39,746 nucleotides of DNA from Salinivenus sp. (GTDB lineage: Bacteria > Bacteroidota > Rhodothermia > Rhodothermales > Salinibacteraceae), in assembly GCA_018609755.1 (NCBI GenBank), contig JAHENZ010000195.1:1-39746 (forward strand). The letters are read 5' to 3'. Positions 1-39,746 of this stretch are shown here, in pieces (the first letter of the stretch is position 1; the number at the start of each line of letters is the position of its first letter). Position numbers and translations under genes: made by a program. The notes beneath the pieces were generated by a model. It made no database searches, was not told where the DNA came from, and was given only the letters and a program-made list of their open reading frames with translations.

Positions 1-101
1 AGCTCCAGCTCCAGGGCCTTGAGGTCCCGGCGCTGGGCCGCACGACGGAGCATGCCGATCGACGCATCGGGCAACGCGGCGCTGCTGAGAGCAAGCTGCA
101 T
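1..101 (-). CDS. Sugar phosphate isomerase/epimerase-like TIM barrel, N-terminus only
   Basis: Only the first 33 codons lie in the window; the gene continues past position 1. The start is the ATG at 101 on the minus strand. The peptide opens MQLALSSAALPDAS, followed by a helix rich in Arg and Leu and then a strand ending LKALELEL. This short-strand, helix, second-strand pattern resembles the first beta-alpha-beta unit of AP-endonuclease-2-like sugar isomerases, where the first strand is often LxLSS. The call rests on about 30 residues and is therefore weak. The gene shares its upstream region with an AT-rich motif at 168-185 that recurs in the neighbouring NO-related promoters, so it may belong to the same regulon. 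Confidence 0.45.
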   Translation of the reverse strand, partial: MQLALSSAALPDASIGMLRRAAQRRDLKALELE

Positions 102-167
102 GTGAGCCTCTATATTTTGTGTTTCGTAATGAATGCCACGAATCCGCCGCCACTACTCAAGTTATAT

Positions 168-185
168 TAGCTACTTAACGTTTTA
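168..185. promoter_or_regulatory. AT-rich motif, copy 1 (TAGCTACTTAACG type)
   Basis: TAGCTACTTAACGTTTTA lies about 67 bases upstream of the minus-strand ATG at 101. It matches the copy at 1514-1531 at 15 of 18 positions and shares the TAGCTA-TTAA core with the copy at 6793-6805. It may be a transcription factor site or part of a promoter. Assignment to the SufR-like regulator next door is inference. Confidence 0.4.
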
Positions 186-193
186 TTTCTAGT

Positions 194-232
194 AAAAATC
201 TCGGCCTCGGGTCGGCGCTCTCAAGCCGAGAC
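194..232 (-). terminator. Rho-independent terminator after the SufR-like regulator
   Basis: On the minus strand the 7-base arms TCTCGGC and GCCGAGA (plus-strand positions 199-205 and 225-231) enclose a 19-base loop. They are followed by ATTTTTAC, giving a T-run immediately after the stem. It sits 6 bases past the stop codon of the gene at 238-888. Confidence 0.75.
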
Positions 233-237
233 CTGGT

Positions 238-888
238 TCAGGCCGCAGGTTCGGTAATCTCGTACGAGCAGGAGGAATTCCCCTCTGGAATGTGAGCGAC
301 TCGTTCGAGCTTCCCCCCGAAGATCTCCTTGTAAAACTCTTCCTCCAGCCGACACGGGATGCGGGTCTCTTTCACCGACTCGGGAAAAGGGCAGTTGCAC
401 TCCCGAATCGTCACCTCACCTTCCTCGCGGGAAATGTGGGGCATAAAGCCTTCCTCCTCCAGAATTTGCCGGAGGGTTTCCACCTTTTCGTCGATGTCGC
501 CGGACGCGACCTCTTCCAGTTTTTGCTTGACTGCTTCGGTCCGGTCGTTCCAGTACGACTCAAAAAACGTCTGTACCAAATCCTCCGCCCCCTGCTCCTT
601 CAAGAAGTGGACGAGTCGGCCCATAAGCTCTCCGTCCCGCGACGGAAAGAGTACCTTGGCTCGCCGGGTCATCTCGTATCGATGGCTCGGGCGCCCTCGT
701 CCCTTCCGCTCCACGGTCCGATCAAGGAGGCCCTTTTCCTTGAGCTGCAAAAGGTGCTCTCGCACGGTCGTACGGGCCATGCCGAGGGCGTCCATCGCCT
801 CGTCGACGGAAAGACTTCCCCGTCGCTTGATAATCTGTAGCAGCTCGCGTCGTGTGTCGGACGAAACGAGATCGAGGGCGGAAGACAT
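238..888 (-). CDS. SufR-like ArsR/HTH transcriptional regulator with C-terminal cysteines
   Basis: This 216-aa protein has an N-terminal winged helix (about residues 5-75) with a recognition helix around MARTTVREHLLQLKEKG and a basic wing KGRGRPSHRY. A helical middle section follows, and then a Cys cluster: C164, C166, C179 and C207. The spacing C166-x12-C179-x27-C207 resembles SufR-type regulators, which bind a [4Fe-4S] cluster and control Fe-S assembly genes. No suf genes are present; the neighbours are NO reductase, RIC and DUF2249 genes. Fe-S regulators react readily with NO, so a role as NO or redox sensor for this island is plausible inference. The ATG at 888 is the only good start, and a strong terminator follows the stop. 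It could instead regulate genes elsewhere. Confidence 0.8.
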   Translation of the reverse strand: MSSALDLVSSDTRRELLQIIKRRGSLSVDEAMDALGMARTTVREHLLQLKEKGLLDRTVERKGRGRPSHRYEMTRRAKVLFPSRDGELMGRLVHFLKEQGAEDLVQTFFESYWNDRTEAVKQKLEEVASGDIDEKVETLRQILEEEGFMPHISREEGEVTIRECNCPFPESVKETRIPCRLEEEFYKEIFGGKLERVAHIPEGNSSCSYEITEPAA

Positions 889-1140
889 GGGTGGATTGAT
901 TCTATTCGTGTCGTGCGTGGGGACCCGCTATTCTCATCGGGCGATGCTCCCAAGAAGCAGCCACTTTGGACGACGGGGCTCCCCCTCTCCCTTTCTCAAC
1001 AGCCCGTCGCCCCTCAGGTTGTGCCCGAACAGGTCGTCGACTGGAGAAGCACGTAGGGCCTTCCCGGTCGGGCCGTCGGGAAAGGTCACAAACGATGGAT
1101 TTGAAGTCCCGAAGCGGGAGCCCCCACCTCAACACGAAGA

Positions 1141-1383
1141 CTACTCTTCCACCTTCGAAATCTTCACGCGCCACTCCTTCGGTCCCTGTTCCAGGTACTC
1201 CCACTCCATCTGTCCGGGACGCTCGGCCTGGAACTGGTGGTAGAGCGGCTTTGGATCGTGGTCATTCAGGAGCACAAAGTGGTCGCCCGTCTCCAGATCG
1301 TCGAACGTCTGAAAGATGGTCGGATGCTTTTCGCGCGGGGGGATCGGGCGTACGTCGAGGGTCTTTTCTTCGGCGGTTGTCAT
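1141..1383 (-). CDS. DUF2249 domain protein
   Basis: This is an 80-aa protein starting at the ATG at 1383; a GTG four codons upstream is possible but less likely. The body shows the DUF2249 pattern: LDVRPIPPREKHPTIF near the start, then LETGDHFVLLNDHDPKPLYHQF, and a C-terminal strand EWRVKISKVEE. DUF2249 is a small TusA/SirA-like alpha-beta fold of unknown biochemistry. It is often encoded beside hemerythrin-like and denitrification genes, which fits this location. It is divergent from the NO reductase operon across a 340-base region holding two AT-rich motifs. A 252-base stretch without a recognisable gene separates its stop from the downstream regulator. Confidence 0.85.
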   Translation of the reverse strand: MTTAEEKTLDVRPIPPREKHPTIFQTFDDLETGDHFVLLNDHDPKPLYHQFQAERPGQMEWEYLEQGPKEWRVKISKVEE

Positions 1384-1513
1384 AATGCTTAGCACTATTG
1401 GTTTTCAGTAGACGCTGCAATCCCAAATCAACCGATGTCCGCCTGTCACGGACAGGGCACGATGAGTTGGGAATCTCAGGGTAAACGATCCTCCCCCTAT
1501 TCACAAGTTAAAG

Positions 1514-1531
1514 TAGTTAGTTAACGATTTA
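1514..1531. promoter_or_regulatory. AT-rich motif, copy 2 (TAGTTAGTTAACG)
   Basis: It agrees with copy 1 at 168-185 at 15 of 18 positions (differences at positions 4, 7 and 14). It lies about 130 bases upstream of the DUF2249 start and about 195 upstream of the NOR operon. Confidence 0.4.
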
Positions 1532-1612
1532 TTCAATGTTTATCGTACTCTTCAACTCGCTCGCTCCTCCCTCCTCCTAGACCGCCTCGCGAGTGAAGCT
1601 TCGCGTGAAGCT

Positions 1613-1621
1613 CTAATTAAT
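1613..1621. promoter_or_regulatory. AT-rich motif, copy 3 (CTAATTAAT)
   Basis: This exact 9-mer is also found upstream of the RIC gene (6797-6805) and of the cupredoxin gene (6936-6944). It lies about 104 bases before the subunit IIa start codon. It may be an operator or a promoter element. Confidence 0.4.
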
Positions 1622-1724
1622 ACAAGATACTCCGAAAACCGAAATAAGGAGCCCGCGTTAGTGTATCAGCCTTGTAACGCAGTGAACGAGACGACAGCCT
1701 TTTTCCACCAACGCGGGCGTCACA

Positions 1725-1892
1725 ATGTCTACTCAACAACAAGAAGCCCCAAACGCCGAGCCCGAGAACCGTCCCTGGCAGCAACAACTGTACGATAGCA
1801 TTTGGCTCCTTGCGGGGGCGGCGTTTCTGTTTTTCGTGCTCTCCTACGTCGTGTGGGGTCTCGTCGACATTCTCACCGTTCCAACTGGATAA
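1725..1892 (+). CDS. Heme-copper oxidoreductase small subunit IIa
   Basis: This 55-aa single-pass membrane protein runs from the ATG at 1725 to the TAA at 1890-1892. The N-terminus (residues 1-24) is polar and Gln/Glu-rich. One transmembrane segment follows from about Ile26 to Val48 (WLLAGAAFLFFVLSYVVW), then a short tail. The stop is 3 bases before the ATG of the CuA subunit, so the two genes are almost certainly co-transcribed and translationally coupled. Small one-helix IIa subunits sit in this position in ba3-type and related B-family enzymes, where they fill the place of the missing second helix of subunit II. Identification rests on length, hydropathy and gene order, not on a strong sequence motif. 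Confidence 0.8.
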   Translation: MSTQQQEAPNAEPENRPWQQQLYDSIWLLAGAAFLFFVLSYVVWGLVDILTVPTG

Positions 1893-1895
1893 GCC

Positions 1896-2435
1896 ATGAG
1901 CTCTCCCCTCAAACCGCAAACCGACAACTGGTGGGACGTGCCGGTCCACTGGGACGAAAAGGTCTGGATCGGCATCAGCGTTTTCTGGGCACTGGTCCTG
2001 TTCGGTTGGATGACTGCCTGGGGCTCGATCGGCAATCAAACGCAGGAAGGCCCCACCTATCAGGTGAGTCCGAATGCCTTCCAGACGAAGATTGACAGTT
2101 TCAAGGCCCGGGCAGAAGAAACCGATCGCGGCTTTCGGCCCGCCGGTAGCGACGTCTACATCGCTGGCATGCGATACGGCTTCGACGGTCTCCCCGTCGT
2201 GCTGAAAGCCGGAAAGGAGTATGATTTCCATCTAAGCAGCTACGACGTACAGCACGGGTTCGGAGTCCGCCCGAACGACGCGCTCAGCAAACAGATGACC
2301 CTTCAGCTCCTCCCCGGGTACGAGTGGGTCCTGCCAATGACCTTCGATGAGCCCGGGACCTATCACGTGGTCTGCAACGAGTTCTGCGGCGTGGGCCACC
2401 GCACCATGCACGCCAAATTTATCGTCGAGAAATAG
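1896..2435 (+). CDS. CuA-containing subunit II of a heme-copper NO reductase/oxidase
   Basis: This 179-aa subunit II has a single N-terminal transmembrane helix (about residues 23-44) followed by a periplasmic cupredoxin domain. The CuA ligands are all visible: H120 in DVQHGF, then C160, E162, C164, H168 and M171 in CNEFCGVGHRTM. The binuclear copper centre is therefore predicted intact and would take electrons from a soluble or lipid-anchored donor and pass them to subunit I. One helix instead of two is typical of the B-family/ba3 group, with subunit IIa supplying the second. A CuA site distinguishes this enzyme from classical cNOR and qNOR, which lack CuA. The subunit I start follows 10 bases after the stop. 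Confidence 0.93.
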   Translation: MSSPLKPQTDNWWDVPVHWDEKVWIGISVFWALVLFGWMTAWGSIGNQTQEGPTYQVSPNAFQTKIDSFKARAEETDRGFRPAGSDVYIAGMRYGFDGLPVVLKAGKEYDFHLSSYDVQHGFGVRPNDALSKQMTLQLLPGYEWVLPMTFDEPGTYHVVCNEFCGVGHRTMHAKFIVEK

Positions 2436-2445
2436 TGCCGACGCC

Positions 2446-4182
2446 ATGGACCCCTCTACTACTGCTCCCCGCTCCGGCCTCCTCGGCCTCTTCGACAATC
2501 CGTACGACGAGGAGGGCTTCCGTACGTGCTCGGTGACGGGGCTCAACATTCACCGTTCCGTCGAGAACTACGTCAAGCTCTTCGGCCTCACAGCGGTCGT
2601 GGCTCTGCTCGTGGGCGGCATTGCAGCCATCTTCGTGGCCATGACGCGCTGGGAACTGGTGAGCCTTACCTCCGCCCCGGACTTCTACAACTGGCTCAGC
2701 GTCCACGCCTGGAATCTGCTGATCTTCTGGATGGTGTTTATGGAGATCGGCATCCTTTACGTGGGCGGGCCGATGGTGCTGGGCCGAAAGTTGCCCACCC
2801 CCAGCCTGGCCAAAACCGGCTGGATCGTCATGCTCGGATCGGCGGTGTGGATTAACGTTGAGCTCTTTACCACGAGCGCCCCTGACAGCGCCCCCCTCCT
2901 CACTTCCTACGCCCCTCTCCCGTCGTCGGCCGGGTTCTACCTCGGCACCATCGTCTTTATCCTCGGCACCATCATCGCGGCGCTCCCGTTCCTGATTTCC
3001 ATCTGGCAGGAAAAGACGGAGCACCCCAACCGGAGCCTTCCGCTGGTGTCCTTCGGGGCATTCATCACGGCCATCGTGGCCCTCGAAGCCCTCATTGGCG
3101 GCCTCATCACGTACGTCCCCACGTACCTGTGGCGCATCGGGATCGTCGAGCACATCGATGCGGCGTGGTACCGGCAGATGTACTGGATCATCGGTCACGG
3201 AAGCCAGCAGATTAACCTGCTGGCGATGATCACGGTCTGGTACTTCCTGACCCACGTCGTGGGCGGGGCGGAGGTCGTCAGTGAAAAGGTGTCGCGCACG
3301 GCCTTTATCCTGTACCTCTTCTTCATCAACATGGGGGCGGCACACCATCTCATGGCCGATCCCGCCCTGGCCACCGTCTGGAAGGAGTGGAATACCTCCT
3401 ACGCCGTCTACGGGGCCGTCATTGCGAGCATGATCCACGCCTTCGCCATTCCCGCCGGCCTCGAAGCCGGACGCCGGAAGCGCGGGCAGGGCAAAGGCCT
3501 CTTCAGCTGGTTGATGTCCGCTCCGTGGAAGGATCCCGTCTTCTCGTCGGTCATCTTCGGCATCATTCTGTTCGGCTTCCTGGGCGGCATCACAGGGGTC
3601 ATCATGGGCCAGATGCAGCTGAACCTGACGTGGCATAATACCTTCGCCACCGTCGGCCACTTTCACGCGACGGTGGTCCTGGGGACCACAATCACCTTCA
3701 TGGGACTCGTCTACTTCGTCATCCGCCTGCTCTTTCGGCGGAAGCTCTTCCTCAAGCCTCTGGCGCAGCTGCAACCGTACTTCTACGCCGGGACGATGAG
3801 CCTCACGACCCTCATGATGCTGTATCTCGGCATCCTGTACGGCATCCCGCGGCGCCATCCGTCGGTGACCGACATTCCGGGAACAGAATTTGACTTCGCC
3901 GCCGCCGAGCCACTGTTCTGGGTCTTCGGCGTGGCCGCTATCCTCGCAATCACCGGTGGAGCCCTCTTCATCCTGGTCGCCGTGGGGTCCCTCCTCTTCG
4001 GTGAGCCCACCGATCCGTCGAGTCTCGTGCCGGCGGTCGAACCGGTGGAAGACGACGACACGTCCCTCCACGCCCAATCGGTGCGGGGAACCTTCACGCT
4101 GACGCTCGTCTTCCTGGCCGTCTTTGTGGTCACGTACGTGCTCAACTGGTATCTGCTCTCCCGGCTCTGGCACATCGGATAG
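2446..4182 (+). CDS. Heme-copper oxidoreductase subunit I, probable nitric oxide reductase (eNOR-like)
   Basis: This 578-aa catalytic subunit starts at the ATG at 2446. The frame is open further upstream, but that part overlaps the CuA gene and is not protein-like. Metal ligands are visible: H87 (SVHAWN, low-spin heme), H251 (GHGSQQ) and H300-H301 (AAHHL) for the active-site metal, and H405 and H407 (VGHFHA) for the high-spin and low-spin hemes. In oxygen reductases H251 begins HPEVY or HPVVY, and the Tyr four residues on is cross-linked and needed for O2 cleavage. Here that position is Gln255. The missing Tyr, the CuA subunit II, and the RIC, DUF2249 and cupredoxin neighbours point to NO reduction. 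The best-known match for this combination is the eNOR group described from Rhodothermus marinus. Annotation pipelines will probably label it cbb3/ba3 oxidase. Confidence 0.85.
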   Translation: MDPSTTAPRSGLLGLFDNPYDEEGFRTCSVTGLNIHRSVENYVKLFGLTAVVALLVGGIAAIFVAMTRWELVSLTSAPDFYNWLSVHAWNLLIFWMVFMEIGILYVGGPMVLGRKLPTPSLAKTGWIVMLGSAVWINVELFTTSAPDSAPLLTSYAPLPSSAGFYLGTIVFILGTIIAALPFLISIWQEKTEHPNRSLPLVSFGAFITAIVALEALIGGLITYVPTYLWRIGIVEHIDAAWYRQMYWIIGHGSQQINLLAMITVWYFLTHVVGGAEVVSEKVSRTAFILYLFFINMGAAHHLMADPALATVWKEWNTSYAVYGAVIASMIHAFAIPAGLEAGRRKRGQGKGLFSWLMSAPWKDPVFSSVIFGIILFGFLGGITGVIMGQMQLNLTWHNTFATVGHFHATVVLGTTITFMGLVYFVIRLLFRRKLFLKPLAQLQPYFYAGTMSLTTLMMLYLGILYGIPRRHPSVTDIPGTEFDFAAAEPLFWVFGVAAILAITGGALFILVAVGSLLFGEPTDPSSLVPAVEPVEDDDTSLHAQSVRGTFTLTLVFLAVFVVTYVLNWYLLSRLWHIG

Positions 4183-4218
4183 GGCCGTTCTCTCTCCACC
4201 GCTCCCGTTCTGTTCGAC

Positions 4219-5073
4219 ATGGATTCGTCTCCCCCAACGACAAGTGTCATCTCTGACTCGCACGACTCGAAGACCGGGTCCGCAGAGCGGAAGAACGGCG
4301 CTCAGAACGCAACGCTGCCCCCCGGATACGAATCCTCGTCGAGCCAATCGAACGGACGCACGCCCTCGGCCCAAAACGAGTCCGCATCCACACGAACGCA
4401 CTCACTGCTGACGCGCCTCTGGCGCACCATTAAGAGCATTTACTACGCCAGCAGTCCGGCCTGGCAGTTTTTGAAGAGCGGCGCCTTGTTTTTCTTCGGC
4501 CTGTTCTGCTGGTCGGCCGCGAACCTGTTGCTCTCCTACGAGCCAAGTTGGCACTGGACCTACTTTCTCATGGCGTACGGCTTCCTCCTGACGCCGTACG
4601 GCCCGTTCACGCACCTCGTGCTCGTTCCCTACGTCATTCCGTGGCTCCGGCGGCGCAAGCGAGACCATTGGCTGCACGTCCTCGGCCGGCACCTCACCCT
4701 GACGAGCCTCACGCTCTTCTTCGGCGCGGTGTTGTGGTTGGGTCTGTCCTCTCCTTCGTTCATGCAAATGGACTTCCGAGCGACGAGCAGCGCCGAAGCG
4801 GTCGATGTCAATCCGACGCTGGTCTGCTCCGAGCCCGCCGACGACGACGCCCTCATTGCCTGCCATCTCGAACAAACCGCCGGCGTTGGGACCATTACCG
4901 TCGAATCCGGGGGCACGCAACAACTGCAGCGGACGGAGCCGCCCTTCGCGTTTTCTCTCCGCCGCGAGCAGCTTGTCGAGGTGGTGGGCCAGCTCCAATT
5001 TCAGGTCGTCGTACACGACACGGAGGGGGCGTCCGTGCGACGATTCAATCGAACGGTTTCGCGTGTCCGATAG
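4219..5073 (+). CDS. Uncharacterised membrane protein of the NOR operon
   Basis: I do not recognise this 284-aa family. Residues 1-60 are a low-complexity Ser/Thr/Asn/Gln-rich segment. Three hydrophobic spans follow at about 84-106, 113-142 and 157-177, the second containing a TPYGPFTH motif. A polar domain of about 100 residues comes last, with two cysteines (C203, C215) and a predicted beta-rich tail ending VRRFNRTVSRVR. It begins 36 bases after the catalytic subunit on the same strand, so it probably belongs to the NOR operon. It could be an accessory subunit or assembly factor; no cofactor motif is evident. The long unstructured N-terminus is unusual for an integral membrane subunit, and an internal start cannot be excluded. 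Confidence 0.7.
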   Translation: MDSSPPTTSVISDSHDSKTGSAERKNGAQNATLPPGYESSSSQSNGRTPSAQNESASTRTHSLLTRLWRTIKSIYYASSPAWQFLKSGALFFFGLFCWSAANLLLSYEPSWHWTYFLMAYGFLLTPYGPFTHLVLVPYVIPWLRRRKRDHWLHVLGRHLTLTSLTLFFGAVLWLGLSSPSFMQMDFRATSSAEAVDVNPTLVCSEPADDDALIACHLEQTAGVGTITVESGGTQQLQRTEPPFAFSLRREQLVEVVGQLQFQVVVHDTEGASVRRFNRTVSRVR

Positions 5074-5114
5074 GCACAGCGTCGGCCTGTGGTGCCGCGC
5101 CGAACCGACGGAGC

Positions 5115-5522
5115 TTAATGGGACCCTCGCTGTGGAAGTCCCCGCACCCGGGGCCACAGCACCCAGAGCACCAGTAGCCCAGCCCCAAACTCGGCCCCTC
5201 GCCCCGCCACCCAAAGGCCGGGGACGGTCCCCCATTGTGCCCCAACGACCCCCAGAATGCCTCCATTCAACAGGGCCCACGCCGTCCAGAGCCGACGGTC
5301 CGAGGAGACTTGATTGGCAAAGGGCAGGATCCACAGGGCCACCCCGAAGGCCAGCTGGCATACCCATCCCAGCAGCATTCCCTCCACGTGGAGGGGGCGC
5401 AGCGCAAACGGCACGGTCGGCAATGTCCCGCCGGTGGCCGCCAGGCGCCACGCCCCGGCCGAGGCCCCGATCGCAAAGTGCACCAGGGCCGTCCGTACAA
5501 ACCAGATGCTAATCGTAGACAT
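5115..5522 (-). CDS. Four-helix membrane protein with conserved His, paralogue 1
   Basis: This 135-aa integral membrane protein has four predicted helices. It is a paralogue of the next gene upstream: both share an N-terminal W-x5-TAL-x-H pattern (H15 here), a second-helix His followed by a GW motif (LHVEGMLLGW), and a third helix LWTAWALLNGGIL. Paired His in helices I and II would suit heme b binding, and the GW-x3-LxFGVAxWxxP pattern resembles short cbb3/NorB-like or NnrS-like membrane modules. I cannot assign a function. It is the last gene of a minus-strand operon RIC, paralogue 2, paralogue 1, and converges on the NOR operon. The start is the ATG at 5522; longer frames upstream are not protein-like. 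Confidence 0.72.
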   Translation of the reverse strand: MSTISIWFVRTALVHFAIGASAGAWRLAATGGTLPTVPFALRPLHVEGMLLGWVCQLAFGVALWILPFANQVSSDRRLWTAWALLNGGILGVVGAQWGTVPGLWVAGRGAEFGAGLLVLWVLWPRVRGLPQRGSH

Positions 5523-5568
5523 CAGGAAGTGGCCTCGGGGTGTAGTTACAGATTGCTGGGAGTGTGAG

Positions 5569-5979
5569 CTACTTCGGGCGCACGCGACTCCAGAAATGCA
5601 CCACCAGTAGGAGACTCGCCCCCCACTGCAGAACCGCGGACATAGCAAGGCTCCACGTCTGCACCGATGCGGGGATCAGACCGGGTTCTGCTCCCACTCG
5701 CAGGAGCACACCCGTATTCAGCAGTCCGTAAGCGATCCACATGAGACGGGCCGAGGGCTGCGTGCCGGGAGCGGGACTGGGAAACAGCCAGAAGGCCACT
5801 CCGAAAATCAGCTGTGTGAGCCAGCCGACCGTTAGAAGGTGCAACTGCGGCAACCAGAGCGTGGAGGCTGTCCCCGGCAGGAGCCCGGCCGTCTGTCCGG
5901 CCCGAACGAGCGCGAGCCCGAGGGCGAGGACGAGGTGCAACAGGGCGGTCTTAATGAGCCAGCGGGCGGGTGTAGGCAT
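5569..5979 (-). CDS. Four-helix membrane protein with conserved His, paralogue 2
   Basis: This 136-aa protein has four predicted helices and starts at the ATG at 5979. Matching features to the neighbour at 5115-5522 are H15 in KTALLHL, LHLLTVGWLTQLIFGVAFW in helix II, and MWIAYGLLNTGVL in helix III. The two genes are 46 bases apart and look like a tandem duplication that has diverged. The RIC gene stops 38 bases upstream, so the three are probably one transcript. The helix II segment is the kind seen in membrane proteins annotated as oxidase subunit I-like or NnrS-like in NO-related clusters. A role in heme or NO handling is inference from context. Confidence 0.72.
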   Translation of the reverse strand: MPTPARWLIKTALLHLVLALGLALVRAGQTAGLLPGTASTLWLPQLHLLTVGWLTQLIFGVAFWLFPSPAPGTQPSARLMWIAYGLLNTGVLLRVGAEPGLIPASVQTWSLAMSAVLQWGASLLLVVHFWSRVRPK

Positions 5980-6017
5980 AACGAGAATGGCCCCTGGAGT
6001 CGAGAGAGGCGATGAAT

Positions 6018-6731
6018 CTACACAAGAGCACGGGCCCGCGGGAAGAGAATGCTGTTTTCCTTGTGCACGTGCTGGTGGGTGTCGGTCCCCAGCGCCTCCA
6101 GCCCGTCCATAACGGCCCGAAAGCTGTTGCAGCCCCACTCCGGCACCGTAAAGTCTTGGGAGAGCGTGCGCATTCGCTTCAGCGCTGTTCCCGTCTCGTC
6201 GTGTTCTTCTTCCATGCAAGCAATGGGATCGCCGTCTAGGGCGTCCGGCGCGGGCGTCGTGGCGTCCTCCACGCAGGCCCGAATGAACGGAAACACGATC
6301 TTTTCCTCCTTCTCGATGTGGGCCTCCATGCTGGGCTTCAGTTCTTCGAAGACCTCCCTCACGGAGACAATCCAGGGCGCGTCCGTTCCGTGGACGTGAG
6401 ACACCTTTTCGAGGAGATCGCCCAACCGTGGCAACTCACGTCGGAGGTACGCGTGGTGCGTCTCTTCAATGTGATTGATGAGTTCATCAAGTGGGGCTGC
6501 CGACCAGTTTATGCCCTCTCCCCCGGCCCCGTCGTCCGCATCGAGGTCAACGTCTGATTCGAGCATGCGGATGACCGTATCGGCGTCAAGGCCTTCCATT
6601 GCACAGGCGGTTCGCAGGGAGCGATCGCCCCCACAGCAGTAGTCGACCCCAAGCCGTTCGAAGAGACGAGCGGACGAGGGATGCTCGGCGACAATCTGAC
6701 CGATGGAGGTTTCCGAATTGAAGGTCGTCAT
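6018..6731 (-). CDS. ric: RIC/YtfE/ScdA di-iron Fe-S cluster repair protein
   Basis: This 237-aa protein starts at the ATG at 6731. The N-terminal ScdA_N domain (residues 1-50) contains the signature TSIGQIVAEHP and the vicinal pair C32-C33 in DYCCGG. The remainder is a hemerythrin-like four-helix domain with di-iron ligands in HIEETHHAYL, HIEKEEKIVFPFI, EEEHDET and HQHVHKENSILFP. RIC proteins repair Fe-S clusters damaged by NO or oxidative stress and act in the cytoplasm. Length and motif order are normal for the family. It leads an operon with the two 4-TM genes and is divergent from the cupredoxin gene; the shared upstream region holds two copies of the AT-rich motif. Confidence 0.95.
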   Translation of the reverse strand: MTTFNSETSIGQIVAEHPSSARLFERLGVDYCCGGDRSLRTACAMEGLDADTVIRMLESDVDLDADDGAGGEGINWSAAPLDELINHIEETHHAYLRRELPRLGDLLEKVSHVHGTDAPWIVSVREVFEELKPSMEAHIEKEEKIVFPFIRACVEDATTPAPDALDGDPIACMEEEHDETGTALKRMRTLSQDFTVPEWGCNSFRAVMDGLEALGTDTHQHVHKENSILFPRARALV

Positions 6732-6792
6732 GGAGAATACCTGGGTATGGATGGAGTGCAATGGATTCGACTCGCCAAAATAAAAACGTCTT

Positions 6793-6805
6793 TTAGCTAA
6801 TTAAT
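6793..6805. promoter_or_regulatory. AT-rich motif, copy 4 (TTAGCTAATTAAT)
   Basis: It combines the TAGCTA core of copy 1 with the CTAATTAAT 9-mer of copies 3 and 5, and so links the two motif variants. It lies about 62 bases upstream of the RIC start codon. Confidence 0.42.
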
Positions 6806-6935
6806 CTGATTGGTTAGACGCAGCCTCGTGCTGGTTGTTTCGCCTCTCTCACTGCTGCGTTCACTACACGAGCCGTGAGACGGGAGACCGTCTCACTCCC
6901 CGAAACGGAGGAAGGCAATTTAAAAAGCTATTCAC

Positions 6936-6944
6936 CTAATTAAT
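6936..6944. promoter_or_regulatory. AT-rich motif, copy 5 (CTAATTAAT)
   Basis: This exact 9-mer is shared with copies 3 and 4. It lies upstream of the Tat/lipoprotein cupredoxin and is preceded by AAGCTATTCAC. Confidence 0.4.
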
Positions 6945-7066
6945 TTCAATGCGTTGGACCGTTTGCCCGAGTCATCGCTTCAACGAGACACACAAATGAA
7001 GACCGTCGACTGCTGTCCACAAGCAGACGGCTCCGCAAAACTCTCAAACGATCGCACCCCGACGTG

Positions 7067-7663
7067 ATGGACGAAGAGCAAACCCCAGCGAACCAGCAAA
7101 CCGTTTCCCGCCGCGACTTTCTACAGCGGCTCGGTCTTTTCGGCGCGGTCGGTGTAGGAGCGACGTCGCTCCTCGTCGGATGCGGAGGCGAATCCAGCGA
7201 GAATAGCGGCTCCTCCAATCAGTCCTCCGCCGCATCCGGAAGCAAATCGTCCGGCGGAAGCGGCGACGTGGCCAAAACCGTTACGCTCCACCCGAAGGGC
7301 AACCAGATGAAATTCAAAGAGACGGAGTTCACCGTCCCTGCCGGAGAGAAGGTAGAACTCGTGTTCGAGAACACGGCATCGAGCCCCTCGATGCAGCACA
7401 ACGTGGTGATCGCTGCGTCCGGATCTGACGGGCTTCTCAAGAAGATTGGGCAGGCCGGTACACAGGCTGGATCTACAAATGATTACGTTCCTCAGGAGGG
7501 AGACATCACGGAACAGATCCTCGCCCACACGCCCATTGCAAAGCCGGGCGAAACCGTCTCCATCACCTTCACGACCCCGTCAGAGGCCGGCGAGTATGGC
7601 TACGTGTGCACCTATCCCGGCCACTGGGCCACGATGCAGGGAACGATGATTGTGGAGGGCTAA
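7067..7663 (+). CDS. Tat-exported lipoprotein cupredoxin, azurin/auracyanin-like
   Basis: This 198-aa protein starts at the ATG at 7067; a GTG one codon earlier is possible. The export signal is a twin-arginine motif S14-R15-R16-D-F-L with a hydrophobic stretch, and it ends in a lipobox LVGC with C39. The mature protein should therefore be Tat-exported and lipid-anchored. A Ser/Gly-rich linker (40-66) precedes the blue-copper domain. The type 1 copper ligands are visible: H111 in MQHNVV, then C181, H186 and M190 in CTYPGHWATM. Azurin and auracyanin carry single electrons in the periplasm. Beside a CuA-containing NO reductase, the simplest role is electron donor to CuA, but no experiment or fixed operon link shows this. 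It has its own promoter region. Confidence 0.92.
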   Translation: MDEEQTPANQQTVSRRDFLQRLGLFGAVGVGATSLLVGCGGESSENSGSSNQSSAASGSKSSGGSGDVAKTVTLHPKGNQMKFKETEFTVPAGEKVELVFENTASSPSMQHNVVIAASGSDGLLKKIGQAGTQAGSTNDYVPQEGDITEQILAHTPIAKPGETVSITFTTPSEAGEYGYVCTYPGHWATMQGTMIVEG

Positions 7664-7714
7664 CATCCGGCTCCTAACCCACGTTCGGAAGAGGGGACCT
7701 GCGTCGGTGACAGT

Positions 7715-7750
7715 CGCGGGGGGAGAGAAGGCGGTTTCCCTCCTCCCGCG
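7715..7750 (+). terminator. Strong GC-rich hairpin after the cupredoxin gene
   Basis: CGCGGGGGGAG (7715-7725) pairs with CTCCTCCCGCG (7740-7750) over 11 bp with one G-U, 52 bases past the stop codon. No T-run follows, so termination or mRNA 3'-end protection is possible but not certain. Confidence 0.4.
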
Positions 7751-8257
7751 ATCCCCGCCTTCCGGCACGTGATTTGTATACCCCGCCCCTTCGATTCCCT
7801 CCGTCTTTCCAATCCGTGAAAGATGGATCCCGTCTACGACTGCGAGCGAAAGGAGGCCTTGGGAATCTATTCACGCAACGGGAAGCCCAGGGGAGTCCCT
7901 GATTTTGACGGGTGTCCTGTCGTTTTTGAGCCCCCTACCCCCTCTCTACTTCCGGAGGTAAGCAGAATTACTTCATTTCTTATACTTCGGTCGGGATCTG
8001 TTTGAGGAATGTGTGCTGGAGCTTCCGGGCTGCGGAGAAGCTGAGCCCTGTCCCCTGCACGATGATGAGTGGTCCGACGAAAAAGAGCGAGACGCAGGGC
8101 TTGGCTGTCCATGTCGATACGATGAAGCGCAAAACTACTCACGAAAACCGAGCAAGGGCAGGAGTGAGAGAGGTCAGAAGAGGCGTGGGACTGGAACTGC
8201 CGTCGTCTTTAGATGTGCAGGAAGACGTATCAATTCCAGCGACGAAGCCCATGATCC
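7751..8257. other. Intergenic stretch before thiE with no recognised gene
   Basis: Several short frames are open here but none has a recognisable protein or good start. I looked for a TPP riboswitch, which often precedes thi genes, and did not find its conserved CTGAGA and ACCTGAT boxes in the right arrangement. A short hairpin is possible around 8033-8063 (GGGCT and AGCCC arms). Confidence 0.4.
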
Positions 8258-8935
8258 ATGGAGGAATCTCTCGCAAATGGCGACCCCACGTCGTCCAAAC
8301 CGGACGTGGGGCGTCTACACGTCCTCACGGACTTCCACCTTCAACAACAACACGCTCACGCAGAGCTTGCTCGCATGGCGGTTCGCGGTGGGGCCGACAC
8401 GATTCAGTTCCGACAGAAACATGGGGGGATCCAGAACATCCTGATCGAAGCCCGTACGGTGGCTCAGGTGTGTCAGGATGCGTCCATTACACTCGTAGTG
8501 GACGACCGAGTCGACGTGACGCAGGCCGTTGGAGCGACGGGCGTGCATTTAGGACAGAACGACTTTCCCGTGAACGCGGCCCGGTCCATCTTAGGCCCCA
8601 ACGCGTTGATCGGAGCCACCGCTACGACCCCAGAACAAGCAGTTGAGGCCTACGAACTAGGGGCCGACTACGTCGGGTTTGGCCCGGTCTTTCCAACTAC
8701 GTCCAAGCGAAACCCCAAGTCGGTCAAGGGACCGGAAGGGGTTCGCGACGCGAGCGAGGCCGTCCCGATCCCCATCATAGCAATCGGCGGCATCACACAC
8801 GATCGGGTACGGCCAACGCTTGAAGCCGGAGCCTACGGCGTTGCCGTCCTCTCAGCCGTCTGCACGGCCAACAATCCTGAACGCGCCACCGCTCGCTTCC
8901 GAGCAGCCATCGACGGCGTACAGACCGAATCCTAA
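8258..8935 (+). CDS. thiE: Thiamine-phosphate synthase
   Basis: This 225-aa TIM-barrel enzyme joins HMP-pyrophosphate and thiazole phosphate to make thiamine monophosphate. Family landmarks appear in order: LHVLTD at the first strand, IQFRQK, VVDDRVDV, GVHLGQNDFPV, then GFGPVFPTTSKRNP and AIGGI near the phosphate site. The conserved Asp and Lys residues of the pyrophosphate site are present. The first 17 residues are extra and weakly conserved, so translation could begin slightly later, but no better ATG is near. No other thiamine gene is in the window. The stop codon is 3 bases from the convergent hemD stop, so the two transcripts must overlap. Confidence 0.93.
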   Translation: MEESLANGDPTSSKPDVGRLHVLTDFHLQQQHAHAELARMAVRGGADTIQFRQKHGGIQNILIEARTVAQVCQDASITLVVDDRVDVTQAVGATGVHLGQNDFPVNAARSILGPNALIGATATTPEQAVEAYELGADYVGFGPVFPTTSKRNPKSVKGPEGVRDASEAVPIPIIAIGGITHDRVRPTLEAGAYGVAVLSAVCTANNPERATARFRAAIDGVQTES

Positions 8936-8938
8936 CGG

Positions 8939-9667
8939 CTACGCGTTGGCCTGAATCGCATCGACGATCCCTTCGGGCGAGGGCGACTCCGCCACCGCCT
9001 GTACGGACAGTCCCTCTTCTTCCAAAGCAGCAGCGGTGGTGGGCCCGATAGCGGCACAGCGGTAGGACGTGAGCGGAATCTCGGACTTCCGAATGGCCTC
9101 CAGCCCCGAAGGGCTAAAAAAGACGAGCCACGCGGATTTCGCCGACGTGGGCAACGACAAATCGCTTCGGGTGTGTGTCTCGTATACCACCTGTTCCTCG
9201 AATGTGATGCCCGCGTCGCGCAAGCCTGCCGGCAGTGTGTCTCGACGGCGATTCCCGGACAGGAAAAGTAGGGGCTGTTCCGGATCCGCCTCGGCAATCC
9301 AGGACGCGAGCGCCCCGGCATTCCCGCTGTCTTCTCCCAATACCTCGAAGCCGAGCGCTCGAAATTGGGCGGCCGTCTTCGGACCGACGACGTACACGGG
9401 AGCGCCGGACCAAGCATCATGGAGCGCTTCGTTCTCCTCTAACACCTGCTGTAGTGCTCGTCCCGCCCGTGAGGACGTGGCGATAATGCCTCCATACTGC
9501 TCCCGTTGGCGAAGCCGCTCACGGAGCGCGTCGCCGTGGGGAAATCGAAATTCAAGCACCGGATGGCACTCGGCTTGGAGCCCAGCGGACTGGAACGCGC
9601 GGACGTAGGGATCCGGATCGTCCGGGGCCCGAAGCAAGAGCACGTCCGGCACGGAACCGTCCATCAT
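8939..9667 (-). CDS. hemD: Uroporphyrinogen-III synthase
   Basis: This 242-aa protein is last in the hemA-hemC-hemD cluster. HemD cyclises hydroxymethylbilane with inversion of ring D. Sequence identity in this family is low; the recognisable elements are the opening LLLRAPDDPDPYVRAF, GGIIATSSRAGRAL, VYVVGPKTA, PLLFLSGNRRRDTLP and the late FFSPSGLEAI and CAAIGPTTAAAL. These describe the two Rossmann-like lobes. ATG codons at 9667 and 9664 are equally possible starts. The gap to hemC is 27 bases, consistent with one operon. Confidence 0.9.
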   Translation of the reverse strand: MMDGSVPDVLLLRAPDDPDPYVRAFQSAGLQAECHPVLEFRFPHGDALRERLRQREQYGGIIATSSRAGRALQQVLEENEALHDAWSGAPVYVVGPKTAAQFRALGFEVLGEDSGNAGALASWIAEADPEQPLLFLSGNRRRDTLPAGLRDAGITFEEQVVYETHTRSDLSLPTSAKSAWLVFFSPSGLEAIRKSEIPLTSYRCAAIGPTTAAALEEEGLSVQAVAESPSPEGIVDAIQANA

Positions 9668-9694
9668 CCGAAAGAAAATATTGGGGTTTGGAAA

Positions 9695-10663
9695 CTACGG
9701 GCGAAAGTGGGCCCCGGCCTCCGCCTCTTCGCCCAAGATTCGCTCCAGGATCGCTGCGCCGCCGGCGTCCAGCAGATCGTTCGCCAGCTCTCGGCCCAGG
9801 GCTTCTCCCTCCGCAGGCGGACAGGAGCGTCGATCTCGGTACTGCTCCGTGCCATCCAGCGCGGCAATGCACGCCTCCAGTACGAGGGCTCCCTCGTCGT
9901 CGAGGTGCGCCCATGCCCCCAGCGGGACCTGACATCCCCCACCGACCGTCCGCAGAAAGGCCCGTTCGGCCGCCGTGGCCGTCTCAACGTCCTCGTCGTT
10001 CAGCAACTCCCGGAGTCGATCGGCGAGGTCGGGATCGTCGGCCGAACAGGCAACTCCGAGGGCCCCCTGTCCCACGGCCGGCACCATGATGCTGGAACCG
10101 ATGCGGTCGCGGATATGAGCGGAAAGTCCCAATCGCAGGAGTCCGGCCATAGCAAGGATCATCCCGTCCCAGTCGCTTTCGATCAGCTTGTCAATTCGAG
10201 AATCCACGTTCCCGCGGACCGGCACCACCTGAAGGTCGGGGCGCCACGTTCGAATCTGTGCTTTTCGTCGGAGAGACGCCGTCGCGACCGTGGCCTTCAT
10301 CGGCAAGTCTTCGAGGTGCCCGTCGAACGACGGGTGTGCCACGAAAGCATCAAATGGGTCTTCCCGCGGCCCGACAGCTGCCAGCGTGATTCCGTCCGGC
10401 ACAGTGGACGGGATGTCTTTCAGCGAGTGGACTGCGAAGTGAATCGCTCCGTCCAGCAGGGCCCGATCGAGTTCCTTCGTGAACACCGCCTCGTCCCCGA
10501 TCTCAGAGATCGGAACGTTCTGCGACTCATCTCCTCTCGTGGTAACGGTTTGAAGCGTGACTCGATGTCCTTCAGCTTCAAGTCGAGATTTCACGACGTT
10601 TGCCTGGCGGAGCGCCAATTCGCTGCTGCGGGTACCGAGAATGAGAGGATCGGGAATCGACAT
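9695..10663 (-). CDS. hemC: Hydroxymethylbilane synthase (porphobilinogen deaminase)
   Basis: This 322-aa protein starts at the ATG at 10663, where the typical N-terminus SIPDPLILGTRSSELALRQ begins. HemC polymerises four porphobilinogens into hydroxymethylbilane. Visible landmarks are FTKELDRALLDGAIHFAVHSLKDIP in pieces around residues 61-85, the RRKAQI segment, RGNVDSRI, and GGGCQVPLGAW, with C244 as the attachment site of the dipyrromethane cofactor. All are intact and the length is normal. It lies 88 bases downstream of hemA and 27 upstream of hemD on the same strand. Confidence 0.97.
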   Translation of the reverse strand: MSIPDPLILGTRSSELALRQANVVKSRLEAEGHRVTLQTVTTRGDESQNVPISEIGDEAVFTKELDRALLDGAIHFAVHSLKDIPSTVPDGITLAAVGPREDPFDAFVAHPSFDGHLEDLPMKATVATASLRRKAQIRTWRPDLQVVPVRGNVDSRIDKLIESDWDGMILAMAGLLRLGLSAHIRDRIGSSIMVPAVGQGALGVACSADDPDLADRLRELLNDEDVETATAAERAFLRTVGGGCQVPLGAWAHLDDEGALVLEACIAALDGTEQYRDRRSCPPAEGEALGRELANDLLDAGGAAILERILGEEAEAGAHFRP

Positions 10664-10751
10664 AGACGGACAGCGAATTTGCAAAAAACCGGCGGAAGAC
10701 GGAGGGACCACGGATCCGCCTCAACCCAGACCGTGCACGGCCTCCGTTCAC

Positions 10752-12206
10752 CTACTCCTCAGCAGAGGGGTTTGAGGCATACTGGGCGTCTCCGGGCGAC
10801 GCCTCATTGAGTTGAAGGGCGTCGTGCAACGACTTCGCTTCTGCACTCTCGTCTCCCGTCTCGTGGGTGAGGTACGGACAACGAGACGGAGCGTCGCTCA
10901 GCGTCGGCGACTTTTCCTCATCAGCCTTTGGGAGCGTACGCCCGCCGGAGTCCTCGGAGGGGGCAAAAAGCGCGTGCAACAGCTTAATGCCTTGGACGAA
11001 GTCAATACTGTCGGGATCCACGTTCTTCAACCGGACGATGGGAACCGCAAGCAATTTCTGCATGATCGACTCGGTGAGGCGGTCGACCTCTTTGCGGTCC
11101 ATGTCCGTGCGATGGGCATGACGATCCACCTCCTGCTCCCGAATGGAATCGAAGGTTTCCCGGATCGCCTGAATGGCGGGCTGAAGGGCCTCTTGGTGGA
11201 ACACCCAAGTCACGAAGTCGCCGAGGAGGTCTTCGCAGATTTCCTTCGCGTTCGGCACTGCCGAGCTCCGTTGATCTTGTACGTCCTCGGTCCAGGCCTG
11301 TAGATCATCCAGGTCGAAGACCGTGTAGCCCGTCCGGGCATCAAGGGCCGGATCGACGTTTCGGGGACGGGCAATGTCGACCAACAAACGGGCCGAAGAG
11401 GTCGACGGGCGTTCGGGGATCTCGGGAGCCTGAAGGACCGGCTCGGGGGCGCCGGTGGCAACGATCGTGAGATCGGACTCAGCTACAGTCTGGTGTCGCT
11501 CCGTCCAGGGGACGACTGTACCGTCGTGGGCCTTCGCCACCTTACGAGCGCGATCCGGCGACCGATTCGTGATCCGGATCGAGGCAGGCACATCCTCCCG
11601 CAACGATTTGAGCGCGAGACGCCCCATTTTTCCGGCCCCGACCAACAACACCTCTAGGTCTGACAGCGATTGTTCTGTCGTCTGGGTTGCAAAGTGCTGC
11701 CGAGCCATCTCGACGGAGGCCGTCGAGACCGACGCCGCTCCACGAGAAAGGAGCGTCTCGGACGAGACGCGCTTCGCCGCCCGGAAGGCGGTATGGAAGA
11801 GGCGATGCATCACGGAGTGGACCTGCCCAGCATCCACGGCCCGCTGGTAGGCCTCTTTCACTTGGGCCAAAATCTGCTGGTCCCCCAGAACCATCGAGTT
11901 CAGCCCCGCCGTCACATGTAGAATGTGACGGATCGCGTCCTCATTCGTCCGGCGAAAGGCATCCTCGGCCGGCCAGGAGGTCCCTGCCGCTCGCACGAGG
12001 GCCTGCTGGACCCGGCGAACGTCGGGCTCTCGGCCATAAAGATAGGCCTCAGTCCGGTTGCAGGTGGACAATAGCACGACCTCAGCATCTTCACTGAGGA
12101 TCAGTGCGTCGTACACCGCTTGTTGGTCATCGACATCCAGGGCAAATGCATCCGTTTGTTCAACGGACGCGTGCTCGTGATTGACTCCGAAGGCGTAAAA
12201 CGTCAT
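10752..12206 (-). CDS. hemA: Glutamyl-tRNA reductase with an acidic C-terminal extension
   Basis: This 484-aa protein starts at the ATG at 12206; a TTG three codons earlier is less likely. It reduces glutamyl-tRNA(Glu) to glutamate-1-semialdehyde, the first step of the C5 heme pathway. The catalytic C49 lies in STCNRTEAYLYG, HVTAGLNSMVLGDQQILAQVKEAY marks the substrate domain in pieces, and LLVGAGKMG is the NADPH-binding loop. A C-terminal dimerisation domain ends near IKLLHALF. Beyond it lie about 65 residues that are acidic and Ser-rich with no recognised domain, longer than in typical HemA. It is the first gene of hemA-hemC-hemD. Heme supply fits the heme-dependent NO reductase nearby, although hemB and hemL are not in the window. 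Confidence 0.96.
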   Translation of the reverse strand: MTFYAFGVNHEHASVEQTDAFALDVDDQQAVYDALILSEDAEVVLLSTCNRTEAYLYGREPDVRRVQQALVRAAGTSWPAEDAFRRTNEDAIRHILHVTAGLNSMVLGDQQILAQVKEAYQRAVDAGQVHSVMHRLFHTAFRAAKRVSSETLLSRGAASVSTASVEMARQHFATQTTEQSLSDLEVLLVGAGKMGRLALKSLREDVPASIRITNRSPDRARKVAKAHDGTVVPWTERHQTVAESDLTIVATGAPEPVLQAPEIPERPSTSSARLLVDIARPRNVDPALDARTGYTVFDLDDLQAWTEDVQDQRSSAVPNAKEICEDLLGDFVTWVFHQEALQPAIQAIRETFDSIREQEVDRHAHRTDMDRKEVDRLTESIMQKLLAVPIVRLKNVDPDSIDFVQGIKLLHALFAPSEDSGGRTLPKADEEKSPTLSDAPSRCPYLTHETGDESAEAKSLHDALQLNEASPGDAQYASNPSAEE

Positions 12207-12359
12207 GAAGGGCAATCAGCCTATAAGGACAGCGTCCAATCTGATACATTCCAATAGAAGCCCTGTTCATGTCCGGACGTTGAATAAGAAATGAGTTCCA
12301 AAGCTCCAAAAGAGCAGTGACGATTGGATTTCAAGAGACAAGGGTTCCGTATCGAGGAG

Positions 12360-12463
12360 ACGTCCAGGATTGGATGACGACCGAGTCTCGATGATTCAGA
12401 ATTCGGGAGCCTGGATCCAACTCCTTCCCTACGTCTTCGATTTGACGAATCAGGCCTGGACGT
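12360..12463. repeat. Inverted repeat with nested arms
   Basis: ACGTCCAGG (12360-12368) is the exact reverse complement of CCTGGACGT (12455-12463). Inside, TTGGAT (about 12370-12375) can pair with ATCCAA (about 12415-12420). It may be a structured 5' leader element of the hemA transcript or a decayed mobile element. Confidence 0.35.
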
Positions 12464-12530
12464 GTCCAAGGAGTGTGCCAGATGTCGCCACATGCGTATC
12501 GGACACGCTTATCACCTGCACCGTGAAGCC

Positions 12531-12560
12531 CCCCTCCCCTATAAACCCCTCCCCTATAAA
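12531..12560. repeat. Perfect 15-bp tandem duplication
   Basis: The unit CCCCTCCCCTATAAA occurs twice with no spacer (12531-12545 and 12546-12560). On the minus strand it reads TTTATAGGGGAGGGG twice, about 330 bases upstream of hemA. Confidence 0.9.
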
Positions 12561-12931
12561 GAGGCACGAAAGTCCCACTTCTAGTGAGGAATACGTTGAG
12601 TTGGGCTGTCGGAAGTTGTGAACGAAAACGCCCCCGGACGAACCCAGCCTATACAACACATTTTACGAATTACATTCCCCCAACAGAGCAACAAAAAAGA
12701 TTATTCGACTCTCCTGAACCATACTCTCGGCGTGCATCAAATGTGAATAATAGGGGAGACCGATTGATTTGAGCGGAAGCAGAGTCTACATTGACTAATA
12801 GTTTATACTGATTATGTTGCTCCAAAATGCAGACATTGAGAGAAAACCTCCGTCCATCGCTCGGCTAAACGTCGGGAACGAGATGGGCTGGGATTAGAGG
12901 TCGGTTGCTTTCTTATTTTTTCGTCGCCGTT

Positions 12932-13270
12932 ATGAAACGGTTCTTTAACATCCTCGCGATCGCTGTTGCCGTCTGGCTTTTTGGCAGCTTCGCTGGGGTC
13001 ATGTTCGATGGCACCCACCAAAATCTTTGGACGCAGAGTTTAATGTGGGCGCTGTTGTCCTGCGTCATTTTGGCCCCTGTGTTCTTATTCGTTTGGTCTG
13101 GTGACTCCTCTTCTGAACCAACATCGTCCCAAGACGAACCGTTTGACGTAGAGGAATCGATGGAGGTAAACGATCAGGGTGCTGATCAGGAAGCGGAGGG
13201 ATGGCCCTACACGTCCGAGCAGAAAGAGTCGGGATCCAGCAGTACGGGAACGGTGACCCCGAATAACTGA
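12932..13270 (+). CDS. Small membrane protein with acidic tail, unknown function
   Basis: I do not recognise this 112-aa protein. It starts at the ATG at 12932; a TTG nine codons upstream is possible. Residues about 4-22 (FFNILAIAVAVWLFGSF) and 35-55 (MWALLSCVILAPVFLFVW) form two transmembrane helices with a short loop containing GTHQNLW. The last 55 residues are hydrophilic, strongly acidic and Ser-rich, ending in a low-complexity SGSSSTGTVTPNN. Such a tail is common in halophile membrane proteins. It stands alone on the plus strand between hemA and the UspA genes, converging on the latter with 26 bases between the stops. Protein-like hydropathy supports a real gene. Confidence 0.65.
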   Translation: MKRFFNILAIAVAVWLFGSFAGVMFDGTHQNLWTQSLMWALLSCVILAPVFLFVWSGDSSSEPTSSQDEPFDVEESMEVNDQGADQEAEGWPYTSEQKESGSSSTGTVTPNN

Positions 13271-13296
13271 GATCTCGTCTTTCTAACTTCCCCTCC

Positions 13297-14241
13297 CTAC
13301 TCCACCTCCTCCCCCGTCTCCTCCGACTCCGTCGGAATGGTAAGCACCGGGCACGGTGCCACCCGCACGATGCGCTCGGTGTTACTTCCTAGCAGAAACC
13401 GACTCATCCCTGTGAGTCCGCGGGTCGCCATGACAATCAGATCTACGCCGTGTGTCTCCGCGAAGTCCACCACGTCTTTTGAGACATCCCCTTCCCGCAC
13501 GTGGTACGCGCTTTTCACTTCAGGTCCCTCTACGTTCTCGTTGAGTTGCTTCAACGCCCGCTCAGCGTTCTCCACAATCTCTGGGTCCATCTCAACCACC
13601 CCGAGGCCCGGAAGTCCGGTGTCACTAAAGGTCGGTACGGTTCGCTTCTCTGCCACAAACAGAAGGTGCAAACGGGCCTGATAGGTGCTCGCAAACGTTT
13701 TGGCTGTACTTAGAGCATCTTTCGAGTAGTCTGAAAAGTCAATCGGGGCCAGGACGTCCTGGTACGATACGTCTTCGTCTTCTTCCGTCCAAGGAACTTC
13801 CTCCCGTACCGTCATAACCGGACAAGGTGCATGACGAACAATCTTGTTCGCTACGTTCCCCAGCATCAGGCGGTCGAGCCCCTTTCGCCCGTGGGTCCCC
13901 ATTACGACGAGGTCGACTTCACGCTCCTGAACGTACTCGTGAATGGAATCCGCGACGTCAAAGCTGAGCTGAAGCGATACGGTCGTTTCAAAGTCATAGA
14001 GGTCCTTCTCCGGAGCGAGCTCTTGAAGCCGCTCTTGCGCCTCCGTCCGAATTTGCTCGCGCAACTTCACTGCCCGCTGCTGGGCATCCGTAATGCCATA
14101 CCAATCCGGATCCAGCTCATTCACCACGTGAAGAAGGTGGAGGCGAGCCCCAAATCGATCCGCCATCTCCACGGCGTGAGAAAGGGCATGGTCGGCACAG
14201 GCGGAAAAGTCCGTCGGCAAGAGAACGTTGTCGAGAGTCAT
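13297..14241 (-). CDS. Tandem-domain universal stress protein, copy 1
   Basis: This 314-aa protein contains two UspA domains, at about 1-148 and 158-305. Each begins with the typical strand motif (VLLPTDFSACADHAL and VLAPIDFSDYSKDAL). Each ends with the nucleotide-binding loop: VMGTHGRKGLDRLMLGNV, and VMATRGLTGMSRFLLGSN in the second domain. Both fit the G-x2-G-x9-G-(S/T/N) pattern of ATP-binding UspA proteins, so nucleotide binding is likely. The protein is cytosolic, and its role in stress resistance is known only in general for the family. A second tandem UspA gene lies 65 bases upstream on the same strand. The acidic tail ESEETGEEVE suits a halophile. Confidence 0.94.
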   Translation of the reverse strand: MTLDNVLLPTDFSACADHALSHAVEMADRFGARLHLLHVVNELDPDWYGITDAQQRAVKLREQIRTEAQERLQELAPEKDLYDFETTVSLQLSFDVADSIHEYVQEREVDLVVMGTHGRKGLDRLMLGNVANKIVRHAPCPVMTVREEVPWTEEDEDVSYQDVLAPIDFSDYSKDALSTAKTFASTYQARLHLLFVAEKRTVPTFSDTGLPGLGVVEMDPEIVENAERALKQLNENVEGPEVKSAYHVREGDVSKDVVDFAETHGVDLIVMATRGLTGMSRFLLGSNTERIVRVAPCPVLTIPTESEETGEEVE

Positions 14242-14306
14242 AGACGCTGTGTGTGTTATATTGAGAAGTTGATAGGAGAAATACGTTCAGGAGTCGGCAT
14301 CCAAAC

Positions 14307-15221
14307 CTAACGTGAGGATGTAGGAAGGAGAGATTTCCCAAAGGATTTTACGACGAAGACGGGTGCGGACGCCCGCCGGGCAATGCGTTCGGTGACACTT
14401 CCGAGGAGCAACCGATCAAGTCCCGTACGCCCGTGAGTGGCAATCACGATTAAATCCACGTCGTTCTGTTCTTCGTAGTCGAGGATGACGGAGGGCGCGT
14501 GACCAACGGCCGTGTCAATCATCACGTGTTCGTACCCAATCTCATCCCTCGCCATGTCGGCCAAGGATTCTTCCACCCGTTCAATCACTTCCGCCCCCGG
14601 GACGTTGGCCATCTCCATGCCGTATGCCGATGGGTACATGACTTCCTCTACTGCGTGGAGAAGCGTGATCTGAGCTCCGTAGGTCAGCGCAAGCTCTTTC
14701 GCGTGCCGGACCGCCGCGGTCGACTCCTCCGAAAAGTCCACCGGGGCCAAAATATTCCGGACGTTCCAATCGGAGGCCGAATTGTCGTGGGTGCGGACGG
14801 TAAGCACGGGACACGGAGCAGTGCGAAGCACCTCCTCCGCCACACTTCCGATCAACATGCGTTGCATTCCCCGCCGACCGTGTGTGCCGACGACAACGAG
14901 GTCAATGTCCTGACCTTCGGCGTAAGACACGATGGCTTCGGCAGGAGACGAGGCATCGACTTGCTCCTGCTGAAGAGAAAGATTTTCCACGTCGATGGGC
15001 TGAGACGGCGGGTCGTCCGTGTTCAACAGATTCGCCAAAGCCCCCGTCGAAAGCGGAAACTGCTCAGCCATGCCCTGACGGACGGCCTTCTTTCCCTCCC
15101 GTACATTGAGGACGTGAAGGTCTGCGTCGTGCCACTGCGCGAGGGCCGCAGCGTGAGGGAACGCCGTCTCCGCCCCCTGGGAAAAATCGGTCGGCCAGAG
15201 AATTTGTTGGATCGAAAGCAT
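14307..15221 (-). CDS. Tandem-domain universal stress protein, copy 2
   Basis: This 304-aa protein also has two UspA domains. Domain 1 opens with ILWPTDFSQGAETAF and closes with VVGTHGRRGMQRMLIGSV. Domain 2 opens with ILAPVDFSEESTAAV and closes with VIATHGRTGLDRLLLGSV. Both nucleotide-binding loops are intact. It precedes the copy at 13297-14241 by 65 bases, so the two are probably co-transcribed and arose by duplication. The last 10 residues (FGKSLLPTSSR) are basic, unlike the acidic tail of its neighbour. The start at the ATG at 15221 matches the family N-terminus. Confidence 0.94.
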   Translation of the reverse strand: MLSIQQILWPTDFSQGAETAFPHAAALAQWHDADLHVLNVREGKKAVRQGMAEQFPLSTGALANLLNTDDPPSQPIDVENLSLQQEQVDASSPAEAIVSYAEGQDIDLVVVGTHGRRGMQRMLIGSVAEEVLRTAPCPVLTVRTHDNSASDWNVRNILAPVDFSEESTAAVRHAKELALTYGAQITLLHAVEEVMYPSAYGMEMANVPGAEVIERVEESLADMARDEIGYEHVMIDTAVGHAPSVILDYEEQNDVDLIVIATHGRTGLDRLLLGSVTERIARRASAPVFVVKSFGKSLLPTSSR

Positions 15222-15581
15222 GGGTGGCGTCGGAATCGCTGAGTCTCCTTCTTACAGAAGCGAAGGAATCGAAGCCGGTTACAGGTCATCGGCCCGATCA
15301 GCTCACGGGTACTTTAAGGGTGATAAATATCGCGTGGAGCTGCAACCGGAGTTCCCTCGATAGCCTACAGGTGTCCCTCCCCCCGACGCTGTGGGGACAG
15401 GCCCCACCTGTGGAGAGAACCGCTGGATGAGAATACTGGTGCGCCCGCACCGCTAATGTCGAAATGCCGCCTGAAGCGTAACGAGCCCCCTATTCTTCCT
15501 GTTCACCCAAAAGGGAAAAGTGTGCCGCCTGCAATCTGTAGGAATCAGGCCGACCCGATCAGATTCGTTCTGCTCGGCGGC
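15222..15581. other. Intergenic stretch with a small hairpin
   Basis: This 360-base stretch has no recognised gene. GTGGGG (15391-15396) can pair with CCCCAC (15402-15407), and CAGGTG (15368-15373) with CACCTG (15405-15410), giving mutually exclusive folds. There is no T-run, so a terminator is not supported. Confidence 0.35.
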
Positions 15582-16655
15582 CTATGCGAAGTCTCGAAGC
15601 CCCCGACGCAGTTCGTACGCGCCGAAAGCGAGAACGGCCAAAACGAGCGGGAGCAAATGGAAAATGCCTCGGTACGCCAGCAGGGAGCCCAACACGATCG
15701 GGGGAGGCACCTCCGGCGTGAGGAGCAGCAGCATAATGCCTTCGAACACCCCAAGGCCGCCCGGCACGTGACTCACCAGACCCGCGAGCAGAGCGATCAG
15801 GTACACCACGACCAGAAATGGGAACGAAAGACCGATTTCGGGGGGCAACAGCACGTACACGACCGACGACGCGAGGAGGAGATCTCCTGCTGCAAGAGCA
15901 ACCTGCACCGGAAGCATCCACCGCGGAGGAACCTGAAAGGACCAACCCCAAAACTCGAGGGCGTCGTCTCGCAGCACAGTCAGCGCCGTGTAGGCAACCA
16001 CCGGCAGAAGGCACACTCCCCCCAACACAGAGGCAGGAAAGGGCAGGTTGAACGCTGAGGCCAGTTCGAGAGGAGTGACGAGAAGGACGCCGCCTCCCAA
16101 AGTGAAGAAGCCGAGCCAAAACGAGACTCCGGCAAACAAAATGGCCTTTGCCACTTGGGGCGGAGAGAGTCCCCAAGAGGAATAGAGCCGGTACCGGACT
16201 GAGCCGCCAGTCAGTAAGGGATTCCCAATCGCCTGACTCACGGCATACCCGATGAACGCCGAAAACACAATTCGACGCGTAGACAGCTCGGCGTCTACGT
16301 ACCGTAGAGCCAAAGCATCATATCCGGTGAGCACTACGAACGTGAGAGCCGTAAGACCGAGGGCGAACAACACATACAATATCGGGAACTCGCGGAGATA
16401 CTCCCATACCTCCGCATATTCGAAGCCGCGCAGCTCCCGGCCAATCACCCAGATCGACACGGCAAACACGACACAGGCGAGGATCGTGCCCACCACGTGC
16501 CCCGTGGTCCACCAACGAAGTCGCAGACGCAGCAAGCGGCCCCACGCCTGCCAGGTCTGCAATGAGTGCCAGTGCCGCCCGTCCGAATTTACACGAGAAT
16601 GCAGCCCCGAAGTCTCCGGTGCCACGTTTTGCTTCCGAGCGTCACGGTCCGACAT
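15582..16655 (-). CDS. Flippase-like membrane protein (UPF0104/MprF N-terminal domain, YbhN type)
   Basis: This 357-aa protein has about eight predicted transmembrane helices. It resembles the membrane half of lysylphosphatidylglycerol synthase MprF without the cytoplasmic aminoacyltransferase domain. Family landmarks are the early RELRGFEYAEVWEYLRE helix, the AFIGYAVSQAIGNPLLTGGSVRYR segment in pieces around residues 135-160, and the late SHVPGGLGVFEG motif followed by LLAYRGIFHLLPL. Proteins of this type are thought to move lipids or lipid-linked substrates, but the substrate here is unknown. The N-terminal 45 residues are polar and cytoplasmic. It has no clear operon partner: the UspA pair lies 360 bases downstream on the same strand. 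Confidence 0.85.
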   Translation of the reverse strand: MSDRDARKQNVAPETSGLHSRVNSDGRHWHSLQTWQAWGRLLRLRLRWWTTGHVVGTILACVVFAVSIWVIGRELRGFEYAEVWEYLREFPILYVLFALGLTALTFVVLTGYDALALRYVDAELSTRRIVFSAFIGYAVSQAIGNPLLTGGSVRYRLYSSWGLSPPQVAKAILFAGVSFWLGFFTLGGGVLLVTPLELASAFNLPFPASVLGGVCLLPVVAYTALTVLRDDALEFWGWSFQVPPRWMLPVQVALAAGDLLLASSVVYVLLPPEIGLSFPFLVVVYLIALLAGLVSHVPGGLGVFEGIMLLLLTPEVPPPIVLGSLLAYRGIFHLLPLVLAVLAFGAYELRRGLRDFA

Positions 16656-17179
16656 TCAGGAACGTCTAAACGGTCTTAGAAAGGGTGGGATTATTTCAAC
16701 TGTTCGTTGCCGACAGCGATTCATCTCCGAGATCCCTCATTTGCAAACTGTGTTTGACATCGCCGTGTCTGACAGTCACACGTTACCGATCCGTGAGAAA
16801 CTACGTAAATACCTCTTCCGGATTGATGGGGGACGGGTACAGCCGAAGGCGAAAACGGATTTCGAAAACTTATTCACGTATTGGTAAAATTGATAAGAGG
16901 AATGGACGCAAGGATGAATGGCAAATCGTCCCTACCACATCTGCAGATCGTCCCTACCACATCTAAATTGAAATTGCTCCCCAACGTCGATGACAGCAAA
17001 CGAGTAAATGGAAAAATGCACGACGATCGTTCGCAAATGGGACTAGACGTACCGATGCGTCCCCTTCTGAACGACCCACTGGAGTACCCGTAGTGTGAAA
17101 CTTTGACGCCCTCCATCTATTGATATCAAAGTGTAGCGTACTCCCCACGTACTCCCGAGACGAACCCAATCCAACCAAC
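16656..17179. other. Intergenic stretch with a direct repeat
   Basis: This is 524 bases without a recognised gene; base composition is lower in GC than the flanking genes. It contains the direct repeat at 16925-16964. It separates divergent promoters for the flippase-like gene (minus) and the small acidic protein (plus). Confidence 0.45.
16925..16964. repeat. 18-bp direct repeat, 22-bp period
   Basis: ATCGTCCCTACCACATCT occurs at 16925-16942 and again at 16947-16964, separated by GCAG. The match is perfect. Confidence 0.9.
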
Positions 17180-17458
17180 ATGCGAGGAGTTAGCTTTAAG
17201 CCCCAAGATGCCGAAGATTTCTCCACCGGTGAAATCAAGTCCTACGGGGGCATTTACGCCGCCACGGCTGAGGACTTTGCCGGTGCATTCGAGATGGAGC
17301 CCGACCGATTCATTGAGATTGTCCAATCCTCCGATGTCGAGCCACTCACGGAAGTGGGCGACGACGAGGAACCCGGAAAGTACAGCCTCTCCTTCGAGCG
17401 GGAGGAATTTGAGAAGCTGAAAGACATTCTGCTGGAAGATGATGACGAGGACGCGTAA
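17180..17458 (+). CDS. Small acidic protein, unknown function
   Basis: I do not recognise this 92-aa protein. It starts at the ATG at 17180 (MRGVSFKPQDAEDFSTGEIK). It has no membrane segment or signal peptide and is strongly acidic, with a C-terminal run LLEDDDEDA. The predicted pattern is two short beta elements and a helix EDFAGAFEMEPDRFIEIVQ followed by SLSFEREEFEKLKDILL. A genuine gene is supported by codon pattern, compact size and a textbook terminator 25 bases after the stop. It stands alone between the divergent flippase-like gene and the convergent MFS gene. Confidence 0.7.
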   Translation: MRGVSFKPQDAEDFSTGEIKSYGGIYAATAEDFAGAFEMEPDRFIEIVQSSDVEPLTEVGDDEEPGKYSLSFEREEFEKLKDILLEDDDEDA

Positions 17459-17483
17459 GTCCTCTTCCTCCTCCCTCCTACCC

Positions 17484-17522
17484 GCCCCAGCCGCCGAACC
17501 CGGAGGCTGGGGCGTTTTCTTT
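17484..17522 (+). terminator. Rho-independent terminator
   Basis: GCCCCAGCC (17484-17492) and GGCTGGGGC (17505-17513) form a perfect 9-bp stem with a 12-base loop, followed by GTTTTCTTT. It lies just after the small acidic gene and 4 bases before the convergent MFS stop. It has no T-run in the minus direction. Confidence 0.9.
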
Positions 17523-17525
17523 GAC

Positions 17526-18788
17526 TCATGTTCCCGTGGGCCTCGCGGCCCTCCCCTCCCGATCCCGAACCTGTGTCGCCACCAGACCAGCGGCGCCGAG
17601 CGCACAGAACCCCCCCACTGCGAAGGGAACCGCGAACCCGTACTGTACAAAAAAGCCCGCGAGAAGCTGTCCGACGGCAATCCCCAACCCGAAGGCCACG
17701 GTAAGAACGGACAGCTGTGTCCCAGATTGTCCCTTCCGCGTGTAGTCCCCCGCCAGAGCGAGGGCCGGGGCAAACACCATGGCCCCTGCGAAGCCCTGCA
17801 GCGTTCGGAGACTGATCATTTCCCACGGCGCCGTCACAAATCCTTGAAGCACGGTTGTGGGGACGAGTCCAATGAGCCCAAACACAATGAAGGGATGCCG
17901 CCCCAAGCGGTCACTGGCCCGTCCAACGATCGGCTGAACCACAGCGAGTGCCGCAATGAGCGCCACAAACTCCACCGAAAACAAAATGGGTCCCTGATCC
18001 AGTCGGTGATTGACCTCAGGCTCGATGGCAGAGAGAAGAGCGATACAGGCGGCCATGATCAGGGTCGCGATCCCAAGGGAAAAAATGGGATCCAGTCCGC
18101 CGTCGTCCCGATCCCACACCTGGAGCGACAATTTTCGCGGCGCCGGTGCGGTCTCTTCCGGATCCTCGACGAGCAGCATCACCAGGCCGACACTCACAAC
18201 GGCCGCGAGGGCGGCAATCCCAAACGTTGCCTCAAACCCGCTGATCGTCCCTCCAGCTACGTGAAACGGCCCCATCTCGACCAGAATGCTGGCAACCAAC
18301 GGGCCGCTACCAAACCCCACGAGACGAAAGGAGTTGTAGACGCCCATATGTCCTCCACGGTTTTCGGGCCGACTCCCCTCATTCACGAGTGCGATACTGG
18401 CTGTAATCGTGAACGCCGCCGCCACGCCCTGCACAATACGAAGGAGGAACAGCTCCCAGTACTGGGTGGCCCCAACGAATGCCAGGTTCGCCACGGCGAA
18501 GACGAGCAGTCCCCCCAACACGAAGGCCTTTCGCCGTCCCACCCGATCCGACAAGCGACCGGCGAACGGCTGTGCAATGCTGCTGGCAATGCCGAAGAGG
18601 GCCAGCACAACTCCAGAGACGAGCGAGGGGGGAAGGCCAAACATCTGCCCTTTGACCACGTCGCTGGCCACGTAAAGCGGAAGGACGATGACCAGAAACG
18701 AGTTGCCCATGGCGTCCGCCATGCGGGCAATGGCCAGGGCAAGAATCCGACGGTCGACCCCCAGCCACGTGGAGAACCCACTCGACAT
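17526..18788 (-). CDS. MFS transporter, drug-efflux type
   Basis: This 420-aa protein starts at the ATG at 18788, giving a cytoplasmic start MSSGFSTWLGVDRRIL. It has about twelve hydrophobic spans. The MFS motif A between helices 2 and 3 reads GRLSDRVGRRKAF, and its relic in the second half is GRASDRLGRHPFI. FLLRIVQGVAAAF in helix 4 and LRTLQGFAGAMVF in the second half match the arginine-containing helix 4 and helix 10 signatures of proton-driven efflux proteins. The substrate cannot be told from sequence. No regulator is adjacent, and it converges on the small acidic gene. The next upstream gene, the PBP, ends 106 bases before this start on the same strand. Confidence 0.9.
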   Translation of the reverse strand: MSSGFSTWLGVDRRILALAIARMADAMGNSFLVIVLPLYVASDVVKGQMFGLPPSLVSGVVLALFGIASSIAQPFAGRLSDRVGRRKAFVLGGLLVFAVANLAFVGATQYWELFLLRIVQGVAAAFTITASIALVNEGSRPENRGGHMGVYNSFRLVGFGSGPLVASILVEMGPFHVAGGTISGFEATFGIAALAAVVSVGLVMLLVEDPEETAPAPRKLSLQVWDRDDGGLDPIFSLGIATLIMAACIALLSAIEPEVNHRLDQGPILFSVEFVALIAALAVVQPIVGRASDRLGRHPFIVFGLIGLVPTTVLQGFVTAPWEMISLRTLQGFAGAMVFAPALALAGDYTRKGQSGTQLSVLTVAFGLGIAVGQLLAGFFVQYGFAVPFAVGGFCALGAAGLVATQVRDREGRAARPTGT

Positions 18789-18894
18789 ACTGCGTGCAAG
18801 AAGCGGTGCAAAAGAGCATCCACAGCCAGCAACCGACCACCGCGCGAAAAGGTCACGTGTGTCCCCAACCCCCGTGACCAATTACTGGAACATT

Positions 18895-21800
18895 CTAGCG
18901 GATACGCACTGGGCGTTCGACGCCCATTTTCGACGATGAATCGGTGGTTTCCTCAACTGACACTGGGGAATCTAGTAACGGCGCGAGGCGAGGACCAATG
19001 ATCTGCAGAATGGAAGTCGTTAGGGAACTTGTAAACTCATAGTCGTCCGCCTCAGGGCCCTCCACGTAGGCGACGACTGTTCCGAAGAACTGGTCTCCTG
19101 CATAGAAGACGAATGTCGACGTGCGGCTCATGGCCACCGAGACGCGGGTCCCGTCCGGCCCCGTCGAGTACACCCGGTTGTCCCCCGTGCCCGTCTTTCC
19201 CCCAATCGCCAGGCTCAGGCCGTCGGGGGTGGTGATGGCCCCTCGGGCTCGTACCGCTGTACCGCCTTCCACGACATCCTGAAGGACATCCAGTACCACC
19301 CGACTGAGCTCCGGCGACAACACCTGCTTGGAGGTGGGCACTTCATGCTCGAGCTTTGTCTCGTACGGAGTGTCCGCAGCAAAGTGGAGCGAGTCAATCC
19401 GAACGGTGGGGTAGCGCTGTCCCTCCCGCACCAGAATGCCCATCAGCTCAGCAAGTGCCGCCGGCTGGTCCGCCGAACTGCCGAGCGCCGTAGCAAACGT
19501 CGGGATGAGCCGCTCGAACGGATAGCCCAGCCGGGTCCACATCTGATGAATCCGCTCAAAGGCCTCCTGCTCAAGAATCGTCCGGATACGGGGATCTTGG
19601 GTTCGCTTCCGCTGGTCGTACAGCCACGTGTACACCGCCTGACGGACCTCTACACTCTCGGACATAATCTCGCTGTATCCCGCGGCCGGATACTTGTGCA
19701 AGTAGCCAACCAGCCACAGCTCCAGCGGGTGGATTCCGGTCAGATAGCCCCGATCCTGCCACGAAATATTCGAGGGATTGGACGCGTGATACCACTGATC
19801 GATCTGGGCCTCCGTGAGGGACTCGGCGTTTGAGGCATAGGTCCGGAGGAAGTGCCCGAACGACTCCCGGCCACCCTCCGAAAAGACGGAGCGGTAGGCC
19901 CACGCCAACCGCCGCGCAGACGTTGCGTGGCGCCGCCCCATCGCCCCGAGCACCTGCCCCTGCGGCGCCTCCGCCTTGTATGCCCGGAGGTAGCGGGCCA
20001 GAAACAAGCTGCCCTCGTGAACGGCAAACCGCTCCAAGTAGTCCGTCCGACGCTCATCGACCGGATCTTCAAGCATAGAGTACACCTGCCCCGGCAAGCG
20101 GGCAATGTGATAATTGACCACCTCTTCCATCATACGGACGAAGACGAGGTTTGCGGACTGCTGCACCGCCGCCCGGATCGACATTGTGCGATCGGACTTT
20201 TCGTTGTAGTTCTGGAAAACGTGCACACCCCCGCCGGTAAAGAATCGCTCGGAGGGATCGCCCGAAATGGGGCGTTCAACGGCGGCAGAAAGCACCTGCT
20301 CTTTGGTTGCAGAGGGGTGTTGGGCCAGATAGTCCAGGGTCCACTGCGTGATGCTGTCCCTCGCGGCGAGCGGGGCGACCCGAAGGTCCTCGGCTGCCCG
20401 ACCGTTGTACGTGTCGAACACCCGCTCGACCAGTTCCAAGTAGGTCACGAGCACACGGACTTTGGCGGTGGAGCCCAACTCCAGCATCGAGCCCTGATTT
20501 ACGTCGAAGGGGCCATCTACGTTGTCCGCCTGGAGTCGGAGGACGTTTGCGTGGGGGCGCCGTTCGAAAAGTACGACCGAATAGTTGATGTCTTCAGGGT
20601 TCCCCTCCCCGATCATCGTGCGGAGTCCCTTCTCTTCGAGAAACTCCGGGTCCTCCAGTTGGCTCAGCACGTCGGCAACGGCCTGCTGTACGTCGCGGTC
20701 GAACGTCGTGTGCGCGGTCAGGTCGAGGCGATCCAGCGCCGGCAAGTTGGTAATCCGGAGCTGTCGAAGCAAATCGATCCGTACGCTGTTGGCCGCCTTC
20801 TGCGTCACGTACGGAGCCTTGGGCCGGTCGGGGGCACGCCGTCGGACCTGGACCTCCGCCTGCAAGGCCTTCCGACACAGCCGGTCGGAGATCACTCCAG
20901 CCTCAGCCATGAGGGGGAGATAGTGATCCGTGAGACGGGCCAACGCCTCGGGCCCATCCGATCGAACGAGGTACCGGGACGGGCTGCGCGTGGCCAGAAT
21001 GAGGCTGAGCACCTGCCGATAGGCCACGGCCTTTCGCTTCAGCTTTTCGGCGGAGATTGACGAGTCGCTTGGCACAGGCGTCAGGACCTCATTGACCGCG
21101 TCGAAGTCACTGCCATACCACGCCCACAGCCCGTCGCCCAGGCCATTGACTTCCCCGTGGTTTGCTATCGCCGCGAGCGGCAACTGGTTTATGTACTCCT
21201 TCACGATGTTTTTTTGCTCGTCGAGGGTCCCCATGCCGTCACGGTAGGCCATGAGAGACGCCGACGCCATTTGGCGAAGCTTCTCAGGAGCCGAATCCGT
21301 GAGCCCACCGGGCGAGTGGCGCACCTTTGTAAGTTGGGTGGCCAGCGTACTTCCACCTGGCCCTTCTCCTCCAGACGCGATTCGCTGAAACGCCGCTAGA
21401 GCGAACCGGTCCCACTCCACCGCCGGATTTCTGTACTCCTGTGAGCGGTCGAGTAATTCTCGGTTTTCGATCAAGAGAAGAGACTTCCATACCAGATCGG
21501 GGATCGAGTCCGCATTCGTATAAGCCTTCCCGGGATACCGACTCTCGTATAGATCGCGCTTTCGGTGATCCTGAATTTCCAATCCCGCCTGATCCTTGTG
21601 CTGGTACACCGGGTACAGCCCCAGATCCATCGTGAGCGCCATCGGCACGGACATGCGAGACTGTTCCGTCACCTCATACTGCCGATCGTTGAGGGCCTCA
21701 ACCATGGTCGGAAGGCTGCTGTATCCCAACCGCTCATTGTACGGCCCATGCTCCGGAAAGCGAACGCGAGAGCTCGGCCCGGACTGGACCTCATAGGTCA

Positions 21801-22053
21801 TCACGCGTGCCCAGTTGGAAAGAAGAAATGCCTGTCCAACCGACGTGCGAAGCTCAATCGATAGCAGTGCGAGCACGAGGATTGGGAGCACGACGTACTT
21901 CAGTACGACGGAGTGGCGGCAGGCCCATCGGCGAAGGCGATTCCAAACTGTGATTGCTGGAGCGGCGACCTCCTTTTCGGGGGCAATGTACCAGCCCGCC
22001 GTTGCCTCGTACTCGTTATCGTCCGGCATTGAGGAGGGGAAATTGAAACTCAT
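18895..22053 (-). CDS. Large class A penicillin-binding protein (GT51 plus transpeptidase)
   Basis: This 1052-aa bifunctional peptidoglycan synthase starts at the ATG at 22053. It has a short cytoplasmic N-terminus and one membrane anchor (about residues 50-66). The glycosyltransferase domain carries the putative catalytic Glu in motif 1 as IENREL (E196, where EDxxF is usual) and motif 2 as GGSTLATQLTK (233-243). The transpeptidase domain has SxxK at S528-K531 (LGSTAKV), SxN at S633-N635 (QSANLV) and KTGT at 953-956, all intact. The SxN to KTG distance is about 318 residues, far more than the roughly 125 in E. coli PBP1b, so a domain-sized insertion of unknown function sits inside the transpeptidase. 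A nested inverted repeat lies 17 bases upstream. Confidence 0.93.
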   Translation of the reverse strand: MSFNFPSSMPDDNEYEATAGWYIAPEKEVAAPAITVWNRLRRWACRHSVVLKYVVLPILVLALLSIELRTSVGQAFLLSNWARVMTYEVQSGPSSRVRFPEHGPYNERLGYSSLPTMVEALNDRQYEVTEQSRMSVPMALTMDLGLYPVYQHKDQAGLEIQDHRKRDLYESRYPGKAYTNADSIPDLVWKSLLLIENRELLDRSQEYRNPAVEWDRFALAAFQRIASGGEGPGGSTLATQLTKVRHSPGGLTDSAPEKLRQMASASLMAYRDGMGTLDEQKNIVKEYINQLPLAAIANHGEVNGLGDGLWAWYGSDFDAVNEVLTPVPSDSSISAEKLKRKAVAYRQVLSLILATRSPSRYLVRSDGPEALARLTDHYLPLMAEAGVISDRLCRKALQAEVQVRRRAPDRPKAPYVTQKAANSVRIDLLRQLRITNLPALDRLDLTAHTTFDRDVQQAVADVLSQLEDPEFLEEKGLRTMIGEGNPEDINYSVVLFERRPHANVLRLQADNVDGPFDVNQGSMLELGSTAKVRVLVTYLELVERVFDTYNGRAAEDLRVAPLAARDSITQWTLDYLAQHPSATKEQVLSAAVERPISGDPSERFFTGGGVHVFQNYNEKSDRTMSIRAAVQQSANLVFVRMMEEVVNYHIARLPGQVYSMLEDPVDERRTDYLERFAVHEGSLFLARYLRAYKAEAPQGQVLGAMGRRHATSARRLAWAYRSVFSEGGRESFGHFLRTYASNAESLTEAQIDQWYHASNPSNISWQDRGYLTGIHPLELWLVGYLHKYPAAGYSEIMSESVEVRQAVYTWLYDQRKRTQDPRIRTILEQEAFERIHQMWTRLGYPFERLIPTFATALGSSADQPAALAELMGILVREGQRYPTVRIDSLHFAADTPYETKLEHEVPTSKQVLSPELSRVVLDVLQDVVEGGTAVRARGAITTPDGLSLAIGGKTGTGDNRVYSTGPDGTRVSVAMSRTSTFVFYAGDQFFGTVVAYVEGPEADDYEFTSSLTTSILQIIGPRLAPLLDSPVSVEETTDSSSKMGVERPVRIR

Positions 22054-22069
22054 CTATGGCGTAGGGGAT

Positions 22070-22188
22070 GTGAGAGATTTCCACGGGACGCCCCTCGCGG
22101 GCGGCCTCACCTTCGTCAGCGGCTCCGTCGATTCTGAAGGGGACGCATCGACGGGCGGAACGACAACCACAAGGTCGGAAAATCTCAC
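22070..22188. repeat. Nested inverted repeat upstream of the PBP gene
   Basis: Outer arms GTGAGAGATTTCC (22070-22082) and GGAAAATCTCAC (22177-22188) are near-perfect reverse complements. Inside, CCGTCGAT (22125-22132) and ATCGACGG (22147-22154) form a perfect 8-bp stem. It would form a roughly 119-base folded leader on the PBP transcript, or it may be a small mobile element. No gene is present in 22054-22392. Confidence 0.5.
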
Positions 22189-22392
22189 ATTTCCCGTTCA
22201 TCCTCTACGTCCGGGGGTAAGGGGAGTTCAGGAGCATGCCCCTCCCTCGACTCGGCTTTGCCTCTCCCCTCTACCTGACGAGATCGTCTCTCCGTACCAT
22301 GAATATGATCATTAGGTCCAGATCTTCTTCTGAATCCGAAGCCCCTCGTCCACGTTGAACATCCAGCAGCTTTTGTCGACTCTCATGCCACC

Positions 22393-23271
22393 ATGCCTCA
22401 CCCTACCCCCTGGATCGGTTTCGAGCGCTTGGTCGATCTCCTTCAGGATCGGCGCGTCGTTGTGCTGAGCGGTGCCGGGATCAGCACCGAGTCTGGCATT
22501 CCCGACTACCGCGGGCCCGAGACCCGTGAGAAGGAGCATACGCCCATCCAGTACCAGGAATTCATTGATGAGCCCGACACCCGGCGCCATTATTGGGCGC
22601 GTAGTGCGGTGGGATGGCCCACGTTTGATGCTGCCCAACCCAACGACGGCCATCGCGCCCTCGCCGCCCTCGAAGACGCGGGGGTCGTTTCTGGCATCAT
22701 CACGCAGAACGTCGATCGGCTGCACCACGCGGCGGGAAGCGAGCGCGTCGTCGAACTTCACGGCGCTCTCGCGGAGGTTCGCTGTCTTGACTGTGACACT
22801 CTGAGCTCGCGCCGCACGCTCCAAAAACGGCTAATGCGTCTAAATCCGGGCTGGCGGGAGCAAGCCGTCGACCTCGCCCCGGACGGAGACGCCGACCTTC
22901 CTCGCTCTGCTACTCGGTCGTTTCGGGTGCCGTCCTGTCGCGCGTGCGGCGGGACGCTGAAGCCGCACGTCGTATTCTTTGGGGAGAATACGGCTCCGGA
23001 CCGTGTGGATCGGGCATGGTCTCTCCTCTCAGAATCGGATGCACTGCTGGTGACCGGCTCGTCTCTCACCGTGTACTCCGGGTACCGATTCGTCCGACAG
23101 GCCGCCCTCAACGACCAGCCCGTCGGCATCGTGAACCTGGGGGATACGCGAGGCACGCCTCAGGCCACCGTCCAGGTGGACGGGAAAACGGGCGAGATCC
23201 TACCGCAACTTGCCCGAGCACTCGGTGCGTTCTTCCCCTCTAGCCGAAAACCATCCAGAGTGTCAGCCTAA
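22393..23271 (+). CDS. Sirtuin, NAD-dependent protein deacylase (class II-like)
   Basis: This 292-aa Sir2 family enzyme removes acyl groups from lysines using NAD. The NAD-binding motif GAGISTESGIPDYRG is at about 27-41, TQNVD at 104-108, and the catalytic H123 in ELHGAL. Two cysteine pairs, C131/C134 and C182/C185, form the zinc site. GSSLTVYSGYRF and IVNLGDT complete the Rossmann fold. The insert of about 45 residues between the zinc pairs, and the general layout, resemble the SIRT4-like class II group. The substrate, and whether it prefers acetyl or longer acyl groups, cannot be told from sequence. A UvrD-like helicase starts 20 bases after the stop, so the two are likely co-transcribed. 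Confidence 0.93.
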   Translation: MPHPTPWIGFERLVDLLQDRRVVVLSGAGISTESGIPDYRGPETREKEHTPIQYQEFIDEPDTRRHYWARSAVGWPTFDAAQPNDGHRALAALEDAGVVSGIITQNVDRLHHAAGSERVVELHGALAEVRCLDCDTLSSRRTLQKRLMRLNPGWREQAVDLAPDGDADLPRSATRSFRVPSCRACGGTLKPHVVFFGENTAPDRVDRAWSLLSESDALLVTGSSLTVYSGYRFVRQAALNDQPVGIVNLGDTRGTPQATVQVDGKTGEILPQLARALGAFFPSSRKPSRVSA

Positions 23272-23291
23272 CGCTCTGCTCCCTCGCTTCC

Positions 23292-25970
23292 ATGATACGT
23301 GCCCCCGTCCTAACGGACGAACAGCGCGCCGTTGTAGAACACGGCTCCGGCCCTGCGGTCGTTATTGCCGTGCCCGGCGCGGGGAAAACGACGGCCCTCG
23401 TCCACCGCATCCGGCATCTCGTAACGGAGCGACGCGTCGCTCCGGCCCGCATTCTGGCCTGCTCGTTCAATCGAAGCACCGTACAGGACCTCTCCTCGGC
23501 CCTTCAATCCGTCGGAATCCAGGGGGTTGACGTCCGAACCCTTCACAGCCTGGGGTACGCTCTGCTCCGGCGAGCGAACGCCGCTCCCGACTCCCCAGAT
23601 GCAGGCCCGGACGCGGCTGCCCATCGTCTGGCCCGCCACGTCCTCCGATCGCGTGCGTCGGAACGAGATCAAGACCGGTCCGACCTCGACATTTCCGCAC
23701 CCGACCTCGTCGACCAAATTGCAGCCTGGAAGCAACAACTGGCCTATCCCGATCTTGAGGACACCACTCTCCCACCGAACGCGCGGGACGTGGCCCGCAC
23801 GGCGGATCACGAGAATGATGCGTACCTCGACCTCTACCGCCGGTTCGAAGCGCGGCGGCGGCAGACCGGGCTCCTCACCTACCCGGACATGCTAAGAAAA
23901 GGCTGGGAGACCCTCGTCCAAAATGATGAACTCCGAGCCCACGCCCAGCAGGCCTACGATCACGTGATGGTGGACGAATTTCAGGACGTGAGTCGTGCAC
24001 AATTTCAGATTCTCGATCTGCTCACGGCCCCGCACCGGAACTACATGGCCATCGGAGACGACGATCAGTGCATCTACGGATGGCGCGGGGCCTCTCCCTC
24101 CTACCTGCGTTCCTTTGCCGACCGGTACGATGCGGCAATCTATCAGCTGGAAACCACCTTTCGGCTCCCGGCTGCCCCCGTCACGTTGGCGAACGCCCTC
24201 ATCCAGCACAACGAGACCCGGCATACGAAGCAGATTCACCTTTCGCGAGGATTCTGTGGGAGGGCTCAATTCTTCCGCGCGAACGATGCGAAGGCGGAAG
24301 CAACGCACGTGATCGATCGGATCCAGCAGCTCCGGTCGGACGACGCCGTCTCGCTCGACGAAATAGCGATTCTGGTGCGCACGTACGGGCAAACGCCCCC
24401 GTTCGAACAAGCCCTCCTCGACCACAACCTCCCGTATTCACTCCACGGCCATTCTCCCTTCTACCGTCGTCGCGAAGTCCAGACGCTGCTTCGCTACCTC
24501 TACTGGACCGTATTGGAACGACGACGTCGGGCGAATGGCTGGTTCCAGCGTCCCGAACAAGCAGAACAATACATCGACCGGTACGCCCGCATCCTCAACG
24601 ATCCAAACCGGTACGTGGCGCGCGAACGGATCGACCGCATCCGTCAGGAGGCGCTGAACCGGCAGGAGTCGGTGTTGGACGTCACCGCTCGCCACGCCTC
24701 CAAGATGCACGACCGGACGACGGCTCGGGTCGAATCGTTTCTCGAGACTGCCGAAGAGTTGGTCTCTCGCGTGAACGAGCCGGCGGCGGAGACACTGAAG
24801 TGGCTCATCGATGCGATTGAGTATGAGGATGCACTTCGCGAGCAGAGTGCAAATCCGGCGCAGGGCTCAGCCCGTGTACAGACGGTCCGCGCTCTCGTCC
24901 GATACGCCCGGCCTCACGAGACCGCTCACGCCCTCCTCAACGACATTCGGTCCCTCGCAGCTGACGAAAGGCCGTCTGACGATCCCTCGCCTGCCATCGA
25001 CATTCGGTCTATTCACCGGGCAAAGGGACTGGAGTGGCCCATTGTGTTTCTCCCGGGGTGTACGGAGGGCACGCTTCCGCTGGAACCGGACGGGGCGGCC
25101 CCAAAAGATCTGGCGGAAGAACGACGCTTATTCTACGTGGCCATCACCCGTGCCTGGGAGCACCTGTACGTGTCCACAAACACGTCAGAATCCCCCTCTC
25201 GCTTCCTGGACGAGGCCGAGGTCGATACCCGGCTGTCTCTTTGCCGGAGCGTCCGCGACGCTCTCGACGCTCCTCCCACAGCTCTCTCCAACGAGCAGAT
25301 CGCAGACCTCTGTCGAGGGATCGTAGAGCTTGGACTCTCAAGATACGTCCGCCGGGAGTGGGCACCGGAGCCATCGTACGCAAAGACGCTTCGGTCTCGT
25401 CTGGAGGGCTTCTCTTCCGCCGTAACGGACGCGGAGGAACGATGCGAAACGTACCGTCGCGCGCAGGAAGCGCACGAGAAAGAGAAGAAGGAGGTTCTTA
25501 CCACGGTTCAGGATCGTATCGAGGAGGTGCGAGAAATTCTCGGGGACACCACTGTCCCCGCCTCGCACGATACCCCCAAACTCCAGTACCCGGACGATGC
25601 TCTCTTCCGCTTCGAATGGACGTCGGAGGAAAGCAAACTCGCGGTCTACTGGGACGAAACTCGTGTGGCGACCCTCGACCCGTTCGACGTGGGCCCACTG
25701 GACGTGCGAACGGTGATGTCCCTTCCCTGGCCACACCTGATCGGACGCCCGGCCAGCCCCTCTGGTCGGAATTCTCTGCGCCTTCGCGTGGACTGGTCGG
25801 CAACGGAATCCGAATGGACCGCGGCTGAGATTCAGTCTCTGACTTCTCCCTCTCCTCCGAGTGATAAGACCCGTCTTTTCGCGTCCGAGGCGGTCTCGAC
25901 CGGTCTTCGTCTCTTTCGTCACCGTCTCGCTTCAGGCTTAGACCGTGGAACGAACGCCCCCGACCACTGA
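23292..25970 (+). CDS. UvrD/PcrA-like superfamily 1A DNA helicase
   Basis: This 892-aa protein has all SF1 helicase motifs in order: Walker A AVPGAGKTT (about 26-34), Walker B DEFQD (228-232), motif III GDDDQCIYGWRGA (255-267), TFRL, HRAKGLEWPIVFLPG and finally ITRAWEHLYVS near the end of the motor core. It should translocate 3' to 5' on single-stranded DNA in repair or replication-fork handling. The last 230 or so residues are not the usual PcrA tail. They include a coiled-coil-like segment with many Arg and Glu residues, then a beta-rich end with repeated Trp and Asp. No nuclease motif is visible. It follows the sirtuin by 20 bases, a pairing whose meaning is unknown. Confidence 0.93.
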   Translation: MIRAPVLTDEQRAVVEHGSGPAVVIAVPGAGKTTALVHRIRHLVTERRVAPARILACSFNRSTVQDLSSALQSVGIQGVDVRTLHSLGYALLRRANAAPDSPDAGPDAAAHRLARHVLRSRASERDQDRSDLDISAPDLVDQIAAWKQQLAYPDLEDTTLPPNARDVARTADHENDAYLDLYRRFEARRRQTGLLTYPDMLRKGWETLVQNDELRAHAQQAYDHVMVDEFQDVSRAQFQILDLLTAPHRNYMAIGDDDQCIYGWRGASPSYLRSFADRYDAAIYQLETTFRLPAAPVTLANALIQHNETRHTKQIHLSRGFCGRAQFFRANDAKAEATHVIDRIQQLRSDDAVSLDEIAILVRTYGQTPPFEQALLDHNLPYSLHGHSPFYRRREVQTLLRYLYWTVLERRRRANGWFQRPEQAEQYIDRYARILNDPNRYVARERIDRIRQEALNRQESVLDVTARHASKMHDRTTARVESFLETAEELVSRVNEPAAETLKWLIDAIEYEDALREQSANPAQGSARVQTVRALVRYARPHETAHALLNDIRSLAADERPSDDPSPAIDIRSIHRAKGLEWPIVFLPGCTEGTLPLEPDGAAPKDLAEERRLFYVAITRAWEHLYVSTNTSESPSRFLDEAEVDTRLSLCRSVRDALDAPPTALSNEQIADLCRGIVELGLSRYVRREWAPEPSYAKTLRSRLEGFSSAVTDAEERCETYRRAQEAHEKEKKEVLTTVQDRIEEVREILGDTTVPASHDTPKLQYPDDALFRFEWTSEESKLAVYWDETRVATLDPFDVGPLDVRTVMSLPWPHLIGRPASPSGRNSLRLRVDWSATESEWTAAEIQSLTSPSPPSDKTRLFASEAVSTGLRLFRHRLASGLDRGTNAPDH

Positions 25971-26123
25971 GGGAAATTGGCCTACGCAATTCGCACCAGA
26001 AGAGGGACAGGTCTCGTCGAGCATGAACAACCGTCTTGAAGTTTGCGAGAACGAGTAGAACTCCTCAGAGTGGAAATTCTCCACCGACCACGACAACGCG
26101 TATTCGTTCTCGCCCCAACCTCC

Positions 26124-26717
26124 CTAAACTTCCCCAATTTCCTCCCGGCTGTCGACCGTCCGGTGAACGAGACCACACTCAACGGCTTCTTCCGGGTCAA
26201 AGCCGGACCGTGCAGAAAGGTCCGATGCAACTTGTGCCTCCGATTGGCCGGTGGTATCGGCAATCACAGAGCAGACCTTCTCCCGAAGATCGTCGAGCGT
26301 CTCGCTCTCGGGCTCCAGGTTTCCTCCCCTCCCGGACTCGGCCGTCCGCTGGGGATTCTCCAACCGAAATCGGACGTGCGGGAGAGCAAAGCGTCGATCC
26401 CTCGGGGCACCAAGAAATCCAATCACTGCGGCCCCCGAAATGCGTCCGCTGCCGACCATTGTGACCGGGGCGTCGAATGATCGCAGCAGGTCGTACATGG
26501 AGAGTGCCGCTTCGAAGTCCCCCCCAGGGGCAGTCGTCATCACAAACTGGATCGGGTCCGCCGATTCGGCCTCGAGGAGGGCCAGCTGCTCCGCAATTGA
26601 CCCTGCCACTCGCGACCTGAGGGCTTCGTTCAGCACGAGCGTCCGGGTGTCGAGGAGTCGCTCGTTCAGTTGCTGTCGAAAACCAGAGAACGGGGGGTCT
26701 GACCGAAACGACTCCAT
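26124..26717 (-). CDS. ClpP-family protein, probably a pseudo-protease
   Basis: This 197-aa protein has the ClpP fold signatures APGGDFEAALSMYDLL (compare SPGG in ClpP), GSGRISGAAVIGFLGAP at the nucleophile elbow with S94, and FALPHVRFRLENP at the strand that normally carries the catalytic His. That His aligns with E120 here (RFRLENP against RxMIHQP). The region of the catalytic Asp (ERDRF in E. coli) reads SARSGF, so the Asp is also missing. Only the Ser remains. Like ClpR subunits of plants and cyanobacteria, it may be a structural partner of an active ClpP elsewhere, or it may have a new function. The C-terminal EEAVECGLV motif is retained. It converges on the helicase gene, with 153 bases between the stops. 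Confidence 0.82.
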   Translation of the reverse strand: MESFRSDPPFSGFRQQLNERLLDTRTLVLNEALRSRVAGSIAEQLALLEAESADPIQFVMTTAPGGDFEAALSMYDLLRSFDAPVTMVGSGRISGAAVIGFLGAPRDRRFALPHVRFRLENPQRTAESGRGGNLEPESETLDDLREKVCSVIADTTGQSEAQVASDLSARSGFDPEEAVECGLVHRTVDSREEIGEV

Positions 26718-27013
26718 AAACGAGCGGGGTTGTAGAAACAGTACCTGACGTTGATTGCACCCTCACTCAACGGCCCCGTTCCCAGAGATGATCGTTCTGC
26801 CCACTGGGGCTTTTGAAGAATAGATGCGCGTTGAAAACCGATAGGAGATTAGAAATCTGCCGCCGCCACGTCGGTCCCAAATTGGCATTGCGTGAAATCA
26901 TATCGTTTCTATCCTCGTTTTCCGAAAGGTCGTTGGAGGCCCTGTGAACATTCTCTGACGCTGGAACCTCCAGTGTCGCCTCGTCTATATCTCTGTGCTC
27001 AATTAGAGAAGCC

Positions 27014-27087
27014 GGGCCGGTAGTTCAGCGGTTCAGAATGCTGCCCTGTCACGGCAGAGGTCGCGGGTTCAAATCCCGTCCGGCCCG
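27014..27087 (+). tRNA. tRNA-Asp (anticodon GTC)
   Basis: This is a 74-base cloverleaf. The acceptor stem GGGCCGG pairs with CCGGCCC, and the anticodon stem CTGCC pairs with GGCAG around the loop CTGTCAC, placing GTC at 27048-27050. The T arm is CGGG-TTCAAAT-CCCG and the discriminator base is G. The 3' CCA is not encoded. Confidence 0.97.
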
Positions 27088-27091
27088 CTTT

Positions 27092-27132
27092 GCCGCCTAT
27101 TCCGAATATCTTCGGAGTAGGCGGCTTTTTGT
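27092..27132 (+). terminator. Rho-independent terminator after tRNA-Asp
   Basis: GCCGCCTA and TAGGCGGC arms form an 8-bp stem with an inner TCCGAA/TTCGGA stem, followed by TTTTTGTTTTT. It starts 5 bases after the tRNA. Confidence 0.92.
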
Positions 27133-27169
27133 TTTTCTCTACCCTTCTCCACTCATTCCTTTGTCTCTC

Positions 27170-28156
27170 ATGGAATACCGCCGCCTGGGTCGTTCTGGCC
27201 TCAAAGTCTCCGCTCTCTCGTACGGATCCTGGGTGACGTTTGGGGATCAGATCGACACGGACCGCGCGGCCGAGTGCATGCAGATCGCGTACGACCACGG
27301 CGTGAACTTTTTCGACAATGCGGAAGCGTACGCCGGAGGCCAGTCTGAGACCATGATGGGGGAAATCATTCAGGAAAAGGGATGGGACCGAAGCGACCTG
27401 GTCCTCTCTACCAAAATCTTTTGGGGCGGCGATGGGCCGAACGATCAAGGCCTCTCCCGAAAGCACGTCATCGAAGGCACGATGGCGGCGCTCGACCGTC
27501 TACAGACGGACTACGTGGACCTCGTGTACTGCCACCGGCCGGACGTAGAAACGCCGGTGGAGGAAACGGTGCGGGCCATGAGCTACCTCGTTAATCAGGG
27601 GTTCGCACACTACTGGGGCACGAGCGAATGGAGCGCCCAGCAGATCCGCCATGCGTACGAGGTGGCCCGGCGCGAGCATCTGGTGCCGCCAACGATGGAG
27701 CAGCCGCAATACAACATGTTTCACCGCGAGCGGGTGGAGCGGGAGTACTCGTTTCTCTACGACGACATGGGGCTCGGCACCACCATCTGGAGCCCCCTTG
27801 CCAGTGGCTTCCTCACAGGAAAGTACAACGATGGGATTCCCGAGGATAGTCGTCTGGCAACGGAGGGCTACGAATGGCTCCAGGACCACGTCCTTCTGGA
27901 GAAGCGCATCGAGAAAGTGAAAAAACTGGCCGACGTGGCGGATGCCCTTGGATGCACCACCGCGCAACTGGCGCTGGGTTGGTGCCTGCAAAATCCGAAC
28001 GTGAGTACGGTCATCACCGGTGCGTCAAAACCGCATCAGGTCGAGGAGAACATGCAAGCCCTCGACGTGGCCCGGGCGTTGGACGACGACACGATGGACC
28101 GCATCGAATCCATTCTCGATAACGAGCCGTCCCCGATGCCGAACCACCGCGAGTGA
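27170..28156 (+). CDS. Aldo/keto reductase, Kv-beta/YghZ type
   Basis: This 328-aa NADPH-dependent oxidoreductase starts at the ATG at 27170 ([16 protein letters not shown]), 38 bases after the tRNA terminator. The catalytic tetrad is visible: D49 and Y54 in [12 protein letters not shown]82 in LSTKIFWGG, and H122 in YCHRPD. The segments [25 protein letters not shown] and [12 protein letters not shown] match the potassium-channel beta-subunit group, which includes bacterial methylglyoxal-reducing enzymes such as YghZ. The physiological substrate is not known from sequence, and no potassium channel gene is nearby. It converges on the glycosyltransferase gene with 11 bases between the stops. Confidence 0.95.
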
Positions 28157-28167
28157 GAAATAGGGCG

Positions 28168-29193
28168 TCACTCCTGTCCCACGGGCGATCTCTTTTCCTC
28201 GTCCAATTCGATTCTGGGGAGCAGCGCCTCTCCCACCACGTAGGAGTCCGGATCCTCCATCCGAGGCTGGATCACCATCTCTCCGAGAAGCCCCGTGGTA
28301 AACATCTGCGCCCCGAAGAGAATGAGAAGCAACCCCAGAAGCAGGAGCGGCCGATCACCCAGCGGGTGTCCGAAAACGATCTTCTCAACGGAGAGCCAAA
28401 GGTTAATCAAGAATCCCAGAAGGAACGTCAAGGTGCCGATTCCCCCGAAGAAGTGCATGGGGCGCACGGCAAACCGTGTGAGAAAGATTACGGTAATCAG
28501 GTCTAGAAACCCCTGAATGAACCGTTCCATTCCAAATTTCGTCTGGCCGTACTTCCGGGGATGGTGCTTTACGGGCTTTTCCGTAATGCGGGTGTAGCCC
28601 GCCCATTTCGCCAGGAGCGGGATGTAACGGTGGAGCTCCCCGTACACGTTAACGCTTTTCACGACCTCCCGGCGATAGGCCTTCAGGCCACAGTTGAAGT
28701 CGTGGAGGTCCAGACCGGAGATCATCCGGGTGACCCAATTAAAAAAGCGACTGGGAATCGTCTTCCGGGGAGGATCTTTGCGGTTTTTCTTCCAGCCGCT
28801 TACCAGATCGTACCCGTCGTCCAATCGCTCTAGAAGTGCCGGAATCTCCGCCGGATCGTCCTGGAGATCCGCGTCCATCGTCACGACGTACTCTCCCTGG
28901 ACGCGGTCGAAGCCGACCGAGAGCGCCGCCGACTTGCCGTAGTTCCGTTGAAAGCGGAGACCTGCGACCCGATCGTCCTCTTCGTGAAGGGACTGCACTG
29001 CCGACCAGGTCTCGTCTCGGGAGCCGTCGTCAATGATCCAAACGCGAAAGGAGAGCCCAGCCCCCTCACAGGCAGCACGGATGCGCTCAACGAGCTCTGG
29101 AAGCGACTCCGCTTCCTCGTAGGCCGGCACAACGATCGATACGTCTGGCCGATCAGGTCCCGATTGCGTATGGGATCTAGATTTTGACTCCAC
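28168..29193 (-). CDS. Polyisoprenyl-phosphate glycosyltransferase (DPM1/GtrB-like, GT2)
   Basis: This 341-aa GT2 family enzyme has VSIVVPAYEEAESLPELVERI at the nucleotide-sugar site, IIDDGSRDET, the metal-binding DxD as MDADLQDD, and SGWKKNRKDP with RKTIPSRFFNWVTR in the acceptor loop. Two C-terminal transmembrane helices follow (about 245-267 and 283-308). This layout fits undecaprenyl- or dolichyl-phosphate sugar transferases that load a hexose or aminosugar onto the lipid carrier on the inner face of the membrane. The sugar is unknown, and no flippase or glycan-modifying partner lies directly adjacent. The N-terminal 15 residues are polar and Ser-rich. Confidence 0.92.
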   Translation of the reverse strand: MESKSRSHTQSGPDRPDVSIVVPAYEEAESLPELVERIRAACEGAGLSFRVWIIDDGSRDETWSAVQSLHEEDDRVAGLRFQRNYGKSAALSVGFDRVQGEYVVTMDADLQDDPAEIPALLERLDDGYDLVSGWKKNRKDPPRKTIPSRFFNWVTRMISGLDLHDFNCGLKAYRREVVKSVNVYGELHRYIPLLAKWAGYTRITEKPVKHHPRKYGQTKFGMERFIQGFLDLITVIFLTRFAVRPMHFFGGIGTLTFLLGFLINLWLSVEKIVFGHPLGDRPLLLLGLLLILFGAQMFTTGLLGEMVIQPRMEDPDSYVVGEALLPRIELDEEKRSPVGQE

Positions 29194-29336
29194 AATCTAC
29201 TCGCTCCGTCCGGAAGAATATGCACGTCGTGGGGCCGCCTATCGTGCCGCCTCCCCAGCAGGTCGGCCACCAGCTATGACCGGTTCGGGAAAATCGCTCC
29301 GAACCGCGGGAGAAGCCCCCTCCCTAGGAGTCGAGG

Positions 29337-31766
<2,430 letters not shown>

Positions 31767-32237
31767 TCACTCGAGACGATCTGCTATGGTCGTACAGAAA
31801 TCTGTAAATCGTTGCAGCTCAGCCTCTGAAAACGCATCATCGAACTGACTACGGACGGATCCAAGGTCGTCCGTCACTTCCCGGAGCCGCTGCAGTCCCT
31901 TCTCGGTAATCCGGTGCATCATCATGCGTCGGTCCTCCTCTGACCGATAGCGCTCGACGAGTCCCATCTCTTCCAACTCGTCCACGAGCCGGGTCACGTC
32001 CGGACCTCGATCAATCATCCGGTCGATGATTTCACAACGTGGATAGCCCTCTGGGGGACCGCCACGCAATATGCGCAGGATGTTGTACTGCGACGACAGA
32101 ATGTTGTGCTCGGCACAAATATCGTTGAGCGTGCCGCGCACCGCCGCCGATGCAACCAGAAGAGAAAGCATGGCCTCCTGGTCCGAACCGTCGAACGGTT
32201 CAGTCTGCCGAAGACGTTCCTTGAGGGTCTGAGTCAT
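31767..32237 (-). CDS. MarR family transcriptional regulator
   Basis: This 156-aa winged-helix regulator starts at the ATG at 32237 (MTQTLKERLRQ); an ATG two codons upstream is also possible. The MarR layout is clear: dimerisation helices at both ends, the segment HNILSSQYNILRILRG before the HTH, the recognition region DRMIDRGPDVTRLVDELEEMGLVER, and the wing SEEDRRMMMHRITEKGLQRL with the usual DRR. Such proteins usually repress nearby transport or stress genes on binding a small aromatic or oxidant ligand. No obvious target adjoins it: gyrB lies downstream across 471 bases, and the upstream side is a long non-coding stretch before the B12 riboswitch. Confidence 0.92.
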   Translation of the reverse strand: MTQTLKERLRQTEPFDGSDQEAMLSLLVASAAVRGTLNDICAEHNILSSQYNILRILRGGPPEGYPRCEIIDRMIDRGPDVTRLVDELEEMGLVERYRSEEDRRMMMHRITEKGLQRLREVTDDLGSVRSQFDDAFSEAELQRFTDFCTTIADRLE

Positions 32238-32859
32238 AACCATCAACACTATATTCGAGCTGGCTACATGTTTCGTATGGAATGCTGTAACTTGGCTGTT
32301 CAGTGCGCGGGTATTCACACGCCTTCTGGTTCGATGACTGCATCCGTAGGTTCCCATCGGGCAATCCGGACCGAATTTCGAGAGTAAATGCGCTCCCATC
32401 TTCGCTCGGGTTGTTTTCTTCAATCGTGCGTCCGAGTACTCCAATCATGCGTTTGGGGCGTGCCAGCCCCGAACCCGCCACCTCTTTAAGGACGACCGCG
32501 ACCCGTAGACTCTTGCTGCACGATCTGGTGGAAACACAACGGTCGCTTTGCACTCTGGAAATCAATAGCCGTCACGTCCCCTGGGATGCAGATCTGATTG
32601 GACGCTGAATCATTTCACACCTCGTCAGGGGAAACTACACTTAAGACGCTTCTCGTAACCACACTTCCGAGACCGAATCCCGTGAGGATCGTGAGAACAA
32701 AAATCCTCGCTCTCATGCTAACGTGCCCGTCTCACCTCGGTGCAACAGCACAAAAGATGTCTGCACCGACATTTGACGTTCGCGGGATGACCGCACACTG
32801 TTGGTTTTCTCCTTCCGCTCGACTATCCTGGGCGCTAACCATTCGATTGTTCTTCGACA
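32238..32859. other. Intergenic stretch before the B12 riboswitch
   Basis: This 622-base stretch has no gene I can support. It must contain the marR promoter and the riboswitch transcript promoter. I see no recurrent motif from the NO island here. Confidence 0.4.
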
Positions 32860-33180
32860 CACGCCGCGGGTTCTTGCACCGGTTCTCCCGGGCAAGATGA
32901 AAAGGGAACGCCAGTGGTATCAATGGCGATATTCGAGTTCCGAGTGTCGATTGCGATCTGAATTCGACATTCGAGACTCGTAATTCGTCGTTGACCAGTC
33001 TGGGGCTGTACCCGCAACTGTGAGTCGGATTGGGACGCTGCCCCGTCGTGCGTCTCCACTGTTCCGGTGGAGTGGTCTTCTCGAAGGATCGCTGCCTGGA
33101 CTGGGAAGGAGACGCACTGCTAGTATCGTCCACGCTCCTCCAGCGGAGCCGTCCGATAAGCCAGGAGACCTGCCTGCGTG
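32860..33180 (+). ncRNA. Cobalamin (adenosylcobalamin-type) riboswitch with an insert
   Basis: Conserved pieces appear in order. The 5' part is CGGTTCTC...GATGAAAAGGGAA, followed by a GCCA/TGGC hairpin at 32910-32927 with GTGGTATCAA in the loop. The core is CCCGCAACTGT at 33011-33021, then CTCCACTG at about 33051-33059 and GGGAAGG near 33100. The B12 box AGCCAGGAGACCTGCC is at 33159-33174. A P1 stem may form between CACGC at about 32860 and GCGTG at 33176-33180. The element is about 320 bases, longer than the usual 200, because some 75 bases are inserted between the hairpin and the CCCGCAACTG core. It lies upstream of a TonB receptor and beta-propeller lipoprotein, the expected B12 uptake genes. 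Confidence 0.94.
32934..32980. repeat. Palindromic element inserted within the riboswitch
   Basis: Arms CGAGTTCCGAGTGTCGA (32934-32950) and TCGACATTCGAGACTCG (32964-32980) pair over 17 bases with three mismatched or wobble positions, around a 13-base loop. The flanking ATT and AAT extend the stem. The style, with alternating TTCGA/TCGAA-like text, is that of short intergenic palindromic repeats. No second copy was seen in this window. Confidence 0.7.
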
Positions 33181-33342
33181 CGTGACGAGGATGCCGACCG
33201 GCAATCATGGTCCGGTACGCCTCTCACCGCCAACCACCTCCGGGATCTGAGGCTTGTGGCGTGCTGGAGTGTGAGGGCCATTTCGGTCCTGACCTACCCC
33301 TTTCGTAGCGAGTTTGTCTCTCGGACGGGCCCCAGTGCAGCC

Positions 33343-33377
33343 GCCCCTGCCTCACGACTGAGGTAAGGGCTCTTTTT
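33343..33377 (+). terminator. Hairpin with T-run at the TonB receptor start, possible riboswitch expression platform
   Basis: CCTCA (33350-33354) pairs with TGAGG (33359-33363), and after a small bulge CCCT (33345-33348) pairs with AGGG (33366-33369). CTTTTT follows directly, and the ATG is at 33378. The same stem covers the purine-rich GAGGTAAGGG that could serve as ribosome binding site, so it could act on transcription or translation. Confidence 0.55.
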
Positions 33378-35333
33378 ATGGCTGCTGCTTTCCTTCGCGT
33401 TTTCGTCCTGTGGGGCCTCCTTCTCTGCCTCTGCCTGTCCGGCAGTCGTGCGCAGTCTCCCTCGGGAGACTCGACGAGCGTAGATACCCTCCGGGTCCAG
33501 TGGGAACGGGATCTTCCCCCTCTCACAGTCACGGCCAGCCAGATTCCGACCTCGCCCGCCGACGCCCCGGCCCGCATCACGGTACTGGATTCGGCAGCCC
33601 TTGCCCGCACCGGCGCCCAATCCGTCGCGAACCTACTGGACGCCCGCGCCGGCGTACACGTCCGCCGATACGGCGACGGAGGCCTCGCAACACCTGCCCT
33701 GCGGGGGACGGGCGCTTCGCAAACGGCCCTGCTGCTCGACGGCCAAAGCATTTCGAACCCGCAGATCGGCCACCTCGATCTCTCCCTCCTGCCCACCCTC
33801 CTCCTGCGGTCGGTTGAGGTCATGCACGGCCCGGCCTCTGCGCTTCACGGCTCGAACGGACTGGGCGGGGCAATCCACCTCCGGACCATGCGACCCCAAT
33901 CCTCCATGCAGGTTCGGGGGGCGATGCATGTCGGCGCATACGGAGAGCGCGGGGCCGACCTCCTAGTCAACAGCCCTGTGGGGCCGTACACGTCCGTGCT
34001 TGCTGCGGCCGAGTACCAGTCGACTGACGGCGATTTCCCGTACGTCGACGAGGCTCGCTATCCGGCACAGACGGTTCGTCGTCAGAATGCCGACCGTGCA
34101 CGCCAGTCTATGTTTGGAAGCGTGCGCACCTCCGTTGATGACCACCAGATCCGCGTCTCCGGATGGGCCACCTGGTCGGAGCAAGGGCTGCCGTCCGCGG
34201 CCTCTACGACTTCAACACGAGAGCGGCAATGGGACACCCAGGTCCGACTCTGGGCTCAGGACCACATGCCCCTTGGCAATGGGTCCCTGACCTTCAAGGG
34301 CATGACGCAGCATTCCCGCATCCGGTACAAGAATCCGGCACAGGATCTCGACCAGACCGGGCGCACCTGGGTGCACTCTCTTAAGACAACTGCCCAGACG
34401 CCCCTCACGGAGCGCTGGACGACCGCAAGTGGTCTGGAGGGAAGTATCGCAAAAGCGACCCATCCCCGCCTGGAGGTTCCCGCGACCCAGAAACACTCGT
34501 CGGTCTTTGTTGAAGGCACCGGCCGCTACGGTCGGGTCCGCCTGTACCCGGCCCTCCGTACGGACTCGTATTGGATGCCCGCCGATGAATTTCGCTCTGC
34601 GCTCAGTCCCCGAATCGGCCTCAACTGGTCCCCGCTTCCGCAGTGGCCGGAGGTTCACCTAAAGGGGCAGTTCGGACGTGCCTTCCGGGTTCCCACCTTC
34701 AATGACCGCTACTGGTCTCCCGGCGGCAACCCCGACCTGCGCCCCGAACGAAGCTGGGGAGGCGACCTCGGGGTCTGGATCGGCCAGACTCGAGGGCACG
34801 TCGAGTTCACTGCATTCGGCCACCACCGCCGCAACGAGATCGTCTGGCGCCCGTCCGGCGATGGCTACTGGGCCCCGATAAACGTGGGCCGCGTACGAGC
34901 ACTCGGGGGAGAAGTCTCTGGCGACTGGGGCTGGTCGCTGACGCCGGGCCTCGCACTTGACCTGGGATTCACCTACACGTACACCGATGCCCGCAATCGG
35001 ACGACTCCTGGCGCCCCCTCCTATAACGAACAGGTCCGCTACGTCCCTCGCGACCAAATGAAAACGCACGCGACACTCTCCTGGGGACCGGCCAGCCTCA
35101 CAGTCCATGGCCGCTATACCGGCCAACGCCCCCTTACAAGCGATGGCCGACAATTCCTCGACGAATACGTGACTGCGAATACACAATTACAATTGGAGCA
35201 CTCGTTTTCCGGCATCCGAACGGCACTTTCGGTTCAGGTGGAGAACTTTCTCGACACCAACTACCGAAGCATCGGAAATCGTCCGATGCCCCCTCGGCAC
35301 GCCAGAATTCGACTCCTTCTCGCTCCCTACTAA
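33378..35333 (+). CDS. btuB: TonB-dependent outer membrane receptor, BtuB-like (cobalamin)
   Basis: This 651-aa protein has a signal peptide at 1-25 (hydrophobic core LWGLLLCLCL, cleavage near SRAQS). The plug domain follows: ITVLDSAALARTGAQSVANLL, then HVRRYGDGGLATPALRGTGASQTALLLDG, a short loop, and EVMHGPASALHGSNGLGGAIHL. The remainder is a 22-strand type barrel with many aromatic and Gly-rich strands, and it ends in a terminal strand HARIRLLLAPY. The B12 riboswitch directly upstream makes cobalamin or cobinamide the likely substrate. The start codon is placed at the end of the riboswitch hairpin. The next gene is a beta-propeller lipoprotein 44 bases downstream. No ABC transporter genes are in the window. 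Confidence 0.93.
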   Translation: MAAAFLRVFVLWGLLLCLCLSGSRAQSPSGDSTSVDTLRVQWERDLPPLTVTASQIPTSPADAPARITVLDSAALARTGAQSVANLLDARAGVHVRRYGDGGLATPALRGTGASQTALLLDGQSISNPQIGHLDLSLLPTLLLRSVEVMHGPASALHGSNGLGGAIHLRTMRPQSSMQVRGAMHVGAYGERGADLLVNSPVGPYTSVLAAAEYQSTDGDFPYVDEARYPAQTVRRQNADRARQSMFGSVRTSVDDHQIRVSGWATWSEQGLPSAASTTSTRERQWDTQVRLWAQDHMPLGNGSLTFKGMTQHSRIRYKNPAQDLDQTGRTWVHSLKTTAQTPLTERWTTASGLEGSIAKATHPRLEVPATQKHSSVFVEGTGRYGRVRLYPALRTDSYWMPADEFRSALSPRIGLNWSPLPQWPEVHLKGQFGRAFRVPTFNDRYWSPGGNPDLRPERSWGGDLGVWIGQTRGHVEFTAFGHHRRNEIVWRPSGDGYWAPINVGRVRALGGEVSGDWGWSLTPGLALDLGFTYTYTDARNRTTPGAPSYNEQVRYVPRDQMKTHATLSWGPASLTVHGRYTGQRPLTSDGRQFLDEYVTANTQLQLEHSFSGIRTALSVQVENFLDTNYRSIGNRPMPPRHARIRLLLAPY

Positions 35334-35377
35334 ATACGCTTTTTCCGTTCTCTTTCGTGCTACCAACTGTTGTATCT

Positions 35378-36493
35378 ATGCCCCTACGCCGTTCTTTCCT
35401 GCTCAGTACTATTGCCGCCGTTTTCCTTCTGGCCGGCTGTGATCTTCTTGGCTCAGAAGACGCTACGGATCCCGCGCCCGTCACTTCGGGCGTCTACGTG
35501 GCCAATGCCGGCGCCTTCGGCAACCAAAATAGCAGCTACACCGTCTACGACCCTTCGGGAGAAGAAACCACCCGCATTCCCACGAACGCTTCCGGATTCG
35601 CCTCCTACATTCAAAGCCTCACTCTCCACGAGGACCGGATCTACCTTCTCTTCGGTGAAACGAACACCATCGGGGTGTTCGACGCCGAAACCAACGACCG
35701 TGTGGGCCAGATTTCGGGCGTTCAAAACCCTCGCTACATGGACGCACGAAACCAAACGGCGTACGTGACCGGTCAGGACTACAGCCCCCCGCTCGCGCCG
35801 AAGCTGTACCAGGTCGACCTGTCGTCCAACACGGTCGTCGACTCGGTAGAAATTGGGGGCACACCGGAAGGCGTTCTCGCGACTGAGGACCGGATCTTCG
35901 TGGCGCTCGGCGGGCAGGACGGATCCGTCGCGGCCGTGACCGCCGCTGACTTGTCGGTTGAGGAGACCTTTCCCATGAACTGCGACGGTCCGCGATCGCT
36001 GGCGATGGACCAGCAGGACGAGTTGCTCGTGTTCTGTGCGGGGGTGACCATTCGGGACGACGATTTCAACGTGGTTGATCGAACGGACGGAGCCATCCGC
36101 GCCGTAAATCCGACGGATGGCACCATTACCGCCGAGGTTCCGTTAGACACGATGCTCACCTCCGTTTCGCAGGGACGGCGGGTCTTCTACACGCCCCGAT
36201 CGGACGAAGCCTTTGCCGTCCTTGCCGACCAAACCATTGTCCGGTTTGACGCTGCCAGCAACCAGGTCGCAGCGGAATTTGACGCGTCCGGCAACCCGAT
36301 CGGCACCCTCGGCTACGATGCCCTCGACGAGCGCTTGTACGTGGGCCGGGCCGCTACCGACGTGTTCGGAGCCAGTGGCTCTGTCACCGTCCATCGCCGG
36401 AACGGAGACCAGGTAGACACCTTTGACGCCGGCGGCTCAGGAGGCCCCGGCATTGCGCCCACCGACATCGCGTTCAGACGGATGACTCCGTAG
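35378..36493 (+). CDS. Surface beta-propeller lipoprotein, probable BtuG-like cobalamin binder
   Basis: This 371-aa protein starts at the ATG at 35378. The signal peptide ends in a lipobox LLAGC with C21, so the mature protein is lipidated; acidic residues just after the Cys (DLLGSED) suit surface export in Bacteroidota-like bacteria. The body is a series of about seven repeats of roughly 45 residues. Each has a strand pair such as GVYVANAGAF, IYLLFGETNTIGVFDAETN, AYVTGQDY, IFVALGGQDGSVAAV and LYVGRAATDVFG, as in YncE/DUF5074 propellers. In Bacteroides, BtuG is a propeller lipoprotein that captures cobalamin and caps BtuB. Position directly after btuB and under the same riboswitch suggests the same role here. 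The link is inference. Confidence 0.82.
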   Translation: MPLRRSFLLSTIAAVFLLAGCDLLGSEDATDPAPVTSGVYVANAGAFGNQNSSYTVYDPSGEETTRIPTNASGFASYIQSLTLHEDRIYLLFGETNTIGVFDAETNDRVGQISGVQNPRYMDARNQTAYVTGQDYSPPLAPKLYQVDLSSNTVVDSVEIGGTPEGVLATEDRIFVALGGQDGSVAAVTAADLSVEETFPMNCDGPRSLAMDQQDELLVFCAGVTIRDDDFNVVDRTDGAIRAVNPTDGTITAEVPLDTMLTSVSQGRRVFYTPRSDEAFAVLADQTIVRFDAASNQVAAEFDASGNPIGTLGYDALDERLYVGRAATDVFGASGSVTVHRRNGDQVDTFDAGGSGGPGIAPTDIAFRRMTP

Positions 36494-36541
36494 GGCCTTC
36501 GTTTCCCTGCTCTGCATCCATATTAACCGCCTGTAGGGTTC

Positions 36542-36754
36542 ATGGAAATTGATCGCTGCTATTGTTATGAGCAGACCTTCGCCGACCTCAAAGCGGTGGC
36601 CGACGACACCGGTGCGGAGTCGGTGGAGGCCCTGCAGGCGCACGTGACCTTCGGGAAGAATTGCCAGCTCTGCCACCCGTACGTCCGGCAGATGCTGAGG
36701 ACTGGACAAACGGTTTTCCATGAAGTGCTGGAGGACTCGGAATCCGAACACTGA
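36542..36754 (+). CDS. BFD-like [2Fe-2S] protein
   Basis: This 70-aa protein carries four cysteines in the pattern C6-x-C8 and C41-x2-C44 (RCYCYEQ and NCQLCHPYV), the arrangement of bacterioferritin-associated ferredoxin and the BFD-like domains of nitrite reductase and NifU-type proteins. The remaining helices (FADLKAVADDTG and VRQMLRTGQTVF) match that fold. It would bind one [2Fe-2S] cluster and act in the cytoplasm. It follows the lipoprotein by 48 bases, so it may be the last gene of the B12 operon. A role in reducing corrinoid or flavin is possible, but so is a general iron role. No bacterioferritin gene is nearby. Confidence 0.85.
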   Translation: MEIDRCYCYEQTFADLKAVADDTGAESVEALQAHVTFGKNCQLCHPYVRQMLRTGQTVFHEVLEDSESEH

Positions 36755-36901
36755 TGGAGAACGGATACACCGGCGGTCGGTGAAGACACGCAAGCAAAGA
36801 GCCGAAGTCGTAACCTTTTTGTTTGCTTCCGATTGGACCGACCATCTGCCTCGGCTGAACGTAGGGAAGGTGTATTTCCTTGACGATCATCCCCACCCGC
36901 A

Positions 36902-37657
36902 ATGGCTTCGATCTTGTACGTTTTTCCTCACCCCGACGACGAATGCTTTGGTCCCGCACCCGCACTCGCTCGTCAGCGCCGAATGGGCCATGAGGTTCAT
37001 CTCCTTACCCTTACGCGGGGCGAGGCTACGACGCAGCGTCAGCGGCTTGGCTACTCGAAAAAGAAGATGGCACAAACGCGCTACCAGGAAATGCAGGGGG
37101 TAGCTGAGGTTCTCGACCTATCCTCTCTCCGGGTCCTGGAGTATCCCGATGGTCAACTTGCGGAACTGAACCCGCTCGTGTTGGAGGAGGAAGTTGCCGG
37201 TCCCATCCACGAGACGGAGCCCGACGTAGTGGTCACGTATCCGGTTCACGGCGTAAGCGGGCATCCCGACCACCTGGTCACGCATGCCGTCGTAAAGCGC
37301 GTCGTCTCCGCCCTCCGCCAGGATGGGACCGGTCACCCCCGGCGGCTGGCCTTCTTTACGCTTCCCCCGGCCGACACGGACACCTCGCGGCCCGCTCACC
37401 TCCAATCGTCCCCCTCCGCGCTCATTGACTGTGTCGTTCCGGTGAACGAAACCGACTTTGCCACCGCGCAAGACGCACTGGACTGTTACGAAACGTATCG
37501 GCCCGTGATTGACGAGCAGCGGCCCCTGCAGTCGGTGAAGGATGGAATTGCCTTCGAGATCTTTGGAGAGGCACACGACCCTCCCCTGTCTACCCTCCTG
37601 GCCGAATTGGACACGACAGAGGTCTCTCCGTCCCCAACGCCTCCCTCCCAGTCGTAA
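36902..37657 (+). CDS. PIG-L/LmbE family deacetylase
   Basis: This 251-aa zinc-dependent deacetylase has metal-binding motif HPDDE at residues 10-14 and the second His motif SGHPDHLVTH. It starts at the ATG at 36902, directly before the first beta strand SILYVFPHPDDE. The family removes acetyl groups from GlcNAc-containing small molecules, for example in mycothiol, bacillithiol or GPI-anchor synthesis. Bacillithiol-type BshB is a reasonable guess in this phylum, but no bshA or bshC is in the window. The C-terminus is Pro/Ser-rich and probably disordered. It stands 147 bases after the ferredoxin gene and 133 before the histidine kinase, with no clear operon link. Confidence 0.9.
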   Translation: MASILYVFPHPDDECFGPAPALARQRRMGHEVHLLTLTRGEATTQRQRLGYSKKKMAQTRYQEMQGVAEVLDLSSLRVLEYPDGQLAELNPLVLEEEVAGPIHETEPDVVVTYPVHGVSGHPDHLVTHAVVKRVVSALRQDGTGHPRRLAFFTLPPADTDTSRPAHLQSSPSALIDCVVPVNETDFATAQDALDCYETYRPVIDEQRPLQSVKDGIAFEIFGEAHDPPLSTLLAELDTTEVSPSPTPPSQS

Positions 37658-37790
37658 CTGTCGAGTCGTCGTTCCCTTTCGTTTTCAGAATCATAATCCA
37701 GATCGTTTTGGGATCCGGAACGTCCGAGGGATCTTCTATAATATGAGCTGATGTCTCTTCACGTCCCTCGTGTTGCTCGCCCGACCGGCC

Positions 37791-38861
37791 ATGCCCTCCT
37801 CCGCGAACGTCTATCAGTGGCTCCCCCCCTGGATCAACCACCTCGCTCTAAAAATTGCCGTCCCTCCAGCACTGGCAGGCGCCGTTGGGGGGGTGGTTCT
37901 GTCGTCCTCTCTCGTGTGGAGTGTGCTGGGCGGAGTGACTCTGGGCCTCGTCACCTACAGCGCAGCCCACTACTGGCTCGCGTCCCGCCTGAACCGGGCT
38001 CGCAAGATGCTTCAACACATCCGGCAGCACGCCTTCGAGGACGTACCCGCTCCGTCCAATCCGCGGGGGGACGAGTTGCAGTCGCTCACGTGGGACGTTT
38101 ACCGGACAGGGGACACGTTGGAGAACGAAATCCAGGAGCTAAAGAAGCGCGAAAGCTACCGTCGAGAGTTCATAGGGAACGTGTCTCACGAGCTCAAAAC
38201 TCCGATTTTCTCTGCCCAGGGCTTCGCGGAGACGCTGCTCGACGGAGCGCTGGACGACGAGGAGGTGAATCGCACCTTCCTCGAAAAAATTCTTCATAAC
38301 GTGACCCGGTTGGAGAATCTTGCCCGAGACCTGTCGGCCATCACGAAGATTGAGACGGGAGAGATGGAGATGTCAACGCAGGCGTTTGATCCTGGAGAGT
38401 TATTTCAAGAGGTTCGGGACTCTCTGGAGTTGAAAGCGAAAGAAAAGGACATCACGCTCCGATGCGAAGTCGCAAAAGACCTTCCGTCCGTGTACGGCGA
38501 CCCCGACCGTCTCCGTCGAGTGCTCGTGAACCTCGCGGATAATGCCATCAAATATAACGAAGCGGGAGGAACGGTGACCCTCCGCGCCACCCCCATCTCT
38601 CCCGAGGACGTAGAATTTAGCGTTTCGGACGACGGCATTGGCATTCCTCAGGAGCACTTTCCCCGACTGACCGAGCGGTTTTACCGCGTTGACAAAAGTC
38701 GATCCCGAAATCAGGGGGGGACCGGTCTGGGACTCGCGATCGTGAAACACATTCTGGGAGCCCATAACCGCGAACTTCAGGTCGACAGCACTCCCGGGGA
38801 AGGCTCCACCTTCCACTTCACCCTCCCCACGACTCCTTTTAACCGGATGGAACCCGCGTAG
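37791..38861 (+). CDS. Membrane sensor histidine kinase, PhoR-like, orphan
   Basis: This 356-aa protein starts at the ATG at 37791; a GTG seven codons earlier is in frame. Two hydrophobic segments (about 20-40 and 45-65) lie close together, with almost no periplasmic part. A HAMP-like linker follows, and then the HisKA domain with the phospho-acceptor H133 in NVSHELKTP. The ATP-binding domain has the N box LADNAIKYNEAGG, G1 SDDGIGIP, F region and G2 GGTGLGLAIVKHILG. The close helices and missing sensor domain resemble the short PhoR kinases. There is no response regulator gene on either side, so its partner must be elsewhere. The downstream gene is pgl on the same strand, 67 bases away. Confidence 0.92.
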   Translation: MPSSANVYQWLPPWINHLALKIAVPPALAGAVGGVVLSSSLVWSVLGGVTLGLVTYSAAHYWLASRLNRARKMLQHIRQHAFEDVPAPSNPRGDELQSLTWDVYRTGDTLENEIQELKKRESYRREFIGNVSHELKTPIFSAQGFAETLLDGALDDEEVNRTFLEKILHNVTRLENLARDLSAITKIETGEMEMSTQAFDPGELFQEVRDSLELKAKEKDITLRCEVAKDLPSVYGDPDRLRRVLVNLADNAIKYNEAGGTVTLRATPISPEDVEFSVSDDGIGIPQEHFPRLTERFYRVDKSRSRNQGGTGLGLAIVKHILGAHNRELQVDSTPGEGSTFHFTLPTTPFNRMEPA

Positions 38862-38928
38862 GGATCGTCTCTCTATTGAATGGACTCCTCCGTGTTCTCC
38901 CTACTTTATACTCTTCCGTGCCGCCTCC

Positions 38929-39663
38929 ATGCCCGACGCCCGCCGTTCAACTGTAGACGTCAATGTGAGCCCCGATTACGAAACGCTAAGCCGCACCGCC
39001 GTCGAGCGAATCCAATCCGTCGTCGAGACCACTCTCGCTGAGCAGCAAACATTCGCCCTCGCTCTGGCCGGCGGAAGCACCCCGCGCCGCCTCTACGAAT
39101 TACTGGCCGAGGCCTCGCTCCCCTGGAGCCACATCCATCTCTTCTGGGGCGACGAGCGCTTCGTCCCGCACGATCATCCGAAAAGCAACGTCAAACTGGT
39201 CCGGGAGACGTTGCTGTCCAACATTGATCTGCCGCCCGAAAACGTCCATCCCATGCCCACGTCCGACACGCCTCAGGCCGCGGCTGCAGCCTATGCCGAC
39301 ACCCTGCACCATGCCTTCGCCGAACGGTCTCACACGTTTGATCTCGTTCTTCTCGGCATGGGATCGGATGGGCATACCGCCTCTCTCTTCCCCGAGCACG
39401 ACCCCGCCCCGAACGACCCGAAGTGGGTCCGGGCAGTGTCCGCCCCCCCGCGACACGACATTGCTCAGCGACTGACCTGCACGCTCCCCGTCATTAACGA
39501 CGCGCGGAGGGCATTCGTCTTAGTGTCAGGCTCCTCAAAGCGAGACACAGTCCAGGCGGTGCTCGACGATAACGACGAATCTCTCCCAATGACCCGCGTT
39601 CGCCCATCGACCCAGCTGCTCTGGCTCCTCGACGAGGATGCTCATCCCTCCGATCATTCATAG
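38929..39663 (+). CDS. pgl: 6-phosphogluconolactonase
   Basis: This 244-aa DevB-type Pgl hydrolyses 6-phosphogluconolactone in the oxidative pentose phosphate pathway. The typical motifs are ALAGGSTPRRLYELL, FWGDERFVPHDHPKSN with the catalytic residues, LLGMGSDGHTASLFPEH, and LTCTLPVINDARRAFVLVSG near the C-terminus. Length and order are normal. The start is the ATG at 38929. The usual partner zwf is not seen, but the window ends 83 bases past the stop. A 33-bp tandem repeat begins 18 bases after the stop. Confidence 0.96.
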   Translation: MPDARRSTVDVNVSPDYETLSRTAVERIQSVVETTLAEQQTFALALAGGSTPRRLYELLAEASLPWSHIHLFWGDERFVPHDHPKSNVKLVRETLLSNIDLPPENVHPMPTSDTPQAAAAAYADTLHHAFAERSHTFDLVLLGMGSDGHTASLFPEHDPAPNDPKWVRAVSAPPRHDIAQRLTCTLPVINDARRAFVLVSGSSKRDTVQAVLDDNDESLPMTRVRPSTQLLWLLDEDAHPSDHS

Positions 39664-39680
39664 CGCAAAAGCGACCTTCT

Positions 39681-39746
39681 AGGGGCCCGCAGGCGTGTGC
39701 TCAAGGACCCACTAGGGGCCCGCAGGCGTGTGCTCAAGGACCCACT
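39681..39746. repeat. 33-bp tandem repeat running off the window end
   Basis: Two perfect head-to-tail copies occupy 39681-39713 and 39714-39746. The unit starts AGGGGCCCGCAGGCGTGTGC and ends TCAAGGACCCACT. The second copy ends exactly at the window edge, so the true copy number is unknown. On the minus strand each unit reads WVLEHTPAGP followed by a TAG stop, so the repeat may duplicate the 3' end of a convergent gene outside the window. Confidence 0.92.

Follow-up and report, generated by a model that had tools for sequence, protein, structure and literature searches.

Enzymes of the eNOR type constitute one of four biochemically characterised families of nitric oxide reductase (NOR) and are related to the B-family oxidases (PMC11388526). 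They are defined by a Gln in place of the active-site Tyr, carry a cupredoxin subunit gene upstream, and are predicted by modeling to possess one proton channel; Natronomonas is named as a carrier, and the enzymes are frequently misannotated as cytochrome c oxidases (PMC8756737). Asn at the diagnostic position marks sNOR/bNOR, and Asp marks gNOR (PMC8756737, table A4). As earlier publications cover the family, the Gln that defines it, and its NO reductase activity, the surprise of a further member is limited.

A heme-copper subunit I gene is located at 2446–4182 of the window, by which we mean the whole 39.7 kb stretch of DNA analyzed here. Judging from its sequence and from the locus overall, the product is very probably (probability of about 0.93) subunit I of an eNOR-type nitric oxide reductase at the cytoplasmic membrane. 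The genes in and around the operon are as follows.

238..888, − strand: ArsR/SufR-like winged-helix regulator (SufR-like, 62 bits, below the cut-off of 179)
1141..1395, − strand: DUF2249 protein (PF10006, 1.4e-32)
1896..2435, + strand: predicted eNOR subunit II, with one N-terminal membrane helix and a CuA cupredoxin domain (match to the CuA domain of Thermus ba3 subunit II)
2446..4182, + strand: predicted eNOR subunit I, the heme-copper catalytic subunit, with Gln254-Gln255 replacing Val-Tyr (translation, alignment, tree, and model)
4219..5073, + strand: third conserved gene of the eNOR operon, with three predicted membrane helices and an extracytoplasmic Ig/FN3-like β-sandwich
5115..5522, − strand: mini-HCO 1, a small membrane protein similar only to the opening helices of a heme-copper subunit I (PF00115, 6e-4, below cut-off)
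5569..5979, − strand: mini-HCO 2, a further membrane protein of this small type (alignable with mini-HCO 1 and its relatives)
6018..6731, − strand: RIC/YtfE-type di-iron iron-sulfur cluster repair protein, related to nitrosative stress (TIGR03652, 240 bits, cut-off 205)
7064..7663, + strand: azurin-like cupredoxin with a Tat/lipoprotein-like N-terminus (PF00127, 6e-17)

The translated product of 2446–4182 consists of 578 aa. Called mechanically, the longest ORF would begin at 2347 and overlap subunit II, which ends at 2435; the ATG at 2446 is therefore the sensible start. The product matched Pfam COX1 (PF00115) with 1.9e-52, and its score against NCBIfam CtaD was 52 bits, far under the cut-off of 671. 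The ligand histidines (H87, H251, H300, H301, H405, and H407) are all present. In a residue alignment of 62 rows, comprising oxidases and NORs from the source genome and other genomes, these six columns are His in all correctly framed heme-copper sequences. The motif around the CuB ligand is W-I-I-G-H251-G-S-Q254-Q255, placing Gln255 four residues after H251. Column 255 is Gln in 25 of 25 eNOR-type rows (the window's own among them), Tyr in all 18 A and B oxidases, Ala or Gly in the C-family rows, Glu in the cNOR/qNOR rows (10/10), and Asn in the single sNOR/bNOR-like row (L161); the window protein has Gln where these NORs have Glu or Asn, and also where a gNOR would have Asp. The first-pass annotation had described the six conserved histidines and a Gln that is neither the oxidase Tyr nor the Glu of NorB, and both descriptions hold in the translation and in the alignment. 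It had also raised the possibility of a Tyr supplied by another helix. In C-family (cbb3) oxidases, helix VII carries the Tyr, six positions ahead of the His pair, and all C rows (7/7) have it; the corresponding residue of the window protein is Ile294. With Gln255 and Ile294 standing there, Tyr is missing at both known positions. Y290, which is invariant in eNORs, lies one helical turn away from the cbb3 Tyr position, and we regard a catalytic role for this residue as unlikely.

Across 29 eNOR-type sequences, drawn from Rhodothermota, haloarchaea, Proteobacteria, Rokubacteria, and Leptospiraceae, Q254 and Q255 never vary, and on this comparison, the Tyr-to-Gln change is judged to be more than chance. 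In total, 31 positions hold a residue that is constant in eNOR and all but absent outside it, including E100, N316, Y319, Y322, and H331. The position of His331 is occupied by Lys in the A family and Thr in the B family. Y266 and S328 are retained as in the B family, and the position of ba3 Tyr244 is Ile (Ile262). The AlphaFold2 model of subunit I (pLDDT 83, pTM 0.87) resembles A-type oxidases (17–19% identity) and ba3 oxidases (25% identity) equally, with a Z score of about 34 over 460–490 residues. In the comparison with Thermus ba3 (Protein Data Bank IDs: 1EHK and 1XME; 25% identity over 471–487 residues), the metal ligands and the CuA subunit II are shared, whereas the cross-linked Tyr of Thermus ba3 is lacking in the window protein, which has Gln255, Ile262, and His331 at the aligned positions. 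We take their ba3 counterparts to be Tyr237 (cross-linked), Tyr244, and Thr312, respectively.

A tree of 61 rows was constructed with IQ-TREE (LG+C20+F+G4 by PMSF), excluding row L160, which was in the wrong reading frame. The tree contains one sNOR/bNOR-like sequence (L161) and zero gNOR sequences. Rows L153, L154, L161, and L162 are long branches, and the placement of L161 (Asn-type) is unsure and was not used as an argument. The window protein is placed inside a clade of Gln-bearing sequences (100/100) with those of Rhodothermus and haloarchaea, including Natronomonas. This clade is sister to the B-family (ba3) oxygen reductases, which form a clade of their own (100/99) without the window protein, and it stands apart from the A, C, cNOR, and qNOR branches. 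Placement among the oxygen reductases, which had been named beforehand as a check, was thus not obtained.

The closest relatives of subunit I are found in a genome of the same order (75% identity), followed by Rhodothermus (73%) and haloarchaea (62–69%). The Rhodothermus loci (L028 and L029, Rhodothermus sp.) resemble the window in the order of subunit II, subunit I, and third gene and in the Gln-Gln pair, whereas 27% of the subunit I residues differ, and homologues of RIC, mini-HCO, and azurin were not detected in the adjoining 15–16 kb, unlike in the window. In Murali et al. 2024 (PNAS), the purified eNOR reportedly came from R. marinus. The haloarchaeal eNORs (Natronomonas, Natrinema, Halorubrum, Halobacterium, and others) have the same Gln and mostly the same three genes, but they belong to the other domain of life and form their own clade (98/96) beside the window protein and G085. 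The eNORs of the proteobacterial, rokubacterial, and Leptospiraceae type share the Gln-Gln pair and a CuA subunit II; they differ in their lower identity (41–44%), in their separate branches of the eNOR clade, and in that the third gene was not detected. The cNORs and qNORs share the predicted reaction and the six His residues with the window protein, but they have Glu at the diagnostic position, are without a CuA subunit, and occupy a different main branch of the tree.

Many of the distant-type eNOR loci (L066, L068, L069, L080, L088, L100, L105, and L166–L173) have a second, very divergent HCO-like ORF within 10 kb of eNOR, which is full-length (about 480–580 aa) and matches PF00115 weakly. 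At L079 (a Nitrospinota MAG), stop codons break the eNOR match region in one frame, apparently because of a frameshift.

In the window, the operon runs from subunit II through subunit I to the third gene. The CuA site of subunit II is complete (H120, C160, C164, H168, and M171), and a subunit II gene lies upstream of subunit I at nearly all eNOR loci for which upstream sequence is available. The third gene had no family in Pfam and NCBIfam searches. Rhodothermus, same-order relatives, and haloarchaea have homologues with 33–46% identity 3′ of subunit I, and the gene is present at nearly all such loci with available downstream sequence; it was not detected at the proteobacterial-type loci, nor at the eNOR locus of a second genus member (G322). 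Its product is modeled (pLDDT 80) with three membrane helices, which contain the motifs W..KS..L..G and YG..GP..H, followed at the C-terminus by an Ig/FN3-like domain in which two Cys residues are conserved. The fold search with the β domain gave weak and generic Ig/FN3-like matches (Z score < 9), which do not imply a function. The product is a possible third subunit or assembly factor. We tentatively consider, at somewhat less than even odds, that it is an undescribed subunit or dedicated assembly factor that would make the Rhodothermota/haloarchaeal eNOR a three-component enzyme, unlike the two-subunit proteobacterial eNORs, and would possibly dock the blue-copper donor via its Ig/FN3-like domain.

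Downstream of the operon, the two mini-HCO proteins (~135 residues each) had no family above cut-off in Pfam and NCBIfam. Homologues of mini-HCO 1 are found close to eNOR or RIC in other genomes, and a gene 40% identical to mini-HCO 2 lies upstream of eNOR at locus L027; relatives of the pair occur by RIC or eNOR at L027, L066, L176, and L177. They are possibly heme-binding NO-response proteins. The cupredoxin encoded at 7064–7663 is, from its sequence, a candidate electron donor to CuA. Elsewhere in the genome, cupredoxins 55–61% identical to it lie next to each of the two nirK genes, and two adjoin nosZ. Likewise, relatives of the DUF2249 protein lie close to nosZ and one nirK in the same genome, and a regulator 45% identical to the 238–888 product is located near the distant-type eNOR at L173. 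At 7989–8090 (+ strand), a remnant of 34 residues shares 76% identity with the cluster-binding part of an Rrf2/NsrR-like regulator (L206) that follows eNOR in G322; nothing else of the gene is left, which gives it the appearance of a decayed regulator. No FNR/NnrR-like palindromes (≤2 mismatches) were found upstream of the eNOR operon, the azurin gene, or either nirK, so that a shared regulon is not demonstrable; two weak ones lie upstream of nosZ.

The source assembly (G000) is a draft of 328 contigs with a completeness of 96% and a contamination of 4.96%. It contains two nirK genes above the family cut-off, one of which adjoins an Rrf2 regulator, and one nosZ above the cut-off, adjoined by NosD, ABC, and CRP-type genes. 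The COX1-family genes are three: A-type, B-type, and eNOR. The two oxidases keep the Tyr (HPAVY in L001 and HAVVY in L002). A COX1-family search of this 96%-complete draft found no cNOR or qNOR. The same search detected cNOR/qNOR in other genomes, which makes the absence meaningful within the limits of the draft, in which a missing gene could be an assembly gap. Since two of the three COX1-family genes are oxidases, the eNOR is, on gene content, the only heme-copper NO reductase candidate between NirK and NosZ. The first-pass annotation had pointed to a CuA subunit II, NO-stress neighbors, and an alternative NOR, with eNOR as its guess. The full CuA ligand set at 1896–2435, the above-cut-off RIC/YtfE together with an azurin-like cupredoxin that is also NO-related, and the eNOR clade combined with nirK and nosZ without cNOR/qNOR bear out each of these points, in agreement with the literature (PMC8756737 and PMC11388526). 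In line with its warning that automatic annotation would likely mislead, profiles give the subunit I gene the COX1 label only, and eNORs are often called cytochrome c oxidases (PMC8756737).

Within the genus, eNOR is present in 2 of 13 genomes (G000 and G322), and nirK occurs in exactly those two (Fisher p = 0.013). In the phylum sample, nirK is found in 6/6 genomes with the Rhodothermota/haloarchaeal eNOR subtype versus 43/290 others (p = 1.6e-5), and the association is weaker when all eNORs are counted by genus (p = 0.04); as the compared genomes are not independent, these p-values are indicative only. One genome (G003), which belongs to the genus of the Rhodothermus-like set (cf. G008), has nirK and no eNOR at the threshold used. 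The eNORs of G000 and G322 are just 65% identical, occupy distinct loci, and fail to group in the tree, which suggests that they were acquired separately within the genus. An Rrf2/NsrR-like regulator and RIC come after eNOR in G322, where nirK is about 15 kb off; RIC adjoins eNOR in both eNOR-bearing members.

Here, we propose a scheme in which the activity, electron donor, proton channel, and energy coupling are predicted from the observed sequence, ligand set, clade, operon, and gene content; ba3 and aa3 structures served as the guide for assigning the heme and CuB ligands. A blue-copper protein, probably the 7064–7663 product or a paralogue, would deliver electrons singly to CuA of subunit II. 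They would pass first to the low-spin heme (H87/H407), and from there to the site formed by the high-spin heme (H405) and CuB (H251, H300, and H301), where two NO, two electrons, and two protons would be converted to N2O and H2O. Gln255 would take the place of the Tyr by which O2 reductases split O2. The protons probably come from the cytoplasm via a modified K-type channel including Y266, S328, and His331. Together with NirK (nitrite to NO) and NosZ (N2O to N2), the enzyme would enable the cell to denitrify nitrite to N2.

The enzyme may instead serve mainly in detoxification, or in micro-oxic NO reduction, and not in denitrification-linked energy conservation. This alternative concerns the role and not the identity of the enzyme, and the two roles may be compatible. 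The repair and stress neighbors (RIC and DUF2249) fit it, and nir and nos genes were not found in the scanned parts of the window. Against it stand nirK and nosZ, which the genome carries along with shared azurin partners, and the coupling of nirK with eNOR in the genus, and we regard a mainly detoxifying role as rather unlikely, though a serious contender.

That the protein could be a ba3-like oxygen reductase of the B family, with its active-site Tyr lost or relocated but still reducing O2, is very improbable. The B family is the sister group and provides the best sequence match among solved structures, and the CuA subunit II is ba3-like. The window protein, however, is outside the B clade (100/99), has Ile at the cbb3 Tyr position, and bears Q254/Q255, N316, H331, E100, and 26 more positions that are fixed in eNOR only. 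Moreover, eNOR is linked to nirK in the genus and the phylum, and the genome already has Tyr-bearing A- and B-type oxidases, the presence of which does not show that the eNOR cannot also reduce O2.

Least probable of all, contamination of the bin by a contig carrying a foreign eNOR would agree with the contamination value of 4.96%, the 328 contigs, and the absence of eNOR from most genus members, but it is largely refuted by gyrB and hemA, whose best matches are in a same-genus genome (92% and 81% identity, respectively), and by the synteny of thiE-hemD-hemA with several genus members. From these matches and this synteny, we judge that the contig is native and belongs to the source organism. 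The window begins at a contig end, and at the three genus loci compared, none of the genes to the left of thiE, the eNOR cluster among them, was found; the cluster looks like an accessory island.

Less known than the eNOR family itself are the operon's third gene, what look like separate acquisitions in one genus, and an eNOR as the sole heme-copper NO reductase beside NirK and NosZ, here in what is probably a halophilic bacterium. The genus offers a clean natural comparison, with two dissimilar eNORs in precisely the nirK-bearing genomes. For the organism, the correct reading of a gene otherwise labeled COX1 would close the NO step, turning a nitrite reducer with a gap into a possible complete nitrite-to-N2 denitrifier.
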